A DNA stretch of 64,000 nt from Cryobacterium soli. Lineage in GTDB: Bacteria; Actinomycetota; Actinomycetes; Actinomycetales; Microbacteriaceae. The translations under genes were made by a program, and so were the position numbers. A model generated the notes under the pieces. It saw only the letters and a program-made list of their open reading frames with translations. It ran no database searches and was not told where the DNA came from. The DNA is taken from assembly GCF_003611035.1 (NCBI RefSeq), contig NZ_CP030033.1:3844001-3908000 (forward strand), read 5' to 3'. This document shows positions 1-64,000 of this stretch, piece by piece; position 1 is the first letter of the stretch; the number at the start of each line of letters is the position of its first letter.

Positions 1-79
1 ACGACTCGAACGTTCCGGTGCCCGCCCCCGAGCGATCCCGTCGCCGCCCCACACCTCCCACAGAAACAGAGACCCCCTC

Positions 80-991
80 ATGACCACTTCAGTTCTCGTC
101 GCCGGCGCCACCGGCGACCTCGGCCAGCGCATCGTGCGCGACCTACTCACCCACGACACCCGCATCCGCGTGCTCACCCGCCCGGGCAGTGGCACCGCCG
201 CCGCCCTCTACGGCGCCAACGACCGCATCGACATCGTCACCGCCGCGTACACCGACCCCGCCGCCCTCACCGCCGCCGTCTCCGGCACGGATGTGGTCGT
301 CTCGGCCGTGAGCGGCACCCGCCCGGTGATCGTCGACGCGCAGCGTGCCCTGCTCGCCGCGGCCGTCGCGGCCGGGGTGCCCCGCTTCATCCCCTCTGAT
401 TACTCGTCGGACTACCGCCAGATCGCGCTGGGCAGCAACCGCAACTTCGAGCTGCGCCGCGAGTTCGCCGCCGACCTCGATGCGGCCCCGATCCAGGTCA
501 CCTCCGTGCTCAACGGTGCCTTCGCCGACATGCTCACCGGCACCGCGCCGATGATCGCGTTCGGCCGCCACAAGGTCATGTACTGGTCCTCCGCCGACCA
601 GATCCTCGACTTCACCACCAAAGACGACGTCGCCCGGGTGGTCGCCCTCGTGGCCCTCGACGCCGACGCGCCCCGCGTCGTGGAGATCGCCGGCGACCGG
701 GTCACCGCCCGCGGCGTGGCCCAGACCATGTCGGAGCTGACCGGCACCCCGTTCAAGCTGCAGTTCGCCGGCACCACCGGCACCCTGTCGCTGCTCGCCA
801 AGGCCGTGCGCCGCTTCTCCAAGACCACGGATGCGCCCTTCCCCGTCTGGCAGGGCATGCAGTACTTCGTGAGCATGTTCAGCGGGCAAGCCCAGTTACA
901 CCACGTCGATAACGACCGGTACGGCGACCATGAGTGGACGACCGTGCGCGATGTTCTTGCCGCATACGTGGCCAGTCAGCCTGAGGTATAG
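80..991 (+). CDS. NmrA-like NAD(P)-binding oxidoreductase/epimerase-family protein
   Basis: A 303-residue member of the atypical short-chain dehydrogenase group that includes NmrA and isoflavone reductase-like proteins. The N-terminus has the Rossmann dinucleotide-binding signature GATGDLG (residues 9-15, GxxGxxG) directly after a first beta strand, and the length is normal for the family. A cytoplasmic NAD(P)-dependent reductase or redox sensor is expected; the substrate cannot be read from sequence. The ATG at 80 follows a C-rich leader with only a weak purine-rich site. Codon use is strongly GC-ending, like the right-hand chromosome and unlike the block that begins just after it, so it is probably the last host gene before the island. 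Confidence 0.85.
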   Translation: MTTSVLVAGATGDLGQRIVRDLLTHDTRIRVLTRPGSGTAAALYGANDRIDIVTAAYTDPAALTAAVSGTDVVVSAVSGTRPVIVDAQRALLAAAVAAGVPRFIPSDYSSDYRQIALGSNRNFELRREFAADLDAAPIQVTSVLNGAFADMLTGTAPMIAFGRHKVMYWSSADQILDFTTKDDVARVVALVALDADAPRVVEIAGDRVTARGVAQTMSELTGTPFKLQFAGTTGTLSLLAKAVRRFSKTTDAPFPVWQGMQYFVSMFSGQAQLHHVDNDRYGDHEWTTVRDVLAAYVASQPEV

Positions 992-1337
992 CGGGCAGCC
1001 GTCGAATCCGTGGAGTTGGCGTCGAATGTGACCTTGGAGAACTGATGGTCGACCCGGGCGAAACTGCCGAAGCGAAGGAGCATCTCCTCACCAGGAGCGA
1101 GGCCGTCGCTCTCCATGACGCAGACTCATGCGGCTCAGGCGCTGCGGGTGCTGCCGCGAATCGAAAAATCTAGCCTCACTTCCACCCAGGTGCAGCTCTG
1201 GACCGAAGCCTTCGCCACAGCCAGTGCCGTGCCTCTCAAGACGAAGGGGTGGCTCGCCACCGAGTTCTGGCCCCTTAGGAGCTGGTTCTCGAGCTCGTCG
1301 ATGTCGCTTTCATACTGCCGTCACCTCGATGATTGCG
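992..1337. other. Intergenic stretch at the left edge of the AT-richer island
   Basis: I see no convincing gene here. A 46-residue minus-strand frame (976-1116, ATG to TGA) and short frames on both strands have plausible composition but no recognisable homology, no good ribosome site and overlap one another. Composition changes here from very GC-rich to more AT-rich, so the island boundary probably lies in this stretch. I found no sequence resembling the missing second half of deoC. Confidence 0.4.
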
Positions 1338-2321
1338 TTAGAAAATTGAGTGGAGCGTCACGTAGGTGAGCAGGACCGCGCACAGCCCACCAAAAATGGA
1401 GAGACTATGTCCCCACCGAACATAGGTGTCTTGGTGTCGCTGGCCCTGGTAAGAGTCGGCAACGGCGTGTAGAAAGAATCCCACGAGAGAAACGGTGGCA
1501 GCCCACAATGCAAGACTCGCGGTGACTAGACCCGAAATATCAAGGCTGATCATCACATTTGTTGCGCCGACGAGGGCTAATAAGATGACAGCCGCGAGTA
1601 GCCAGAGCCTGTGCTTGAAGGCGAGGCGCTTAATCCCTGTGTATGGATACCTTCTCTGCAGAGTGAGACGATCCGTCTCGGACGCTACCACCTGACTTGG
1701 ATTCTGCGCGTCTCTGTTCGCGAAGTCAGGCGGTGTTGCTATCTCCGACCACGTAGACCCGAGCTTGTCCTCGTGCTTCAGGAAGAGGAGGTACTGCCGT
1801 GTGTGCAGACGAAGAACGAACGACTTCCACGCGCCGCCGTCGTCGATGCCTAGACTCTCGCCGTATGCGTTGCGAAACTGAATTACGTTTCCGACGATCT
1901 CATCGAGATTCCACGTAAGGAAGCCGGATTTCTTTGTCTCCCATTGCCATCTCCATGGTTCGCGATGGCGGCTCGACAGAGGCTTTCTGGCGTCGCGACT
2001 GATTTTTCTATCAACCTTCCTAGGGCTGTCCGGTTTGGCGTGCACTTGCGCCACATTGTCTACCCGTTCCACGCACCAATAAAGCTGAAAGTACGCGCGG
2101 ATCAATGTGGCCCTGTGCGAAACGTCGGGCACCGAACACGAATATAGGGCAGTGGCGATCGTGTCGCGTGCTTCGGCCACTTCGCCTGTTGTTAGCTCTC
2201 GGTGGATATCCGCAAGCGCTTTCTGCTTTTCTCGCTTGCGAGTGCCTAGCATGTAAAAGCCTGCGACGACGGCTATTGCGACCGGAGTTGCTGCTCCAAT
2301 CCATGAAACAACCTCGTCCAC
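1338..2321 (-). CDS. Four-transmembrane protein of unknown function (island orphan)
   Basis: A 327-residue protein I do not recognise. It has one hydrophobic segment near the N-terminus (about residues 7-25) followed by a basic stretch RKREKQK, a long soluble middle of about 200 residues, and three hydrophobic segments at the C-terminus (about 235-257, 265-290 and 307-327). This predicts an inner-membrane protein with a central cytoplasmic domain. The ATG at 2321 is followed at once by the first membrane helix, which supports the start. It lies alone and divergent from the defence operon, and its AT-richer codon use matches that operon. Membrane proteins of this plan can be effectors in defence islands, but nothing in the sequence proves that role. 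Confidence 0.65.
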   Translation of the reverse strand: MDEVVSWIGAATPVAIAVVAGFYMLGTRKREKQKALADIHRELTTGEVAEARDTIATALYSCSVPDVSHRATLIRAYFQLYWCVERVDNVAQVHAKPDSPRKVDRKISRDARKPLSSRHREPWRWQWETKKSGFLTWNLDEIVGNVIQFRNAYGESLGIDDGGAWKSFVLRLHTRQYLLFLKHEDKLGSTWSEIATPPDFANRDAQNPSQVVASETDRLTLQRRYPYTGIKRLAFKHRLWLLAAVILLALVGATNVMISLDISGLVTASLALWAATVSLVGFFLHAVADSYQGQRHQDTYVRWGHSLSIFGGLCAVLLTYVTLHSIF

Positions 2322-2865
2322 TGTTCCCCCTTGTTAGCACCCTGAACCTAGCAGGCTGTTGCGCGCCTTCGCGCCCAAGTCGAAGTGGCCCCGCGGTGCT
2401 CGTGAGGCTCGCAGGAAACATTGAAACGGACTCCCCTAAAGCGACGGTTTGGTGAAGAGACCGCCGACCATTCACGACTGCACGGGCACCGTCTGAGGAC
2501 AATCGCAATCGCGGCCGGGCGAAACGTGAAAGCTCAGTGAGCGCCCGCGTCTCAGGTGGGTCGACACGCGTAGGGCGCTGACCTCGGCATTGTGCTGGTT
2601 CGCTCCGGTAGCATCGGGAAGGCTGGCCTACTCGGGCCAAGCGAAGCAGACGGGGGCGTCGTGACCAAGCCGTGGCTATCCGCAGATGACTCTGCTGCCC
2701 GTAATGAAGCCCATAGTCGCACCGCCCGCACCTGTGTCGCCAAGAAAAGCCAACTAGTTCGGAGAAGCGCCCGCCGGCGCGAGTTCCAGACCGCCACGTC
2801 GGACGACTGGGTAGGCGCCGACTGCGCCACCAAGTCGGGCCGTGACGAGGCAGGGGTCTGACAGC
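2322..2865. other. Divergent intergenic region upstream of the defence operon
   Basis: About 540 bases between the divergent membrane-protein gene and the helicase gene. Short frames exist on both strands but overlap, lack ribosome sites and show no recognisable protein, so I call no gene. The region should contain the promoters of both flanking transcription units. The last bases carry AGGGG nine bases before the TTG at 2866, the likely ribosome site of the helicase. Confidence 0.4.
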
Positions 2866-5800
2866 TTGCGCATCATCAACAACGTTACCGATCTGCTCGG
2901 AGACGACCTCAAGGCCGAGATCACCTCGGCCTCCAAAGTTCGCATCGCCGCATCCACCTTCTCGATTTTCGCGTTCGAGGCGCTCCGCAAAGAACTTGAG
3001 CACGTATCTGAGTTGCAGTTCATTTTCACCTCGCCCTCCTTCGCGACGCAGGAAGTCACGGATAAACTGCGCAAAGACCGACGAGAGTTCTTCATCCCGG
3101 AGGGGAATGCAGAATCTAGCCTGTATGGCAGTGAGTTCGAGATAAGACTCCGCAACAAGCTCACCCAGCGCGCTATCGCCAAAGAGTGCGCCGATTGGGT
3201 GCGCCGCAAGGTGACCTTTAGATCCAACGCAACAGGAAACCCGATGCAGCCCTTCGCAGCGGTCGACGATGGTGCGGCGTACTTCCCGATCCAGGGTTTC
3301 ACAACGACCGATTTGGGGTACGAAAGTGGCCCCGCCGTCTCAAATGTTGTTACCAAGTTCGAAGGGCCGGCCGAGACACAGCAGTTCCTCGACTTGTTTG
3401 ACCAAATCTGGAACAACACCGGCCAAGTCCGCAACGTCACTCAAGCGGTCTACGAGCACATAGCGAGCGTGTACGCGGAGAACTCACCCGCGCGTATCTA
3501 TTTCCTAATTCTCTACAACGTGTTCGCTGATTTCCTTGAGGACATCAGCGAAGATGTATTGCCGAACGACCGTACTGGTTACCAGGAGACGAAAATTTGG
3601 CAGAGCCTCTACAACTTCCAGCGCGATGGCGCCACCGGCATCATCAACAAGCTAGAGACTTACAACGGTTGCATACTTGCCGACTCGGTGGGTCTTGGAA
3701 AGACTTTCACCGCATTGGCAGTGATCAAGTATTACGAGCTGCGCAACAAGTCGGTGCTGGTCCTTTGCCCAAAGAAGCTTGCCGAGAACTGGACCAACTA
3801 CAACGCCAACCTCACCACCAACGTTTTCGCGTCCGATCGATTCAACTACGACGTCCTGGCTCACACAGACCTGTCGCGTACGAGCGGCGAGTCGCTTGGC
3901 TTGCGATTGGATCGAGTCAATTGGGGCAACTACGACCTAGTTGTGATCGATGAATCGCACAACTTCCGAAATGCCGACTACGCCGAGGAGAAGGAATCGC
4001 GTTACCAGCGCCTCATGAGGAAAGTCATGCGCGAGGGCGTAAAGACGAAGGTGCTGATGCTCTCGGCAACTCCGGTGAACAACCGGTTTAACGATCTGAA
4101 GAACCAGCTCCAGCTCGCCTACGAGGGTGAGTCGGAGAACCTAGCTCAGCACCTTAATCTGTCCACAACCGTGGAGAAGGTCTTCTCTGACGCACAGCGG
4201 GTATTCAACGAGTGGTCAAAGCTGGGACCCGAGCAGCGTACGGCCGATCGCATCCTTCAGATGCTCGACTTCGACTTCTTCGAACTACTTGACGCAGTTA
4301 CCATCGCTCGCTCCCGCAAGCACATCCAAGCGTTCTACGACACATCCGAGATCGGCGCGTTCCCGGAGCGCCGCCCTCCGTTGTCGATCCGTGAACCGCT
4401 CACTGATCTACCAGATGTCCCGGGGTTCAACGAGATTTTCGCGCAGCTGCAAGAACTCACGCTAGCCGTCTACACGCCGCTGGCGTATGTGTTCCCGAGC
4501 AGGCTTTTCAAATACGAGGACCTCTACAACGTCACTACCGGAAACGCCCGGTCCAACCTCGGACAGGCCGGCCGCGAGCAGGGTCTCAAGAAGCTCATGA
4601 CGGTTAACCTGCTCAAACGGTTGGAAAGCTCAGTCGAGGCCTTCCGTCTGACGCTCGTGAAGATTGAGCAGGCGGTGGATACAAAGCTCCGGCGTTTGTC
4701 GGCTCACAACGGTCACTTGACCGATGACCTCGATCTGACTGACTTCGATTTTGATGTCGACGATGAAGATGACGCCAATATTGAAGCGATTTCTTTCGGT
4801 GAGAAGATCAAGATCGACCTCAACGACATTGACATCGAATCCTGGCAACGCGACCTCTGGAATGACCGGGAGACGCTTCGAGAGCTGCTCGATGAGATGC
4901 GCAAGGTCACCCCAGACAACGACCGCAAGCTCAGCAAGCTCAAGCAGCTCATTGAGAACAAGGCGCGTCAGCCAATCAACGATGGCAACCGCAAAGTCCT
5001 AGTGTTCTCGGCGTTCGCTGACACCGCCAACTATCTCTATCGCGAGCTTGCCGACGTGCTCGTTGCAGTAGGGCTGGAGGCGGCCGTTATTACAGGTGGC
5101 AGCCATGGGGCAAAGACCACGCTCGGAACCGGGTTCGACTTCCAGCAGGTCATGGCGATGTTTTCACCACGATCGAAACAGCGACACCTAACCATGCAAG
5201 ACGAGACTCGTGACCTCGACGTGCTCATTGGCACCGACGTGATCAGCGAGGGCCAGAACCTCCAGGACTGCGACTACCTGATCAACTACGACATCCACTG
5301 GAACCCGGTCCGTATTATCCAACGCTTCGGCCGCATTGATCGCATCGGTTCTCACAATGCTCAGATACAGCTCGTGAATTTCTGGCCCGACATCTCCCTC
5401 GATGAATACATCAATCTCAAGGAGCGCGTCGAGAACCGCATGGTGATCGCAGACCTCGCCAGCACCGCAGATGACAATCTTCTCACCCTCGAAAACCCCG
5501 ATGCGGCGTTCCGTAGAGAGCAGCTCCGCAAACTCCAAGACGACGTCATCGAGCTGGAGGACGTGCGAGCCGGGGTCTCCATTACGGACCTTGGGCTAAA
5601 CGACTTTCGAATGGATCTGCTCGGCTACGTCAAGGTATATGGTGACCTCGCCACGGCTCCCAAAGGACTACACGCCGTCGTGCCGGCCGACCCGGGTGCA
5701 GGTCTCGTGCCGGGGGTGATCTTCGCGCTGCGCAACGTAAACGCCGATGAGAAATTCAACCGAGGCAACCGACTCCACCCGCACTACCTTGTCTACCTCG

Positions 5801-6138
5801 ATGATCAGGGACAAGTTGTCGCCGACCACACGGAAGCCAAGCACCTACTTGATCTGATCCGGGCAGGGTGCCGCCCCTTCGATGAGCCCGTCGCCGGCGT
5901 TGTTCAAACCTTCAACGTCGCGACTGGCGAGGGCTCCCAAATGGGGCAGTACTCTTATCTGCTCACCAAGGCGATCCATTCGATGATCGACGTTACCGAG
6001 GAACGCGATATCGATAGCCTCTTTACCGGAGGTCAAACCTCGGCCCTGACCCAAACGATCACGGGACTCGATGACTTCGAATTGACGGCGTTTGTCGTTG
6101 TCGTCGACCCCGTCCAAGCGATGGAAGTCAATGGTTGA
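2866..6138 (+). CDS. SNF2-family helicase with N-terminal PLD-like domain
   Basis: About 1090 residues. Numbering from an upstream in-frame GTG at 2842, the N-terminal 160 residues resemble phospholipase D-like modules of SNF2-type defence helicases. Helicase motif I (GLGKT) falls near 283-287, the DESH box near 369-372, SATP near 407-410, TDVISEGQNLQ near 797 and QRFGRIDRIGS near 826, so both RecA lobes look intact. I prefer TTG at 2866 because AGGGG lies nine bases upstream and the protein then starts RIINN, as relatives commonly do. It should be an ATP-dependent DNA translocase. Its stop overlaps the DUF4391 gene start, and Mod and Res follow with almost no gaps, so all four are probably one operon and one defence complex. 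Confidence 0.88.
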   Translation: MRIINNVTDLLGDDLKAEITSASKVRIAASTFSIFAFEALRKELEHVSELQFIFTSPSFATQEVTDKLRKDRREFFIPEGNAESSLYGSEFEIRLRNKLTQRAIAKECADWVRRKVTFRSNATGNPMQPFAAVDDGAAYFPIQGFTTTDLGYESGPAVSNVVTKFEGPAETQQFLDLFDQIWNNTGQVRNVTQAVYEHIASVYAENSPARIYFLILYNVFADFLEDISEDVLPNDRTGYQETKIWQSLYNFQRDGATGIINKLETYNGCILADSVGLGKTFTALAVIKYYELRNKSVLVLCPKKLAENWTNYNANLTTNVFASDRFNYDVLAHTDLSRTSGESLGLRLDRVNWGNYDLVVIDESHNFRNADYAEEKESRYQRLMRKVMREGVKTKVLMLSATPVNNRFNDLKNQLQLAYEGESENLAQHLNLSTTVEKVFSDAQRVFNEWSKLGPEQRTADRILQMLDFDFFELLDAVTIARSRKHIQAFYDTSEIGAFPERRPPLSIREPLTDLPDVPGFNEIFAQLQELTLAVYTPLAYVFPSRLFKYEDLYNVTTGNARSNLGQAGREQGLKKLMTVNLLKRLESSVEAFRLTLVKIEQAVDTKLRRLSAHNGHLTDDLDLTDFDFDVDDEDDANIEAISFGEKIKIDLNDIDIESWQRDLWNDRETLRELLDEMRKVTPDNDRKLSKLKQLIENKARQPINDGNRKVLVFSAFADTANYLYRELADVLVAVGLEAAVITGGSHGAKTTLGTGFDFQQVMAMFSPRSKQRHLTMQDETRDLDVLIGTDVISEGQNLQDCDYLINYDIHWNPVRIIQRFGRIDRIGSHNAQIQLVNFWPDISLDEYINLKERVENRMVIADLASTADDNLLTLENPDAAFRREQLRKLQDDVIELEDVRAGVSITDLGLNDFRMDLLGYVKVYGDLATAPKGLHAVVPADPGAGLVPGVIFALRNVNADEKFNRGNRLHPHYLVYLDDQGQVVADHTEAKHLLDLIRAGCRPFDEPVAGVVQTFNVATGEGSQMGQYSYLLTKAIHSMIDVTEERDIDSLFTGGQTSALTQTITGLDDFELTAFVVVVDPVQAMEVNG

Positions 6139-6796
6139 TCTGCTGTATAGGTGGCCTGCCGCAGCCAAATTCGGCGGCCGTGTGCCCAAGGACAAGTTCT
6201 ACGAGTACGGCAATGTGAGCTCCGCTGTGCGTGAGAAATTCGTGTCCGAGGTTCAGCGCATTACCTGGGCCTACAAGCTTGCCGAATCTACTATCAACCT
6301 CCACGGCAGCACGAGCGTGCCTGAGTTACAGGTCTTTCAAATTGACACCAAGATCGGCGATGTCGCCGATCAGGTCCTGTCCGCGATCGACAGGGCGATT
6401 CAATACCCGATTATCTTCGAGATCACGCGAGCAACCTCCGGGGAACGGCAGGTCCGGATGGTCGCAGCATACAAGCAGCTCAGCGCGGGTGCTTTGAAAC
6501 TTAGCGCCTACTACTCGACCGGTTGGCACCCCGCCGATGCAGAACGGCAGTCGCTCCCTGCAGCAATTAGCTTGCCTGCCCTTTACTCGGCGATCCTGGT
6601 GTCGCTGACGCCGGTGACGGTACGGCACGATGAGGAGATGCCAGAGCTGGCCAACAGGCTGGTAACCGTGCGGAAGCTCGAACGCGAGATCACCGTCCTA
6701 GAGCGCAAGCTCCGAACCGAGCCGCAGCTCAACCGCAAAATTGAGCTGCGCCGCGCCCTCAAAACTAGACAACAAGAACTCGAACAGCAGAGGTAA
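6131..6796 (+). CDS. DUF4391 domain protein
   Basis: A 221-residue protein matching the DUF4391 family, which is usually found between a helicase and a type III-like methyltransferase. The ATG at 6131 lies inside the end of the helicase gene (an overlap of eight bases), giving translational coupling, and the protein then begins MVDLLYRWP with the PAAAKFGG stretch typical of the family. The N-terminal 150 residues look like a compact alpha/beta domain; the last 60 are highly charged and predicted helical or coiled coil (ELEREITVLERKLRTEP region). Its biochemical role is unknown; the coiled-coil tail and fixed gene order suggest it bridges the helicase to Mod or Res. The function is inference, the family assignment is fairly firm. 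Confidence 0.8.
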   Translation: MVDLLYRWPAAAKFGGRVPKDKFYEYGNVSSAVREKFVSEVQRITWAYKLAESTINLHGSTSVPELQVFQIDTKIGDVADQVLSAIDRAIQYPIIFEITRATSGERQVRMVAAYKQLSAGALKLSAYYSTGWHPADAERQSLPAAISLPALYSAILVSLTPVTVRHDEEMPELANRLVTVRKLEREITVLERKLRTEPQLNRKIELRRALKTRQQELEQQR

Positions 6797-6799
6797 CCC

Positions 6800-8665
6800 G
6801 TGGAGAAACTACGCATGACGTCGGCAGACTTGACCGACGCCAATATCGACAGGCTCGCCGTCCTGTTCCCGACCGTCGTGACTGAGTCGATTGACGCTGA
6901 CGGTAACGTCCAGATGGCCGTCGATTTTGATCTGTTGCGCCAGGAGCTCTCCGACCACGTTGTTGAGGGGCCTCAGGAGCGTTATCGGCTCGATTGGCCG
7001 GGCAAGCGAGCAGCCGCGTTCGCTGCCAACGCGCCCATCGCCAAGACTCTACGTCCGGCCCGTGAGGAGTCCGTCGACTTCGACTCCACTAAGAATCTGT
7101 TCATTGAGGGTGACAATCTGGATGTGCTCAAGCTGCTCCAGGAGTCTTACCTCGGCAAGGTCAAGTTAATCTACATCGACCCGCCATACAACACTGGACG
7201 CGACTTCATATACGACGACGATTTCGCGGAGACAACAAGTGAATATCTCCTTCGTTCTGGCCAAGCAGACGAAGAAGGACAAAGACTGGTTGCGCTGACC
7301 GACAGCGATGGTAGATATCACTCTGACTGGCTGAGCATGATGTATCCCCGGCTCAAGCTCGCGCGCAATCTGCTTCGCGAAGACGGTGTCATTTTCATCT
7401 CGATCGACGATCACGAAGTCGACAATCTGCGAAAGGTCTGCGCGGAAGTGTTCGGAGCACAAAACTTCGTGGCACAAATCATCTGGCAGAAAGTTTTCTC
7501 TCCAAAGAACTCAGCGCAGTGGTTCTCAGAGGACCACGACTACATTCTGGTGTTCTCCAGAGACAAGTCTCGGTGGGTGCCCAACTCGCTCCCAAGAACC
7601 GACGAGATGGACGCCCGGTATAAGAATCCTGACGAGGACCACAGAGGGCCATGGACCTCGTCAGACCTTGCTGCTCGCAACGCCTACGCTGCCGGACTGT
7701 ATCCGATCACGACGCCAAGCGGACGGGTCATTGATGGTCCTCCACGCGGACGATACTGGGGTATCTCGGCGGCACGGTTCAAAGAACTTGATGCTGATGG
7801 TCGCATTTGGTGGGGCGAGGCAGAAGACAATATGCCGCGATTGAAGCGGTTCCTTTCAGAGATGTCGGGCGGACGTACCCCGCAGACTCTCTGGCCCTAC
7901 TCTGAGGTTGGGCATACTCAAGAAGCCAAGAAGACGCTTCTCAAGTATGTGCCGTTTGAGCACACGGAGAATGTGCTGAACTCGGTGAAGCCCGTCCGAC
8001 TGATCCAGCGCATCCTTCAACTTGCTACGTCACCTGACACGCACGATATCGTTCTCGACTTCTTCAATGGCAGCGGCACAACACCTCACGCTGTATTCGC
8101 TCAGAACGCTGCAGATGGAGGGAACCGCCGATTCATCTCTGTGCAGATCGATGAGCCGCTTCCGGTTCCTGAGCCTACGTTCAACTCGATTCTCGGGATG
8201 AGTCTTGAACGTATCAAGAACGTCGCTGCTGAACTCGCCACGGGGATTTCCGTCGGTGACCTCGGGTACCGATTGGCACGTGTGGACACGACGAACATGG
8301 CAGATGTATTGCGCGTGCCTGATGACACGAACCAGCTCGCGCTCGACTCGCTTGAGGGCAGCATAAAGCCAGGTCGCCGTGGCGAGGATTTGTTGTTCCA
8401 AGTTTTGCTGGACTGGGGCCTTGAGCTCACGGCGCCCATAAGCGTCGAGCAGATTGAGCGGAACGAGGTGTTCGTCGTCGAGGATGGTGCCCTGATCGCC
8501 TGCTTCGACGAGCAGGTCAGTCCAGGGGTCGTTCATTCGATCGCGAAGCGTCAGCCGCTGCGCGCTGTGTTTCGCGATTCCGGCTTCGCCTCGGATGACG
8601 CGCGGATCAACGCGGAGCAGGTCTTCCGTGAGGTGTCTCCGGCGACCGACGTGAAGGCGATCTGA
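6800..8665 (+). CDS. Type III-like site-specific DNA methyltransferase (Mod)
   Basis: A 621-residue beta-class amino-methyltransferase. The catalytic motif IV DPPY is at residues 127-130 within IYIDPPYNTG; a target-recognition region of about 250 residues follows; the AdoMet-binding motif I (DFFNGSGTT) is near residues 419-427, giving the order expected of the beta class. DPPY enzymes of this type usually make N6-methyladenine. Together with Res just downstream it should form a Mod-Res pair whose methylation protects host sites. The start is GTG at 6800, three bases after DUF4391; ATG at 6815 behind GGAGAAA is an equally good alternative. All core motifs are intact. Confidence 0.9.
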   Translation: MEKLRMTSADLTDANIDRLAVLFPTVVTESIDADGNVQMAVDFDLLRQELSDHVVEGPQERYRLDWPGKRAAAFAANAPIAKTLRPAREESVDFDSTKNLFIEGDNLDVLKLLQESYLGKVKLIYIDPPYNTGRDFIYDDDFAETTSEYLLRSGQADEEGQRLVALTDSDGRYHSDWLSMMYPRLKLARNLLREDGVIFISIDDHEVDNLRKVCAEVFGAQNFVAQIIWQKVFSPKNSAQWFSEDHDYILVFSRDKSRWVPNSLPRTDEMDARYKNPDEDHRGPWTSSDLAARNAYAAGLYPITTPSGRVIDGPPRGRYWGISAARFKELDADGRIWWGEAEDNMPRLKRFLSEMSGGRTPQTLWPYSEVGHTQEAKKTLLKYVPFEHTENVLNSVKPVRLIQRILQLATSPDTHDIVLDFFNGSGTTPHAVFAQNAADGGNRRFISVQIDEPLPVPEPTFNSILGMSLERIKNVAAELATGISVGDLGYRLARVDTTNMADVLRVPDDTNQLALDSLEGSIKPGRRGEDLLFQVLLDWGLELTAPISVEQIERNEVFVVEDGALIACFDEQVSPGVVHSIAKRQPLRAVFRDSGFASDDARINAEQVFREVSPATDVKAI

Positions 8666-8670
8666 TCGGG

Positions 8671-11600
8671 ATGAAACTACAGTTCAAGGTCCAGAAGTAC
8701 CAGACCGACGCTGTTGACTCGGTCGTCGAGGTTTTCGAGGGTCAACCCAAGCGCGACGGCATGTCCTATCGAATCGACCCAGGCAAGGTGATGCCTGCTT
8801 CGAACCCGACGCTGTTCGAGACGAACGATACGCCGGAATCTGGTCTTCGGAATGCAGACATTGCGCTCTCCTCTGCTCAACTGTTGGAGAACGTTCATAA
8901 AGTTCAGCGGTCTCGTAACCTCCCGCTTTCAACGACACTTATCGACAGCAAGGCGGCCCCCGGGGCTCCGAACCTGGACGTTGAGATGGAGACGGGAACG
9001 GGCAAGACATACGTGTACATCAAGACGATCCTGGAACTGCACAAGCGGTACGGCTGGTCGAAGTACATCATTGTTGTGCCCTCAGTTGCGATCCGTGAGG
9101 GCATCAAGAAATCCCTCGATGTGACAGCGGAACACTTTCAGCAGCACTATGGGACGAAGCCACGGTCGTTCATCTACAACTCCTCCCAATTGCACGAGAT
9201 CGAGCGGTTCAGCTCCGATGCTGGGGTGCAGGTGATGATCATCAACATTCAGGCATTCAACGCGACAGGTAAAGACAACCGCCGTATCTACGATGTGCTC
9301 GATGACTTCCAGTCGCGGCGCCCGATCGACGTAATAGCGGCGAATCGACCTATCGTCATCATTGACGAGCCGCAGAAGATCGGCGCTGCGAAGTCCCTCG
9401 ATGCTCTCTCGCGCTTCCACGGCCTCATGATGTTGCGCTACTCGGCCACTCACAAAGTTGAGCACACAAGGGTGCACCGCCTCGATGCCTTGGATGCATA
9501 CAACCAGAGGCTTGTGAAGAGAATTGCGGTGCGAGGCATCACAGTAAAGGGGCTAGCCGGATCCACCGCGTACCTATACCTGGTTGCGATCGAGATCGCC
9601 AAGGGTGCCAAGCCGCGTGCTCGGATTGAGCTCGAAGTTCAAACCCAGACTGGCATCAAACGTCAGTTCAAGCGCCTCGACGTCGGTGCGAACCTGCACG
9701 ATGTGTCGAACGGCATTGAAGCCTACAAGGGCTTGTTCATCACGGAGATCGACGCGAGCCGTGACGTGATCGAGCTGAGTAACGGTGACGTTGTGATCGC
9801 CGGACAGCTTGCCGACCGCGACGTCACGGAGGAGACGAAGCGGCGCATCCAAATTCGCGAAGTCATTCGCGCCCACCTCGATAAAGAGCGTGCGCTGTTC
9901 AGCCAAGGCATCAAGGTACTTTCGCTATTCTTCATTGATGAGGTCGCCAAATACCGTGACTACGGCCGCGAAGACACCCTCGGCGACTACGCCCGCATAT
10001 TCGAGGTGGAATTTGCCGCGATTCGCGACGAGGTGCTCGGCGAGCTGGCGATCGATGACGTAACTGGGGAATTCCAGCAGTATTTACGGCGCGATGAGAT
10101 TCGACGGATACACGAAGGCTACTTCTCGATCGACAAGAAATCCAAGCATCAAGTGGACGGCAACGTCTCCGGCCGTGGCGACGACAAGGGCCAGTCGAAC
10201 GACATTGATGCGTACGACTTGATATTGAAGGACAAAGAGCGACTGCTCTCGCTCACAGAGCCAGTCCGATTCATCTTCTCCCACTCCGCGCTACGCGAGG
10301 GCTGGGACAATCCCAACGTGTTCGTTATGGGCATGCTCAAGAAGAGTGATAACTCTATCTCCCGGCGCCAAGAGATCGGCCGTGGCCTGCGACTCTCCGT
10401 AGACCAGCACGGCATCCGCATGGACAACCCCGCGACTGTACACGATATTAACGAGCTGACGGTGGTGACTGATGAGTCGTACACCAACTTTGTTGCCGGT
10501 CTTCAGAGGGAGATTTCGGAGTCCCTTGCTGGCCGACCACGCAAGGCAACCCCCGAGTACTTCGTTGGCAAGACTCTTGAGGATCTTCCAACCGGAACCA
10601 TTCACGCGATCACGCTAGATGAGGCAAAACAACTTCAGCACTGGTTGACAATTAATGCGTTTATCGACTACGAGCAGCACCTCACCGACAAGTGGCTCGG
10701 TCGCGCCGAATTGACTGAGATGCCCGAGCTACCAGCCTCGCTGCAGCCGTATTTTTATCAGGTTGGCGAACTAATCGACGCTCTCCACGTCGCGATGCCG
10801 GAGATCACCGATGGCCGCAAGCCAAAGAGGATCCCGCTCAACGAGGCGAACTTCGCGCGGAAGGAGTTCCAGACGCTGTGGGGCCGGATTAACCGTAAGG
10901 CGGTCTACCAAGTCGAGTTTGACTCAGACGAGCTCATCCTCGAGTCGATTAGGTACCTGGATAAGCACCTGAAGGTCGCCGCGATGCAGTACGTCATCCG
11001 GGCAGGGCAGCAGCGCGAGAAGTTGGAGGCTGACGACCTCGCCGGCGGCTCGGGGTTCGCGGTGTCGTCCACACAGACTCACACTGAGACCGTTAGTGCG
11101 GGATCGCAAGTGAAGTACGACTTGCTTGGTGAGATCGCCGAGAAGACCCAGCTCACCCGTCGTACGGTTGCCGCGATCTTGCGAGGCGTGGCGCCGGGCA
11201 CGTTTGGAAAGTTCCGGCTCAATCCGGAGCAGTTCATCACCGAGGCCGCGAGGTTGATCAACGAGCAGAAGGCGACTGTCATCGTCGAGCACTTGGCGTA
11301 CGACACTCTGGAAGACCGGTTCGACTCAGCGATCTTCACTGAGAATCAAACGGCACAGGACTTCAGTAAGGCGGGCGCCAAGCTCAAGAAGCACGTTTAC
11401 GACTTCGCAGTGACCGATTCGAAAATCGAGCGCGCGTTCGTCACCGAACTCGACACAAGTACGGAAGTCGCTGTTTACGCGAAACTCCCGCGCGGGTTCT
11501 TCATCCCCACTCCGGTCGGTAATTACAACCCAGACTGGGCGATCGCGTTCACAGAAGGCAGCGTCAAGCATGTCTACTTCGTAGCTGAAACCAAGGGCTC

Positions 11601-11751
11601 TCTTTCAACGCTCCAGCTCAAAGGAGTGGAGGACGCCAAGATCGAGTGTGCGCGCAAGTTCTTCGCCTCCATCAGTGAGAAGAACGGCCAAGACGTCTCC
11701 TATGACGTCGTTACCGACTACACAGAGCTGATGCAGCTCGTGACGGCGTAG
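8671..11751 (+). CDS. Type III-like restriction enzyme Res (DEAD/DEAH helicase-nuclease)
   Basis: A 1026-residue restriction subunit. Walker A is METGTGKT (TGTGKT at 108-113), motif II is IVIIDEPQ as usual for type III Res proteins, motif III is LRYSATH, and motifs V-VI lie in EGWDNPNVF and RRQEIGRGLRL. Near the C-terminus PDWAI followed by VYFVAETKG gives a PD-(D/E)xK nuclease signature. The protein should translocate or switch on DNA in an ATP-dependent way and cut it when sites are unmethylated, working with Mod. It starts five bases after the Mod stop and ends the four-gene operon. Length and motifs are complete, so it looks functional. Confidence 0.9.
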   Translation: MKLQFKVQKYQTDAVDSVVEVFEGQPKRDGMSYRIDPGKVMPASNPTLFETNDTPESGLRNADIALSSAQLLENVHKVQRSRNLPLSTTLIDSKAAPGAPNLDVEMETGTGKTYVYIKTILELHKRYGWSKYIIVVPSVAIREGIKKSLDVTAEHFQQHYGTKPRSFIYNSSQLHEIERFSSDAGVQVMIINIQAFNATGKDNRRIYDVLDDFQSRRPIDVIAANRPIVIIDEPQKIGAAKSLDALSRFHGLMMLRYSATHKVEHTRVHRLDALDAYNQRLVKRIAVRGITVKGLAGSTAYLYLVAIEIAKGAKPRARIELEVQTQTGIKRQFKRLDVGANLHDVSNGIEAYKGLFITEIDASRDVIELSNGDVVIAGQLADRDVTEETKRRIQIREVIRAHLDKERALFSQGIKVLSLFFIDEVAKYRDYGREDTLGDYARIFEVEFAAIRDEVLGELAIDDVTGEFQQYLRRDEIRRIHEGYFSIDKKSKHQVDGNVSGRGDDKGQSNDIDAYDLILKDKERLLSLTEPVRFIFSHSALREGWDNPNVFVMGMLKKSDNSISRRQEIGRGLRLSVDQHGIRMDNPATVHDINELTVVTDESYTNFVAGLQREISESLAGRPRKATPEYFVGKTLEDLPTGTIHAITLDEAKQLQHWLTINAFIDYEQHLTDKWLGRAELTEMPELPASLQPYFYQVGELIDALHVAMPEITDGRKPKRIPLNEANFARKEFQTLWGRINRKAVYQVEFDSDELILESIRYLDKHLKVAAMQYVIRAGQQREKLEADDLAGGSGFAVSSTQTHTETVSAGSQVKYDLLGEIAEKTQLTRRTVAAILRGVAPGTFGKFRLNPEQFITEAARLINEQKATVIVEHLAYDTLEDRFDSAIFTENQTAQDFSKAGAKLKKHVYDFAVTDSKIERAFVTELDTSTEVAVYAKLPRGFFIPTPVGNYNPDWAIAFTEGSVKHVYFVAETKGSLSTLQLKGVEDAKIECARKFFASISEKNGQDVSYDVVTDYTELMQLVTA

Positions 11752-11830
11752 GTCCATCTGTGGCCGATTCTCGGAGCGCTTTCAAAGGCTTGCAACCTCG
11801 GTCCAATTGGAGTCGATAGGTGACGATGAA

Positions 11831-11875
11831 CCCGCCGACGCCGCCGAGTTGTCGAACGCGACGGGCGGGATTTTC
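11831..11875 (+). terminator. Possible intrinsic terminator after the helicase-Mod-Res operon
   Basis: CCCGCC (11831-11836) pairs with GGCGGG (11864-11869) and is followed by ATTTTCT. The arms are short and the loop is long, so the call is tentative. Its place 80 bases after the Res stop fits the end of the operon. A further palindrome, TGGAAG-TAG-CTTCCA (11896-11910), lies between it and the next gene and could be an operator. Confidence 0.4.
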
Positions 11876-11983
11876 TAAGCCTCACCCGGTCTCCGTGGAA
11901 GTAGCTTCCAGGAAGCTAGTCCATCCACCGAAGATTCATCGCTCAGGGACATCAGTCCCGGGTCTCTACAAAGATCGGTCATA

Positions 11984-14140
11984 GTGCTCACGCAGGTAAC
12001 GTCCCCACAGCAGGTTTTCTTCTCCCCGCAGCGCTTGGTCGTACCGCTGTTTCAGCGACCATATGTGTGGTCGCGCGAGAATCAATGGGAGCCGCTGTGG
12101 AGCGACGTGACGCGACTTGTGGATGCCATAGCGACTGGTGACAGCGAGGCGACGCACTTTCTCGGCGCAGTCGTCCTTCAGGCGCAAACAACCGCTCTCG
12201 GAGAACTCCCGCAATACACCATCATCGACGGACAGCAACGGTTGACGACTCTGCAGATTTTGCTTGACGCGCTTCATGCTCAGTTAGATGCGCGCGGCTA
12301 TGTCGCACTGGCCGGGCAGGTCCTCGCTCTCGTTGAGAACCCGGAGTCCTTTAGGCAGAAGCCTGCCGACCGATTCAAGGTCTGGCCGACGAACCGGGAC
12401 AGACTGGCATTCGCGGCAGCGATGTCCGCAGTGGCACCGATTGACCATTCCAACCTGCCGGCGGGCCGGCTGGTCGATGCACACGAGTACTTTTTCGTGG
12501 CGATCGGGGAATGGTTGGATGCCGAGCCGGAACAAGTCGATAGACGCGCTGGACTCCTTGTACCAGCCATCATGACGAGGCTCCAGATCGTCTCGATTCA
12601 GTTGCTTTCACACGAGGACGCACAGGAAATCTTTGAAACCCTGAACGCTCGGGGAACACCGCTGACGGCGGCTGACCTGATCAAGAACTTCCTCTTTCAA
12701 CGCCTGGAGAAGGATGCGGAGGCTACTGAGCGCGCCTACCACGCCTATTGGGCGGACTTCGAAACGGCGTTCTGGGAGACCGAGGTCTCTGCCGGACGAA
12801 TCAAGTACGCCAGAAGTTCGTTGTTTCTCACCCAATGGCTAACTGCTAAGACCTTGAAGGAAATCCCTGCGAGAGAGGTCTTCATGCAGTTCAAGCGCTA
12901 CGTGAGCGAGTCTGGCACGGACGTACTATCTCTGGTGCAGTCACTCAGCGCCGCTGCCAATCGCTACAAGGCGTTCACCTTGGGAGCCGCTGCTCGCGAT
13001 GGGGCCCTAAGCCGCCTTGACCTCTTCGTCTACCGGACGAGTACCCTCGACTCCGAAATCGTTAAGCCTCTGCTCATCTGGCTAGGTGAATCGAACCAAG
13101 CGGCGATCTCCGTTGAGGAGAGAAACGGTCTGCTAGATAGTCTGGAGAGTTGGTTCGTGCGTCGGGCGCTCGTTCGGGCACAATCGCAGGGGACCAACAA
13201 GCTGATGCTTGATCTTCTCACCCAGCTGACAAAACGGCCCGCTGGGACCGGAGTTGATGCGGTTGCCCGGACGTTTCTCTCCACCCAGACGTCGAGCATT
13301 GGTTACTGGCCAGACGATGCGGAACTGCGCCGTGAACTAACTGATTTTCAGGCCTACAAGAAGTTCCGGAAAGGGCGCCTTCGAATGGTGCTCGAAGCGA
13401 TCGAAGACCGTCTACGAGGCTTCCCTGACGGCGGCTCCTTCTCCGTGTCGCCGGTGTCTAGGGGCGTATGCACTATCGAGCACATCATGCCCCAGGAATG
13501 GCGCGCAAACTGGAGTGGAGGCGAGGATCCTGAGACCGAGGGGGAGCGAGACAGCCTGGTTCAAACCCTCGGAAACCTGACCTTGGTCACGCAGAGTCTC
13601 AACGCGAGAATGTCGAATGCAGCTTGGTCTGCCGCGAATGGCAAGCGTGCTGCGCTCATCCGACACGACACGTTACTTCTCACGCGAGACGTCGTGCACG
13701 AGCACCCTGAGTCATGGGCGGACGCGGATATTCGAGAACGCACTGAAGGCCTCCTCGAAGCGTTGACCTCCACGTGGCCGGTGCCGGACGGACATCGCGT
13801 TTCGAGTGACCGAGCCGTTGAGCGCGCCCAGTACCGAACCGAGGTCATCGACCTCGTGCGCGCTGGCCTGATCAAGGCGGGAACAACGCTGTATGCAAAG
13901 CCAGCTGCGCATAGAGGGAAGACCGCATCTGTAAACGCGGACGGCACTATTGCCATGGACGGTATCTCTTTTGGAACTCTGAGTGGCGCGGCTCGTCATC
14001 TCTCGGGCGGTGGTGCTGTAGCGGGCTGGAGCTTCTGGACAATTGATGCCGGGTACACGCAAACCATGGCCGACGTTCGAGATCAACTGGCTCTCGGCTC
14101 GAGTACCCTGAGCGACCCCGCCCCTGATCCGCGATCCTGA
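11984..14140 (+). CDS. GmrSD-like type IV restriction protein (DUF262-DUF1524) with RAMA/DUF4357-like tail
   Basis: A 718-residue fused protein. The N-terminal DUF262 (ParB/GmrS-like) half has the hallmark LFQRPYVWS near residue 20 and IIDGQQRLTTLQ near residue 80, the nucleotide-binding segment. The C-terminal DUF1524 half carries the HNH-type motif IEHIMPQEW near residue 500 and LGNLTLVTQSLN further on, as in GmrD nucleases. The last 80 residues (YAKPAAHRGKTASVN to GWSFWTID) resemble the RAMA/DUF4357 module found at the ends of restriction proteins. Such enzymes cut DNA bearing modified bases, typically phage glucosyl-hydroxymethylcytosine. It starts with GTG and has its own upstream gap, so it may be a separate transcription unit from the Mod-Res operon. 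Confidence 0.85.
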   Translation: MLTQVTSPQQVFFSPQRLVVPLFQRPYVWSRENQWEPLWSDVTRLVDAIATGDSEATHFLGAVVLQAQTTALGELPQYTIIDGQQRLTTLQILLDALHAQLDARGYVALAGQVLALVENPESFRQKPADRFKVWPTNRDRLAFAAAMSAVAPIDHSNLPAGRLVDAHEYFFVAIGEWLDAEPEQVDRRAGLLVPAIMTRLQIVSIQLLSHEDAQEIFETLNARGTPLTAADLIKNFLFQRLEKDAEATERAYHAYWADFETAFWETEVSAGRIKYARSSLFLTQWLTAKTLKEIPAREVFMQFKRYVSESGTDVLSLVQSLSAAANRYKAFTLGAAARDGALSRLDLFVYRTSTLDSEIVKPLLIWLGESNQAAISVEERNGLLDSLESWFVRRALVRAQSQGTNKLMLDLLTQLTKRPAGTGVDAVARTFLSTQTSSIGYWPDDAELRRELTDFQAYKKFRKGRLRMVLEAIEDRLRGFPDGGSFSVSPVSRGVCTIEHIMPQEWRANWSGGEDPETEGERDSLVQTLGNLTLVTQSLNARMSNAAWSAANGKRAALIRHDTLLLTRDVVHEHPESWADADIRERTEGLLEALTSTWPVPDGHRVSSDRAVERAQYRTEVIDLVRAGLIKAGTTLYAKPAAHRGKTASVNADGTIAMDGISFGTLSGAARHLSGGGAVAGWSFWTIDAGYTQTMADVRDQLALGSSTLSDPAPDPRS

Positions 14141-14471
14141 GCTAAATGGCGGCATCGACGCTGGCGGCTTTAATCTATAGCACCCACTTCAGGGGCCAAA
14201 AGCGGTGTGATCGACCGCCATGGCTCAGCCGTGGAGTGCAGTGAATCGGCGGCGCTCAACCCATGTCGCTTAGGGAAACGGGCGGGTTCGATCGAACTGG
14301 ACGGTAATGCCGCCTCGGTAGGGGCCTATATATTGGCTATTAGCCAACAGGGTTGGTCAGGCTAGGTGCCGGGCTTTTGCACAGCAATGTGTATTGAGGC
14401 TGAGATCACCAAAGATCGCAGTTGTGGGAGCGTACTTTCAACCCGGCCCAGCCGCCCCCTAGGGAGAAACA
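14141..14471 (+). other. Non-coding leader of the reverse transcriptase with inverted repeats
   Basis: 331 bases with no convincing reading frame. It holds CCATGGCT-C-AGCCGTGG (14218-14234, one G-T mismatch), the palindrome GTTCGATCGAAC (14286-14297) and TTGGCTA-T-TAGCCAA (14333-14347), and ends in AGGGAG (14461-14466), a good ribosome site for the reverse transcriptase. Several defence reverse transcriptases use a structured RNA encoded just upstream, so this is a reasonable place for a template or guide RNA; it may equally hold only a promoter and operators. Confidence 0.4.
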
Positions 14472-16025
14472 TTGTTGCGCGTTTCTGAGCTTGAGCTGGA
14501 CGAGGCATGCGCGAAGCTGATTCGCAAGCATGAACGTTACATGAGGGAGTTGCGAATCGACGACGTCAGGAGGTCTCGAAGACGTACGTCCCCCGCTAAC
14601 GCGCAAGTCCGTCGGCCGACCTACTGGGACGTGGATGCGGGATTCGACCCGTATAAAGTACGGCGAAACGCCAGTTCGATCGTACGTGCAGTCAACTTGG
14701 CGCTGGCGAACCGTGATTACCGCCCACGTCCGCCGATTGCCCACTCCGTTCCAAAGTCGAGCGGAGGAAATCGCGTAGTTTCAGTCTTCCAAATCGTCGA
14801 CTCTTTGGTTTCTCGGATTGCGTACAAGTCTTTGATGACTAAAAATCGCGCTTTAGTAAGCGCGCGATCGTACGCCTATCGGGACGATCTCTCTACGCAT
14901 GACGCCATTCAGTATGTGGCAAGCGAGTTCCGCACGGTTGAACGTATATTCGTTGCTGAGTACGATTTCTCGACATATTTTGACTCAATCAGTCATGAGC
15001 ACCTGCGACAGTCACTGGACCGCCACGGATTCCTGATGACGGGACGCGAACGCGACGTGATCGACGCCTTCCTGGCCACCCCGCTCGAAGAGGAAGCCAC
15101 CTATAATTCCAGAGCCCTACCGAGACTCAGCCAGGTCGGGATCCCGCAAGGCACCTCGATCTCACTTTTTCTGGCGAATGTCGCCGCATGGCAGATGGAC
15201 CGGTCGTTAGAGCGAATTGGGGTTGGCTTCGTAAGATATGCAGATGACACTCTGGTCTGGTCTCGTGACTACGGCCAGATCACTGACGCCGTTAACGTGC
15301 TCAAGGCACAGAGCGCTGAAATTGGCGCAGATCTGAATCCTCACAAGTCCAAAGGCATTCGTCTTTTCACGCCACCAGCTGAACCCTCAGAAATTGCAAG
15401 CACAGACACCGTTAATTTTGTGGGCTACCGTTTCGCTCGCGGCGTGGTGGGGGTTAACGACAGCGTCATTAGGCGGATTAAGGGCCGTGTCCATCAGCTC
15501 GTGTGGGCCAACCTGCTGCAACCGCTTGATCAGGGAACCTTGAATCGGGCGAGAATCGCCCCGCGCTTTGATCGCGATTATGCTGTTCTCCTGGGACAGA
15601 TCCGACGGTACTTGTACGGGAATTTTTCAGAGAGCAAGCTCCGAGAACTCGAGCGGGGGGCTGTCAAAAGAATCCGCTTTCCGGGTATTTTGTCTTACTT
15701 TCCTCTTGCAAACGACGCGCAACAGATGCAAGACCTCGATGGCTGGTTGGCAGACACTCTCTATCAGGCGTTGCGTAAGCGTGCACGACTCGCTAGGGCC
15801 GCGGGAATCTCGGTCCTTCCAATGCCCCACGGACTGTCCAAGGCAGAGCTGCTCGTGGCGTCATCGCTCACGTCAAAGGGAGCTGCGGTCGATCTTCGAG
15901 TGCCGTCAGTCGCCCGATTTATGTCGGTTCTAAATCGAGCGGCTACGGAACACGGACCAAATGTGGTGAGTCGTGGCACAGGCGCAGAGGTCTATCAGTA
16001 CTCCTTTGTGGACTTCGCGTCTTGA
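14472..16025 (+). CDS. Stand-alone reverse transcriptase, probably defence-associated
   Basis: A 517-residue RNA-directed DNA polymerase. Motif A is EYDFSTYFDSI (catalytic Asp near 165), motif B is IPQGTSISLFLANVAA, and motif C is RYADDTLVW (YADD at 256-259), so the catalytic triad is intact. The N-terminal 120 residues precede the fingers; the C-terminal 180 include MQDLDGWLADTLYQALRKR, which recalls the helical region after the thumb in group II-like enzymes, but there is no HNH domain, no intron boundaries and no nitrilase fusion. That points to the unknown-group/abortive-infection class of phage-defence reverse transcriptases rather than a group II intron. I cannot assign a subgroup. The start is TTG at 14472 (or 14475) behind AGGGAG. 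It closes the island, 36 bases before the deoC remnant. Confidence 0.85.
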   Translation: MLRVSELELDEACAKLIRKHERYMRELRIDDVRRSRRRTSPANAQVRRPTYWDVDAGFDPYKVRRNASSIVRAVNLALANRDYRPRPPIAHSVPKSSGGNRVVSVFQIVDSLVSRIAYKSLMTKNRALVSARSYAYRDDLSTHDAIQYVASEFRTVERIFVAEYDFSTYFDSISHEHLRQSLDRHGFLMTGRERDVIDAFLATPLEEEATYNSRALPRLSQVGIPQGTSISLFLANVAAWQMDRSLERIGVGFVRYADDTLVWSRDYGQITDAVNVLKAQSAEIGADLNPHKSKGIRLFTPPAEPSEIASTDTVNFVGYRFARGVVGVNDSVIRRIKGRVHQLVWANLLQPLDQGTLNRARIAPRFDRDYAVLLGQIRRYLYGNFSESKLRELERGAVKRIRFPGILSYFPLANDAQQMQDLDGWLADTLYQALRKRARLARAAGISVLPMPHGLSKAELLVASSLTSKGAAVDLRVPSVARFMSVLNRAATEHGPNVVSRGTGAEVYQYSFVDFAS

Positions 16026-16061
16026 TCGCATGGGCGTCCGGGCATCACGGTTACGTCCTAT

Positions 16062-16346
16062 CTAACGCGCAAGCGACCCACGAATGATGGGCAGGGCGGC
16101 CTCGGCGGCCTTGACGCTGGTGTGGTGCTTGCCGCTGGGGAAGCCGCAGGCCACGGCGACCTTGAGGTCGGCGCCGGCGGGGATGGTGAGTGGCAGCATC
16201 GAGGGGGAGACGCAGACCGAGTAGGTGCCCAGCTCGATGGCTTCGGCGATGAGGGCGGTGACGTCGGCGGCAGTGGCCTCGGGCTTGAGCAGGGTGTGGT
16301 CGATCGTGCGGGCGACGCTGGCGGCGTCGGGGGAGATGGAAGTCAT
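16062..16346 (-). pseudogene. deoC: deoC remnant: N-terminal part of deoxyribose-phosphate aldolase
   Basis: The frame encodes 94 residues, of which roughly the first 85 match the start of DeoC: TIDHTLLKPEATAADV, then SVCVSPSMLPL, then VACGFPSGKHHTSVKAAEAA. DeoC is normally about 220 residues. Similarity stops where ADGADEIDM would be expected, and the frame ends in unrelated PIIRGSLAR and a TAG. The lysine-containing active site is therefore missing. The break coincides with the right edge of the island, so insertion or deletion has cut the gene. It follows transketolase by 11 bases and was probably cotranscribed with it. Confidence 0.85.
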
Positions 16347-16357
16347 GGGGTGTGTCC

Positions 16358-18439
16358 TTAGTTGGTGACGAGCTCGGGGGTGCCATGCGCGGCGGCGGGG
16401 GTGCCGGCGGTGGTGGCGAGGGTGGCGTGTGCGGCGGTGAGGACGGCGTCGAGGTGGATGCCGCGGAGGCGCAGCACCTCCGGGCCGCTACCGGACTCGC
16501 CGAACTCCTCGACCGAGACCACTTGGCCGTCCAGGCCCACCCAGCGGTACCAGGCGTCGCCGCGGCCGGCTTCGACGGCGACTCGGGCGCGCAGCGCGGC
16601 CGGCAGCACGGACTCGCGGTAGTCGGCGGTCTGCTCGGCGAACCACTCGACGCAGGGCATCGAAACCACGCGGGCGTTGATGCCTTCCTCGGCGAGCCGG
16701 GTGGCGGCGTCGATGGCGAGGTGCACCTCGCTGCCGGTGGCGAGGATGGCCAGGTCGGTGCCGTCGCCGTGTTGCCACCGCACGTAACCGCCGGCCGTGA
16801 CCCCGGCGGGCGTGAGCTCAGTGCTGGCCAGCACGGGCAGGTCTTGCCGGCTGAGGATCAGCGCGACCGGGCGGTCGGGGGTGGCGAGGATGCGGCGCCA
16901 GGCGGCGACGACCTCCACGGAGTCGGCGGGGCGCACGATGTCCAGGCCGGGGACTGTGCGCAGCGACGCGATCTGCTCGACCGGCTGGTGGGTGGGGCCG
17001 TCTTCGCCGACGGCGACGGAGTCGTGGGTGTAGACGTAGACCGCGCCGAGACCCATGAGCGCGCCGAGGCGGATGCTCGGGCGCATGTAGTCGCTGAACA
17101 CCAGGTAGGTGGAGGCGAACGGTCGCCACGGGCCCTGCAGGGCAATGCCGTTGAGGATGGCGGCCATGGCGTGCTCACGGATGCCGAAGCGGATGAATTC
17201 GCCGGCCGGGTTGGCGGCGGAGAACCGGGCGCCGTCGACCTCCACGGTGGTGGAACCAGCGAGGTCGGCCGAGCCGCCCCAGAGCGGAGCGGAGCCCTGC
17301 AGCGCGCGGAGCACGGCGCCGTTGGTCTTGCGGGTGGCCATCGGGTCGCCGGGCTCGCCGAGCTTCACGGTGTCGAGGGCGGCGGTGGAGAATTCGCCGC
17401 CGCGGAAGGCCTGCCAGCGCGCCGCGGCCTCGGGCTCGCGGGCGGCCCAGGCGTCGAGGTCGGCCTCCCAGGCGGTGTGCATCCGCTCGCCGCGGGTGAG
17501 CGCGCCGCGGGTGTACTCGAGGGTCTCGGGGGAGACGAGGTCGTGCAGGGGAGCGTCGGGGGCGAAGCCCAGCATTGTCTTCACGAGCGCGAGCTCGTCG
17601 GCGCCGAAGCCGCCGGAGTGTGCGGCGGAGGTACCGGCGAACTTGGCCGACGGGGCGCCGATCACGGTGCGGAGGGCCACCAGGGTGGGCCGGCCGGTGC
17701 GCTCGGCGGCCTCGCGCAGGGTGGCCTCGAGGGCGTCGAGATCGGCGGGGGTGTCGATCTCGAGCACCCGCCATCCGTAGGCCCGGTACCGGGCGCGCAC
17801 GTCTTCGCTGAAGGTCTCGTCGGTGCCGGAGTCGATGGTGATGTGATTGTCGTCCCAGATCAGCACGAGGTTGTCGAGGCCGAGGGTGCCGGCCAGGCTG
17901 CTCGCCTCACCGGAGACGCCCTCCTGCAGGCAGCCGTCGCCGGCGAGCACCCAGGTGGTGTGGTCGAGCAGGGCGGAGCCGGGGGTGAACACGGCGCTCT
18001 CGTGCCGGGCGGCCATGGCCATGCCCACCGCGGAGGCGACGCCCTGGCCGAGCGGGCCGGTGCTCATCTCCACGCCCACGGTGTGGTGCACCTCGGGGTG
18101 GCCGGGCGTCTTCGAGCCCAGGGTGCGGCTCTTGGCCAGGTCGTCGAGGGTGAGGCCGTAGCCGGTGAGGAACAGCTGGGTGTAGAGCAGAAGGCTAGCG
18201 TGACCGGCCGAAAGAACGAAGCGGTCGCGGGCGGGCCAGTCGGGATGGGCGGGGGAGTGCCGCAGCACTCGGGAGAACAACACGTGGGACACTGGTGCCA
18301 ATGCCATGGCGGTGCCGCCGTGCCCATGTCCTTTGGCCTGCACCACGTGTGCGGCCAGGGCCTGGGCGCTTGCGACGGCGCGGGCGTCCAGCTCGGCGGA
18401 CGTCATCGGTGACGGGAACTTCTTCGTTTCAGTAGCCAT
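16358..18439 (-). CDS. tkt: Transketolase
   Basis: A 693-residue full-length transketolase, which moves two-carbon ketol units between pentose-phosphate sugars using thiamine diphosphate. Visible family features are KGHGHGGTAMALAP at the N-terminus, GHPEVHHTVGVEMSTGPLGQG, the cofactor motif VLAGDGCLQEGVSGEA, the pyrimidine-domain stretch FIRFGIREHAMAAI and YTHDSVAVGEDGPTHQP. I start at ATG 18439 (MATETKKF); an upstream in-frame extension would run into the promoter. No Shine-Dalgarno site precedes this ATG and a possible -10 lies only a few bases upstream, so a leaderless message is possible. Being divergent from a ROK regulator and near an ascorbate-type PTS, this copy is probably a pathway-specific paralogue. 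Confidence 0.92.
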   Translation of the reverse strand: MATETKKFPSPMTSAELDARAVASAQALAAHVVQAKGHGHGGTAMALAPVSHVLFSRVLRHSPAHPDWPARDRFVLSAGHASLLLYTQLFLTGYGLTLDDLAKSRTLGSKTPGHPEVHHTVGVEMSTGPLGQGVASAVGMAMAARHESAVFTPGSALLDHTTWVLAGDGCLQEGVSGEASSLAGTLGLDNLVLIWDDNHITIDSGTDETFSEDVRARYRAYGWRVLEIDTPADLDALEATLREAAERTGRPTLVALRTVIGAPSAKFAGTSAAHSGGFGADELALVKTMLGFAPDAPLHDLVSPETLEYTRGALTRGERMHTAWEADLDAWAAREPEAAARWQAFRGGEFSTAALDTVKLGEPGDPMATRKTNGAVLRALQGSAPLWGGSADLAGSTTVEVDGARFSAANPAGEFIRFGIREHAMAAILNGIALQGPWRPFASTYLVFSDYMRPSIRLGALMGLGAVYVYTHDSVAVGEDGPTHQPVEQIASLRTVPGLDIVRPADSVEVVAAWRRILATPDRPVALILSRQDLPVLASTELTPAGVTAGGYVRWQHGDGTDLAILATGSEVHLAIDAATRLAEEGINARVVSMPCVEWFAEQTADYRESVLPAALRARVAVEAGRGDAWYRWVGLDGQVVSVEEFGESGSGPEVLRLRGIHLDAVLTAAHATLATTAGTPAAAHGTPELVTN

Positions 18440-18447
18440 GCGAGATA

Positions 18448-18471
18448 CTTTGGTATACAAATGTACTTAAG
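18448..18471. promoter_or_regulatory. Probable ROK operator 1 (tkt/ROK divergent promoter)
   Basis: A 24-base imperfect palindrome with arms CTTTGGTATAC and GTACTTAAG in the gap between tkt and the ROK gene. A site of the same length and layout occurs before PTS IIA at 19873-19896. The shared pattern is CTTTGGT(G/A)(C/T)AC at the left and AAG at the right. On the minus strand TTGACT (18470-18475) could be the tkt -35. Confidence 0.6.
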
Positions 18472-18533
18472 TCAAACAATTGGTTCGGCACCTCCCGCAG
18501 ACCGGGCGGATGCGTTCGGAAGACGGGAATCCC

Positions 18534-19718
18534 ATGGCACACGCTCTGTCCACCGGCTCGGGTGTGGTGCTTGACCTCATCCGCTCCGGCCGTGCCACCA
18601 CTCGCACCGACCTCATCGAGCAGCTCGGCTGGTCGCGCATCACCCTGGCCCGCCGGCTCGATGAACTGCTGCACGCCTCCATCGTGATGAGCGTGGGGCA
18701 GCTCGACTCCCGCGGCGGCCGCCCGCCCGAAGAATTCGCCGTGAACCCGGATGCCGGCCTGCTGCTGGCCGTGGACATCGGCGGTTCGCACACCCGCCTG
18801 GCCATCACCGACCTGGTGTCCACCATCCTCAGCGAAGACGAGGCCGACATCGGTCTGAGCGAGGGGCCCGCCGAGATCTTCGAGTGGGCCGGCCAGGTGT
18901 TCGACCACATGCTCGACCGGCTCGGCAAGACGCGCGCCGACGTGGTGGGCATCGGGGTGGGCGTGCCCGGCCCGGTCGACTTCGTGACCGGCCGGCTGGC
19001 CAGCCCGCAGGTGGACACCCAGTGGAACGACGTGCTGGTGAAGGAGTACTTCGACGGCCGCTACGACCACGCCGTCTTCGCCGTGGACCGGGACGTGAAC
19101 ATCATGGCGCTCGCCGAGGCCCGCCGCGGCTGGACCGAGTACCGCGACGTGGTGGTGCTCAAGGCCGGCATTGGCGTGGGTCTGGCATTCGTGCTGGACG
19201 GTTCGATCTACCACGGCTCCCGCGGCGGTGCCGGCGAGCTCAGCGCCGTGCGCGTCGGCGGGGAGCGTACCGTGCGGTTGGAGTCGATCGCCAGCGGCGC
19301 GGTCATCCGCAGTGAACTGCTCAGCCTGGGTCGCCGGGTTCGCACCAGCAGCGACATCGTGGGCCTGGCCAACGACGGCGACCCCGCCGTGCTGCGGCTG
19401 CTCGCCGAGACCGGCACCGAGATCGGCCAGAGCCTGGCCCACGTGGTGGGGCTGCTCAACCCGCAGGCCGTGGTGGTCGGCGGCAACCTGGCCCAGGCCG
19501 GCGAACCGTTCCTCGGCGCGATCCGGCAGGCCATCTTCGCCGGCGCCCGCGACTTCGCCCTGCAGGGCCTCGTCGTGGAGAAGTCCCGGCTCGGCCACAT
19601 CGCCGGCGTCACCGGAGCCTCGCTCATCGCCCAGGACGCCCTGTTTGAGGCCGACCGCATCAGCCGGCTCACCCGCGGCGGCGGCATCGGCGTCTCACTG
19701 CACACCCAGCCGGCCTGA
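18534..19718 (+). CDS. ROK-family transcriptional regulator
   Basis: About 394 residues. An N-terminal winged helix-turn-helix (TRTDLIEQLGWSRITLARRL) is followed by a sugar-kinase-like ROK domain starting LLAVDIGGSHTRLAI and ending with AVVVGGNLAQAG and HIAGVTGAS. ROK repressors bind a sugar or sugar phosphate to release operator DNA. In-frame upstream starts exist (TTG 18480, ATG 18510), but they crowd the divergent tkt promoter; ATG 18534 has GGGAA upstream and leaves room for it. The gene sits between tkt and the PTS genes, and matching palindromes before both units suggest it controls the whole sugar module and itself. Confidence 0.88.
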   Translation: MAHALSTGSGVVLDLIRSGRATTRTDLIEQLGWSRITLARRLDELLHASIVMSVGQLDSRGGRPPEEFAVNPDAGLLLAVDIGGSHTRLAITDLVSTILSEDEADIGLSEGPAEIFEWAGQVFDHMLDRLGKTRADVVGIGVGVPGPVDFVTGRLASPQVDTQWNDVLVKEYFDGRYDHAVFAVDRDVNIMALAEARRGWTEYRDVVVLKAGIGVGLAFVLDGSIYHGSRGGAGELSAVRVGGERTVRLESIASGAVIRSELLSLGRRVRTSSDIVGLANDGDPAVLRLLAETGTEIGQSLAHVVGLLNPQAVVVGGNLAQAGEPFLGAIRQAIFAGARDFALQGLVVEKSRLGHIAGVTGASLIAQDALFEADRISRLTRGGGIGVSLHTQPA

Positions 19719-19872
19719 GCCGAATCGGCGCAGTCCGCCACGACCGGCACGGCCCTGCCCGCTCCGGCGCGGCTGGCTAACGGCTCAGCTCGGCTTTGCC
19801 CCGCGGCGGCACTCCCGGCCGCCTGATCTGGTGCGCCCGCGGCCGGCGACCCCGGCGACCGATCCGAATTTA

Positions 19873-19896
19873 CTTTGGTGCACTTGTAGACAAAAG
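19873..19896. promoter_or_regulatory. Probable ROK operator 2 (upstream of PTS genes)
   Basis: A 24-base imperfect palindrome, left arm CTTTGGTGCAC and right arm GTAGACAAAAG, about 75 bases before the IIA start. It matches the palindrome in the tkt/ROK gap in length and in its first seven bases. A TTATAC/TATACA -10-like box lies just downstream (about 19908-19914), so a bound repressor would cover the -35 region. Confidence 0.6.
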
Positions 19897-19971
19897 GTCG
19901 CTTAGGCTTATACAGTCAAGCCAGTCGCCCTCGCGGGCCGGCTGCACCGGAAACAACAAAGGAGTTCATTC

Positions 19972-20433
19972 GTGGCACTGAACCTGGCCGAAGCCCTCTC
20001 GTCGATCGAGACCCAGGCGGAAGCCGCCGACTGGCGGGCCGCCATCCGTCTCGCGGGCGCAGGCCTGGTGGCCGGTGGAGCCACGACGGATGCCTACACC
20101 GACGAGATGATCGACGCGGTCGAGAAGCACGGACCGTACATCGTCATCGCTCCCGGTGTCGCTCTCGCGCACTCCCGCCCGTCGCCCGCGGTTCTCACCG
20201 GGGGACTGAGCTGGGTTAGCCTGGCCACCCCCGTGGAGTTCGGCAATAAGGCCAACGACCCCGTCACCCTCGTGATCGGCCTGGCCGCCAAGGACCACGA
20301 CGCACACCTCCAGGTGATGCGGGCCCTGGCCGGCGTGCTCTCCGACGGCCCCGCGATGAAGCGTCTGGCCGTGGCCGACACCGCCGACGAGGTGCGCGCC
20401 GTGCTCGGCGACCTCGCCGCGGCTGCCGCGTAA
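19972..20433 (+). CDS. PTS sugar transporter subunit IIA (fructose/mannitol/ascorbate type)
   Basis: A 153-residue EIIA protein that passes phosphate from HPr to IIB. The phosphorylated histidine is H67 in APGVALAHSRP, the standard context of this EIIA class; later segments (TLVIGLAAKDHDAHLQVM) also fit. The GTG start is preceded by AAAGGAG at good spacing. It is the first gene of IIA-IIB-IIC, all on the plus strand with short gaps, and lies just behind a palindrome shared with the ROK/tkt promoter. Confidence 0.92.
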   Translation: MALNLAEALSSIETQAEAADWRAAIRLAGAGLVAGGATTDAYTDEMIDAVEKHGPYIVIAPGVALAHSRPSPAVLTGGLSWVSLATPVEFGNKANDPVTLVIGLAAKDHDAHLQVMRALAGVLSDGPAMKRLAVADTADEVRAVLGDLAAAAA

Positions 20434-20491
20434 CGCGGCCCGTACGCATCCGTTTTTCTCACACTCGTCTCACCCAATCGAAAGGCACCCC

Positions 20492-20764
20492 ATGAAGATC
20501 GTCGCCGTCTGTGGAATGGGCATTGGAACCTCAGTGCTGCTCAAAATGAACGCCGAGAAGGTTCTCGCCAAGCTCGGCATAGACGCGGATGTTGAAGCCG
20601 CCGACATGGGCGTGGCCCGTGGCGCCGCGCAGACCGCCGAGATCGTGCTCACCTCGGAGGAGCTGGCCGAGGAGCTCGGCGACGTGCCCGCCGAGGTCAT
20701 CATCATCAACAACTTCTTCGATCTCGAGGAGATCACCGAGAAGCTCACCGCCGCCGTCGAGTAA
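20492..20764 (+). CDS. PTS sugar transporter subunit IIB (ascorbate type)
   Basis: A 90-residue EIIB protein. The phospho-acceptor is C7 in VAVCGMGIGTS, the P-loop-like motif of the lactose/ascorbate IIB fold. It accepts phosphate from IIA and gives it to the sugar during transport by IIC. An AAAGGCA purine run precedes the ATG, and IIC begins 42 bases downstream. The length is normal and there is no sign of damage. Confidence 0.9.
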   Translation: MKIVAVCGMGIGTSVLLKMNAEKVLAKLGIDADVEAADMGVARGAAQTAEIVLTSEELAEELGDVPAEVIIINNFFDLEEITEKLTAAVE

Positions 20765-20806
20765 CCCCGTCACCGTCTCTCTCTCACAGAATTAGGAGCT
20801 CCCACA

Positions 20807-22333
20807 ATGGAGTGGCTTGTCGTCGTACTGAATTTCATCGGGCAGCAGATTCTCAACGTGCCCGCGTATCTGATCGGCATCATCACCGCGATCGGGCTGA
20901 TGGCGCTCAAGCGCAACTCCGGGCAGGTGATCGGCGGTGCCCTCAAGGCGGCCCTCGGCTTCCTGATCCTCGGGGCCGGCGCCAACGTGGTGGTGGGCTC
21001 GCTCGACCCGCTCGGCAACCTGATTCTCGCGGTGACCGGCGCCCAGGGCGTCATCCCCACCAACGAGGTCATCACCGCCATCGCGCAGGAGCAGTTCGGT
21101 GCGCAGAGCGCCTATGTGCTCACGCTCGGCTTCCTGGTGATGCTCGCACTGGCTCGCTTCACTCCCCTTAAATATGTATTCCTCACTGGGCACCACATGG
21201 TCTTCATGGCCACCATGCTCACCGTGGTTCTCTCCGTCGGCTTCGGCGACGGCGCCAGCTGGCTCGTCGTGCTCATCGGTGCGCTGCTGCTCGGCGTGAT
21301 CATGGTCGTGATGCCAGCGTTCGTGCACCCGTGGACCAAGAAGATCACCGGCAACGACACCATCGCCATCGGCCACTTCGGCACCCTCGGCTACATCGCC
21401 GCCGGTGCCGCCGGCCAGGTCGTGGGCCGCAACAGCAAGTCCACCGAAGACATCAAGTTTCCGCAGGGCCTGAAGTTCCTGCGCGACTCGATGGTGGCCA
21501 CGTCACTGTCGATGGTGCTCATCTATATGGTCTTCGCCGTGTGGGGCCTGATCGCCCTGCCGCTGCAGGATGCGCTCGACATCTTCGGGTCCGCCGACGC
21601 CGGCGCGTTCATCATGGCCGCGTTCGCGCAGGCGCTGCAGTTCGGTGTGGGCGTCGCGGTCATCCTCTACGGTGTGCGCACCGTGCTCGGTGAGCTCGTT
21701 CCCGCCTTCCAGGGCATCGCCGAGAAGGTCGTGCCCGGAGCCCGCCCGGCCCTGGACATCCCGATCGTGTTCCCGTTCGGCGCCAACGCCGTGCTGATCG
21801 GCTTCCTGAGCTCGTTCGCCGGTGGCCTCATCGCCCTCGGTGTGCTCGCGGTGTGGCTGAACCCGGTGTTCGGTCTCGCGCTGATCCTGCCCGGTATGGT
21901 GCCGCACTTCTTCACCGGTGGTGGAGCCGGTGTCTACGGGAACGCGACCGGCGGACGCCTGGGCGCGATGATCGGTGGTTTCGTCAACGGCGTGATCATC
22001 ACCATCCTGCCCGCGATTCTGCTGCTGGTTCTCGGCGACTTCGGCTTCGCCAACAGCACCTTCGGCGACGCGGACTTCGGCTGGTTCGGCACCCTCGTGG
22101 GTGTGAGCGTCGGCGTCGGCGGTGGCCTCGCGGTAGTTCTCGCGATCCTCATCGCCGTGGTGCTCGTCAGCGTCGCGATCGTCTACCAGATCCGCGTTGT
22201 GGACAAGGGCTGGGTGCCCGGAGCCAAGCGTGACCTGTGGATCGCCGAGGAGAAGGCGGCCGAGAAGGCTGTGCTCGACGCCGAGAAGGCCCGTCGCAAG
22301 GCGGAGAAGGAAGCGGCGGCCGAGGCCGTTTAG
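20807..22333 (+). CDS. PTS sugar transporter subunit IIC (UlaA/SgaT type)
   Basis: A 508-residue polytopic membrane protein of the ascorbate-type IIC family, with about 11-12 hydrophobic segments. Family features include LKRNSGQVIGGALKAALGFLILGAGA, the segment FLTGHHMVF and MVPHFFTGGGAGVYGNATGG. The last 40 residues are a charged lysine-alanine helix (EEKAAEKAVLDAEKARRKAEK) that extends beyond typical family members. No UlaD/E/F ascorbate-breakdown genes are nearby; the neighbours are transketolase and a DeoC fragment, so the real substrate may be another pentose- or polyol-like compound. A strong stem-loop follows the stop. Confidence 0.9.
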   Translation: MEWLVVVLNFIGQQILNVPAYLIGIITAIGLMALKRNSGQVIGGALKAALGFLILGAGANVVVGSLDPLGNLILAVTGAQGVIPTNEVITAIAQEQFGAQSAYVLTLGFLVMLALARFTPLKYVFLTGHHMVFMATMLTVVLSVGFGDGASWLVVLIGALLLGVIMVVMPAFVHPWTKKITGNDTIAIGHFGTLGYIAAGAAGQVVGRNSKSTEDIKFPQGLKFLRDSMVATSLSMVLIYMVFAVWGLIALPLQDALDIFGSADAGAFIMAAFAQALQFGVGVAVILYGVRTVLGELVPAFQGIAEKVVPGARPALDIPIVFPFGANAVLIGFLSSFAGGLIALGVLAVWLNPVFGLALILPGMVPHFFTGGGAGVYGNATGGRLGAMIGGFVNGVIITILPAILLLVLGDFGFANSTFGDADFGWFGTLVGVSVGVGGGLAVVLAILIAVVLVSVAIVYQIRVVDKGWVPGAKRDLWIAEEKAAEKAVLDAEKARRKAEKEAAAEAV

Positions 22334-22348
22334 CTCCAGCCTGTCTCG

Positions 22349-22390
22349 CCAGAGGGCGGCTCCGCGGTGCGGGGTCGCCCTCTGGTGTTG
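22349..22390 (+). terminator. Terminator stem-loop after PTS IIC
   Basis: A perfect 10-base stem, CCAGAGGGCG (22349-22358) with CGCCCTCTGG (22376-22385), then TGTTGTG. It begins 16 bases after the IIC stop. The T tract is poor, as is common in high-GC actinobacteria, but the stem is very stable. Confidence 0.65.
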
Positions 22391-22472
22391 TGCGGCACTG
22401 GAGTGGGCGGGATCCGCGCGCATGGTGAATGTACGGGTGTGCTCGAGTGGGCGGGCCACGGTCTGGGCTGTG

Positions 22473-22532
22473 CGCGGGTCGGGCGCCGGTTCGTGGGCGG
22501 CGTGCCACCCGCGAAACGGCGCCATCCCCGCG
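22473..22532. repeat. GC-rich palindromic repeat, family A, copy 1
   Basis: One copy of a dispersed inverted repeat of about 60 bases. The left arm GCGGGTCGGGCGCCGGTTCG pairs with a right arm reading GGCGCCGTTTCGCGGG on the other strand, around a GGCGTGCC-like centre. Related copies lie near 27558, 34467, 35078, 42809 and 50521. The rest of the 22391-22631 gap holds no gene I can support. Confidence 0.6.
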
Positions 22533-22631
22533 GACCGCGGCGGAGCCCCGTCGAGAGGTGGCCCACGCGGGCGCGGACGTTCGTCGGGACGCGACCACGG
22601 CCTCTGTTGAGGGCTGTTGTCGTCGGTCGGG

Positions 22632-22835
22632 CTACTCGAGCACGGCGTACGCCTCGAGCTCCACGAGGACGTCGGGTTCGAAGAGGAAGTCGATGCCGAG
22701 CACCGACACCGGCGGCAGTGGCTGCGGCAGGCCCAGCTCGTCGGCGACGAGGTCGATGCCGGCCATGAAAGCCTCGAACCGGCCCGGGGCGGATGCGTCG
22801 GTGAGGAAGAAGCGCAACCGCACGACATCCGCGAG
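22632..22835 (-). pseudogene. Truncated duplicate of the RidA-family gene (3' end only)
   Basis: About 67 residues, from ADVVRLRFFLTDASAPGR to ELEAYAVLE, nearly identical to the C-terminal half of the intact RidA-like protein at 25091-25504, with the DNA differing at only scattered bases over 200 bp. The N-terminal half is missing; the frame upstream is unrelated. It is a non-functional fragment left by a duplication. It is in the same orientation as the intact gene, so the two copies form direct repeats around the TetR/oxidoreductase cassette. Confidence 0.8.
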
Positions 22836-22936
22836 ATTGGGGCGCTCCACGCGTGGCCTGGACCTGCTCATCGGATCCGCATTGACTTCGGGTGCCGGGC
22901 GCGCACGTCTGTGGACTTTGCGGCTCGGGCTCCTCG

Positions 22937-23554
22937 TTATTGCGTGAATTGAGAAAGGGGCGGGACTCGTGTCGCCGCGGTCGCGTGCCAGGAGGCCTCG
23001 ATCATGGGAAAGATCTCATCGAGGGTGTTGAGCGGTTGTGAAGTTGCGCGCGCGACGGAATAAACGGAGACGATGAAGCGGGACATGGTTTGAGCTGCAG
23101 TCGGGGTGAGCCCCAGCTCAGGATCGGCTTTCAGAGCATCCGCTAAGGATGCCGCGTGGCGCGTCAGCATCGACTCCTCGTAGCTGTGCAGAGTCGCGGA
23201 CTCGTCGATCATGCTCCAGATCGGGCGCGCGGCGTCGGAGCCGCAGTGCCGGAGCATGACCTCGAGCTCCCGGCGCAGAGCTTGGAGCACCATTTCGTCC
23301 TCGCGCCGGTCGGTGACCGCACGGACGAAGCGTTGCTCGAAGACGTCATCAAGTTCGAAGACAAGCGCTTCTTTCGAGGCGAAGTGAGAGAACAATGTCG
23401 TCACAGCCACGTCAGCATCAGCCGCCACGTCGCGAATGCCCACCTCGTCATAGCCGTGGGTAAGAAAAAGGCGTCGAGCAGACTCGGCGATCCTGCGGCG
23501 GGTCTCCGCCTTCTTGCGCTCGCGGCGGCCCACGGGGACGCTTTCTATGGTCAT
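22937..23554 (-). CDS. TetR/AcrR-family transcriptional regulator
   Basis: A 205-residue regulator. The N-terminal helix-turn-helix reads RRIAESARRLFLTHGYDEVGIRDVAADADVAVTTLFSHF in the classic TetR arrangement; the remaining helices form the ligand pocket. It is divergent from the oxidoreductase at 23618 with only 63 bases between them, and a quasi-palindrome (23590-23604) lies in that gap, so it very likely represses that gene and itself in response to a small molecule. The cassette lies between two direct repeats of a RidA gene end and may be a later insertion. Confidence 0.9.
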   Translation of the reverse strand: MTIESVPVGRRERKKAETRRRIAESARRLFLTHGYDEVGIRDVAADADVAVTTLFSHFASKEALVFELDDVFEQRFVRAVTDRREDEMVLQALRRELEVMLRHCGSDAARPIWSMIDESATLHSYEESMLTRHAASLADALKADPELGLTPTAAQTMSRFIVSVYSVARATSQPLNTLDEIFPMIEASWHATAATRVPPLSQFTQ

Positions 23555-23589
23555 GGACCCATCCTAGCAAAACACTTACGGATACGAAA

Positions 23590-23604
23590 CGCTAACGGTT
23601 AGTG
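23590..23604. promoter_or_regulatory. Probable TetR operator
   Basis: CGCTAACGGTTAGTG, with perfect core CTAAC-G-GTTAG (23592-23602), lies midway between the divergent TetR and oxidoreductase genes. TAGCTT six bases before the oxidoreductase ATG could be a -10 giving a leaderless message, so repressor at this site would block it. Confidence 0.55.
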
Positions 23605-23617
23605 CTAGCTTCGGTAC

Positions 23618-24511
23618 ATGAGAAAAGTAAGTTTCGCCGCTTTCGGCGCCCCTGAGGTCCTAACGCTGATCACTACCGACAAGCCCCAGCCGGGCTCGGG
23701 TCAGATCCGCATAGTCGTCAAAGCAGCTGGGGTGAACCCTGTCGATTGGAGGATCCGGGAGGGGCAACGCCAGGCGACGCATCCGATCGCGCTTCCGTCC
23801 GGCATCGGCCAGGACGCATCGGGCGTTGTGGATGAGATAGGTGAGGGGGTGGAGGGCGTCGCTGTGGGTGACCTCGTTTTCGGGCGGGGGTTCGAGACGT
23901 ATGCGGAGTACGCGCTTCTGACGTCCTGGGCTCCGATTTCCGACGGGCTGAGCTTTGAGGAAGCAGCCGGCTACCCGTCCGTCGTCGAGACGGCCCTTCG
24001 TGCCATCCACGAAGTCCGGGTGCAGCCGGGTGAGACCCTCCTGATCAGTGGTGGTTCTGGTGGTGTCGGATCCGCGGCCGTACAGATCGCCCGGGCGCGG
24101 GGCATCACTGTCATCGCGACGGCCGGGTCTAGCAACCAGGACTATTTGCGAGATCTAGGTGCTGTGCCGACCACGTACGGCGACGGGTGGGTGAACCGGG
24201 TCCGTCAGATCGGCCGCGTCGACGCTGCGATCGATATTGCGGGTTCAGGCGTGATCGCCGACCTCGTGGAATTGACCGGTGACGCGAACAAAGTCGTCAC
24301 GATAGCCGACCTCGCCGCGCCCGAGCACGGGGTGCGGTTCTTGGGCGTCGGCGGAGACATGTTCAGCGCGCTTGCGGTGGCCGGCGATCTCATTCGCGAC
24401 GGCCGACTCGTCATTCCCATCGACACGGTGTACCCCCTAGCCGAAGCGGCCGCGGCACAGGCAGACAGCCAGGCAGGGCACACGAGAGGGCGACGCGTGC
24501 TTGTCCCCTGA
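23618..24511 (+). CDS. NADP-dependent zinc-less MDR oxidoreductase (quinone reductase-like)
   Basis: A 297-residue medium-chain dehydrogenase/reductase. It has the N-terminal GroES-like catalytic fold (KAAGVNPVDWRIREG, GQDASGVVDEIGEGVEGVAVGD) and an NADP Rossmann domain with GGSGGVGSAAVQIARARG. The zinc-binding cysteines are absent, as in quinone oxidoreductases. It probably reduces quinones or other electrophiles using NADPH. The C-terminus is ordinary (GRLVIPIDTVYPLAEAAAAQA). It is divergent from and likely controlled by the TetR regulator. A second member of the family lies at 30836-31870. Confidence 0.9.
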   Translation: MRKVSFAAFGAPEVLTLITTDKPQPGSGQIRIVVKAAGVNPVDWRIREGQRQATHPIALPSGIGQDASGVVDEIGEGVEGVAVGDLVFGRGFETYAEYALLTSWAPISDGLSFEEAAGYPSVVETALRAIHEVRVQPGETLLISGGSGGVGSAAVQIARARGITVIATAGSSNQDYLRDLGAVPTTYGDGWVNRVRQIGRVDAAIDIAGSGVIADLVELTGDANKVVTIADLAAPEHGVRFLGVGGDMFSALAVAGDLIRDGRLVIPIDTVYPLAEAAAAQADSQAGHTRGRRVLVP

Positions 24512-24631
24512 CTGATCGCCTGCCAGCCCCGTGATGTCCCATGGTGGATCCTCGACCGCTCGAAACGTCTGCCAGAGACTGAGATGCCTTTCGCAGAGCA
24601 CGTGCTCGTCGTGCGTGTCGACGAGATGGTG

Positions 24632-24805
24632 CTAGCGGAGAACAAGGCGCCACTTGGCCGGGATGACACAGGGACGGAACGAAATGACGCTTCGCCCATC
24701 CGGCGCGTACTCGACTGGGACGGCCATCTCACAGGGGATGTCGTCGCTCGGACGTGAACGAACTGTTGCCTCCACGAGCACGACCTCGGCCGCACCGAGC
24801 TGCAT
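24632..24805 (-). CDS. Small hypothetical protein (57 aa)
   Basis: A 57-residue frame starting MQLGAAEVVLVEATVRSRPS and ending IPAKWRLVLR. The ATG is preceded by GAAAGGA at good spacing, the strongest argument that it is translated. I do not recognise the protein. It begins 33 bases after the end of another 57-residue frame on the same strand. Both lie between the oxidoreductase and the intact RidA gene, inside the interval bounded by RidA direct repeats, and could be the remains of larger genes. Confidence 0.4.
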   Translation of the reverse strand: MQLGAAEVVLVEATVRSRPSDDIPCEMAVPVEYAPDGRSVISFRPCVIPAKWRLVLR

Positions 24806-24838
24806 GATCTTCCTTTCATGACGTGGATCTGCGGTGGA

Positions 24839-25012
24839 TCAGTCGGTTCGGGTGAGGCAGTCGAGAATGATCGACCATTGAGTGGGGCTGACCGCGAACG
24901 CGTTCGGGCGGTTGGGCATCGTGAATAGTTCGAATTCCTCGAACTCGGCGAGCCCTTTGAGAGCGGATCGGGTGACCAACGGCTCAGCGAAGACGTTGCC
25001 ATCCAAGGGCAC
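24839..25012 (-). CDS. Small hypothetical protein (57 aa), possibly a gene remnant
   Basis: A 57-residue frame from GTG 25012, with coherent protein-like sequence (EPLVTRSALKGLAEFEEF, then FAVSPTQWSIILDCLTRTD). No clear ribosome site is visible, and the frame has a stop only a few codons upstream of the GTG, so it may be the end of a decayed longer gene. Not recognised. It is followed at 33 bases by a second 57-residue frame with a good ribosome site. Confidence 0.3.
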   Translation of the reverse strand: MPLDGNVFAEPLVTRSALKGLAEFEEFELFTMPNRPNAFAVSPTQWSIILDCLTRTD

Positions 25013-25090
25013 GAACAGTCAGCGCTCGCGGCTAAGGTTTGTCGAACCGCCTCCGGATGGGCGCCGGACCCGCGAAATGCCGAACTCGCC

Positions 25091-25504
25091 CTAGTCGAGC
25101 ACGGCGTACGCCTCGAGCTCGACGAGCACGTCGGGTTCGAAGAGGAAGTCGATGCCGATCACCGACACCGGCGGCAGCGGCTGCGGCAGGCCCAGCTCGT
25201 CGGCGACGAGGTCGATGCCGGCCATGAAGGCCTCGACCCGACCCGGGGCGGATGCATCGGTGAGGAAGAAACGCAACCGTACGACATCCGCGAAGGTGGC
25301 GCCCGCGCCGGCCAGGCCGAGCGCGGTGTTGCGGAGCACCTGGGCGACCTGCCCGGTGAGGTCGCCCGTGGCGATGCGGGTGGCGTCGCCGTCGCGGGAG
25401 ATCTGCCCGGCGACATGCACGTGGCGGGTGCCCGTGCCGACGGCGACGTGGTGGTACGGCGTCGGCTGGAACATGTTGGCGGGGGAAAAGGTTTCGACGC
25501 TCAT
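25091..25504 (-). CDS. RidA-family (YjgF/YER057c/UK114) protein
   Basis: A 137-residue protein of the Rid superfamily, whose archetype RidA hydrolyses reactive enamine/imine intermediates. Typical stretches are VHVAGQISRDGD, LTGQVAQVLRNTALGLAGAGATFADVVRLRFFLTD and the terminal PDVLVELEAYAVLD. The conserved R in VVRLRFFLTD is present; other Rid subfamilies keep the fold with different chemistry, so the activity is inferred. It is divergent from an HxlR regulator 83 bases away that may control it. A partial second copy lies at 22632-22835. Confidence 0.88.
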   Translation of the reverse strand: MSVETFSPANMFQPTPYHHVAVGTGTRHVHVAGQISRDGDATRIATGDLTGQVAQVLRNTALGLAGAGATFADVVRLRFFLTDASAPGRVEAFMAGIDLVADELGLPQPLPPVSVIGIDFLFEPDVLVELEAYAVLD

Positions 25505-25587
25505 GTGAGGTTGCTTTCGTTGAAGTCGGTTGGTGGTATCCCCTGTCTACCTAGTGCACGAAAGAAACTTCAACGGGACTAGGTGTC

Positions 25588-25965
25588 ATGAATGACACCT
25601 CCCAGGCCGGCTCCGCGCTCCTTCAGGTGGATGCGCCGCACCGCGAACTGCTCGACCAGGTGCTCGACAAGTGGTCGCTGCAGGTGCTCGACGTGCTCTG
25701 CGGCACGAATCTGCGCTTCAATGAGTTGCGCCGTGCGATTCCCGCGATCGGGCAGAAGTCGCTCACCGCGTCGTTGCGCCGGCTCGAGCGCAACGGCATG
25801 ATCGAGCGCGTGGTGCTGCATGCCCGCCCGGTGGCGGTGGAATACCGGATCGCCCCGGTGGGCAACACCCTCAACGGACTCGTCGATGCACTGCTGCGCT
25901 GGACCACCGAGAACATGCCCGAGGTGCGGCGGGCGCGGGAACGGTTCGACGCCGAGGAGCGCTAG
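25588..25965 (+). CDS. HxlR-family winged-helix transcriptional regulator
   Basis: A 125-residue regulator of the HxlR/MarR-like group. The family core is DKWSLQVLDVLCGTNLRFNELRRAIPAIGQKSLTASLRRLERNGMIER, but HxlR proteins usually have a cysteine before this core and none is visible here. It is divergent from the RidA-family gene and probably controls it. The short gap contains TTTCGTTGAAGT and, inverted, ACTTCAACG-like sequence that could be the binding site. A second HxlR protein lies at 43606. Confidence 0.87.
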   Translation: MNDTSQAGSALLQVDAPHRELLDQVLDKWSLQVLDVLCGTNLRFNELRRAIPAIGQKSLTASLRRLERNGMIERVVLHARPVAVEYRIAPVGNTLNGLVDALLRWTTENMPEVRRARERFDAEER

Positions 25966-26001
25966 CTCGCCGGCGGACCCACCGTTGGGAACGCCTGAGA
26001 C

Positions 26002-26814
26002 TCATCCGTTCGACTGCGCCGAGAGATACTCATCCTGTAGCTCCGTGTCCGAGACGTTTCTGCGCCGTGGCGCAGCCACCTTCGCGAGCCAGAGCAGGGC
26101 GGCCGAAACAAAGACAAGGATGACGCCGGAACCGAGAAAGATCACGACCATATTGAATACCAATGCAAACCAGTAGGAGAATCCGGTGAGAGTGGCCGTG
26201 CCCATGATCATGAACGCCGCGTTCAGGGCAATGAGTGCGGCGATGACGAAGATGACGACGTACTGGCTCGATTCGGCCCTGTGCAGCGCCAGGACGTAGG
26301 TCAATCGAACATTGCCAAGGAAGTGGAGTTGCTTTTCTTTCTCCGAGAGCTTCCGTACGGCATCGTAGTAGGGGCGTAAACGCTCTGTTCTTGCGGCTTC
26401 GCTGGCGTACTGCTTCTTTTGCCGTGCTCTCTCACGCGCCGCGGCCCTGTCGTGCTCGTACTGACGTTGGCGAGCCTCCTCTCGTTCACGTTGAGCCTGC
26501 TCTTCCCTGAACCGACTGCGGCCGGCCTCCTCTGCATAGCCTCGCGTGAAGTCGTCACTGTGGTTGCTGGGCGCACTATCACTGCTGCCGCTGCCTGAGG
26601 ATGACTGCCCCGGACGCGATCTTTCCTTGTCATATGAGGCTCGCCTTGCGGGATCACTCAGTGTTTCCCACGCCTGCTCGATCACTATGAAGAGTCCAGA
26701 CGTTCCTCCGGTATCAGGATGAGCCTGCCTCAAGAGACGTTTGTAGGCGGACCGAATCTCTTCAGCTGACGCGCTCTTCTTGACGCCCAGTAGCTCGTAG
26801 TAGTCCGGAGTCAC
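26002..26814 (-). CDS. DnaJ-domain membrane protein
   Basis: A 270-residue protein. Residues 1-60 form a J domain (DYYELLGVKKSASAEEIRSAYKRLL) with an intact HPD triad at 32-34, needed to stimulate Hsp70 ATPase. Residues 75-150 are a highly charged glutamine/glutamate/arginine helix, probably coiled coil. Two long hydrophobic segments follow (about 180-205 and 212-240), so the J domain should be displayed on the cytoplasmic side of the membrane. It is not the canonical DnaJ, lacking the zinc-finger and C-terminal domains. It may recruit DnaK to the membrane. It converges with the HxlR gene. Confidence 0.85.
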   Translation of the reverse strand: MTPDYYELLGVKKSASAEEIRSAYKRLLRQAHPDTGGTSGLFIVIEQAWETLSDPARRASYDKERSRPGQSSSGSGSSDSAPSNHSDDFTRGYAEEAGRSRFREEQAQREREEARQRQYEHDRAAARERARQKKQYASEAARTERLRPYYDAVRKLSEKEKQLHFLGNVRLTYVLALHRAESSQYVVIFVIAALIALNAAFMIMGTATLTGFSYWFALVFNMVVIFLGSGVILVFVSAALLWLAKVAAPRRRNVSDTELQDEYLSAQSNG

Positions 26815-26917
26815 TTTTCACATCCCCAGGCGCAGCGCGCACGATCGTCGTGTCTAGTTGGAGCCAAGTGGTCGTTGTTCAATTTCTCCTAGTCATCCTT
26901 GCGCAGTCGGTGGCAGA

Positions 26918-27043
26918 ATGCCTAGCATGAGCGGACCAAAACTGATCTGGGGCACGGCCTATATTTGTCGCAGTTGCGGCACGTCGATCACGACGCCGTC
27001 CAGCTTCACCAAATGCCCGGTCTGCGGAATCAAGATCAACTAA
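26918..27043 (+). CDS. Small zinc-ribbon protein
   Basis: A 41-residue frame (or 38 from the second ATG at 26927) with two CxxC knuckles, YICRSCGTS and KCPVCGIKI, spaced as in rubredoxin-like zinc ribbons. GTGGCAG upstream is a modest ribosome site. The gene stands alone between the J-domain gene (divergent) and a 68-residue protein. The role is unknown; zinc binding is the only safe inference. Confidence 0.55.
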   Translation: MPSMSGPKLIWGTAYICRSCGTSITTPSSFTKCPVCGIKIN

Positions 27044-27195
27044 CTCGGCACGGGGCAGTCGGCATGTTGTTCACCAAATAGTGGTGCTCGCTGATTTCAG
27101 TTTGTGTGTTTATTTCCGGCGGTGAAATGAACGAAGCTCTGCTGGCTAGCAGTGACTAAGAATGAGATTGCGGCGCAGAGATGTACTCCCGCGAG

Positions 27196-27402
27196 CTAGT
27201 GGTGCACGGCCTTGTCGATCTTCTTCGCGTTCTTCTTGCTCAGCTTGAACAACTTGCTGCGCGCCTTCTTGAGCTTGGGGTCGTGCCAGGCCTGCTGGGC
27301 TCGGATGCGCATCCGTTCGAGCCGGTGTTTGTCGTGCCGGGTGCCGAGTAGGTAGAAGACGGCCGCGATGGCGGCGAGGGCGAGAAGGCGAGGGACGGTC
27401 AT
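27196..27402 (-). CDS. Small basic membrane-anchored protein (paralogue 1)
   Basis: A 68-residue protein with one N-terminal transmembrane helix (RLLALAAIAAVFYLLGTRHD) and a strongly basic cytoplasmic tail ending KKNAKKIDKAVHH. A paralogue of the same length is encoded at 57812-58018; both share an AW-x-DP-x-x-KKAR core and an N/RNAKKI-x-KAVH ending. This conservation at two loci shows it is a real gene family. Function unknown; the basic tail could touch membrane lipids or nucleic acid. Confidence 0.7.
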   Translation of the reverse strand: MTVPRLLALAAIAAVFYLLGTRHDKHRLERMRIRAQQAWHDPKLKKARSKLFKLSKKNAKKIDKAVHH

Positions 27403-27557
27403 AGCGGCCTGCTTTCTGGGGGAGAGAAGGCGGTGAGGCGCGGGGCGCATGGTGCCGGTGGTTGCGCAGCGAGTGTAGCGCCGACGTGCCGGCCGTGATG
27501 CCTGGTCGTGCGTGCGGGCATCCTCGAGCGCAAAGGCTGCCGCGGTCTGCGCGTTAC

Positions 27558-27617
27558 GCGGGCACGGCGCCGCTTCGCCGGCGGCGCGCCACGGGCGGAA
27601 CGGCGCGGCGCCCGCGG
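27558..27617. repeat. GC-rich palindromic repeat, family A, copy 2
   Basis: Left arm GCGGGCACGGCGCCGCTTCG, centre GGCGGCGCGCC, right arm ending GGCGCGGCGCCCGCGG. It belongs to the same dispersed family as the copy at 22473. It lies in a gap (27403-27705) that otherwise shows no supported gene. Confidence 0.6.
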
Positions 27618-27705
27618 ATCGCAGCAGCGGCCGTCCCTCGTGCTCCACACGCCGGCGCACAGACCAGTGCCCCGGAAACAATCCCGGCGCACGGGGCATC
27701 CGTCG

Positions 27706-27810
27706 CTATCGCGCCAGGAACTGGAGAACTGCCGCGTTCCACTGATCGGCGTGGCTCACGGTCACCCCGTGCGGGGCGCCCTCGATCACGACGAGATCCG
27801 ACCCCGCGAT
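27706..27810 (-). pseudogene. C-terminal fragment of an alpha/beta hydrolase
   Basis: About 33 residues, DLVVIEGAPHGVTVSHADQWNAAVLQFLAR and a stop, matching the end of alpha/beta hydrolases of the non-heme chloroperoxidase type, where the H in GAPHG is the catalytic histidine. Nothing of the upstream four-fifths of the gene is present; the frame runs into unrelated sequence. A decayed remnant. Confidence 0.6.
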
Positions 27811-27836
27811 GGACGCGTGGGGGCGGCGGCACGCCC

Positions 27837-28022
27837 GCACCGGATGCGGCGGCCGCGATTCTGCGGCATGTGGCGGACACCGCCGACACCCGGTTGCGTC
27901 TGCTCGTCGGAGACGACGCACCCGCACAGGTCGTCGCAGCCCTGGACAGCCGACGCCGGAACTACGCCCGCGACCCGCGCTTCGTCAGCGCGGCTGAGGC
28001 TGCCGCCGAGCCCACGCACTGA
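27837..28022 (+). pseudogene. C-terminal fragment of a short-chain dehydrogenase
   Basis: About 61 residues, starting APDAAAAILRHVADTADTRL, continuing RLLVGDDAPAQVVAAL and ending near RDPRFVSAAEA. This looks like the C-terminal tail of SDR oxidoreductases, after the Rossmann domain. No N-terminal dinucleotide-binding part is present upstream, where an opposite-strand hydrolase fragment lies. Together they mark a strip of gene debris. Confidence 0.5.
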
Positions 28023-28026
28023 TGGG

Positions 28027-28179
28027 GCATCCGGTCGTCGGGTCGTGCTGTCTGCGGCCCATCCGGATGCCACGCTTCTGCTCTTCGTCGACAATGACCG
28101 GTTGAGCTATCTCGAACTCGCGCCGCACGGTGACGATGCGTTCTCCGAGTTCCCCTTGGCGGCCCAGCTCTCCGCGTGA
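28027..28179 (+). pseudogene. Possible C-terminal gene fragment, family unclear
   Basis: About 50 residues with natural-looking sequence (DATLLLFVDNDRLSYLELAPHGDDAFSEFPLAAQL) and a stop, but no start or ribosome site in frame and no upstream domain. It is probably the end of a deleted gene adjoining the SDR fragment. I do not recognise the family. Confidence 0.3.
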
Positions 28180-28211
28180 CCCTCGGGTGAGGGCTCAGTT
28201 GCGGCGGGCTG

Positions 28212-29210
28212 TCACCCTGACGGAACGGTGACCCGGGTCGCGCCTCTTGTGCGTCGGCGGAGAATGACGATGACGGCTGCGATGATGAGCAGGGCGAGTA
28301 CCGCGATGAGAATCACGGCCCAGCCTGGAAAACCCGCGGTCTCGACCACACTGGTCTCTCCCGACTCCGGGAACGTGATCTTAGCGGTCGTCTCCTTCAC
28401 CAGAACCCCGCTCGTCAGCGTCACCGCGGCATCCCATGGCCCGGCAATCAGCCCGTGGGCGAGCGGGACCGTGACGGTTCCCGTCTTCCCGGGAAGAATC
28501 GTGGTGGCGAGACTGGTGGTGAAGGGACCGGCTGACGTTGTCCCGGGTCCGCCAGTGAGCGAGACCGCCCCGGAGATATCCACGGCACGACCGCCGGTGT
28601 TCTCGACGAGAGCGTGGACCTGCGGTGTGCCGTCGGCTGTTCGGGACGTTGTGAGTTCTTGGATGCTGAAGTCGGCCGGCGGCCCGTTACCTGGGCCGAC
28701 AGAGAGATAGACCCGGATGCCGGTGCGGCTGGCCGTGTTGACATCGCCGGTCGTGGCGGAATTGACCTGCGCCCAAATGGTGGCATATTGCTCGGACTCG
28801 GCGGCGTCTTCGGGGACCGCGATCGTGACGGTCACTTCCGTTGAGTGGTGTGCGGGGAGGGACACGGTCGGCTGGTCGACGCTGATCCAGGTCGTGAGCT
28901 CGGTGGGGTTGCCATCGTCGGGGCTGAACTTGCCGTCGACGATCGTGGAGGCCGCGGCATACACCTGCGCGTCCCGTGAGACGTCATCGAAGTTGGAGAT
29001 CGTGACCCGCCGCTGGATCGTGGTACCGGGCGTGAGGTTATCGACGATATTCGCACGGGCGCGGGAATCATCCTGGCTCTCGACAGGAATATCCAGAAGC
29101 TGGATCCCAACCCCGGCGCCCGCAGTGCCCTCGGGGATGGGGGTGGGGCTCGGCGATGCCGCGGAAAGAAGGGTCACAAGGGCCAGAGCGATGGCCACGG
29201 GTTGGAGCAA
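28212..29210 (-). CDS. DUF916-like cell-surface protein with C-terminal membrane anchor
   Basis: A 332-residue exported protein. The first 25 residues form a signal peptide (LQPVAIALALVTLLSAASPS), followed by two immunoglobulin-like beta domains (GVGIQLLDIPVESQDD to AVPEDAAESEQYATIWAQV, then DFSIQELTTSRTADGTPQV to the anchor) and a transmembrane helix near residues 295-317 with the basic tail RRRTRGATRV. The plan resembles DUF916/WxL-interacting proteins of Gram-positive bacteria, which bind cell wall and partner with WxL-type surface proteins. It follows such a small secreted protein at 29324-29893, 113 bases upstream on the same strand, so they are probably an operon. Confidence 0.7.
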   Translation of the reverse strand: MLQPVAIALALVTLLSAASPSPTPIPEGTAGAGVGIQLLDIPVESQDDSRARANIVDNLTPGTTIQRRVTISNFDDVSRDAQVYAAASTIVDGKFSPDDGNPTELTTWISVDQPTVSLPAHHSTEVTVTIAVPEDAAESEQYATIWAQVNSATTGDVNTASRTGIRVYLSVGPGNGPPADFSIQELTTSRTADGTPQVHALVENTGGRAVDISGAVSLTGGPGTTSAGPFTTSLATTILPGKTGTVTVPLAHGLIAGPWDAAVTLTSGVLVKETTAKITFPESGETSVVETAGFPGWAVILIAVLALLIIAAVIVILRRRTRGATRVTVPSG

Positions 29211-29323
29211 AACGTATTCTCTTCTCAGACGACGATCATCGTCATCGGGTCACACGGGCGGCGGTTGGGCCGCCCGTGCGACCGATTTGGTTGCGCTACG
29301 AAAAAGTCGGTGAAGACTCCGGA

Positions 29324-29893
29324 CTATCCGGCTGTCGTGATCGACTGAGTGAAAGTTCCCGTGTACTCGCCGGCCAGAGCGTTGGCCGGGATCTTGAGCG
29401 TCAAATACGTGGTCCACGCGGCGTCGTTGTTACCGTGCACGTTGTAAGCCGAGTAGATCGTGCCGGTGGCTCCGGTCGACGGGTTGCCCGGCTGAACGGT
29501 GAGGACGCCGTTCGGCACGCCGTCGGTGGTGTTCGGGTTCACAAAGAAATTGTCGATCGGGAGTGCTTCCCCGGTCGTGGTGTTGACGAAGGGTGTGACT
29601 GAATAGGTGACTTCCCAGCCCTCGGTTCCCGCCCTCGTGTCGGTGATGGCCGTGCCCCTCAGGGCAACCTGGGACGACGCCAAGGAATCGGGGTCGTTGG
29701 TCTGAATCGGAGCCACCTCGCCGAAGTCGACCGAGTCCGGCACGGTGATTGACAGGCTGCCGCCCGCAACAGTGACGGTGGCTTCGGTGTCGTCGCTCGG
29801 GCTGATGACGGTGGCGAATGCCGGCGAAGCGAATGCTCCGGCGAGCGCAATTGCGCCCACGGCCGATATTGCGAGGCGAGTTGAATGACGCAT
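29324..29893 (-). CDS. Secreted WxL-like surface protein
   Basis: A 189-residue exported protein. The ATG at 29893 follows GGGGA, and the first 28 residues are a signal peptide (LAISAVGAIALAGAFASPAFA). The mature part is beta-rich with no cysteines: VTVAGGSLSITVPDSVDFG, GTAITDTRAGTEGWEVTYSV, and a closing AGEYTGTFTQSITTAG. The GGxLxItVP opening and YtGtitwtl-like ending are reminiscent of WxL/spore-coat-U-like surface domains. The DUF916-like anchored protein follows on the same strand, as in WxL clusters. The family assignment is moderate. Confidence 0.7.
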   Translation of the reverse strand: MRHSTRLAISAVGAIALAGAFASPAFATVISPSDDTEATVTVAGGSLSITVPDSVDFGEVAPIQTNDPDSLASSQVALRGTAITDTRAGTEGWEVTYSVTPFVNTTTGEALPIDNFFVNPNTTDGVPNGVLTVQPGNPSTGATGTIYSAYNVHGNNDAAWTTYLTLKIPANALAGEYTGTFTQSITTAG

Positions 29894-30029
29894 GGGTTCC
29901 CCTTTGGGTGAGAGCAAATAAGGCCGCGTCGAGACCCGACGCAACAAAAACGAGAACAACGACACTTCATCGAGTTAGGCGCCGAACCTGAGTGTGGCGG
30001 AGCGGCCCAGTCATTCGCAACTTTTTGTA

Positions 30030-30041
30030 CCCCATTTGGGG
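30030..30041. promoter_or_regulatory. Palindrome CCCCATTTGGGG, copy 1
   Basis: CCCCA-TT-TGGGG flanked by TTTTTGTA and AAAATATG, in the divergent gap between the WxL-like gene (start 29893) and the membrane protein at 30120. The same core, extended by one pair, occurs at 41170-41183 before the PutP-type symporter. It could be an operator of a shared regulator. Confidence 0.35.
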
Positions 30042-30119
30042 AAAATATGTCCCCCGAACGGGAAATGGTCCGGTTATGCGGCCTATCGGAGCCTTCCCAG
30101 CCCCGGATACGGTGCAGAC

Positions 30120-30686
30120 GTGCGCGAGACCCCGGATGCGGCAGCGGCGGAAGACCGTCGGCGACGGGACGTGCCCACGGGCGTGGTCATGGTGGGTATG
30201 GCGGCGATCGCCTGGTGGCCGGCGTTCACCCTCGGCGCCTGGGGCGAGATCTTCTTCGACGACATCCTCGCGTTGTGGGCCGCATCCGTCGCCGCCCTGG
30301 TCTTTGTGCTCGTCGAGCGGCGTCCCCTGCGAGGGAGGCTGGGGCGAGGGCTGTTGTTGCTGCTCCCGTCGGTCTGGCTGCTGCTGAGCTTCGTCGCCCA
30401 GGACGCCGTGACCGATCTCGGCATCGCCCTGCTCGACTTGGCGGCGTTTGTGGCCGTGCTCATCGGCATCCCGTTCACGCTGTGGGTGTTGGTGCAGATC
30501 GTGTGGCCCGACTTCGCCGTCGGCACCCCACGCCGCTCGAAGTGGCTCATCGTGGTCGTGGTGCTCGCCGTCGTGATCGCGTCGTACGTGCTGGGCCTGA
30601 ACCAGGCGCGGTTCCTCACCTGCGAGGACTTCTCGATCAGCGGGAACGCTCCGCCGGCTGGTTGCTCCCCGGCGGAGTCCCGGTGA
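30120..30686 (+). CDS. Four-transmembrane protein of unknown function
   Basis: About 188 residues from GTG 30120. The frame stays open back to 29994, but the added residues are not protein-like and overlap the palindrome region, so I prefer the later start. Four hydrophobic segments are visible (VVMVGMAAIAWWPAFTLG, LWAASVAALVFVLV, a double segment from LLLLLPSVWLLL to LIGIPFTLWVLVQI, and VVVVLAVVIASYVLGL), then a short tail with two cysteines (CEDFSISGNAPPAGC). An inner-membrane protein; no family recognised. Confidence 0.55.
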   Translation: MRETPDAAAAEDRRRRDVPTGVVMVGMAAIAWWPAFTLGAWGEIFFDDILALWAASVAALVFVLVERRPLRGRLGRGLLLLLPSVWLLLSFVAQDAVTDLGIALLDLAAFVAVLIGIPFTLWVLVQIVWPDFAVGTPRRSKWLIVVVVLAVVIASYVLGLNQARFLTCEDFSISGNAPPAGCSPAESR

Positions 30687-30835
30687 GCGCCGCCAGCCCG
30701 GGATGTCGTGGGACGCGTGGGCTCTAGGGGTAGCCGGCGGCCACCTAGTATCGAACGTGGCTGGTCGCCCCGGACCCGTGCGGTGAAACGGGGCCAGGTG
30801 GGAACCATTCCGGCCCCGCCAGTGTTGTTGTGGAT

Positions 30836-31870
30836 ATGAAGACCATTGTGTACAGCCAGACCGGTGACCCGTCCGTGCTTCAGCTCGTCGATCGGCCGAA
30901 GGTTGAACCCGGCGCCGGCGAGGTGCGCGTGCGCGTCGTGGTGAGCGGGGTGAACCCCACCGACTGGAAATCCCGCCGCGGCTCCGCCCCGGGCGAGAAG
31001 CTGGCGTTCGACGAGGTGGTGCCCAACCAGGATGGCGCGGGCATCGTGGATGCGGTCGGCGCCGACGTGCAGAATGTCACGGTGGGTGACCGGGTGTGGC
31101 TGGCGCTCGCCGCCTACCAGCGGGCGAGCAGTGGGTCCGCGCAGGAGCTGGCCGTGCTGCCGGCGGAGCGGGTGTTCCCGCTGCCGGACAACGCCAGCTT
31201 CGACCAGGGCGCGAGCATGGGCGTGCCGGCGATCACGGCACACCGCGCGCTGACCGTGGCCGAGGACGGCCCGCGCCGGCTGCACCCCGGGGCGCTGGCC
31301 GGCACGACGGTGCTCGTGGCGGGCGGGGCCGGTGCGGTGGGGCACGCCGCGATTCAGCTGGCCCGGTGGGCCGGGGCATCCGTCATCACGACCGTGAGCT
31401 CGCCGGAGAAGGCGGCGCTCGCCGCGGCCGCTGGGGCGCAGCATGTGCTGACGTACACCGACGAAGACATCGTGGCGCAGATTCGGGCGATCGCCCCGGA
31501 CGGCGTGGACCAGATCGTGGAGGTCGCGCCCGCCCAGAACGCCGAGCTCGACCTGGCCGTCATCCGCAACCGCGGTTCGATCGCGGTCTACGCCAACAAC
31601 GGCGGCGACGAGATGACCCTCGACGTGCGCAAACACTTCAGTCTCAACGTGCGCTACCAGTTCGTGCTGCTCTACACCGTGGGTATCGACGAGATCCGGG
31701 CCGCGGCCGAGGACATCAACGCGGCCCTGGCCGATGGTGCGCTCGCCGTGGGGGAGTCGGCCGGGCTGCCGCTGCATCGCACCGACCTCGAGCACACGGC
31801 GGATGCGCATGCTCTGGTGGAGAGCGGTGTGGTGGGCAAGGTGCTGATCGACGTGTCGTCCGCCCAGTAG
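30836..31870 (+). CDS. NADPH:quinone reductase-like zinc-less MDR oxidoreductase
   Basis: A 344-residue quinone oxidoreductase-type protein. It has the GroES-like N-terminus (VSGVNPTDWKSRRG, PNQDGAGIVDAVGADVQNVTVGDRVW) and a Rossmann fold with VAGGAGAVGHAAIQLARWAGA. Zinc ligands are absent. It should use NADPH to reduce quinones or carbonyls in the cytoplasm. It starts at ATG 30836; a GTG six bases earlier is possible. It is related to, but clearly diverged from, the enzyme at 23618. It stands alone, followed by a run of stem-loops. Confidence 0.9.
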   Translation: MKTIVYSQTGDPSVLQLVDRPKVEPGAGEVRVRVVVSGVNPTDWKSRRGSAPGEKLAFDEVVPNQDGAGIVDAVGADVQNVTVGDRVWLALAAYQRASSGSAQELAVLPAERVFPLPDNASFDQGASMGVPAITAHRALTVAEDGPRRLHPGALAGTTVLVAGGAGAVGHAAIQLARWAGASVITTVSSPEKAALAAAAGAQHVLTYTDEDIVAQIRAIAPDGVDQIVEVAPAQNAELDLAVIRNRGSIAVYANNGGDEMTLDVRKHFSLNVRYQFVLLYTVGIDEIRAAAEDINAALADGALAVGESAGLPLHRTDLEHTADAHALVESGVVGKVLIDVSSAQ

Positions 31871-32169
31871 GGCCACCAACGCCGGCCGTGTGCGCCGTCA
31901 CTGCAGCTCGAGTGGGCGACCGCTACCGCTAGAGCGGGCGCGGTCGCCGCTACGAGGTGCGGTGAGCTGCTGCGGAGAGTCCTGCGCGCCCTCACCGCAC
32001 CTTGTCTGGCTGGATGAGCCACCTATACGGGGCTCATCCAGCCGCCCGGGGTGCAGTGAGTGCGTCCGGGCACGCTGAGCGCATCGGCGACGGCTGTACC
32101 CCGCCAGAACCCGGTCCAAGAATGAGCATTCCTCTTGACTCCCCGAACCTTAACCGGTTTAGTTGAGGC
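31871..32169. other. Intergenic gap with four consecutive stem-loops (31916-32072)
   Basis: No protein gene is visible. Four perfect-armed stem-loops follow one another: GCGACCGC/GCGGTCGC (31916-31923 with 31940-31947, enclosing a smaller CCGCT/AGCGG hairpin), AGGTGCGGTGAG/CTCACCGCACCT (31955-31966 with 31992-32003), GGCTGGATGAGCC/GGCTCATCCAGCC (32009-32021 with 32032-32044), and GCCCGG/CCGGGC (32045-32050 with 32067-32072). They are too far from the upstream stop and have no T tract to be a simple terminator. A structured RNA, or single-stranded DNA hairpins recognised by a recombinase, are possible. The end of the gap carries a TTGACT box and a TTAACCGGTTTA palindrome before the next gene. 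Confidence 0.55.
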
Positions 32170-34365
32170 ATGACGAACAACGATGTCCGATCAAGTCCCT
32201 GTCCATCCACTCACTCGCGGGCGGGGCGGCTCGCCCTGGCCGCGACCCTGTCGGTCGCCCTGGTGGGCACCGGCGCGCTGGGGTTGGCCCCCGCGTCGGC
32301 GGTCACCAGCACCGCGAGCACGCCCGCGTCGGCGGTGCCGGCGGCCGACGCATCCGCCCCGCTCACCAATCTCAGCCACCTCAATTTTCTGCTCGATGAG
32401 GTACCGCTGCCGGTGCTCGACGGGCACACTACCTACCAGGCCGCGGAGAAGCCGGTGGTGGAAGCGCCCTGGACCTACGCGGACAAGAACGATGACGGCT
32501 CGTACACGCCGATCGGTGGCGGCGACCTCGACCCGGCCACCGGGTACTACACGCAGGGCGCGTTCAATGCCGACGACACCTCCCGTGCGGCGGTGGTCTA
32601 TCTGCGGCACTGGCAGCAGACCGGTGATACCTCGAGCCGCGACCACGCGTTCCAGACGCTGCGCTCACTCGCCTACCTGCAGACCACCGACGGACCCAAC
32701 GCCGGCAACGTGGTGCTCTGGCAGCAGGTCGACGGCACGCTCAACCCGAGCGCCGAGCCGGTGGAACTGCCCGACCCGAGCGACTCGGACGAGTCCTACT
32801 GGCTGGCCCGCACGGTGTGGGCGCTCGGTGAGGGCTACGCCGCGTTCGCCGACGAAGACCCGGAATTCGCCGCGTTCCTCGAGGAGCGCCTGAACCTCAG
32901 CTTGGCCGCCGTGAACCGCGGCTCGCTCGGCGACTACCCCGCCTACGACATCGCCGACGGCGATGAGGTGCCGGCCTGGCTGATCGCCGACGGGGCGGAT
33001 GCGTCCGCCGAGGCCGTGCTCGGCCTCGCCGCGTACCTGCAGGCCGGCCCGACAGGACCCACCGCTGACACGGCTAGCACCGCGCTGGCTCAGCTCAGCG
33101 AGGGCATCTCGGCGATGTCCACGGTCGAGGGTGCCAGCGGCGACTGGCCGTTCGGCGCGATCATGCCCTGGACGCACTCGCCCAGCCTGTGGCACGCCTG
33201 GGGCGGGATGGCCCCGGCGGCTGTCGCCGTCGCATCCGAGGTTCTCGACGACCCGGCCCTGCTCACGGCCGCGGTGCAGGACACCGCCCAGTTCACCCCG
33301 CAGCTGCTCGCCGCGGGTGGGCCGGACAACGCGTGGTCGCCGACTCCGGGTGAGGCGCAGATCGCCTATGGCGTCGACTCCCGGCTGCAGAGCCTGGTGG
33401 CCACCGCCGACGCGGCCGACGCCCCCGGGCTGCTCAACGTGGCGGCGATCACCGCCGGCTGGTACTTCGGCGCCAACCGCAGCGGCCTGCCCGCCTACGA
33501 CCCGGCCACCGGTACGGCGATCGACGGCATCGAACGCGACGGCCGGGTGAACACCAACTCCGGCGCCGAGTCGACCATCCACGCGCTGTTGTCGATGATC
33601 ACCCTCGACGCGCACCCCGACCTCAAGGCAGCGGCCCTGGGCGTCACCAGCACCGTGGCCACCCACGGCCTGAGCGTGGTCGAGGCTGAGTCCGGCGCTC
33701 TGACCGGTGGAACGGTCGTCACGCCGGAGTCCTCGTGGACCGGCGAGGCCAACTGGTCCGGCGGTGCGTACGTCGACCTGGCCGCGGGTGGCACGCTCCG
33801 CATCACTGTGCCGGCCGATGACCAGGCTCGCCGGGTGCATCCGATTGTGAACCAGGTCGTCGACCCGTCCGGGACCACCACTTGGACCAGCGACACCGGC
33901 AAGCCGGGCAAGGGCCCGGGCAAGCACGACACCGGTAAGCCCGGCCATGGCACGCTCACGCTCGGCGCCACCGCCAACGGCGGCGCCGGCGAGCAGGGCG
34001 TCACCGAGGCGCCCGGCCAGCTGCTGCCGCTGCCGCTGACGAACACCCTGCCGGGCAAGGCGACCCAGGTCGTCGGCACGACGGATGCCGCGGCGCAGGT
34101 CGACGCGCTGCTCATCCAGCCCCTGATCTCCACGGTGGCGGTGACCGGGCCCGCCGGTGACTCGACGCTCTTCGTGAGCGCCGATACGGCCGACGCGCAG
34201 CGCCGCATCGACGTGCCGCGCGGGCAGCAGCTCGTGCAGCAGGCGTTCGACGCCACCGGCCAGCCGGTCGCGGATTCGCACAAGGGCAAGGGCGATGCCC
34301 GCAGCGGCAAGGTGTTCATCGCCGCTGGCGGGTTCACCCAGGTGTGGTTCGAGGCCAAGAAGTAG
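32170..34365 (+). CDS. Large secreted protein with (alpha/alpha)6-barrel-like, glycosidase-type region
   Basis: A 731-residue exported protein. Residues 1-45 form a signal peptide (RLALAATLSVALVGTGALGLAPASA). Residues 100-510 contain repeating helical segments with tryptophans and acidic residues (AAVVYLRHWQQTGD, AFQTLRSLAYLQT, SYWLARTVWALGEGYAAFA, GVDSRLQSLVATA, NTNSGAESTIHALLSMITLD), the pattern of six-hairpin glycosidase-like folds. A beta-rich part follows, interrupted by a low-complexity Gly-Lys-Pro stretch near 575-595 (DTGKPGKGPGKHDTGKPGHG). There is no membrane anchor or sortase motif, so it is probably released. A polysaccharide-active function is inference; catalytic residues cannot be named. 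Confidence 0.65.
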   Translation: MTNNDVRSSPCPSTHSRAGRLALAATLSVALVGTGALGLAPASAVTSTASTPASAVPAADASAPLTNLSHLNFLLDEVPLPVLDGHTTYQAAEKPVVEAPWTYADKNDDGSYTPIGGGDLDPATGYYTQGAFNADDTSRAAVVYLRHWQQTGDTSSRDHAFQTLRSLAYLQTTDGPNAGNVVLWQQVDGTLNPSAEPVELPDPSDSDESYWLARTVWALGEGYAAFADEDPEFAAFLEERLNLSLAAVNRGSLGDYPAYDIADGDEVPAWLIADGADASAEAVLGLAAYLQAGPTGPTADTASTALAQLSEGISAMSTVEGASGDWPFGAIMPWTHSPSLWHAWGGMAPAAVAVASEVLDDPALLTAAVQDTAQFTPQLLAAGGPDNAWSPTPGEAQIAYGVDSRLQSLVATADAADAPGLLNVAAITAGWYFGANRSGLPAYDPATGTAIDGIERDGRVNTNSGAESTIHALLSMITLDAHPDLKAAALGVTSTVATHGLSVVEAESGALTGGTVVTPESSWTGEANWSGGAYVDLAAGGTLRITVPADDQARRVHPIVNQVVDPSGTTTWTSDTGKPGKGPGKHDTGKPGHGTLTLGATANGGAGEQGVTEAPGQLLPLPLTNTLPGKATQVVGTTDAAAQVDALLIQPLISTVAVTGPAGDSTLFVSADTADAQRRIDVPRGQQLVQQAFDATGQPVADSHKGKGDARSGKVFIAAGGFTQVWFEAKK

Positions 34366-34466
34366 TAACGCCACGACGAGGTGCCCCGGTCGCGCGGTTC
34401 GCGCATCCGGGGCATTTCCGTGGTCTCGGCACTCCGGCGCGGCGCTCGGGCTTGGCATGGCGATGC

Positions 34467-34526
34467 GCGGGTCAGGCGCCGCTTCGCCGGTGGCGCGCCG
34501 CCGGCGAAGGGGCGCCTTGCCCGCGG
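34467..34526. repeat. GC-rich palindromic repeat, family A, copy 3
   Basis: Left arm GCGGGTCAGGCGCCGCTTCG, centre GGTGGCGCGCC, right arm closing with GGCGCCTTGCCCGCGG. It lies between the secreted protein gene and the DUF2256/DUF3253 gene. Confidence 0.6.
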
Positions 34527-34607
34527 AACGCCCGAAACGTTCGGTTGGAGCTCCCTCTGCGGAACGACAACCCCACGACGTCGGCCCAGTCACGCAAGAT
34601 AGAAGGC

Positions 34608-35018
34608 ATGGCTCACCGTCAACACGCATCCGCCTCATCTGGCCCCGACGGCGACCGGGCCGATAAGACCTGCGCCTCGTGCGGCCGGCGCATCGAGTGG
34701 CGCGCCAAATGGGCCAAGAACTGGGCGGCCGTGAAGTACTGCTCCGACACTTGCCGCGCCCACCGGGTGGACGACACCGACCGGCGGCTCGAAGAGACCA
34801 TCACGACCCTGCTCGACAAGCGGGCAGCGGATGCCACGATCTGCCCGTCCGACGCCGCCCGAGCGATCGGCGGAGAGGAGTGGCGCGACCTGATGGAGCC
34901 GGCCCGCCGCGCCGCCCGCCGAATGGTCGCCCGAGGTGACCTGCAGATCACCCAGGGCGGCTCGGTCGTCGACCCCTCGACAGCCAAGGGCCCGATCCGG
35001 TTGCGCCGGCCACGCTAG
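34608..35018 (+). CDS. DUF2256 and DUF3253 domain protein
   Basis: A 136-residue protein with two small modules. Residues 20-50 are a DUF2256 zinc-binding module with CASCGRR and YCSDTCR knuckles (four cysteines) around RAKWAKNWAAVKYC. Residues 60-130 fit DUF3253, a winged-helix-like domain (TICPSDAARAIGGEEWRDLMEPARRAARRMVARGDLQI). The fusion is known in bacteria but its role is not; a DNA- or RNA-binding function is likely from the fold. The ATG at 34608 follows AGAAGG. It stands alone between two family A repeats. Confidence 0.8.
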   Translation: MAHRQHASASSGPDGDRADKTCASCGRRIEWRAKWAKNWAAVKYCSDTCRAHRVDDTDRRLEETITTLLDKRAADATICPSDAARAIGGEEWRDLMEPARRAARRMVARGDLQITQGGSVVDPSTAKGPIRLRRPR

Positions 35019-35077
35019 GGCGCATCCGGCTACGGCCACGTGGGCCTGACCAAACTTGACGGGCTGCGGTTGCGACG

Positions 35078-35137
35078 CGCGGGTCAGGCGCCCCTGCGCG
35101 CGTGGCGTGCCAGGCGCGCAGGGGCGCGTTGCCCGCG
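35078..35137. repeat. GC-rich palindromic repeat, family A, copy 4
   Basis: Left arm GCGGGTCAGGCGCCCCTGCG, centre GTGGCGTGCC, right arm closing GGGGCGCGTTGCCCGC. It is the second copy within 700 bases, one on each side of the DUF2256/DUF3253 gene. Confidence 0.6.
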
Positions 35138-35192
35138 CACCGCTGGAACCGGGTGCCGTGCCCGCGCACCGCGTGAACCGCGAGCTCTGACC

Positions 35193-35240
35193 GCGCGCCG
35201 CTAGAACAGCGCGCCGCTAGAACAGCGCGCGGCTAGAACC
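35193..35240. repeat. Three tandem 16-base repeats over a stop codon
   Basis: GCGCGCCGCTAGAACA at 35193-35208 and again at 35209-35224, then GCGCGCGGCTAGAACC at 35225-35240. The third unit includes the TAG stop codon (minus strand, 35233-35235) of the 433-residue gene. Loss or gain of units would leave the stop in place but alter the 3' flank. Confidence 0.6.
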
Positions 35241-36534
35241 CTGCGCGGTCGAACGCCTGGAGCAGCGTCGGCCGGCGACTGTTCTCGTCGCGCAGCTCCA
35301 CCATGAGCAACGCGAACCGGTGCGCGTCATTCGTCGCCTTGAGGGCTCGGCGCAGTTGCCGCAACCGGCCGACCGCGGACTTGTAGTTCTGGGGTTTGGA
35401 CACAGCGAGGTCGGACTGAATGAGTTGGATCAGTACCGGAACGACGGCGGCCGGGTCGGCTTTCTCCCGCGCGGCCACCAACTCGGTCCAGAGCCCCACA
35501 TCGGTGGTGAGCCGCTCGCCCGCCTCCCAGGCGCGCTCGGTGAGGTCCAGCTCTAGCAGGGTGCCGATCAATTCGCGCGGATGCTGCGTCTCAAGCCGCT
35601 CGAACACGGCCTCGGCGAACGAGTCCCAGGTTACGGCGCTGTTCGGGGCGCCCGCGGCCTGGGCGAGAGCCAGGGCGTTCTTCGCGGACGGCCGACGATC
35701 AAAGAGCATTTGTCGGGCAGCCAGTTCTGCGTCGTGCGCGCGGTACTCGTGCAGAAGCTCGGCCCAATAGTGGCCGGCACGCTCGGCCTGCCAGCTCTCC
35801 TCGAGCAGGGCGGCGCGTTCGGCGTATGCGATCGCCTGGTCGATGGCGCCGATTTCCATCAGAGCTTGGGCCAGATCATGCAGGAGATACGACCGGGTGA
35901 GGTCGCCGAAGCTGGCGATGACTTTCTCGGGATCACCGCTCGCCACGGCCACCCGTTGCCGGTAGCTGGCGATCAACCGGCGCTTCGAGTCGTAGGCGTC
36001 GGTGGGTGGCGGGAGCTCCGCTTCCAGCGCGTCCAGGCGTTCGCTGAGCACGGCGAGGCCGGGCTCACCCAGCGCGTCCCGGTACTGGGCGATATCGGGT
36101 TCAAAGAAGCCCTGGGCGCCGCCGAAGCGGAAATCGATGAGCCATTCGGCGAGCACCGCGGGCTTGGGCGGTGTCGCCTTGCACAGCTCGGCGTGGAGGT
36201 GAAGAAGAGCGCCGACCACACCCTGGATCTCACCGTTGGAGTCATCGGCGTGGAGCAGCAACTTCACGACAATGGCGATGGCCTTCTCCGTCGTGGGGAT
36301 GAGCGCGGCGCTACCGAAGTTCCCTGCTGCGGCGCGGAGTTCGTGCACCCCAGCGTAGGCGTCGTCGACGTACTCCGAGACGGCGTTCCACCGGATGAGT
36401 TCCCGCCGGGTGCGAAACATCGCCAGGATGCGGGTGCGGGCCTTGGCGAGGGTCTCGGCGGATGCGTCGGTGCGGGAGCCGTTGGATGGCACCGGGGGCG
36501 CATCCGCGAACCGGTCGCTGTCTGGTGGGCACAT
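35233..36534 (-). CDS. Helical-repeat protein of unknown function (433 aa)
   Basis: A 433-residue cytoplasmic protein I do not recognise. From about residue 150 it is a run of paired helices of TPR-like length (LIASYRQRVAVASGDPEKVIASFGDL, AQALMEIGAIDQAIAYAERAALLEESW, ALALAQAAGAPNSAVTWDSFAEAVFERL, GTLLELDLTERAWEAGERL), suggesting a protein-binding solenoid. The N-terminal 30 residues are unstructured. Base composition and codons are like the host. It stands alone and is divergent from the MntA/HepT module with a 60-base gap; no functional link can be claimed. Confidence 0.65.
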   Translation of the reverse strand: MCPPDSDRFADAPPVPSNGSRTDASAETLAKARTRILAMFRTRRELIRWNAVSEYVDDAYAGVHELRAAAGNFGSAALIPTTEKAIAIVVKLLLHADDSNGEIQGVVGALLHLHAELCKATPPKPAVLAEWLIDFRFGGAQGFFEPDIAQYRDALGEPGLAVLSERLDALEAELPPPTDAYDSKRRLIASYRQRVAVASGDPEKVIASFGDLTRSYLLHDLAQALMEIGAIDQAIAYAERAALLEESWQAERAGHYWAELLHEYRAHDAELAARQMLFDRRPSAKNALALAQAAGAPNSAVTWDSFAEAVFERLETQHPRELIGTLLELDLTERAWEAGERLTTDVGLWTELVAAREKADPAAVVPVLIQLIQSDLAVSKPQNYKSAVGRLRQLRRALKATNDAHRFALLMVELRDENSRRPTLLQAFDRAGF

Positions 36535-36582
36535 GGCGACAAGTCTTGCAGCTAGCCCCGCCCCGCGCTCATAGCCCGGAGC

Positions 36583-36588
36583 TATAAT
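36583..36588 (+). promoter_or_regulatory. -10 box of a probable leaderless mntA transcript
   Basis: A consensus TATAAT ends six bases before the ATG at 36595, with no Shine-Dalgarno site between. Transcription starting 6-7 bases after the box would begin at the A of the start codon, giving a leaderless message. No clear -35 is visible. Confidence 0.6.
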
Positions 36589-36594
36589 CTCGTC

Positions 36595-37047
36595 ATGAGT
36601 TCGTCAGGCAGCATTCTCGACGCGCGGGCGCGAGCCGGTCTCTCGCAGAGTCAGCTGGCTCGGCGTGCCGGTGTTCCGCAGCCCAATCTCTCCGCCTACG
36701 AGACGGGTCGGGTGCAGCCACGGCCCGAGACCCTCGCCCGCATTCTCGCCGCGACCGCAGAGCGACCGTCGGTCGTGCTGGGGCGCAAGCGGGATCGTGT
36801 GCTTGAGCTGGCCCGCCACCGCAAGGCGGTCACGGTGCGAGTCTTCGGCAGCATCGCCCGCGGAACGGATGCGGTCGGCAGCGACGTCGACCTACTTGTC
36901 ACCTTTGCCCCCGATGCCTCCCTCCTCGATGCGGCGGGGCTTGTGCTCGACCTCGAGAACCTTCTGGGAGTGCACGTCGACGTCATGAGCGACCGGGCAG
37001 AGGGCGCCATCCGGGACCGGGCCGTGGCCGAGGCCGTGCCGTTGTGA
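36595..37047 (+). CDS. mntA: HTH-MNT fusion: MntA-type antitoxin with XRE DNA-binding domain
   Basis: 150 residues in two domains. Residues 8-55 form an XRE helix-turn-helix (RARAGLSQSQLARRAGVPQPNLSAYETGR). Residues 75-145 form a minimal nucleotidyltransferase with GSIARG at 85-90 and SDVDLLV at 96-102, the metal-binding signature. In characterised HepT/MntA modules the MNT protein adds AMP to a tyrosine of the HEPN toxin to silence it. The toxin gene follows 28 bases downstream. Most MntA proteins lack the extra HTH, which here offers direct autoregulation of the operon. Confidence 0.85.
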   Translation: MSSSGSILDARARAGLSQSQLARRAGVPQPNLSAYETGRVQPRPETLARILAATAERPSVVLGRKRDRVLELARHRKAVTVRVFGSIARGTDAVGSDVDLLVTFAPDASLLDAAGLVLDLENLLGVHVDVMSDRAEGAIRDRAVAEAVPL

Positions 37048-37075
37048 GCGTCCGGAGGCAGGGGAGCGACACCGA

Positions 37076-37414
37076 ATGACTCACGAATTCGACCGTACGG
37101 ATGCGCTGCTGGCGGACATTCGGGATCTTATCCGCCACGCCAACCTGATCACCGCTCGGGGCCGGGACGCGTTCTTCGACCGCGGCGACCGCACCCAACA
37201 GCTGGCCGCAAAGGCAATTGTGATCGATCTGCAGACCGCCGTCGACCGGTTGCCAGAGGGGTACCGGGACTTGCACCCCGAGGTGGCCTGGACCGAGTTG
37301 CGCGCCATGCGCAACTACCTTGCGCATGACTACGCGAACACGGATTACCAGATCGTGTGGAACGCCCTCGTCGCGGACTTTCCCAGGCTGCTGGTGCAAC
37401 TGGGCATCGCGTAA
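37076..37414 (+). CDS. hepT: HepT-family HEPN toxin (DUF86)
   Basis: A 112-residue all-helical HEPN protein. The RNase signature R-x4-H-x-Y is intact as RNYLAHDY (R79, H84, Y86). Y86 is the kind of tyrosine that MntA AMPylates in the known system. Length and helical pattern fit DUF86/HepT. It should cut RNA or tRNA when unmodified and is kept off by the HTH-MNT protein just upstream. It lies in a region next to transposase debris and repeats, typical of toxin-antitoxin modules. Confidence 0.87.
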   Translation: MTHEFDRTDALLADIRDLIRHANLITARGRDAFFDRGDRTQQLAAKAIVIDLQTAVDRLPEGYRDLHPEVAWTELRAMRNYLAHDYANTDYQIVWNALVADFPRLLVQLGIA

Positions 37415-37539
37415 AGAAGCGGCTCTGGGCCCCCTCGGGACGTGCGTGCATGTCGCGCCCCGACCGGCGAGATGGTTGGGCTTTCGAGAGCGAGGAGATA
37501 GAGGTCGTGCTCCGCACGCCTCAGGCGTACCGTGGAGAC

Positions 37540-39012
37540 ATGGCTAAGATCGCCGAGCCTGGGGTAGAGATCGCACAGGACGACCACCGATTCTTCGGTC
37601 AGCCGCGGGCGCTGGCCAGCATCTTCGGTGTCGAGATGTGGGAGCGCTTCTCCTTCTACGGGATGCAGGGCATCCTGCTGCTCTACCTGTACTACTCGGC
37701 CGAAGAGGGCGGCCTGGGTATCCCGCAGGCCACGGCGGCGGGCATCGTGGGCGCGTACGGGGGAGCGGTATACCTCTCCACGATTCTGGGCGCGTGGATC
37801 GCCGACCGGCTGGCCGGGTCCGAGCGGGTGCTCTTCTATAGCGCGGTGGTCATCATGTGCGGGCACATCGCCCTGGCACTGATCCCGGATGTCGCGGGCG
37901 TCGTGGTGGGCCTCATCCTGGTGGCGTTCGGCAGCGGCGGTCTCAAGGCCAATGCCACCTCCGTGGTGGGCACGCTGTACCGGAAGGAAGATCCGCGGCG
38001 CGACGCCGGGTTCTCGCTGTTCTACCTCGGCATCAACCTCGGCGCGTTCTTCGGCCCGCTGCTCACCGGGCTGCTGCAGACCACCCTCGGCTTCCACTAC
38101 GGCTTCGGCCTGGCCGCCGTCGGCATGGCGATCGGCCTCACCCAGTACTCCTTCGGCCGCAAACGGCTGCCCGCCGTGGCCCGCGAGGTGCCCGACCCGC
38201 TGCCGCGCCGCCGGTACCTGCCCTACTCCGCCATCGCGGCCGGCGGCATCCTGCTCATCGTGGTGCTCGTGGCCACCGGGGTGATCACCGCGTCGAACCT
38301 GGTGACCATAGTGATCGGGGTGACGATCGTGGCCTCCGTCACGTACTTCGTCGTGATCCTAAGCAACCGCCACATCTCCACAGTGGAGCGGCACCGGGTG
38401 TACGCGTTCATCCCGCTGTTCATCGCGAGTGCGGCGTTCTGGTCGCTGTACCAGCAGCAGTTCACCGTGGTAACGATCTACTCGGACGAGCGGCTGAACC
38501 GCAACCTGTTCGGCTGGGAGATGCCGGTGCCGTGGGTGCAGTCGATCAACCCCGTCTTCATCATCGTGCTGTCGGGCGTGTTCGCCGCGCTCTGGACCCG
38601 TTGGGGTGCGAAGCAGCCGTCCACACCGGTGAAGTTCGCGTTCGGCACGGGCATCATGGGCGTGGCGTTCCTCCTGTTCCTCCCGTTCGCCGGGGGAGCG
38701 GCCAATTCCACCCCGTTGCTCGCGCTGATCGGCATCCTGCTGGTCTTCACGATCGCCGAGCTGCTGCTCTCACCCGTGGGGCTGTCCGTGTCGACCAAGC
38801 TCGCGCCCGAGCTGTTCAAGACGCAGATGGTGGCGTTGTTCTTCCTCTCCGTGGCCCTCGGCACCGCGGTCTCCGGGGTGCTGGCCGAGTGGTACGCCAC
38901 CGCACCCGAGCAGCTGTACTTCGGGGTTCTGGGCGGCATCGCCATCGTGCTGGGCGTCATCCTGGCCCTGTTCACCCGGCCGATCCTGCGACTGATGAGC
39001 GGGGTTCGGTAG
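37540..39012 (+). CDS. POT-family proton-dependent peptide transporter (copy 1)
   Basis: A 490-residue member of the proton-dependent oligopeptide transporter branch of the major facilitator superfamily, with 12-14 hydrophobic segments. Family features include FFGQPRALASIFGVEMWERFSFYGMQGILLLYL (the ExxERFxYY-type motif of helix 1 reads EMWERFSFYG) and the signature around GAYGGAVYLSTILGAWIADR, and the FYLGINLGAFFGPLL segment. It imports di- and tripeptides with protons. The ATG at 37540 follows GTGGAGAC; an open frame upstream is not protein-like. A near-identical paralogue follows after 69 bases. Confidence 0.9.
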   Translation: MAKIAEPGVEIAQDDHRFFGQPRALASIFGVEMWERFSFYGMQGILLLYLYYSAEEGGLGIPQATAAGIVGAYGGAVYLSTILGAWIADRLAGSERVLFYSAVVIMCGHIALALIPDVAGVVVGLILVAFGSGGLKANATSVVGTLYRKEDPRRDAGFSLFYLGINLGAFFGPLLTGLLQTTLGFHYGFGLAAVGMAIGLTQYSFGRKRLPAVAREVPDPLPRRRYLPYSAIAAGGILLIVVLVATGVITASNLVTIVIGVTIVASVTYFVVILSNRHISTVERHRVYAFIPLFIASAAFWSLYQQQFTVVTIYSDERLNRNLFGWEMPVPWVQSINPVFIIVLSGVFAALWTRWGAKQPSTPVKFAFGTGIMGVAFLLFLPFAGGAANSTPLLALIGILLVFTIAELLLSPVGLSVSTKLAPELFKTQMVALFFLSVALGTAVSGVLAEWYATAPEQLYFGVLGGIAIVLGVILALFTRPILRLMSGVR

Positions 39013-39081
39013 ACGCGATCGGGCGTCTCGGCGGTGGGCGAGTGCAATTCGAAGGGAGCCCAGCGGAGTAACGTCGAAACA

Positions 39082-40554
39082 ATGACAAAGATCGCGGTGC
39101 CTGATCCGGGCAAAATCCAGGACGACCACCGCTTCTTCGGACAACCTCGGGCGTTGGCCAGCATCTTCGGCGTGGAGATGTGGGAGCGCTTCTCCTTCTA
39201 CGGGATGCAGGGCATCCTGCTGTTGTACTTGTACTACTCGGCAGCGGATGGCGGCCTGGACATCCCGCAGACCACCGCGGCGGGCATCGTCGGCGCGTAC
39301 GGCGGCGCGGTGTACCTCTCCACCATCCTGGGCGCCTGGGTCGCCGACCGCCTGGCCGGCTCCGAGCGGGTGCTCTACGCCAGCGCGGTGATCATCATGA
39401 TCGGGCACATCGCCCTCGCGCTGATCCCCGGCGTCGCCGGGGTTGTGGTCGGCCTGATCCTCATCGCGCTCGGCAGCGGTGGCCTCAAGGCCAACGCCAC
39501 CTCCGTGGTCGGCTCGCTGTACCGCAAGGACGATCCCCGGCGCGACGCCGGCTTCTCGCTGTTCTACCTCGGTATCAACCTGGGCGCTTTCTTCGGCCCG
39601 ATCCTCACCGGGCTGCTGCAGTCCACCATCGGCTTCCACTTCGGATTCGGCCTCGCCGCCGTCGGCATGGCCATCGGCCTCGTGCAGTACTCGTTCGGGC
39701 GCAAGGGGTTGCCCGACTCGTCCCGCGAGGTGCCCGACCCGCTGCCGCGCAGCGAGTACCGGCGTTACCTGCTGATCGCCGCCGCGGCCATCGTGCTCAT
39801 CGTGGTGCTGGTACTCACCGGGGTCATCACCGCATCGAACCTGGTGACCATCGTCATCGGCGTGACGATCGTGGCATCCGTGGCCTACTTCATCGTGATT
39901 CTCCGCAACCGGCAGATCTCCACGGTGGAACGCAAGCGCGTCTACGCGTTCATCCCCCTGTTCATCGCCAGTGTGGCGTTCTGGTCGCTCTACCAGCAGC
40001 AGTTCACGGTTGTGACGATCTACTCCGACGTGCGCCTGGACCGGGGACTCTTCGGCTGGGAGATGCCGGTGTCCTGGGTGCAGTCGATCAACCCGATCTT
40101 CATCATCGTGCTGTCGGGCGTGTTCGCCATGCTCTGGACCAAGTGGGGCGCCAAGCAGCCCTCCACCCCGGTGAAGTTCGCGTTCGGCACCGCGATCATG
40201 GGCCTCGCCTTCCTGGCGTTCCTGCCGTTCGCCGGGGGAGCGGCGAACTCGACGCCGCTGCTGGCGATGGTGGCGATTCTGCTGGTCTTCACCGTGGCCG
40301 AGCTGCTGCTCTCGCCGGTGGGGCTGTCGGTGTCCACCAAGCTGGCGCCCGAGCTCTTCAAGACCCAGATGGTGGCGCTGTTCTTCCTCTCCGTGGCCCT
40401 CGGCAGCGCCATCTCCGGCCTCCTGGCCCAGTGGTATGCCGTCGCCCCAGAGCAGCTGTACTTCGGCGTGCTCGGCGGCATCGCCATCGTGCTCGGGCTG
40501 GTCCTGGCGGTCTTCGCCAAGCCGATCCTGCGGCTGATGGACGGGGTGCGGTAG
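39082..40554 (+). CDS. POT-family proton-dependent peptide transporter (copy 2)
   Basis: A 490-residue transporter, the same length as and highly similar to the gene just upstream (same EMWERFSFYGMQGILLLYL and FYLGINLGAFFGP segments; differences lie mainly at the N-terminus, the helix 6-7 loop SSREVPDPLPRSEYRRY and the VRLDRGLFGWE loop). Tandem duplication followed by divergence explains the pair; the intergenic spacer is unrelated to either coding sequence. They may differ in peptide preference or be expressed together. It is followed by an IS110 transposase remnant in opposite orientation. Confidence 0.9.
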   Translation: MTKIAVPDPGKIQDDHRFFGQPRALASIFGVEMWERFSFYGMQGILLLYLYYSAADGGLDIPQTTAAGIVGAYGGAVYLSTILGAWVADRLAGSERVLYASAVIIMIGHIALALIPGVAGVVVGLILIALGSGGLKANATSVVGSLYRKDDPRRDAGFSLFYLGINLGAFFGPILTGLLQSTIGFHFGFGLAAVGMAIGLVQYSFGRKGLPDSSREVPDPLPRSEYRRYLLIAAAAIVLIVVLVLTGVITASNLVTIVIGVTIVASVAYFIVILRNRQISTVERKRVYAFIPLFIASVAFWSLYQQQFTVVTIYSDVRLDRGLFGWEMPVSWVQSINPIFIIVLSGVFAMLWTKWGAKQPSTPVKFAFGTAIMGLAFLAFLPFAGGAANSTPLLAMVAILLVFTVAELLLSPVGLSVSTKLAPELFKTQMVALFFLSVALGSAISGLLAQWYAVAPEQLYFGVLGGIAIVLGLVLAVFAKPILRLMDGVR

Positions 40555-40563
40555 CGCGCATAA

Positions 40564-40695
40564 ATTCGTTGTGGACCCCCACGTTGTCACCGTGGTGGTG
40601 AACCGTCCCGGCCTGCCCTCCGGCACTCGAACACAGACCTTCGCGTCGCGCTTGGACACATCGATTCCCGCGGCCCGGTCGTGAACAACATCCAT
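40564..40695 (-). pseudogene. IS110-family transposase remnant (N-terminus)
   Basis: About 44 residues, starting MDVVHDRAAGIDVSKRDAKV and continuing CVRVPEGRPGRFTTTVTTWG, match the start of IS110-type DEDD transposases, in which the D of GIDV is the first catalytic residue. The match ends abruptly beside the second POT transporter gene; the remaining 350 or so residues are absent. No terminal repeats are visible. Evidence of past insertion-sequence activity at this spot. Confidence 0.75.
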
Positions 40696-40974
40696 GATTC
40701 AACTCCTCACCGTTCAACCCAATATTCGGATCTGTCACGGGGAGGACAGGGGCAAAAAACGGAATCTAACACTCGTGCTCGTAGCAACAATCCACGGTTC
40801 CCGTGGGAGTCCTCCACACCACGCTCCTGCGCAGGCTCACAAAACAGCACCAAGTTAAGATCGGCGTCGCCGTGACAGACACCGACATCATCCGCCACAT
40901 CGCCCCCGCAAGCCAGACTCACAAACGCGACCACAGACGTATTTTCTGTACCCACAGTGCCCCAAGGGGGTCCA

Positions 40975-41064
40975 CCGCTCCTGCATTTTGCAGGCCGGGC
41001 CGGGCGGATGCCGCGCGATTCCGGGCATCCGCTGCTCGCGATCTGAAAATTGCAAGAGTTATGC
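40975..41064. repeat. Palindromic repeat, family B, copy 1
   Basis: 90 bases. The left end CGCTCCTGCA and the right end TTGCAAGAGTTATGC are inverted relatives; the middle carries the inner palindrome GCGGATGCC/GGGCATCCGC. Two further copies with the same end sequences lie at 51667-51747 and 58513-58615. Confidence 0.6.
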
Positions 41065-41169
41065 CCTGACCGGGGCTGTGAGCGGGATCGGCCGGGTGCC
41101 GGAGGCCGTCGGCGGGGCTGTGAGACTTCACAGGAAACCCCAACTGTGCCAGACTGGGCGACCTCTCGT

Positions 41170-41183
41170 CCCCCATTTGGGGG
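41170..41183. promoter_or_regulatory. Palindrome CCCCCATTTGGGGG, copy 2
   Basis: CCCCCA-TT-TGGGGG, about 45 bases before the PutP-type gene; an extended version of the motif at 30030-30041. Position and symmetry suggest a regulator-binding site. Confidence 0.35.
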
Positions 41184-41226
41184 CATAGCTGTGCCCGAGT
41201 GCCGGGAATCCGACCTTAAGGACTCA

Positions 41227-42732
41227 ATGACTGATCAGACTTTTCAGCTTGCCGCGATTGTTTTGTACTTCGCCGGGATGCTCGCCATCGGCTACTTCGC
41301 CTTCCGGCAGACCAAGGATCTCGACGACTACATGCTCGCCGGCCGCGGCCTCAAACCCGGCACCGCGGCGCTGAGCGCCGGCGCCTCCGACATGTCCGGC
41401 TGGCTCCTGCTGGGGCTGCCCGGCGCCATCTACGTGTCCGGCCTCGTGGAGGCCTGGATCGCCATCGGCCTGACCATCGGCGCCTGGCTGAACTGGAAGT
41501 TCGTGGCCCCGCGCCTGCGCTCGTACACCCACGTGTCGAACAACTCCATCACCCTGCCCAGCTTCTTCGAGAACCGGCTCAAGGACTCGTCGCGGCTGCT
41601 GCGCGTGGTCTCCGGCCTGATCATCCTGGTGTTCTTCACGTTCTACGTCTCCTCCGGCATGGTCGCCGGTGGGGTGTTCTTCGAGAACTCCTTCGGCTCC
41701 ACCTTCCTCGTCGGCATGCTCATCGTCGCCGGCGTCACCCTGCTCTACACACTCTTCGGCGGCTTCCTCGGCGCCACCCTCACCGATGTCGCCCAGGGCC
41801 TGCTCATGCTCGCCGCGCTCATCGTGGTGCCCGTGGTCGCCCTCACCAAGACCGGCGGCCTCGGCGCCACCATCGACTCGATCCGCGAGGTCAACCCCGA
41901 CCTGCTCTCACTCACCGCCGGCGGCTCCGTACTCGGTGTCATCTCCGCCGCCGCGTGGGGCCTGGGCTACGTGGGCCAGCCGCACATCCTCGTGCGCTTC
42001 ATGGCGCTGCGCAGCCCGCAGGACGCCAAGGCCGGCCGCCGCATCGGCATCGGCTGGATGATCCTCACCGCGCTCGGCGCCGTCGCCACCGCGCTGATCG
42101 GCATCGCGTACTTCCAGCAGAACCCCGACGTCACCCTGAACAACCCGGAGACCGTCTTCCTGCTGCTCTCGCAGATCCTCTTCCACCCGTTCGTTGCCGG
42201 ACTGGTGCTCGCCGCGGTGCTCGCCGCGATCATGAGCACCATCTCGTCGCAGCTGATCGTCTGCTCTTCGGCGCTGGTGGAGGACCTCTACAAGATCGTG
42301 GGTAAGAAGGATGCGAGCCCCAAGCAGATGGTGATGCTCGGCCGCCTCGGCGTGCTGCTCGTGGCCCTCGTCGCCGGGCTGATCGCGCTCAACCGCGACG
42401 CGACCATCCTCGAGCTCGTCGGCTTCGCCTGGGCTGGCTTCGGCGCGGCCTTCGGCCCCGTCGTACTGCTCTCGCTGTACTGGAAGAAGCTCTCCACCTG
42501 GGGCGCACTGGCCGGCATGGTCACCGGTGCGGTCGTCGTGTTCATCTGGGGCAACTCGCCGCTCAGCGCCACAATGTACGAGATCGTGCCCGGCTTCGCC
42601 GCCAGCCTGCTCGTGGCCGTGGTGGTCTCGCTGTTCACCTACAAGCCGTCCACGGAGATCGAGACCGAGTTCGACGCCGCCGCGGCGCAGGCCCGGCAGG
42701 ACTACACCGAGCCCGAGAAGGCCGCCGTCTAG
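41227..42732 (+). CDS. putP: Sodium/proline symporter, PutP type
   Basis: A 501-residue sodium:solute symporter with about 13 hydrophobic segments. The PutP branch is indicated by RQTKDLDDYMLAGRGLKPGTAALSAGASDMSGWLLLGLPG near the N-terminus, AWGLGYVGQPHILVRFMA in the middle and AIMSTISSQLIVCSSALVEDLY, which carries the sodium-site serines. It should import proline with sodium, as nutrient or osmolyte. I start at ATG 41227, which has AAGGA six bases upstream; the frame stays open for 59 codons further but that part covers the palindrome and repeat. The C-terminal tail is acidic. No putA is adjacent. Confidence 0.9.
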   Translation: MTDQTFQLAAIVLYFAGMLAIGYFAFRQTKDLDDYMLAGRGLKPGTAALSAGASDMSGWLLLGLPGAIYVSGLVEAWIAIGLTIGAWLNWKFVAPRLRSYTHVSNNSITLPSFFENRLKDSSRLLRVVSGLIILVFFTFYVSSGMVAGGVFFENSFGSTFLVGMLIVAGVTLLYTLFGGFLGATLTDVAQGLLMLAALIVVPVVALTKTGGLGATIDSIREVNPDLLSLTAGGSVLGVISAAAWGLGYVGQPHILVRFMALRSPQDAKAGRRIGIGWMILTALGAVATALIGIAYFQQNPDVTLNNPETVFLLLSQILFHPFVAGLVLAAVLAAIMSTISSQLIVCSSALVEDLYKIVGKKDASPKQMVMLGRLGVLLVALVAGLIALNRDATILELVGFAWAGFGAAFGPVVLLSLYWKKLSTWGALAGMVTGAVVVFIWGNSPLSATMYEIVPGFAASLLVAVVVSLFTYKPSTEIETEFDAAAAQARQDYTEPEKAAV

Positions 42733-42808
42733 TCCGGCTCGTGCGGGCGTACCCCGGCCCGGCCGGGGTCCGCGCTGCACGCACGGGTCGGGGCCCGTGG
42801 GCGGGATA

Positions 42809-42868
42809 CGCGGGCAGGCCGCCGCTGCGCCGGTGGCACGCCACCTGCTCAGCGGCGCCCGACCCGCG
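42809..42868. repeat. GC-rich palindromic repeat, family A, copy 5
   Basis: Left arm GCGGGCAGGCCGCCGCTGCG, centre GGTGGCACGCC, right arm CAGCGGCGCCCGACCCGC. It lies between the convergent symporter and FMN-reductase genes. Confidence 0.6.
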
Positions 42869-42885
42869 CGCCCTGGAAACGCGGG

Positions 42886-43470
42886 CTACGCGGCAGCCTG
42901 ATCCTGGTCATCCGTGGCGCGCAGCGGCTCGAGCGCCTTCGACCAGGCGACGACCTGGTCGAGCATGGTGTCGACCTGGGGAAGCAGGTAGTCGCTCGGC
43001 TTGAAGACCGAGTAGTTCTCGAACTCCGTGGCCAGGGAAATGGCGACCTGGCCGCGCACGGTGGCCAGCTGCAGCTCGGAGGCGACGAGCCGCAGGTGCT
43101 CGACGGCCCGGGCCCCGCCGACGCCACCGTAGCTCACGAACGCGGCAGCCTTGTTGTTCCACTCGGTGTAGAGGTAGTCGAGCGCGTTCTTCAGCACTCC
43201 GGAGGTGGAGTGGTTGTACTCGGGAGTGACGAAGACGTAACCGTCGAACTCGGCGATCTTGGCCGACCAGGCCTTGGTGTGGTCGTTCGAGTAGACGCCC
43301 ATCGCCGGCGACCCCGGTTCGTCGAAGTGCGGCAGCGGGAAATCGGCGAGGTCGACGAGCTCGAATTTGGCGTCGCTGCGGCGTGCAGCGATGCCCTGCA
43401 CCCACTTGGCGACGGCCTCACCGTTGCGTCCGGGGCGAGTGCTGCCGAGAATGATGGCGATCTTGGTCAC
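42886..43470 (-). CDS. NADPH-dependent FMN reductase-like flavoprotein
   Basis: A 194-residue flavodoxin-like reductase. The FMN-phosphate loop is ILGSTRPGRNG at the N-terminus, and the isoalloxazine loop is TPEYNHSTSGVLKNALDYL, both standard for the NADPH-dependent FMN reductase/azoreductase family. It probably reduces FMN, quinones or azo compounds in the cytosol. It is divergent from an HxlR regulator, a classic arrangement in which HxlR senses electrophiles and induces the reductase; two matching palindromes lie in the 135-base gap. Confidence 0.9.
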   Translation of the reverse strand: MTKIAIILGSTRPGRNGEAVAKWVQGIAARRSDAKFELVDLADFPLPHFDEPGSPAMGVYSNDHTKAWSAKIAEFDGYVFVTPEYNHSTSGVLKNALDYLYTEWNNKAAAFVSYGGVGGARAVEHLRLVASELQLATVRGQVAISLATEFENYSVFKPSDYLLPQVDTMLDQVVAWSKALEPLRATDDQDQAAA

Positions 43471-43495
43471 GGGTTCTTCTCCTTGGGAACTAATT

Positions 43496-43508
43496 GTGCG
43501 TAATGCAC
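43496..43508. promoter_or_regulatory. Probable HxlR operator 1
   Basis: GTGCGTAATGCAC, one mismatch from a perfect palindrome, 25 bases upstream of the FMN-reductase start. It matches GTGCGTGACGCAC at 43573-43585 (consensus GTGCGTRAYGCAC), consistent with two sites for the divergent HxlR regulator. Confidence 0.6.
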
Positions 43509-43572
43509 GTTGGCAGTACTGGGAAGCGGTTCCGACGCCGTTTTAGTCCCGCACCTGGTCGCGCACTTTGAG

Positions 43573-43585
43573 GTGCGTGACGCAC
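43573..43585. promoter_or_regulatory. Probable HxlR operator 2
   Basis: GTGCGT-G-ACGCAC, a perfect palindrome 20 bases upstream of the HxlR ATG and 77 bases from the sister site. Position suggests autoregulation. Confidence 0.6.
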
Positions 43586-43605
43586 ACGAAGGGAAGAAAC
43601 CCGGG

Positions 43606-44007
43606 ATGACAGCGCTGCCCGCTGAAACCGATTTCACGCTCGACCCTGATTCGGATGCCCTGTGCCGGGAACCGAGTTCCCGCGCCCTGGTGCGCGATGT
43701 CTTCTCCCTGACCAGCGACAAGTGGTCGATGAGCGTCATCCGCGCCCTCAACGCGGGGCCGGTGCGGTTCACCCATCTCATGGTCGACATTCCGGGCATC
43801 TCCCATCGGATGCTCACGCGTACGCTGCGCGCGCTGGAACGCGACGGTCTGGTCTCGCGGACGAGCTATCCCGAGTCTCCGCCGCGGGTGGAGTACGAGC
43901 TCACCACGCTGGGTACCACCCTGAGCGAACCCGTGCGGGCGTTCATCGACTGGACGCAGCGGCACCGGTCCGAGATCGAAGCGAGCCGCGCCCGGTTCGA
44001 CAGCTGA
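43606..44007 (+). CDS. HxlR-family winged-helix transcriptional regulator
   Basis: A 133-residue HxlR protein. It has the family order: a cysteine near the N-terminus (DALCREPSSRAL), then SDKWSMSVIRALNAGPVRFTHLMVDIPGISHRMLTRTLRALERDGLV, a winged helix with the usual wing (PPRVEYELTTLG). The cysteine is the usual redox or electrophile sensor. I choose ATG 43606 because GGGAAG lies upstream; the frame continues further back but over the operators. It likely controls the divergent FMN-reductase gene. Confidence 0.88.
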   Translation: MTALPAETDFTLDPDSDALCREPSSRALVRDVFSLTSDKWSMSVIRALNAGPVRFTHLMVDIPGISHRMLTRTLRALERDGLVSRTSYPESPPRVEYELTTLGTTLSEPVRAFIDWTQRHRSEIEASRARFDS

Positions 44008-44089
44008 GCGCATCCGGCCGGCTCGTACCGGGCCGGTCTTCGGCGCGCCGGAATTTCGGCTTCGGCCGCTCCAACGGTAGATTTGCGCG

Positions 44090-44239
44090 ATGACCAGCGC
44101 ATTGGGACTTCTTATCTACCTGCTCATCGTCGCGCTCGCCGCGTTCGCCTTGTTCTGGGTGATCAGGCTCGGTGTGCGCTACGGTCTGCGGGATCACGCC
44201 AAGTGGATGCAAACCGGGGCAGCCCGCCCGCCCGAGTAA
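44090..44239 (+). CDS. Small single-pass membrane protein (49 aa)
   Basis: A 49-residue frame: about five residues, then a 21-residue hydrophobic helix (LGLLIYLLIVALAAFALFWV), then a basic tail (IRLGVRYGLRDHAKWMQTGA) and a stop. Composition and layout are typical of real small membrane proteins, with GC-ending codons as in its neighbours, but no clear ribosome site precedes the ATG. It lies between HxlR and the convergent DUF1294 gene. Function unknown. Confidence 0.5.
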   Translation: MTSALGLLIYLLIVALAAFALFWVIRLGVRYGLRDHAKWMQTGAARPPE

Positions 44240-44282
44240 CCACGACGCAGCCGGCGATCGCCGGGCGCCGAGGCCGCCGAGG

Positions 44283-44756
44283 TCAGAGCACCGAGCGCTT
44301 GGTCCACTCCACGAACAGGGCGAACGCCGGCGTCGCGAACACCGCGAACACCATGAGGTTCACGACCACGCTGCCCCAGAACGCCCGCCGGAAGCTGACC
44401 TTCTGGGTCTTGTGGCGCAGGGTCTGCTGGGCGACGATGGCGCCCGGCCAGCCGCCCACGATGCCCAAGCCGAGCAACGTCCGCTCCGGCACCCGCCGCC
44501 GGTCGGCCCGGGCGGCGGATTTGTCGGCCGCATACACGACGAAGCAGACGACGCTGGTGACGAGGTACAGCCCGGCCACCCAGAGCGGGATCGGCCAGAG
44601 CGCGTTGACCACGAGGTAGCCGATCACGAAGAGCAGGATCGGCAGGTAGGGGGTGACGCCCGCTCTGCGGCGTGGCACCGGCCGGCGACCCGGGGTGGGC
44701 ATCCGCCCAGAGGGGTGCGCCCGAGCGGAGTGGTCGCGCTGGGTCCGGGAAGGCAT
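44283..44756 (-). CDS. DUF1294 membrane protein
   Basis: A 157-residue protein of the DUF1294 family. After a basic, proline-rich N-terminal tail of about 33 residues come hydrophobic segments (PYLPILLFVIGYLVVNALW, LWVAGLYLVTSVVCFVVYA) and the family signature DKSAARADRRRVPERTLLGLGIVGGWPGAIVAQQTLRHKTQK, then a last helix. Some relatives carry a cold-shock domain at the N-terminus; this one does not. Its function is unknown. It follows the GGDEF-EAL gene on the same strand by 32 bases and may be cotranscribed. Confidence 0.85.
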   Translation of the reverse strand: MPSRTQRDHSARAHPSGRMPTPGRRPVPRRRAGVTPYLPILLFVIGYLVVNALWPIPLWVAGLYLVTSVVCFVVYAADKSAARADRRRVPERTLLGLGIVGGWPGAIVAQQTLRHKTQKVSFRRAFWGSVVVNLMVFAVFATPAFALFVEWTKRSVL

Positions 44757-44788
44757 GGCTCGATCGTAACCGTTGCCGGCCGCGGTAC

Positions 44789-47700
44789 TCAGCCGGGCCA
44801 GGGGGCTGGGCGGCCGAAGAGATATCCCTGCCCATGCTGCCAACCCTGGCGAGTAAGGGCAGCCGCCTGAATCTCGGTTTCCACGCCCTCTGCGACACCG
44901 GTGAGCCCGAGATGGGTGACCAGGCCCGCCAGCCCGGTGGCGAGGGTGTCGGCGCTGTCCTCACTGCCGTCGAGACCGGAGACGAAGCTGGCGTCGAGTT
45001 TGAGGCCCGTCACCGGAAGGTCGCGCAAGAGCGCAATCGAGGAGAACCCGGTGCCGAAGTCGTCCACATGCAGCCCAGCGCCGAGGTCGCGGAGGGCGAT
45101 GAGACTGTCGACGGTGTGCGCCCCCAGGGAGAGCACGGCTGTCTCGGTGATCTCCACGATGAGCCGGGAAGGTTCCACCGTGTGCCGGGTGAGGGTCGCC
45201 AGGAATCGCTCGGCCCAGTCGTCGCAGACCAGTTCCACCGCCGACACGTTGATGCTCACGGGAGGTGCTTCCGGGTGGCGGGCCAGCATCCCACACACCT
45301 GTTCGAGAACGGATGCGCCGATGCCCACGATCAGGCCGCTGTCCTCGGCGGTCGGCATGAACGCGGCGGGGGAGAGCAGGTCGCGTTGTGGATGCTGCCA
45401 GCGCACGAGGGCCTCGTACCCCACGACGCTGCGGTCCGCCAGCGCCACGATCGGTTGGTAGTGCACCACGAACTCGCCGTGCAGAAGTCCGGTTCGGATC
45501 TCATCCTCCACGGTCAGCCGGGTCATGGCCTGCGAGTGCATGGTGGCGTCGAACAACCGCCACCGGGCCCGGCCCTCGCGCTTGGCGTGGAACAGGGCGG
45601 AGTCGGTGTCGCGCAGCAGACTGGCGGAGCTGGACTCCGCGGTCGACAGGGCGATGCCGATCGACACGGTCGGGATGATGCGGTGCCCGTGCACGCGCAG
45701 TTCGGTGCCGACTGCGGCGGCGATGCGCTGGGCCATCCGCTCGATCTCGGCGGTGTCGTTCACCGAGGGAACCACGACCACGAACTCGTCGCCGCCGAAC
45801 CGGGCGACCCTGTCGGTGGGGCGCATAGCGGTTTGCAGGCGCCGGGCGATCTCGGCGAGCACCTCGTCGCCGGCCTCGTGGCCGAGGGAATCGTTGACGA
45901 GCTTGAAGTTGTCGAGGTCGATGAAGAGCACTCCGACCGTGCCCGGGTCGAGCCGGGCGGCCGCGAGGTCGGCTTCCAGCTGGGAGAGAATCCACTCCCG
46001 GTTGCGCATGCCGGTGAGCCGGTCGTTGAACGCCAGGAACAGCAGCTCCTCGCGCGCCAGATGCTCCGCCGTGACATCCTCCAGTTGCACCACCAGGAGC
46101 GTCGGCGGGGCATCCGTGCTGCGGATCAGGGAGGCCGTGCGCCTGGCCCAGATGATGGCGCCGTCAGCCCGCACCAGCCGTACTTCCAGGACCTGTCCTG
46201 GCGTATCTGAGATCGTCACCGAGCGCGCCTGGATCAAGGATGCTTCGTCGTCGGGGTGCACCAGGTCGTGGGTGAACCGGCCCAGCAGCCACGCCTCGTC
46301 ACGCTGCACCATCCGGCACATCGCCTCGTTGACCAGTTGGATGCGCCCACTGAAGTCGCAGATGATGACACCGTTGGCCGCCGACACGAGCACGCTGCGG
46401 AACATCTGTTCGGACCGTTCGAGGGCCTGCGCCGCGAGGGTCTCCTCATGGACATCGCGCACCGCAATGACCCGGCCGGTGAGGGTGCCGTCGTCGTCCA
46501 GGACGTCGCGGGTGCGGGCCGAGATCCAGCGGTACTGCCCATTGCGGTGCTGAACGCGAAACGGGGGCAGCCTCTGCACGCCCCGACCGGGGGCGTCGTG
46601 ACCATCCGGAGTGCCCATGGCGTCCAACTCGATCAGGTCGTCAGGATGCACGAACTCGCTCGCGGCTCGCATCACCACCTGCTCGGGAGTCCAGCCCAGT
46701 GCTTCCTCCAGCGACGGCGACGCCCAGATCTGCTGATCGTGCGGGTCGACCATGATCACGATGTCGGACGCGTTCTCGGCTAGCAGCCGATAGCGCTGCT
46801 CGGAATCGCGCACCGCCCGATCGGCGAGGTGCCGGCTGGTCACGTCCCGCCAGACCATTGAGACTCCGTCGCCCAGCGGGGCCCCACGGAAGTCGTACCA
46901 GCGGTCGGCCCCGCCCTCCCGCGGCGACGCGTAGTGGAACCCGTCGATGGTGCGCGGCTCGCCTGTGTCCAGCACCCCGGTGCACAGCTCGGCGAGGGAA
47001 CGCGAGATCGCCGCCGGCATGGGATTGAGCAGTGACCCGCCCAGAATCTGCTCCCGTGACATCCGGTGGAACCGGCAGGCAGCCGGATTGGCTTCCGTGA
47101 TGATGAAGTCCAGGATGCCGCCCTGCGCGTCCCGCAGGGCCTCGACGAGAACGTACGGATCGGCCAGGCTGTCCAGCGACGCGCGCAGCCGGGCGCGTTC
47201 GGCCTCGGCGGTGCGCTCAGCGTCGACGAGCGAGTCGATGCTGGTGAAGCCGTGCACGCCCCCGGTCACGGCACCGGAGTGCGTCAGCAGCGGCCGGGAG
47301 GAATGGAAGAACCACCGGTAGGAGCCCTCGTGTGAACGGAACCGGCAGCGGCCCGCGGAGCCCTTCCCTGCCGCCAGGAGGGCGGTGGCGGCCAGGCCCT
47401 GCCAGGGTTCGGCCGGATCGGAGAACTCGGCCCCTGGCCGCCCGATCAGGGACTCGGGTGTCCAGCCGGTCGCCGCAATCACCGAAGCTGAGGCCCACAG
47501 CACGGTTCCGTCGGGGGAAGTGCGAAGCACGAAGTCGGTGACGCTGTCGGACAGGGCACGGTAGCCGGCGAAGACGAGCCGGGTTGCTGCACGCCCCCGG
47601 TCGGTTTCGGTGACATCAGCGAACACGGCGATCACTGCGAGGGCGGCGCCGGGGGCGTCGATGGCAAGGCGCGCCGACACGTTGAGCCACATGAGATATT

Positions 47701-48058
47701 CGGGCCCGTCCCCCTCGCCGGGCAGCGAGATGCCCAGCAAGGTGTCGGTCGTCGGCCGCCCGGAGGCCAGGGTCAGTAGCGCCGGTTCTCGCTCGGGCGA
47801 CATGGGCACACCCCATTCGTCGATCGGCGCCCACCGCTGGTCGCCGGGCAGACGCCCGAGCAACTGGTCCCAACTCAGGTGCAGCAGCCGGGCCGCATCC
47901 GCGTTGGACCCGATGACTGCGCCGTCGGACGCGCGGTGCACCGCGATCGCGGTGCCGACCGGCACCGTAGGCAGCTGGGCGAGCAGCGCGTCAGGGACCG
48001 TGCCGAGCCATCGCATGTGGTTGCCCTGGTCCGGCGAAGCCGCGGTCCCCGTTGTCAT
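44789..48058 (-). CDS. Multi-PAS GGDEF-EAL bifunctional cyclic-di-GMP protein
   Basis: About 1089 residues from ATG 48058, which has GAGAGGG upstream. The first 630 residues contain at least four PAS-type sensor segments (for example LSDSVTDFVLRTSPDGTVLW, YRLLAENASDIVIMVDPHDQ and FRSVLVSAANGVIICDFSGR). The diguanylate cyclase domain has an intact RFGGDEFVVVV (GGDEF at 755-759), and the phosphodiesterase domain an intact YEALVRW (EAL at 882-884), ITETAVL and DDFGTGFSS. Both catalytic signatures are complete, so it can in principle make and degrade cyclic-di-GMP. No transmembrane helix is evident, so it is a cytosolic sensor, likely of redox, light or small ligands. Confidence 0.92.
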   Translation of the reverse strand: MTTGTAASPDQGNHMRWLGTVPDALLAQLPTVPVGTAIAVHRASDGAVIGSNADAARLLHLSWDQLLGRLPGDQRWAPIDEWGVPMSPEREPALLTLASGRPTTDTLLGISLPGEGDGPEYLMWLNVSARLAIDAPGAALAVIAVFADVTETDRGRAATRLVFAGYRALSDSVTDFVLRTSPDGTVLWASASVIAATGWTPESLIGRPGAEFSDPAEPWQGLAATALLAAGKGSAGRCRFRSHEGSYRWFFHSSRPLLTHSGAVTGGVHGFTSIDSLVDAERTAEAERARLRASLDSLADPYVLVEALRDAQGGILDFIITEANPAACRFHRMSREQILGGSLLNPMPAAISRSLAELCTGVLDTGEPRTIDGFHYASPREGGADRWYDFRGAPLGDGVSMVWRDVTSRHLADRAVRDSEQRYRLLAENASDIVIMVDPHDQQIWASPSLEEALGWTPEQVVMRAASEFVHPDDLIELDAMGTPDGHDAPGRGVQRLPPFRVQHRNGQYRWISARTRDVLDDDGTLTGRVIAVRDVHEETLAAQALERSEQMFRSVLVSAANGVIICDFSGRIQLVNEAMCRMVQRDEAWLLGRFTHDLVHPDDEASLIQARSVTISDTPGQVLEVRLVRADGAIIWARRTASLIRSTDAPPTLLVVQLEDVTAEHLAREELLFLAFNDRLTGMRNREWILSQLEADLAAARLDPGTVGVLFIDLDNFKLVNDSLGHEAGDEVLAEIARRLQTAMRPTDRVARFGGDEFVVVVPSVNDTAEIERMAQRIAAAVGTELRVHGHRIIPTVSIGIALSTAESSSASLLRDTDSALFHAKREGRARWRLFDATMHSQAMTRLTVEDEIRTGLLHGEFVVHYQPIVALADRSVVGYEALVRWQHPQRDLLSPAAFMPTAEDSGLIVGIGASVLEQVCGMLARHPEAPPVSINVSAVELVCDDWAERFLATLTRHTVEPSRLIVEITETAVLSLGAHTVDSLIALRDLGAGLHVDDFGTGFSSIALLRDLPVTGLKLDASFVSGLDGSEDSADTLATGLAGLVTHLGLTGVAEGVETEIQAAALTRQGWQHGQGYLFGRPAPWPG

Positions 48059-48272
48059 CACGCCCTCTCGCGCGAACCCAACGTTTCGCTGATTTGAGGT
48101 CAATACTGGCACAATCTTCCCGGCTCGCGTGCCGTGTATGGGGGGCATTGCGCCGCTCGTTCGGAAGCCGAGGCGCGGCCTGGGCCGCTGCCCTTGCCGA
48201 CTGGGCCGGACTGGGTATCAATCGGTTGTGACGGTGCGGTTGGCGCCGGGACGACGAGGTCGGGAGCTGCAC

Positions 48273-50453
48273 ATGGTGGGAAAAGGCACACAGGATGCGT
48301 CGAAGGGTCGCGGCGGCGCGGAACAACGCCGGGCCTCCGCGTCGGGTGCACCCGCGAGCGACCCGGCGAAGATCCGCAACGTGGCCCTGGTGGGCCGGTC
48401 GGGGGCCGGCAAGACCCTGCTCACCGAAGCGCTGCTCATGGCCACGGGCGCCATCACCCGGCTGGGCTCGATCGAAGCCGGCAGCACGGTGAGCGACTCG
48501 GACCCGTCCGAGGTGCACCAGCAACGCTCGGTGGCCCTGTCGGTCGTGCCGCTGACGGTGGGCGACGTGAAGGTGAACCTGCTCGACACCCCGGGTTACG
48601 CCGACTTCATCGGCGAGATGCGGGCGGGGTTGCGGGCGGCGGATGCGGCGCTGTTCGTGGTCTCCGCCGTGGACGGTGTCGACGCGGCCACCACGGCGCT
48701 CTGGTTGGAGTGTGAGCGGATCGGGATGCCGCGGGCCGTCGTGATAAGCCGGGTCGACCATCCGCGGGCCGGGTACGATGCGGTGCTCGCGGCCTGCCGG
48801 GAGAGCTTCGGCGCCGGGGTGCTGCCCGTGTATGTGCCGGTGTGGCGCGGCGGCGCCATCACCGGGCTGCTGGGGTTGCTGACCGGCACGGTGTCGGAGG
48901 CCGGGGCCGCCCTGCGCCCGGCGACGGAGGCTGAACTCCTCGACTCGGAACCGGCGCGGTCGACCCTGATCGAGGGCATCATTGCCGAGAGCGAAGACGA
49001 GACCTTGCTCGACCGGTACCTCGGCGGCGCCGAAATCGCCCTGGACACCCTCACCGCCGACCTGGAGATCGCGGTGGCCCGCGGCTCGTTCTATCCGGTG
49101 TTGGCGACCTCCGCCGAGACCGGGATGGGCTTGGCCGAACTGCTGGACCTGCTCACCGGCGCGTTCCCCTCGCCGCTCGAGCGGGCGCTGCCGTCGGTGA
49201 CCGACCTGGCCGGTCGGCCGGTGACGACGCTCAGCTGCGACCCCGCCGGGCCGCTGGTGGGCGAGGTGGTGCGCACCACCATCGACTCGTTCCTCGGCCG
49301 GGTCTGCCTCGTGCGGCTCTTCTCCGGCACCCTGCGGGAGGACAGCATCGTGCACATCGGCGGGCACGGGCTCGCCGACCGGGGCCATCAGGACCACGAC
49401 AGCGACGAACGCGTCACCCACCTGCAGTCCCCGCTTGGCGCGACCCTGCGGCCGGTGCCGTTTAGCGTGGCGGGGGACATCTGCGCGCTGACCCGGCTCG
49501 CCGACGCCGAGACCGGAGACACCGTCTCCGACCGGGACAACCCCCTGCTGGTGGCAGCGTGGGAGATGCCGGAGCCGCTGATGCCCGTGGCCGTGCAAGG
49601 TGAGGCGCACAGCGACGACGATGCGCTGGCCAAGAATCTCGGCAAGGTCGCCGCCGTCGACCCCACCCTGCGCGTGGAGCGGAACGCCGAAACCCATCAG
49701 CTGGTGCTCTGGTGCATGGGCGAGGCACACGCAGAGGTGGTGCTCGACCGGCTGCGTGCGCAGGGCGTGCACGTGCAGACCGTGGACGTGATCACGCCGC
49801 TGCGCGAGACCTTCGCCACGCCGGTCGCCGCCCGCGGCCGGTACGTGAAGCAGTCCGGCGGACACGGTCAGTTCGGCATCTGCGACATCGAGGTGGAGCC
49901 GCTCGAGCGCGGCGCCGGCTTCGAGTTCGTGAACAGGGTGGTCGGCGGGGTGGTGCCTGGCCACTACATCGAGTCGGTGGAGAAGGGCGTGCGCGCGCAG
50001 ATGGCCCGGGGCGTCGCGGCGGGGTTCCCCGTGGTCGACATCCGGGTGAACCTGGTGGGCGGCAAGGCGCACAGCGTGGACTCGTCGGATGCGGCGTTCC
50101 AGTCCGCCGGCGCCCTCGCGTTGCGGGAGGCTGCCGCGGCGGGCCGGATCCAGCTGTTGGAGCCCGTCTCGATGGTCACGATCACCGTGCCTGACGCCTT
50201 CGTGGGCCCGGTGATGACCGACCTCTCCACGCGCCGCGGTCACATGACCGGCACCACCTCGGTGGCCGAGGAACGCACGAACACGGGCGCCGACGAGCGC
50301 ACCGAGATCAACGCCGAGATCCCGGATGCTGAACTGCTCCGCTACGCCATCGAGCTGCGGGCCCTCACCGCGGGAAGCGGCACCTTCCGGCGCCGCTACC
50401 TGCGCCACGAACCGGTGCCGGCCAAGGTGGCGTCGGCGGCGGTACACGCCTGA
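48273..50453 (+). CDS. EF-G2-like (FusA2-type) translational GTPase
   Basis: A 726-residue elongation factor G-like protein. The P-loop is VGRSGAGKT, and the switch II motif is DTPGYADF, where canonical EF-G has DTPGHVDF; the tyrosine replaces the GTP-hydrolysis histidine, as is usual in this EF-G2 branch. The guanine-specificity motif reads ISRVDHP rather than NKxD. Domains III-V follow, with YVKQSGGHGQFG and GHYIESVEKGVRAQM typical of domain IV. Unlike the main EF-G it is not beside rpsL/rpsG. Its role in the group is unsettled. The ATG at 48273 is preceded by GGTCGGGAG. Confidence 0.88.
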   Translation: MVGKGTQDASKGRGGAEQRRASASGAPASDPAKIRNVALVGRSGAGKTLLTEALLMATGAITRLGSIEAGSTVSDSDPSEVHQQRSVALSVVPLTVGDVKVNLLDTPGYADFIGEMRAGLRAADAALFVVSAVDGVDAATTALWLECERIGMPRAVVISRVDHPRAGYDAVLAACRESFGAGVLPVYVPVWRGGAITGLLGLLTGTVSEAGAALRPATEAELLDSEPARSTLIEGIIAESEDETLLDRYLGGAEIALDTLTADLEIAVARGSFYPVLATSAETGMGLAELLDLLTGAFPSPLERALPSVTDLAGRPVTTLSCDPAGPLVGEVVRTTIDSFLGRVCLVRLFSGTLREDSIVHIGGHGLADRGHQDHDSDERVTHLQSPLGATLRPVPFSVAGDICALTRLADAETGDTVSDRDNPLLVAAWEMPEPLMPVAVQGEAHSDDDALAKNLGKVAAVDPTLRVERNAETHQLVLWCMGEAHAEVVLDRLRAQGVHVQTVDVITPLRETFATPVAARGRYVKQSGGHGQFGICDIEVEPLERGAGFEFVNRVVGGVVPGHYIESVEKGVRAQMARGVAAGFPVVDIRVNLVGGKAHSVDSSDAAFQSAGALALREAAAAGRIQLLEPVSMVTITVPDAFVGPVMTDLSTRRGHMTGTTSVAEERTNTGADERTEINAEIPDAELLRYAIELRALTAGSGTFRRRYLRHEPVPAKVASAAVHA

Positions 50454-50845
50454 CCGGGCATCCGCGCCGGGGGAGAGCGCAGGCATCCGCGCCGGAGCCG
50501 GCAGGCCCTCGCGCCGGGTTGCGCGGGAGCGGCGCCGCTGCGCGGGTGGCGTGCCCGGGGCGGAGCGGCGCGTGGCCCGCGCGTCGGGTTGCGCGGGAGC
50601 GGCGCCGCTGCGCGGGTGGCGTGCCCGGGGCGGAGCGGCGCGTGGCCCGCATGTCGGTTTGCGCGGGAGCCGCGCCGTTACGCGGGTGTGGCGCCGTTGC
50701 GCGGGTGAGTTGGCCGGGCCGCGCGTTGCGCTGGGGTGGCGCCGCTGCGCGGGTGGCGTGCCCGGGGCGGAGCGGCGCGTTGCCCGCGCAACGCGCGCGG
50801 GACCCTCTCGGGCAGGATTCACGCCGCGCGGAGTACCGTTGAGAG
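50454..50845. repeat. Cluster of family A palindromic repeats (two 70-base tandem units plus two diverged copies)
   Basis: Two tandem units, 50521-50590 and 50591-50660, are identical for their first 60 bases; each contains GGCGCCGCTGCGCGGGTGGC, then GTGCCCGGGGCGGAGCGGCG. A degenerate copy follows (about 50661-50735) and a fourth ends near 50800 with GCGTTGCCCGCG. These match the single copies elsewhere (22473, 27558, 34467, 35078, 42809), so this is the family's densest site. No gene is present. It separates the EF-G2-like gene from the SOUL gene. Confidence 0.7.
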
Positions 50846-51412
50846 ATGACCGAGCAGCAGCCCTATGACGTGGTGCGGAGCTACGACGACTTTGAGGTGC
50901 GCCGCTACCCCGAGCACGTTCTGGCCGAAGTCGTAGTGGACGGCGCGTTCGAGGATGCCGGCAACCGCGCCTTCCGGTACCTGTTCAACTACATCAGCGG
51001 CGAGAACGTCTTCCGGGCCAAGGTCGCGATGACCGCCCCGGTGGTGCAAGATGCGGCGTCGACGAAGATCGCGATGACGGCTCCCGTCGTGCAACAGCCC
51101 GGCGGCACCGCCGATGGCAGCCACCGGGTCGCGTTCGTGCTGCCCGCCGGGCTCACCGAGGCCACCGCCCCGCGCCCGACCAGCCCGCAGGTGCACCTGC
51201 GCACCGTGCCCGAGAGTCTCGTGGCCGCCATCCGCTACCGGGGGCGCTGGACCGAAGACGGCTATCGCACGCACCTGGAGGAGCTGCGAACTGCCGTCGG
51301 CGCCGCCGGGCTCACCGCGACGGGCACGCCGCGGTTCGCCCGGTTCGACCCGCCCTTCAAGCCTGCGTTCCTGCGGCGCAACGAGGTGCTGCTCGACGTC
51401 GTCGCCGGCTAA
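50846..51412 (+). CDS. SOUL-family heme-binding-like protein
   Basis: A 188-residue SOUL/HBP protein. The family opening YDVVRSYDDFEVRRYPEHVLAEV is at the N-terminus, followed by FRYLFNYISGENVFRAKVAMTAPVVQD with the conserved KVAMTAPV segment, a second IAMTAPVVQ and FVLPAGLTEATAPRP. Members bind heme or porphyrins, although the key ligand differs between groups, so heme binding is inferred. There is no signal peptide. The ATG lies just after GTTGAGAG. It stands alone after the family A repeat cluster. Confidence 0.88.
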   Translation: MTEQQPYDVVRSYDDFEVRRYPEHVLAEVVVDGAFEDAGNRAFRYLFNYISGENVFRAKVAMTAPVVQDAASTKIAMTAPVVQQPGGTADGSHRVAFVLPAGLTEATAPRPTSPQVHLRTVPESLVAAIRYRGRWTEDGYRTHLEELRTAVGAAGLTATGTPRFARFDPPFKPAFLRRNEVLLDVVAG

Positions 51413-51427
51413 ACACCCGCACGGGTC

Positions 51428-51616
51428 TCAGCGGAGCGGGGCGGAATCCGGTCTGGCCCAGACGACGACGAGCGCCGTGGCGAGCGGGCCGAGCAGGAGT
51501 CCGAGCACGAACCAGATCCAGCGCCTGCGTCCCTTCATCTCGGCCAGGCCGGCGGTGACGATCGCGAGAGCGAGCCACCAGCCACTGTTCTCGTATACGA
51601 CGGTTGTGTTGTCCAT
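51428..51616 (-). CDS. Small membrane protein (62 aa)
   Basis: A 62-residue protein with two hydrophobic segments (GWWLALAIVTAGLAEM and RWIWFVLGLLLGPLATALVVVW) separated by the basic loop KGRRR. The second segment, with its GLLLGP pattern, recalls short PLDc_N or superinfection-exclusion-type membrane proteins, but the match is too weak to name. The gene converges with the SOUL gene, ending 15 bases from it. Function unknown. Confidence 0.6.
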   Translation of the reverse strand: MDNTTVVYENSGWWLALAIVTAGLAEMKGRRRWIWFVLGLLLGPLATALVVVWARPDSAPLR

Positions 51617-51666
51617 CCCGGCAGGTTAGTGGCACCCCATCCGGCACCCCAGCGGGCGCGCCGCGA

Positions 51667-51747
51667 GCACAGCTCCTGCAGAATCCGCCCCGAACCCGGT
51701 CAGCCGGCAATTCCGGCGGCCAGTTCCGACGAAATGCAGGAGCTATG
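51667..51747. repeat. Palindromic repeat, family B, copy 2
   Basis: 81 bases. The ends GCACAGCTCCTGCA and TGCAGGAGCTATG are inverted copies, with the inner palindrome GCCGG-CAATT-CCGGC. Same family as 40975-41064 and 58513-58615. Confidence 0.65.
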
Positions 51748-51783
51748 AAAGGGGACGGCGGCGGGGGAGTGCTGCCGGGAAGG

Positions 51784-52554
51784 TCAGCGGGCCAGGGTGA
51801 GGATCTCGGCGCCGTCGTCGGTGATCGCGATGGTGTGCTCGCTGTGGGCCGTGCGGCAGCCGGTGGCGCTGCGGAGGGTCCAGCCGTCGGCATCCGTCAC
51901 GAGCTTGTCGGTGTCGACCATCACCCAGGGCTCGAGGGCCAGCAGCAGCCCGGGGCGCAACGTGTAGCCGCGGCCGGGGCGGCCGGTGTTGGACACGTGC
52001 GGGTCCTGGTGCATCGTTGAGCCGATGCCGTGACCGCCGAACTCGACGTTGACGGGGTAGCCGGCGGCGTCGAGCACCGTGCCGATGGCGTGCGAGATGT
52101 CGCCGATGCGGGCGCCGGGCCCGGCGGCGGCGATGCCGGCCTGCAGGGCGCGCTCGGTTGCGTCGATCAGTGCGACGCTCTCCGGCGGCCGGGTGTCACC
52201 CACGATGAAGCTGATGGCCGAGTCGGCGGCGATGCCACCCAGCAGCACGGCGAGGTCGAGCGACACCAGGTCGCCGTCGGCCAGGGCGTAGTCGTGCGGC
52301 AGGCCGTGCAGCACGGCCTCGTTGACGGAGGTGCAGATGTAGTGGCCGAACGGCCCACGGCCGAACGACGGCGCGTAGTCGACGTAGCAGGACTCGGCAC
52401 CGGCCTCGAGGATCATGGCCTGAGCCCACCGGTCGATGTCGAGCAGGTTGGTGCCCACGGCGCTGCGGCTCTTCATGGTCTGCAGGATGGTGGCGACCAG
52501 CGCGCCGGTTTCGCGCGCTCGGGCCACCTCGGTGGGGTTCAGGATCTCGATCAT
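51784..52554 (-). CDS. map: Type I methionine aminopeptidase
   Basis: A 256-residue pita-bread fold metallopeptidase that removes the N-terminal methionine from new proteins. Metal-ligand contexts are visible: GDLVSLDLAVLLGGIAADSA, GHGIGSTMHQDPHV, LALEPWVMV and AHSEHTIAI, so the Asp, Asp, His, Glu, Glu set appears present. I start at ATG 52554, preceded by GAGAGGCG; a few upstream codons are open but less likely. It is divergent from a small XRE regulator across a 64-base gap with a clear inverted repeat. This isolated copy, away from secY/adk, is probably a second Map. Confidence 0.92.
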   Translation of the reverse strand: MIEILNPTEVARARETGALVATILQTMKSRSAVGTNLLDIDRWAQAMILEAGAESCYVDYAPSFGRGPFGHYICTSVNEAVLHGLPHDYALADGDLVSLDLAVLLGGIAADSAISFIVGDTRPPESVALIDATERALQAGIAAAGPGARIGDISHAIGTVLDAAGYPVNVEFGGHGIGSTMHQDPHVSNTGRPGRGYTLRPGLLLALEPWVMVDTDKLVTDADGWTLRSATGCRTAHSEHTIAITDDGAEILTLAR

Positions 52555-52589
52555 GCCGCGCCTCTCGTCTGGAACCAATAACTATACCG

Positions 52590-52610
52590 GTCTAAGTATC
52601 CCGGTTAGAC
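52590..52610. promoter_or_regulatory. Probable operator between map and the XRE gene
   Basis: An inverted repeat GTCTAA (52590-52595) and TTAGAC (52605-52610) separated by nine bases, lying over the expected promoter of the XRE gene and close to that of map. TATACCGGT and TATCCCGGT, 14 bases apart, overlap it as direct repeats. The XRE protein is the natural candidate to bind. Confidence 0.5.
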
Positions 52611-52618
52611 TGGGCGGC

Positions 52619-52918
52619 ATGGTCAGGTTGCCGCTCACAGTCGCTGAAGTCGAGCGTGGAGCGCGCCTCGGCGCCCTGCTGCGCCGGGCCAGGGGAGCGC
52701 GCTCGATGCTCGACATCGCCCTGGATGCCGGCGTCTCGCCGGAGACCTTGCGCAAGATCGAGTCGGGCCGCGTCGCCACCCCCGCGTTCCCGACCATCGC
52801 GGCGATCGCCCAGGTCGTGGGCCTCTCCCTCGACGCCGTGTGGGCCGAGATCTCCGAGCCCGAGCGCGATAATGAGCCTGTCGGAGGCCGCGCGCCCCGG
52901 GAGCGCCTGGCCTCGTAG
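52619..52918 (+). CDS. XRE-family transcriptional regulator
   Basis: A 99-residue protein with a central helix-turn-helix of the XRE/Cro type (LGALLRRARGARSMLDIALDAGVSPETLRKIESGRVATPAFPTIAAIAQVVGLSLDAVW) occupying most of the chain and a short polar tail. The ATG at 52619 is used because the inverted repeat lies just upstream. It is divergent from map and probably controls map and itself. The pairing of map with a small XRE gene suggests coordinated regulation of this second aminopeptidase. Confidence 0.85.
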   Translation: MVRLPLTVAEVERGARLGALLRRARGARSMLDIALDAGVSPETLRKIESGRVATPAFPTIAAIAQVVGLSLDAVWAEISEPERDNEPVGGRAPRERLAS

Positions 52919-52965
52919 GCTTCGGCGCGAGCCGCACCCCCGGATGCCCGCGGTCGCCGGGTCGC

Positions 52966-53727
52966 TCAGCTCACCTTGCGCCGGTAGACCCGCATCGCGA
53001 ACCCGTACGCAAGCACCAGGATGCCCACGCACCAGGCCAGCGCCACCCAGATGTCGCTGCCGACCGGCTCCCCGGCGAACAGCTGCTGGATCGTGTTGAC
53101 GATCGCCGTGACCGGCTGATTCTCGGCGAACACCCGCACCGGCCCCGGCATGGTGTCGGTGGGTACGAACGCCGAACTGATGAACGGCAGGAAGATCAGC
53201 GGGTAGGAGAACCCGGCCGCGCCATCCACTGTTTTAGCGGAGAGGCCCGCGATGACCGCGACCCAGGTGAGCGCCAGGGTGAACAAGGCCAGGATGCCGG
53301 CCACGGCGAGCCAGGCCAGCGGGCCCGCCGAGGTGCGGAAACCCATGGCCAGGCCGACCGCCACGATGATGACGACCGAGATCCCGTTGGCCACCAGCGA
53401 GGTGAGCACATGTGCCCACAGCACCGAGGACCGGTTGATCGGCATGGAGTGGAAGCGTTCGAAGATGCCGCTCTGCAGATCGGTGAACAGCCGTACGGCC
53501 GTGTAGGCGATGCCGGACGCGATCGCGATCAGCATGATCCCGGGCAGCAGGTAGGTGACGTAGTTGCCGGTGCCCGTGTTGATGGCGCCGCCGAGCACGT
53601 AGACGAAGAGCAACAGGATGGCGATCGGTGTGATCGCCGTCGTGATGATCGTGTCGGCGCTGCGGGTAATGTGGCGGAGCGACCGGCCCAGCAGGCTGCT
53701 CGTGTCGGCGATGAAGTGGGTGCTCAT
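52966..53727 (-). CDS. ABC-2 type transporter permease, DrrB-like
   Basis: A 253-residue ABC-2 membrane subunit with about six hydrophobic segments and the family signature region FLPFISSAFVPTDTMPGPVRVFAENQPVTAIVNTIQQL. The start at 53727 overlaps the ATPase stop (ATGA), showing translational coupling. With the DrrA-like ATPase it should form an exporter of a hydrophobic compound, as in daunorubicin-type transporters; the substrate is unknown. It is the last gene of a four-gene operon with an RHH-type regulator and a DUF4097 protein. Confidence 0.9.
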   Translation of the reverse strand: MSTHFIADTSSLLGRSLRHITRSADTIITTAITPIAILLLFVYVLGGAINTGTGNYVTYLLPGIMLIAIASGIAYTAVRLFTDLQSGIFERFHSMPINRSSVLWAHVLTSLVANGISVVIIVAVGLAMGFRTSAGPLAWLAVAGILALFTLALTWVAVIAGLSAKTVDGAAGFSYPLIFLPFISSAFVPTDTMPGPVRVFAENQPVTAIVNTIQQLFAGEPVGSDIWVALAWCVGILVLAYGFAMRVYRRKVS

Positions 53728-54518
53728 GATGGGTCCTTTCCGGGCTCGTGGGGAGTGGTGCCCACCAGCGCGAAGAAGATCTCCTCGAGGGTGGGCTGTC
53801 GTTCGATGTACTCGACCTTCGCGGGCGGCAGCAGCCGCTTGAGCTCGGCGAGGGTGCCGTTCGCGATGATGCGCCCCTCGTGCAGGATCGCGATGCGGTC
53901 GGCGAGTTGTTCGGCCTCTTCGAGGTGCTGCGTGGTGAGCAGCACCGTGGTGCCCTGCGCCGCGAGGTCTCGCACCACCTGCCACACCTCTTGGCGGGCC
54001 TCCGGGTCGAGTCCGGTGGTCGGTTCGTCGAGGAAGATCACCTCGGGGTGCCCGATCAGGCTCATGGCGATGTCCAGCCGCCGGCGCATACCGCCCGAGT
54101 AGGCCGACACCCGGCGGGTGGCCGCGTCGGCGAGGTCGAAACGCGCCAGCAGCGCATCCGCCACCTGGCCGGGGTTCGCGAGGTGGCGCAGCTTGGCCAT
54201 CAGTACGAGGTTCTCCTTGCCAGAGAGGATCTCGTCGACCGCGGCGAATTGCCCGGTGAGACTGATCGACTCGCGAACCTTCAGTGGCGCGGAGGCGACG
54301 TCGAACCCGTTCACGGCGGCGGTGCCGGCATCGAACCGGAGCAGGGTCGACAGGATGCGCAACAGGGTGGTCTTGCCGGCGCCGTTGGAGCCGAGCAGGG
54401 CGAAGATGCTGCCCGGGGCGACGTCGAAGCTGACGCCGCGCAGCACGTGCAGCTCCTTGTAGGACTTCTCGATGTCCTGCACCCGGATCGCCGGGTGCCG
54501 GGTGAGAGTGTCGCTCAT
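53724..54518 (-). CDS. ABC transporter ATPase, DrrA-like
   Basis: A 264-residue ATPase of the DrrA group. Walker A is LGSNGAGKT (43-50), the signature is YSGGMRRRLDIAM, Walker B is VIFLDEPTTGLDP, and the switch histidine is in LLTTQHLEEAEQLADR. The C-terminal extension (VEYIERQPTLEEIFFALVG) is typical of DrrA. It powers the DrrB-like permease encoded directly downstream with a 4-base overlap. It lies 65 bases after a DUF4097 gene on the same strand. Confidence 0.93.
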   Translation of the reverse strand: MSDTLTRHPAIRVQDIEKSYKELHVLRGVSFDVAPGSIFALLGSNGAGKTTLLRILSTLLRFDAGTAAVNGFDVASAPLKVRESISLTGQFAAVDEILSGKENLVLMAKLRHLANPGQVADALLARFDLADAATRRVSAYSGGMRRRLDIAMSLIGHPEVIFLDEPTTGLDPEARQEVWQVVRDLAAQGTTVLLTTQHLEEAEQLADRIAILHEGRIIANGTLAELKRLLPPAKVEYIERQPTLEEIFFALVGTTPHEPGKDPS

Positions 54519-54583
54519 GATGTTGTTCCCTTCTGTGGGTGGTGGTGGTGGTCTTCTCGAGGTGCCGGATCGGTGGGCGGCCG

Positions 54584-55429
54584 TCAGTGGGCGTGCCGCA
54601 CGGTGATGTCGCCGTACTGGGTGCGTGCCCGCACCGCGACGGTGGGCTCGGACTCCGCGGGCGCGCGGTCGGCCTCGAGCTGGTTGCGCACCCGGCCGTC
54701 CTTCGACGCGAGATCGAGCCAGGCGGCCACGCCGGGCCGCACACCGATGGTGACCTGGCCGTAGCCGCTCTCCACCTGGACGGATCCGCCCGAGACCTCG
54801 TTCAGCCGGATGCTGCCGTAGGCGGTCTTCGCGGTCACCGAGGCCAGCGCCCGGGCGATCTCGAGGTCACCGTAGGAGAGCTTGGCGTCCAGGTCGCCGC
54901 CGGACTGGCCGATCTCGATGCTGCCGTGCGAGGCCTTGAGGAGCGCGTCGCCGGCCACGCTGCCGACCCGGATCTGCCCGTGATCGGCCGTGATCTCCGC
55001 GCCGCCCCCGATGCCGTTGACGGTGATGGTGCCGTGCCCGGCGCGCAGCCAGAGGTCGCCCGTGCCGTCGACGTCCACCGCGCCCATCGAGCACTTGATG
55101 CGGGTGGCGCCGAGCCGGCCGGTGGTGTGCACGCCGCCCACCGCGATTTCCGCGGTGAGCCGTGACCCCGACGGCAGCTCCACTCGCACGTCGACGGACT
55201 CGGTGGGGCCGATCCAGCTGAGCCGGGGCCGCGGGCCGGTCACGGTGAGCCTTTGCCCGTCGAAGTCGACCCGGGTCTCGTCGGCGCCGCGACGGTCGAC
55301 GGCCTTGGCCGGGTTGCTCGGCGACACGGTCACGACGGTCTCGGTGCGGTCGCCGGCGACGATCTCGAGGTCGCCGACCTGCAGGTTGACGGCCAGGTCG
55401 ATCGGGCTAGTGGTGGGGAAGCTGGGCAT
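54584..55429 (-). CDS. DUF4097-family beta-strand repeat protein
   Basis: A 281-residue protein made of short beta-strand repeats of the DUF4097 type, without a signal peptide or membrane helix. The repeats follow a pattern of alternating Gly, Ile/Val and polar residues (ADHGQIRVGSVAGDALLKASHGSIEIGQSGGDLDAKLSYGDLEI), which forms a right-handed beta-solenoid. DUF4097 genes often sit next to ABC transporters and regulators, as here. Function unknown; structurally it resembles bactofilin-like scaffolds. It lies between the RHH-type regulator and the DrrA gene, probably in one operon. Confidence 0.88.
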   Translation of the reverse strand: MPSFPTTSPIDLAVNLQVGDLEIVAGDRTETVVTVSPSNPAKAVDRRGADETRVDFDGQRLTVTGPRPRLSWIGPTESVDVRVELPSGSRLTAEIAVGGVHTTGRLGATRIKCSMGAVDVDGTGDLWLRAGHGTITVNGIGGGAEITADHGQIRVGSVAGDALLKASHGSIEIGQSGGDLDAKLSYGDLEIARALASVTAKTAYGSIRLNEVSGGSVQVESGYGQVTIGVRPGVAAWLDLASKDGRVRNQLEADRAPAESEPTVAVRARTQYGDITVRHAH

Positions 55430-55515
55430 GCTGACGCCTGCCTTTCGTGGGCATTGTGGGTATGACGGACCGGCCCCGCGGGTGCGCGGAGCTGGTGGTA
55501 CGGCGGGGCCTGGGC

Positions 55516-56004
55516 TTAGCGCGCCCAGCCTGCGAAGTTGTCGCCGGTGCGCAGGGTGCGCTGCGCGGAGCGTCGTTGTTTGGGCTGCACCGCCGCCGCG
55601 ATGGCGCGCACCAACCAGGTGTTGACCGACAGGCCGTCGGCCAGGGCCGCCTCGTCGACCCGCGCCTTGAGGGCGTCGGGCAGGCGCAGCGTCGTGCGTG
55701 AGGTGCTCACATCGTCCAGGTCGACGGATGCGGCGGAGCCGTCGTCACCCTCCGGCTCGGCCGTGGGCGCTGTCACAACGAATTCCACCTCGCGCCCGCG
55801 CAGCCGCAGGTCCACCGACCCGGGGGCGAGGTCACGGGTGATCTCGCCGGCCGCGGCCGACAGCACGTCGAGCAGCACCAGCCGAGCGGCCGCGTCGAGC
55901 CCCGCGGCAAGCCGTTCGGCCGCCGCGCGGGTGTCGTCGCTGCCGGTCTCCGCGACCTCGAGAAGCTGCCGCTGAAGGTCGGTGACGTACGGTGCGAGTT
56001 CCAT
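55516..56004 (-). CDS. HicB/RHH-type regulator, first gene of the DUF4097-DrrAB operon
   Basis: A 162-residue protein. Residues 1-50 are helical (LQRQLLEVAETGSDDTRAAAERLAAGLDAAARL); the middle is acidic; residues 110-145 (STSRTTLRLPDALKARVDEAALADGLSVNTWLVRAIAAAV) form a ribbon-helix-helix of the HicB/Arc type: beta strand, helix A, loop, helix B. No HicA toxin gene is next to it. It most likely acts as an autoregulator of the operon: three phased copies of TGGTGTCA and a 21-base palindrome lie just before its start at ATG 56004. Not a standard toxin-antitoxin pair. Confidence 0.8.
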   Translation of the reverse strand: MELAPYVTDLQRQLLEVAETGSDDTRAAAERLAAGLDAAARLVLLDVLSAAAGEITRDLAPGSVDLRLRGREVEFVVTAPTAEPEGDDGSAASVDLDDVSTSRTTLRLPDALKARVDEAALADGLSVNTWLVRAIAAAVQPKQRRSAQRTLRTGDNFAGWAR

Positions 56005-56013
56005 GACTTCAGT

Positions 56014-56075
56014 GTGACACCACTGTGGTGTCACCGCAAGGATTTATGGTGTCAATTTCGGAGAGAGTGGTGTCA
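56014..56075. promoter_or_regulatory. Phased RHH operator array
   Basis: A perfect palindrome, arms GTGACACCAC and GTGGTGTCAC around a single T (56014-56034), followed by TGGTGTCA at 56047-56054 and 56068-56075. The same octamer in the palindrome starts at 56026, so the three copies are spaced exactly 21 bases, two helical turns, apart. This is the expected layout for cooperative ribbon-helix-helix binding and points to autorepression of the operon starting at 56004. Confidence 0.75.
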
Positions 56076-56147
56076 GTATGCCCATGGGGCGTTGCAGACA
56101 TCCGCGGTCCGACCCCAGATGTGCGGCCCACGGGTGGACGTCGCACG

Positions 56148-56223
56148 ATAAAAAGGACTTCGCGAGGTTGTGAGGACGAAATGGCCGCGGGCATCCTTTT
56201 AATCTCACTTTTGCCTTTTTGGC
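56148..56223. repeat. Structured repeat copy 1, upstream of the VOC gene
   Basis: It begins AAAAAGGACTTCGCGAGG and ends TTGCCTTTTTGGC. AAAAGGA can pair with TCCTTTT 25-30 bases later, and GTGAG with CTCAC. The second copy (56692-56770) keeps most of the sequence. In the plus orientation it precedes the VOC gene by about 60 bases and follows no plus-strand gene, so it is not simply a terminator. Confidence 0.5.
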
Positions 56224-56285
56224 TTAGCGCACGGGTGCTCGGGGCTAACCGGTCGGGTGTCTGAGCTGCCTGTTAGCGTCGGGGC

Positions 56286-56663
56286 ATGACGACCCATCGG
56301 ATCAGCCTCGGTGCCATCAACCTGGAAGCCGACGACCCGGCCCTGCTCGCCGGATTCTGGGCATCCGTGACCGGGGCTACGCCGTCGCCGGGAGGCGCGA
56401 GCTCGTACCTGCCGCAGGCCGGGCCGGACGGGTTCGCGATGTTCTTCCAGCCGCGCACCGCACCGCGGCCGCCGCACCAGACGACCCACCTCGACCTCAC
56501 GGTGCCGTGGGGGTCCCGGGCACGCGAGGTCGAGCGCCTCATCGGCCTCGGGGCCGCCTTCAAGTGGGATGTGCTCAAGGAGTTCGCCCACGTGCAGTGG
56601 ACCACGCTCGCCGACCCCGAGGGCAACCTCTTCTGCGTGGCCGAGCACCCGCCGCAGGCCTGA
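56286..56663 (+). CDS. VOC (glyoxalase-like) superfamily protein
   Basis: A 125-residue vicinal oxygen chelate fold protein with two beta-alpha-beta-beta-beta modules: ISLGAINLEADDPALLAGFWASVTG, then HLDLTV and ADPEGNLFCVAEHPP. The family's terminal DPEGNLFCV motif is present; a metal ligand set cannot be confirmed (H in THLDLTV and E in CVAEH are candidates). Likely a small resistance, glyoxalase or binding protein; the substrate is unknown. It is flanked at 60 and 30 bases by two copies of a structured repeat, which makes it look like a cassette. Confidence 0.85.
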   Translation: MTTHRISLGAINLEADDPALLAGFWASVTGATPSPGGASSYLPQAGPDGFAMFFQPRTAPRPPHQTTHLDLTVPWGSRAREVERLIGLGAAFKWDVLKEFAHVQWTTLADPEGNLFCVAEHPPQA

Positions 56664-56691
56664 TCGCTCTCCGCGGCCGCGCTGATGCACG

Positions 56692-56770
56692 GTTAGAAGG
56701 ACTTCGCGAGTTTCTGAGGACCTTCCGGCCGCGGGGGTCCTCTTGAACTCACTATTGCCTCTCTTTAGGC
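56692..56770. repeat. Structured repeat copy 2, downstream of the VOC gene
   Basis: It begins TTAGAAGGACTTCGCGAG and ends TTGCCTCTCTTTAGGC. It contains the strong hairpin GAGGACC/GGTCCTC. Relative to copy 1, paired positions change together in part (GGAC/GTCC here, GGA/TCC there). It starts about 28 bases after the VOC stop, so it could act as its terminator. Confidence 0.5.
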
Positions 56771-56890
56771 ACCGCCAGGGCCTGTGCCGCGAACGCGTGG
56801 AGCGCGGGGTGACACTAGGAGTATGGACGTAGCGAAGCGCTGGAGTGCGCGGGCAGGCACGGTGGCGGCCCTGGTACGGGGAGGAGCGCA

Positions 56891-57358
56891 ATGACCGTGT
56901 TCAGTGCGGGCATCCTGTTGTATCGGGTGACGGATGCCGGGGAGCTGCAAGTGTGGATCGCGCACATGGGTGGCCCATTCTGGGCGCGCAAGGATGCCGC
57001 AGCGTGGTCGATCCCCAAGGGGGAGTACGAGCCGGGGGAAGATCCGTTCACGGTGGCCAGGCGTGAGTTCGAGGAGGAGATCGGCGTTCCCGCTCCGGCC
57101 GCGGACTACGCGCAGCTGGGGGTGTTCCGGCAGCCCTCGGGGAAGGTGGTGACGGTGTTCGCCGCCCGTACCGACCTCGCCGTGGAGAAGGTGACGAGCA
57201 ACACCTTCGACCTCGAGTGGCCCAGGGGATCGGGCACGATCAAGCAGTTCCCCGAGATCGACGATGCCCGCTGGGTGAGTATTCCGCAGGCGCGGGAGAA
57301 GCTGGTGAAGGGGCAGGTGGCGGTGCTCGGGGCGCTCGCCGAGTTGCTCGGACACTGA
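56891..57358 (+). CDS. Nudix hydrolase
   Basis: A 155-residue Nudix protein. The Nudix box G-x5-E-x7-REU-x-EE-x-GU is intact at residues 44-66 (GEYEPGEDPFTVARREFEEE then IGV), so metal binding and pyrophosphohydrolase activity are expected. The substrate (NDP-sugar, dNTP, mRNA cap-like or NAD-type) cannot be read. The N-terminus begins TVFSAGILLYRVTDAGELQVW, as in the MutT/NUDT group; length is standard. The ATG at 56891 follows GGGGAGGAGCGCA, an excellent ribosome site. It converges with a small membrane-associated protein gene. Confidence 0.92.
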   Translation: MTVFSAGILLYRVTDAGELQVWIAHMGGPFWARKDAAAWSIPKGEYEPGEDPFTVARREFEEEIGVPAPAADYAQLGVFRQPSGKVVTVFAARTDLAVEKVTSNTFDLEWPRGSGTIKQFPEIDDARWVSIPQAREKLVKGQVAVLGALAELLGH

Positions 57359-57386
57359 GCGCACACCGAACCTGAGCGCACAGAAA

Positions 57387-57431
57387 AACCGGGTGGCAGC
57401 ATCCGTGTGTAGTGAATGAGGCCACCCGGTT
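57387..57431 (-). terminator. Intrinsic terminator between convergent genes
   Basis: A perfect 11-base stem, AACCGGGTGGC (57387-57397) with GCCACCCGGTT (57421-57431). On the minus strand it is followed by TTTTTCTG, a classic intrinsic terminator for the gene ending at 57465; it may also stop the Nudix transcript. Confidence 0.75.
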
Positions 57432-57464
57432 CGGTGACGGGCCGTGGTGGCGGCCCTGGGCCGG

Positions 57465-57752
57465 CTAGCGGCGGCGCGAGACGATCGTGCCGACGATCGC
57501 GAGGGCGACCGACGCGATGGTGAGCACCAGGGCCGGGTTGCGCTTGTAGGCCGCGGTGATCTTGTCGAGCGTCTCGTGCGCCGTCGCGATGACGGTGTCG
57601 GCGGTCTTGTCGAGGTCGAGGTCGCTGACGGCCGACTTGACGGTGGAGACGGTGTCGTCGATGGCGTGGCGGGCCTGCTCGGCGAGGTCGGTGGCCTTGT
57701 CGGCGGCGTCCTCGGCGAGGTGCTGGGCCTGCTGGGCGGTGTTGTCAGTCAT
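57465..57752 (-). CDS. Amphipathic helical protein with C-terminal membrane helix
   Basis: A 95-residue protein. Residues 1-60 are alanine-rich amphipathic helices (QQAQHLAEDAADKATDLAEQARHAIDDTVSTVKSA); residues 72-90 form a membrane helix (PALVLTIASVALAIVGTIV) and the tail is SRRR. The pattern recalls DUF3618/YtxH-type envelope stress proteins. It follows the 68-residue basic membrane protein gene on the same strand by 59 bases, so the two may be expressed together. Function unknown. Confidence 0.7.
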   Translation of the reverse strand: MTDNTAQQAQHLAEDAADKATDLAEQARHAIDDTVSTVKSAVSDLDLDKTADTVIATAHETLDKITAAYKRNPALVLTIASVALAIVGTIVSRRR

Positions 57753-57811
57753 GGGTGTCCTTTCGGGCGAGGGGTCGGGATCGGGCGGTTCAGGGCGACG
57801 CGGCGAACGGC

Positions 57812-58018
57812 TTAGCGGTGAACGGCCTTGGTGATCTTCTTCGCGTTGCGGCTGGCCAGCTTGTGGGTGCGGGCGCGAGCCTTCTTCACGGTCGGGTCGT
57901 TCCATGCCTTCTTGGCGTTCCGACGGATCTGCTTGTAGCGGCCGCGGCCTGCCTTGGCTCCGATGAAGTACGCGGCGAAGGCGATGGCGGCGGTGAAGAG
58001 GAGGCGTAGAGCGGTCAT
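57812..58018 (-). CDS. Small basic membrane-anchored protein (paralogue 2)
   Basis: A 68-residue protein with one N-terminal membrane helix (RLLFTAAIAFAAYFIGAKAG) and a strongly basic tail (KKARARTHKLASRNAKKI). It has the same length, layout and ending as the protein at 27196-27402. It starts a two-gene set with the helical membrane protein at 57465. Possibly a YtxH-like envelope protein; function unknown. Confidence 0.7.
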   Translation of the reverse strand: MTALRLLFTAAIAFAAYFIGAKAGRGRYKQIRRNAKKAWNDPTVKKARARTHKLASRNAKKITKAVHR

Positions 58019-58232
58019 GGTGGCCTGCTTTCTGGGTGCGGTGGACGCGGACGTGTCAACGCAAGCGTGTGGCGAGGACGGGCGTGATCGCCGCAGTGCC
58101 GCAGTGATTGGCCCGCCCTCACTACTGAGAGGGGCGCAGCGGCCGAATCGTCACGGAATTGCCTGACATTCGGTGCACACGCGCAGGTACGGGCGTCGTG
58201 GGCACCGTCGGGACGCTTAGTGCGGTGCAGAC

Positions 58233-58427
58233 CTAGGTGTGCGAGCGCTTTCGGACGACCACCATGATGCTCGTAACCAGCCCGACCAGGATGAGGGCGA
58301 GGCTCAGGAGCCAGAACAAGGCCGCGACACCCGAGAACACCGGGATCTGACCGAGGAGCAGAACGGCCGACGCGAGAAGTGCGGCGATGGCGGGCACGGT
58401 GCGCAATGTCAGGTGGACCCGGTTCAT
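58233..58427 (-). CDS. Small membrane protein (64 aa)
   Basis: A 64-residue protein with two hydrophobic segments (TVPAIAALLASAVLLLGQI and ALFWLLSLALILVGLVTSIMVVV) and a basic tail (RKRSHT). GAGGAGCC precedes the ATG. No family recognised. It lies alone between the small basic protein gene and the debranching-enzyme gene. Confidence 0.65.
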   Translation of the reverse strand: MNRVHLTLRTVPAIAALLASAVLLLGQIPVFSGVAALFWLLSLALILVGLVTSIMVVVRKRSHT

Positions 58428-58512
58428 GTGGCTCCTCTGCTGTTGAGAGTCACCTTACAGCCCGGCTGGCGGGCGCGTGGCCGGTTCAGAGGAGGTGTCC
58501 GTGGCGGTGTGC

Positions 58513-58615
58513 GCACAACCCCTGCAATTCTGCCGGCGCCACGGTCGCGGGCCCGGAATTCCGGGTCACCGCAGCGCATCCGTTGCCGGGCTCTGGAGAA
58601 TTGCAGGAGTTATGC
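58513..58615. repeat. Palindromic repeat, family B, copy 3
   Basis: 103 bases. The ends GCACAACCCCTGCAATT and AATTGCAGGAGTTATGC are inverted copies with few mismatches; the inner palindrome is CCCGGAATTCCGGG. It is the most regular copy of the family and fills the gap before the debranching-enzyme gene. Confidence 0.7.
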
Positions 58616-58646
58616 ATCGCCTCCCCGTGGAGGACGGTGGCGGGGG

Positions 58647-60725
58647 CTAGCCGACCCGCACAGTGGCGTCGGGGCGGTGCAGGGTGACCTCGCCGACCAC
58701 GGCCGGGGTGATCGGGGTGGAGAGCACCTCGCCGGTGGCCGGGTCGGGGGCCAGGCCGAGCACGGTGCCGAGCACCGCCACCGCGGCGGCGGCGGACCAG
58801 GCCTGCGGGCGGCAGGCGGCCGGATAAGCCCCAGCGGCGGTGACAGCGGATGCGGCGTCGCCGGAGTGCAGCTCGGGCATCCGGTAGTCGAAGGACTCGG
58901 CGGCGGCGAGGAGCCCGCTGATCAGCGCGCCCGCCTCGGCGCCGAAGCCGTCGCGGCCGAGGCCGGCGATCGCGATGGCGGTGTCGTGGGTCCACACCGA
59001 GCCGCCGTGGTAGCTCACCGGCCAGTAGCCGGCCGAGTCGGTGGACATGGTGCGCAGGCCGTACCCGGAGTTGAGCTCGGGGGAGACCAGCCGGGCGGCG
59101 ACGAGGGCGGCTTCCTCGGCGGAGAGCAGGCCGGTGCCGAGCAGGTGGCCGATATTGCTGGTCACGGTGTCGACCGGGCGCTTGAACGCATCCAGTGCCA
59201 CGGCCGGGTAGCGGCCCTCGGCCGAGTCGATCCAGAAGGATTCCCGGAACCGGGCCTTGAGGTTCTCCGCCCACGCGCGCCAGGTGTCGCCGCCGGGCCG
59301 GCCGAACGCGTCGAGCAGGGCGGCGCCGCCGATCGCGGCCTGGTAGGCGTAGGCCTGCACCTCGCAGAGCGCGATGGGGCCGTCGGCGAGGCTGCCGTCA
59401 CGCCACTGGATCGAGTCGCCGGAGTCCTTCCAGCCCTGGTTGGCCAGGCCGTGGCCGGTGCTGTCGACGTACTCCAGGAACCCGTCGCCGTCGCTGTCGC
59501 CGAAGTCACGCATCCAGGCCAGGGCCGCCTCGAGGTGCGGCAGCAGGGCCTCGACCTCGGCGTCGGCCATGCCCCAACGGTGGGCGTCGGCGAGCAGGCA
59601 GATCCACAGCGGGGTGGCGTCGACGGTGCCGTAGTACAGCGGCGGCAGTGAGACGTCTTCGCCGGGGATGGTGAACGCGGCCGGGCGCAGTTCGTGCATG
59701 ATCTTGCCGGGCTGCTCGGCGGTCTCGTCGTTGACCTCGGTGCCCTGCAGCTCGGCGAGGATGCGCAGCGTGGAGGCGGCCAGCTCGGTGCCCAGCGGCA
59801 GCAGGAACCGGGCGGCCCAGATCGAGTCGCGGCCGAACAGGGTGAAGAACCACGGGGCGCCGGCGGCCAGGAACGGTTCCTCCGGGCGGGCGGTGGTGGC
59901 CATCCGCAGGCCGGAGAGGTCCTCCAACGCCTTCTGCACCCAGCGGCCCAGCCGGGCGTCGCCGGACTGCACCGACACGCCCGCCCACTCGGGCAGCCCG
60001 GGGGCCGCCTGCACGACGGTGGCGGAGTGGTCGATGTCGACGGTCCAGGTGACGGTGACGCTGCCGCGAGCCGGCACGGTGACCGCCCAGTTGGCGCCGA
60101 GTTCGGTGGGCCCGGGGGCGCCGACCGGGTCGGCCGAGTGCCGGCCGAGCGCCGCGGCATCCGTGCCCAGCACGCCGTCGCCGCTCACCTGCACGAGCGC
60201 CGCCACGGTGGGCGTGGTCAGGCGGAGGCCCGCATCCGTGGTCTGCACCTCGACCACCGGGGTCTCGGGCAGCTCGGCCGCCGGGAACGCGGCCCGGTCG
60301 GCCGCGCTGGCCAGACCGGCCTTGACGGTCTGCATATCGGCGAAGTCCGCCGACAGCCGCACGGCCACGGTGGTGTCGATCGGTTCGGCCAGCCCGGACT
60401 CGATGGTGACCTGCTCGGTGAGCCGGCCGGCGGTGACCGTGCGGGTGACGTGCAGTCGCAGCCGCGGGTCGGCGGTACGGTCGTCGAGGTGCCGGAGCAG
60501 CGCGGTGAACGTCATCTCACCGGCACCGCGGGCGGCCGAGCCGATCGGCTCACCGGCGGCGCCGCCGACCGACACGGTCCACCCGGAGAGGATGCGGGTG
60601 TCGGCGTGATAGAGGCCGTGGATCGGCAGGCTCGTGCGCCCGTCGGTGCCGGACCACGCCTGGGTGGGCGCGGCCAGAACGATGGCGGAATCGTGGAGCA
60701 GGGGCTGGACGGGGTGGGAAAGCAT
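58647..60725 (-). CDS. Glycogen debranching N-terminal domain protein (amylo-alpha-1,6-glucosidase-like)
   Basis: A 692-residue cytoplasmic enzyme. The N-terminal 200 residues form the beta-rich glycogen-debranching N-terminal domain (LPIHGLYHADTRILSGWTV). From about residue 260 an (alpha/alpha)6 barrel follows, with the typical stretches AGAPWFFTLFGRDSIWAARFLLPLGTELAASTLRIL, PPLYYGTVDATPLWICLLADA and TMSTDSAGYWPVSYHGGSVWTHDTAIAI. Such proteins cleave alpha-1,6 or related glucosidic bonds; the substrate is inferred. It follows the two ABC permease genes on the same strand by 64 bases, so it likely processes the imported sugar. Confidence 0.87.
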   Translation of the reverse strand: MLSHPVQPLLHDSAIVLAAPTQAWSGTDGRTSLPIHGLYHADTRILSGWTVSVGGAAGEPIGSAARGAGEMTFTALLRHLDDRTADPRLRLHVTRTVTAGRLTEQVTIESGLAEPIDTTVAVRLSADFADMQTVKAGLASAADRAAFPAAELPETPVVEVQTTDAGLRLTTPTVAALVQVSGDGVLGTDAAALGRHSADPVGAPGPTELGANWAVTVPARGSVTVTWTVDIDHSATVVQAAPGLPEWAGVSVQSGDARLGRWVQKALEDLSGLRMATTARPEEPFLAAGAPWFFTLFGRDSIWAARFLLPLGTELAASTLRILAELQGTEVNDETAEQPGKIMHELRPAAFTIPGEDVSLPPLYYGTVDATPLWICLLADAHRWGMADAEVEALLPHLEAALAWMRDFGDSDGDGFLEYVDSTGHGLANQGWKDSGDSIQWRDGSLADGPIALCEVQAYAYQAAIGGAALLDAFGRPGGDTWRAWAENLKARFRESFWIDSAEGRYPAVALDAFKRPVDTVTSNIGHLLGTGLLSAEEAALVAARLVSPELNSGYGLRTMSTDSAGYWPVSYHGGSVWTHDTAIAIAGLGRDGFGAEAGALISGLLAAAESFDYRMPELHSGDAASAVTAAGAYPAACRPQAWSAAAAVAVLGTVLGLAPDPATGEVLSTPITPAVVGEVTLHRPDATVRVG

Positions 60726-60789
60726 GAGTGAGGTACGACTCCAGTGGTGTTGTGGTGCGGATCCGGGGAAACGAAGTGGGGAGGAGCGG

Positions 60790-61698
60790 CTACTCCTTCA
60801 CGGCCCCGTCGGTGGTGTTCATGATGCGTTTCTGGAAGATGAAGAACATCACCGCCACCGGGATGGTCATGATCGCCGCCGCGGCCAGCTTGAGCGGGTA
60901 CTGCGTGCCCTGGCTCAGCTGCCCGGAGGCCAGCGACGCGACGCCCTTGGTGAGCGTGGTGAGTTCGGGCGATTGGGTGGCCACGATGAAGTGCGACAGC
61001 TCGTTCCAGGAGCCCTGGAACGACAGGATGATGATGGTCACCAGCGCCGGCCGGGCCATCGGCAGCACGATCGACCAGAACACCCGGAAGGTGCCGGCGC
61101 CGTCGATGCGGGCCTGCTCCTCGACGCTGGCGGGGATGGACTCAAAGAAGTTCTTCATGATGAACACGCCCGCGGCATCGGTGAGCAGCGGCACGATCAT
61201 GGCCACGTAGGTGTCGTAGATGCCCAGCTGGTTGATCACCAGGAACTTGGGGATCAGCAGCACCACACCGGGCACGCTCATCACGGCGATGAGCAGCGCG
61301 AAGATCACGTTGCGGCCCCGGAAGTGCAGCCGGGCCAACGCATACCCGGCCAGGGAGTTGAAGAACACCCGGCCGAGGGTGACGAAGACCGTGACGATGG
61401 CGGAGTTCTGGAACCAGACCGGGAAGTCCGAGTTGAGGAACAACTTCTCGTACGCGGCCGACGACCAGGTGGCCGGAATCAGCGACATCGGATTGCTCGC
61501 GGCTTCGGCATCCGTCTTGAACGACGTGGCGACCTGCACCAGGAACGGGGCGATGTAGATGATCGCGAGCACGATCAGGATGGCGTAGAGCAGCGACCGG
61601 CCGGCGACGGCGGAGGTGGGCAGCTGCGGCCGGCTCAGGGTGCGCAGCCGCTGGGAGGGGGAGCTGGGCTTCACTCGGGCGCGTGCGGTGGTGCTCAT
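60790..61698 (-). CDS. Carbohydrate ABC transporter permease (MalG type)
   Basis: A 302-residue inner-membrane permease of the MalG/CUT1 class, with six hydrophobic segments. The EAA loop is EEQARIDGAGTFRVFWSIVL, the coupling site for an ATPase (usually MsiK, encoded elsewhere; no ATPase gene is nearby). The basic N-terminal tail is longer than usual. Its start overlaps the MalF-type gene stop by four bases, so the two are translated together. It works with the lipoprotein at 62796 to import an oligosaccharide. Confidence 0.92.
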   Translation of the reverse strand: MSTTARARVKPSSPSQRLRTLSRPQLPTSAVAGRSLLYAILIVLAIIYIAPFLVQVATSFKTDAEAASNPMSLIPATWSSAAYEKLFLNSDFPVWFQNSAIVTVFVTLGRVFFNSLAGYALARLHFRGRNVIFALLIAVMSVPGVVLLIPKFLVINQLGIYDTYVAMIVPLLTDAAGVFIMKNFFESIPASVEEQARIDGAGTFRVFWSIVLPMARPALVTIIILSFQGSWNELSHFIVATQSPELTTLTKGVASLASGQLSQGTQYPLKLAAAAIMTIPVAVMFFIFQKRIMNTTDGAVKE

Positions 61699-62789
61699 TT
61701 GGAACCTCCGTCAGTGGGGGTCTGCACGTACAGGCGCATCCGGCGGGCGGAGACGGCGCGTTCGGCCAGCAGCCAGCGCTGGAAGAGGGTGAAGACCACG
61801 ATGATCACGAACAGGATGAACGCGATGGCGGCGCCCTGGCCCCACGCCTGGTTGGTGAACGCGGTTTGGTAGGAGAGGTAGGCCGGGGTGAGCGTGGTCT
61901 TGCCCGGACCACCCTGGGTGCCCGTGTAGATCTGGTCGAACACCTGCCAGGCGCCGATCAGGCCCAGGGTGAGCACGGTGAACAGCGTCGGACGCAACTG
62001 GGGGAGGGTGACCCGCCAGAAGCGCTGCCAGCCGTTGGCACCGTCCATCATGGCCGCTTCCACGACGTCGCCGCTGAGGTTCTGCAGCGCCGCGATGAAG
62101 AGCAGCATGAACGTGCCGCTGGTGGTGAACACGGCCATCAGGATGAACGCGCTCATGGCCACGGATGGCCCGGCGAGCCACTCCCAGAAGGAGATGCCGA
62201 GAAAGGAGTTGCCGGTGAGAGCCGCCGGGCCCGTCTGCACGCCGAAGACCCGGAGGATGTTGTGCAGCACGCCGCTGGGGTCGTTGAACCAGTTAGGCCC
62301 GTTCACGCCGATGAAGGAGAGCAGCTTGTTCACCGCGCCGGTGGAGCTGAACAGGAACAGCCAGAGCACGGTGATGGCGACCGAGCTGGTGACCGACGGG
62401 AAATAGAACGCGGTGCGGAAGAACCCGCGACCGCGCAGGATCGCCCGGTTCACCAGCACGGCCAGGAACAACGAGAGCATGGTCTGGATCGGCACGACCA
62501 GGAGCACGTACCAGGCGTTGTTACGCAGGGCCGTGCCGAAGTCCTGCTCGGCCAGACCGCCGCCGCCCAGCAGGGCGGAGTAGTTGTCCATGCCCACGAA
62601 CGACACCGTGCCGGCGAAGGGGCTGCCGCGGCCGTTCCAGTCGGAGAAGCTCACCCAGAGGGCCATCAGCACCGGGATGACCAGGAACATGCCGAGGAGG
62701 ATGATCATCGGGGCGGTGAACAGCCACCCCGAGGCGGCCTCGCCGCCCCGGATTCCGGAGCGGCGAGACGTGCGAGCAGGTGTCGTCAT
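61695..62789 (-). CDS. Carbohydrate ABC transporter permease (MalF type)
   Basis: A 364-residue inner-membrane permease with the EAA loop EAAMMDGANGWQRFWRVTLP. It has a periplasm-side loop (RGSPFAGTVSFVGMDNYSALLGGGG) typical of MalF-like CUT1 permeases. It pairs with the MalG-type protein whose gene overlaps it by four bases and begins six bases after the binding-protein gene stop, so the three form an operon. No ATPase gene is in the operon. Confidence 0.92.
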   Translation of the reverse strand: MTTPARTSRRSGIRGGEAASGWLFTAPMIILLGMFLVIPVLMALWVSFSDWNGRGSPFAGTVSFVGMDNYSALLGGGGLAEQDFGTALRNNAWYVLLVVPIQTMLSLFLAVLVNRAILRGRGFFRTAFYFPSVTSSVAITVLWLFLFSSTGAVNKLLSFIGVNGPNWFNDPSGVLHNILRVFGVQTGPAALTGNSFLGISFWEWLAGPSVAMSAFILMAVFTTSGTFMLLFIAALQNLSGDVVEAAMMDGANGWQRFWRVTLPQLRPTLFTVLTLGLIGAWQVFDQIYTGTQGGPGKTTLTPAYLSYQTAFTNQAWGQGAAIAFILFVIIVVFTLFQRWLLAERAVSARRMRLYVQTPTDGGSK

Positions 62790-62795
62790 GGCGAA

Positions 62796-64000
62796 CTACT
62801 TCAGCAGTGCTTCGAGGTTCTTCTGCGTGGAGTCGAGGATGGTCTGCGCATCCCCGGTCTTGAGCGACTCGAGCTGTGCGTTGAGGTCACTCACGACATC
62901 CGCTGAACCCTGCAGGTTGGGCACGCCCTTGGCGTAGTCGGCCCCGGCAAGGAAGGGCACCAGGGTGGGGTTGGCGCTCTTCCACTCCTCGGCGGCGGAC
63001 TGGATGGACGGCATCGGGCCGAACTCCTCGGAGAAGGTCAGCTGGGCGTCCTTGCTGGTGAGCTGTTCGACGAGGTCGAGCGCGGCGGCCTGGTTGGGGC
63101 TGTCGGCGGCGATGCCCCAGCAGTTGGTGAACTGCAGGGTGCCCTTGCCCTCCGGGCCCGCGGGGAGCTCGGCGACCGTGTAGTTCACGTCGGGGAAGTC
63201 GTTCGTCATGGCCCCGGTGATCCAATTGCCCTCGATGGTCATGGCGGACAGCTGCTTACCGAACGCCTCGCCGCCCCAGCCCGCGCCGAGCTCGGTGGCG
63301 TACTTCATCACGCCGTCTTTGAGCAGGGTCTGCGCGTACTCGAGTCCTTCGACGCTCTCCGGGCTGTTCGCGGTGGCCTCGGTGCTGTCCTCGTTCATCA
63401 GGTTGCCGCCGGCCTGGGCCATGAAGGCGCCGAGACGGGCGTATTCGCCGCCGATGCCCAGGCCCACCTGGGTGTCGGTGGTGAGGGTCTTGGCCACGGT
63501 GGCGAGTTCATCCCAGGTGGTGGGGATGTCGGCATCCGTGAGGCCGGCCGCCGCCCAGAGGTCGGTGTTGATGATCAGCTGCAGGGTGGAGAAGTCCTTC
63601 GGGGCGCAGTAGAACTCGCCGTCGTAGGTGAAGGAGCTGACCAGGCTCGGATAGAAGTCGTCCTTGTTGGCCAGGTCGTCGCCGTAGGGGAGCAGCGAGC
63701 CGTTCGACGCGTAGCCGGCGAGGGCATCCGTGGAAAGGTAGAAGACGTCGGCCGGCTTCTGCGCGGCGAAGCCCTGGGCGAGCTGCTGGTTGAGGTCGCT
63801 GGCGACACTGACCTTCGCCTCGGTGCCCGAGTCCTTGGACCAGGCGGCGACGGCCTCGTTGACTGCGGCGGTCTCGGCGTCGCCGCTCGAGCCGATCAAA
63901 ACCGTGAGGCCCTTCGAGGAATCGCTGGTGAGTTCGCCGTCGGTGGAGCCGGCGCTGTCGCCGAAACCCGACCCGGAACCACATGCGCTGAGAGTGAGGG
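62796..64000 (-). CDS. Sugar ABC transporter substrate-binding lipoprotein, 5' end cut off
   Basis: At least 400 residues; the gene runs past the right edge, so the start and most of the signal peptide are not visible. The end of the signal peptide is seen: the lipobox LSAC, with its cysteine codon at 63981-63983 (minus strand), followed by a Gly/Ser-rich linker, so it is a membrane-anchored binding protein. The mature part is typical of the extracellular solute-binding family 1: FAAQKPADVFYLSTDALAGY, DVFYLS, TDADIPTTWDELATVAKTL, ALDLVEQLTSKDAQLTFSEEFGPMPSI. It captures the sugar for the MalF/MalG permeases encoded downstream. Confidence 0.9.
   Translation of the reverse strand, partial: LTLSACGSGSGFGDSAGSTDGELTSDSSKGLTVLIGSSGDAETAAVNEAVAAWSKDSGTEAKVSVASDLNQQLAQGFAAQKPADVFYLSTDALAGYASNGSLLPYGDDLANKDDFYPSLVSSFTYDGEFYCAPKDFSTLQLIINTDLWAAAGLTDADIPTTWDELATVAKTLTTDTQVGLGIGGEYARLGAFMAQAGGNLMNEDSTEATANSPESVEGLEYAQTLLKDGVMKYATELGAGWGGEAFGKQLSAMTIEGNWITGAMTNDFPDVNYTVAELPAGPEGKGTLQFTNCWGIAADSPNQAAALDLVEQLTSKDAQLTFSEEFGPMPSIQSAAEEWKSANPTLVPFLAGADYAKGVPNLQGSADVVSDLNAQLESLKTGDAQTILDSTQKNLEALLK

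Follow-up and report, generated by a model that had tools for sequence, protein, structure and literature searches.

The locus considered here raises the question of what kind of system is encoded by a lone reverse transcriptase (RT) gene that follows a 331-base gap as the last gene of a low-GC defence island in Cryobacterium soli. An earlier note on the window, the 64,000-nucleotide stretch of DNA analysed here, had proposed a defence-type RT with an adjacent structured RNA of the DRT2 or DRT9 sort, and had left the subgroup unassigned and perhaps new. The DRT9 profile match and the evidence for the stem-loops SL1 and SL2 described below support the proposal of an RT with its own RNA; the subgroup, for its part, can be assigned, as the RT is DRT9 (UG28) by profile, tree and fold, judged on its sequence and its modeled structure. 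Very probably the locus encodes a two-part anti-phage system, in which a structured non-coding RNA (ncRNA) and the RT would together produce protein-primed poly-dA (or A-rich) DNA and cause abortive infection.

The RT is encoded by a 517-aa open reading frame at 14472..16025 (+ strand), which has TTG as its initiation codon and a candidate ribosome binding site AGGGAG (14461–14466, + strand), recognized by eye 5 nt upstream of the TTG. RVT_1 is the sole Pfam domain of the protein, and nothing else in the genome matches RVT_1. Pfam showed neither an HNH nor a maturase or nitrilase domain in the RT, consistent with the earlier description of a stand-alone, fusion-free enzyme. The PADLOC model Drt9 matched with 586.5 bits (E 1.1e-176), aligning RT residues 6–504 to positions 6–484 of the 488 in the profile, and the second-best PADLOC model scored 116.3 bits (E 3.9e-34). 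The top PDB sequence match was 9ioa (E 1.7e-103), a DRT9 complex by its title. Searching the PDB with an AlphaFold model of the RT (pLDDT 86.5, pTM 0.80) returned DRT9 chains as the best six fold matches, with a query TM of 0.81–0.86, and a group II RT as the seventh, at 0.56.

A tree of 52 RTs gave the same answer. It comprised 34 DRT9 rows and 18 others labeled by PADLOC (7 group II-like, 8 retron, 1 UG27 and 2 DRT3), the “group II” rows being those with the generic RT as best PADLOC model, a label given in this analysis. Two sequences were left out: L110_0, which PADLOC did not match at 1e-25, and L113_1, which lacks YxDD. In this quick IQ-TREE reconstruction, in which several outgroup branches are long, the DRT9 clade of 34 rows including the window had an SH-aLRT support of 99, and the group II-like and retron clades had 100 and 98, respectively. 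The window falls in a subclade of 12 rows (SH-aLRT 99) that includes P0023 (Ruania alba), P0017 (Curtobacterium) and P0019 (Sinomonas); its nearest row is P0001, which is 96% identical. The earlier note had named placement among group II introns or retrons as the outcome that would overturn its reading, and the tree instead puts the RT in DRT9.

That the protein is a group II intron RT, a retron RT or a member of an unassigned new class thus has next to no probability. Group II-like similarity does exist, with 130.6 bits to the NCBIfam group II model TIGR04416, but this is below the cut-off of 300, the tree places the RT with neither the group II-like nor the retron rows, and its fold is far closer to DRT9. 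A new RT class is contradicted by the PADLOC profile, the tree and the fold search. The NCBIfam Drt2 equivalog model gave 54.6 bits (cut-off 390). The DRT9 call is one at class level and takes in both UG28 and UG28b. A split into these two groups has been published, with UG28b described as an HMM clade of its own in which a VirE_N domain lies nearby in ∼45% of members (PMC8934634); the island proteins put through Pfam gave no VirE_N match.

The catalytic residues are in place, as the earlier note had read from the YADD and motif A. Across the 31 rows of an alignment (A1), D165 of motif A and Y256-A-D258 do not vary, and D259 is at least 90% conserved, YADD being RT residues 256–259. The C-terminal Y508-Q-Y510 contains the putative priming tyrosines; in the same rows Y508 never varies and Y510 reaches at least 90% conservation. 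A Y-x-Y motif within the last 18 residues is seen in 43/61 translated DRT9 loci, window counted and two further loci left out as too short, and among the 18 loci without it some ends look truncated or shifted. The tails of L003, L005, L008 and L009 have no Y-x-Y. The AlphaFold model contains an N-terminal helix at residues 6–37; residues 502–517, with a pLDDT below 50, include the Y508-Q-Y510 tail.

The gap before the RT gene is predicted by computation to encode a structured ncRNA of the DRT9 type, of ∼115 nt, at 14341..14455 (this and all leader features are on the + strand); the fold and the arm-swap tests described below support it, and both ends are predictions. A putative −10 box of the ncRNA promoter, TATATT, is found at 14329..14334. 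It agrees with a register shared by the actinobacterial leaders, 20/21 of which have TANNNT 10–15 nt 5′ of SL1 (L003, at 19, is the exception). In the window the box stands 14 nt 5′ of the SL1 pairing GCCAAC/GUUGGU and 10 nt 5′ of an alternative SL1; automated selection picked the overlapping pairing AUUAGCC/GGUUGGU. A sigma-70 scan of the leader did not find a full promoter, and Rfam returned no family for 13800–16200 at E up to 1.

In all 21 actinobacterial leaders SL1 is followed, at most three bases on, by GGC or a variant, and the bases from that GGC pair with those directly 3′ of the U template. The window would follow this layout. Its SL1 is the hairpin GCCAAC-AGG-GUUGGU (14343..14357), predicted by the minimum free energy (MFE) fold and matched in Ruania alba by CCCAGC-AGG-GCUGGG. 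The predicted 5′ arm of SL2, GGCU..GCCGGG (14360..14373), and its 3′ arm, CCCGGCCCAGCC (14442..14453), are far apart, and between them the MFE fold has two inner hairpins, UGCACA-GCAA-UGUGUA (14378..14393) and CUGAGAUC...GAUCGCAG (14400..14421). The candidate template UUU (14436..14438, in GUAC-UUU-CAA) closely precedes the SL2 3′ arm, 93 bases from SL1, in the place homologous to the UUUU of relatives; in the MFE fold it sits in a weak hairpin. Another run, UUUU at 14375–14378, was considered as template and rejected, as Ruania does not keep it and it lies on the side of the inner hairpins where no template is expected.

The stretch 14340–14459 folds with −47.8 kcal/mol (z −2.32), a stability equaled by 6/200 shuffles. 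When leaders were aligned with MAFFT and folded with RNAalifold, in a mostly proteobacterial set of 22 or an actinobacterial set of 19, SL1 was the one hairpin recovered, and we therefore used an arm-swap test in place of a covariance model. The leader set numbered 62, out of 73 names (72 loci and the window). Left out were four names that repeated another locus or the window itself (L001, L004, L012, L014), five matches that were partial, distant or disrupted (L038, L048, L063, L065, L066), one short leader (L021) and one whose template was not clear (L034); the U-run was selected by eye in all leaders.

With fixed arms in 21 actinobacterial leaders (L005, a near copy of L003, was omitted and the anchor was set by hand in 6/21), the sum over each leader's own pairing was −383.8, against −282 for swapped arms (sd 14.7; 0/20000 permutations). 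The cognate duplex of the window, −24.3 kcal/mol, was reached by 0/20 swapped 5′ arms and 0/20 swapped 3′ arms. With a free 5′ arm in 59 leaders of several phyla (the 62 without L028, L045 and L052), the sums were −1200 for own and −1015 for swapped arms (sd 22; 0/5000), and the −31.3 of the window was reached by 1/58 other upstream regions and 0/58 other 3′ arms. Many single loci did no better than swaps: L032 was matched by 52/58 and 38/58, L026 by 41 and 43 of 58, and L061, in the fixed-arm test, by 17/20 and 16/20. In SL2, GCCGGG/CCCGGC of the window corresponds to GUCGGG/CCCGAC of Ruania alba. A locus-specific SL2 pairing is supported by these sequence comparisons, in which the arm-swap sums are inflated by leader kinship and GC content. 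A strict descriptor of the layout is satisfied by only 10/62 leaders, the window among them, and also by 38/3000 shuffles of the window's leader and 7/1158 window tiles.

The three inverted repeats that had first drawn attention to the gap do exist where they had been placed (14218–14234, 14286–14297 and 14333–14347), but they do not serve as marks of the RNA. Both 14218–14234 and 14286–14297 are upstream of the predicted RNA start (∼14341), and 14333–14347 shares bases with the −10 box and with the first SL1 strand, and competes with SL1. Plain inverted repeats in the gap are modestly above chance: Watson-Crick stems of at least 6 with loops of up to 3 give three entries at two places, which 7/500 dinucleotide shuffles reach, and stems of at least 7 with G-U allowed give four entries, which 59/500 shuffles reach.

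Judged from the leader sequence, the window RNA appears unusually short for a DRT9 RNA, with ∼115 nt and three U's. Template and RT start are 36 bases apart in the window (with the start as taken here) and 46 in Ruania; in the remaining 60 leaders the distance is 53–89 bases in 59, and L028 has 38. Scanning the leader revealed no terminator-like stem between template and RT; the one terminator-like site found, 14312–14325, is upstream of the predicted RNA. Across the 62 leaders the template has four U's in 48, five in 7 and three in 7, the window included. The other U3 leaders, L003, L005, L010, L015, L054 and L056, have flanks other than those of the window; L003 is nearly a copy of L005, and L010 resembles L015. 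For the window's own subclade, leader DNA came from two genomes and the rest was read back from the proteins P0001, P0002, P0006, P0013 and P0025. The N-terminal extensions of the first four, turned back to codons, are compatible with the U3 stretch of the window and that of P0025 with U4, which is a weak inference, as codons leave the number of U's unfixed.

Template length and stem-loops both matter in the Salmonella system SenDRT9. Its mature RNA is reported as ∼150 nt, without SL6; removing one U (U124) abolished defence, and protection against T5 was lost or reduced when any stem-loop other than SL3 was scrambled (PMC12483538). The same report calls the U-rich stretch universally conserved in DRT9 RNA. 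Since the SenDRT9 stem-loops other than SL3 are essential against T5, the absent terminator stem may matter here.

One alternative that follows from the short template is that the locus is a DRT9 relative in which GUAC-UUU-CAAC, a short C-flanked template, would be copied into an A-rich tandem repeat through A-B-A′ realignment as in DRT10. The U3 is indeed bounded by C, an AC-UUUCA-AC pattern can be read by eye in the window, realignment on a mere 2 nt is described for two DRT10 systems (PMC12632851), and the loss of SenDRT9 defence upon removal of one U points in the same direction. We nevertheless regard this as unlikely, as A-B-A′ patterns of 2 nt are presumably common by chance, the Ruania counterpart of the template region reads ACUUUUCCC, and the six other U3 leaders carry other flanks. 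Slightly less likely again is a retired DRT9, with an intact RT and a decayed RNA, hence the U3 and the missing terminator stem. Neither the RT residues nor the SL2 pairing have been lost, the extensions of P0001 (96%) and P0002 (88% identical) are compatible with GUACUUUCA...CCCGGCCCAGCCGCCCC, although the codons do not fix the U number, and Ruania alba, at 57% RT identity, keeps the window layout, with U4; these observations outweigh the shortness and divergence of the window RNA and the rarity of DRT9 in the genus (1/57 genomes, the window's own), which would suit decay.

We tentatively suggest, as a possibility short of an even chance, that the window represents a compact actinobacterial DRT9 branch, in which the leader is the RNA, the template is U3, control is free of ExoI and the product is poly-dA or an A-rich repeat. 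If there is such a branch, poly-dA may come from the shortest natural template, or the product may be an A-rich repeat.

The surroundings of the RT match the restriction-rich island that had been noted before, with type III restriction-modification, GmrSD and SNF2 helicase genes. The genes at 1338–16025 have a GC content of 55–59%, against 66–72% in the flanking genes measured, and the order is a − strand ORF, SNF2 helicase, DUF4391, type III methyltransferase and restriction subunit, GmrSD-RAMA and RT. The first ORF (1338–2321, − strand, 327 residues) shows hydrophobic stretches by eye and has no Pfam or PADLOC match. At 2842–6796 there is an HKD+Snf2-type helicase (best PADLOC model HKD+Snf2) with an overlapping DUF4391 gene, which directly precedes the type III methyltransferase gene and has no PADLOC match at 1e-5; helicase, DUF4391 and type III genes may form one operon. 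The gene at 11984–14140 encodes a protein in which GmrSD_N and GmrSD_C are joined by a RAMA domain at the C terminus, and by its domains the protein is a putative modification-dependent nuclease with a methylation-linked domain. No SLATT domain was found in the island proteins scanned. Genes 3′ of the island resemble deoC and transketolase by eye, and 16062–16346 has no Pfam match.

Searching a protein set gave 1004 homologues among 8000 scored candidates, the nearest among the best 120 listed being 96% identical. At E ≤ 1e-60, DRT9 was found in 1/57 genomes of the genus, 2/398 of the family, 5/396 of the order and 1/394 of the class, where each count includes the window's own genome and the draws overlap. 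Another sample from the family, of 399 genomes, turned up G000, the window's own genome, and G233 once more. The genus of G134 had DRT9 in 1/60 genomes, with an RT 42% identical (L073), and two further genera chosen blindly had a close relative in 0/5 and 0/16 genomes. Among viral contigs, alignment A1 as query found two relatives of 33–35% identity, both within the leader set, and the window RT alone as query found none. Relatives were present in two plasmid records, and none were found in phages.

The family, the catalytic and priming residues, the predicted fold, the ncRNA with its SL2 pairing and the place of the U template were obtained here; RNA transcription, the hexamer, the poly-dA product and abortive infection we infer by analogy with characterized relatives. 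The ncRNA would fold into SL1 and the long-range SL2 helix, the latter presenting the short U template to the active site of the RT, and the complex of RT and RNA would assemble as a hexamer. A tyrosine of the RT tail would accept the first dAMP, and upon phage infection repeated copying of the U template would give long protein-linked poly-dA or A-rich DNA. This poly-dA would accumulate once phage factors protect it, and the cell would stop or die ahead of phage release. Hexamer, tyrosine priming, repeated U copying, phage-protected poly-dA and abortive infection are all described for relatives (PMC12483538), and protein-primed synthesis by E. coli DRT9 is reported to require Y496/Y498, the counterparts of Y508/Y510 (PMC12489045).

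Control of the product may be different in this host. ExoI is reported to clear the DRT9 product in E. coli, and wild-type SenDRT9 could not be introduced into an sbcB deletion strain (PMC12483538). The ExoI C-terminal domain PF08411 had no match in the window genome, which is 100% complete and in one contig; E. coli, one of the 14 control genomes, did have a match. Because this match is absent, we speculate that another nuclease silences the product in this host or that the compact RNA holds activity low.

The RT family and its mechanism are already published. DRT9 has been described as the first RT in which natural synthesis of a DNA homopolymer was seen (PMC12483538), and members with published tests include those of Salmonella and E. 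coli and PsaDRT9 (PMC12483538, PMC12489045). In a limited look through the open-access literature we found no publication on a compact or U3 DRT9 RNA, and the word “Actinobacteria” was absent from the DRT9 papers checked, in a count of this one phylum name. In the window a candidate template of three U's occurs naturally; in SenDRT9 the laboratory deletion of one U abolishes defence. As the window combines this natural U3 with a host without a PF08411 match, two questions become testable: what template length slippage needs, and what restrains DRT9 without ExoI.

Among known systems, the DRT9 of Ruania alba (L070) is alike in its RT, its compact layout and its SL1 with AGG loop, and its SL2, GGCU..GUCGGG/CCCGACCCAGCC, is the counterpart of that in the window; unlike the window it has a U4 template. 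Five of eight neighboring ORFs have Pfam matches (acetyltransferase, LacI regulator, alpha/beta hydrolase, adenylosuccinate lyase and alginate lyase) and three have none, so that no defence domain was found by Pfam in these eight ORFs. Such metabolic and regulatory neighbors fit a self-sufficient system. SenDRT9 and E. coli UG28 share with the window the RT family, the fold with an N-terminal helix, the YADD, the Y-x-Y and an upstream ncRNA with a U template, as far as described in PMC12483538 and PMC12489045. The window RT is 33–35% identical to the solved DRT9 chains, and its predicted RNA of ∼115 nt compares with 188 nt reported for E. coli and the ∼150 nt of mature SenDRT9; it further differs from both in having U3 and not U4, no terminator stem and a host without a PF08411 match. 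DRT2 likewise combines an RT with a structured RNA upstream (PMC12489045), but the Drt2 model score lies under its cut-off and the query TM is 0.43. DRT10 (UG17), finally, is described as making RNA-templated repeats with protein priming (PMC12632851), and differs in that the UG17 model gives the window RT 83.8 bits, against 586.5 for Drt9, and the scanned island proteins have no SLATT.
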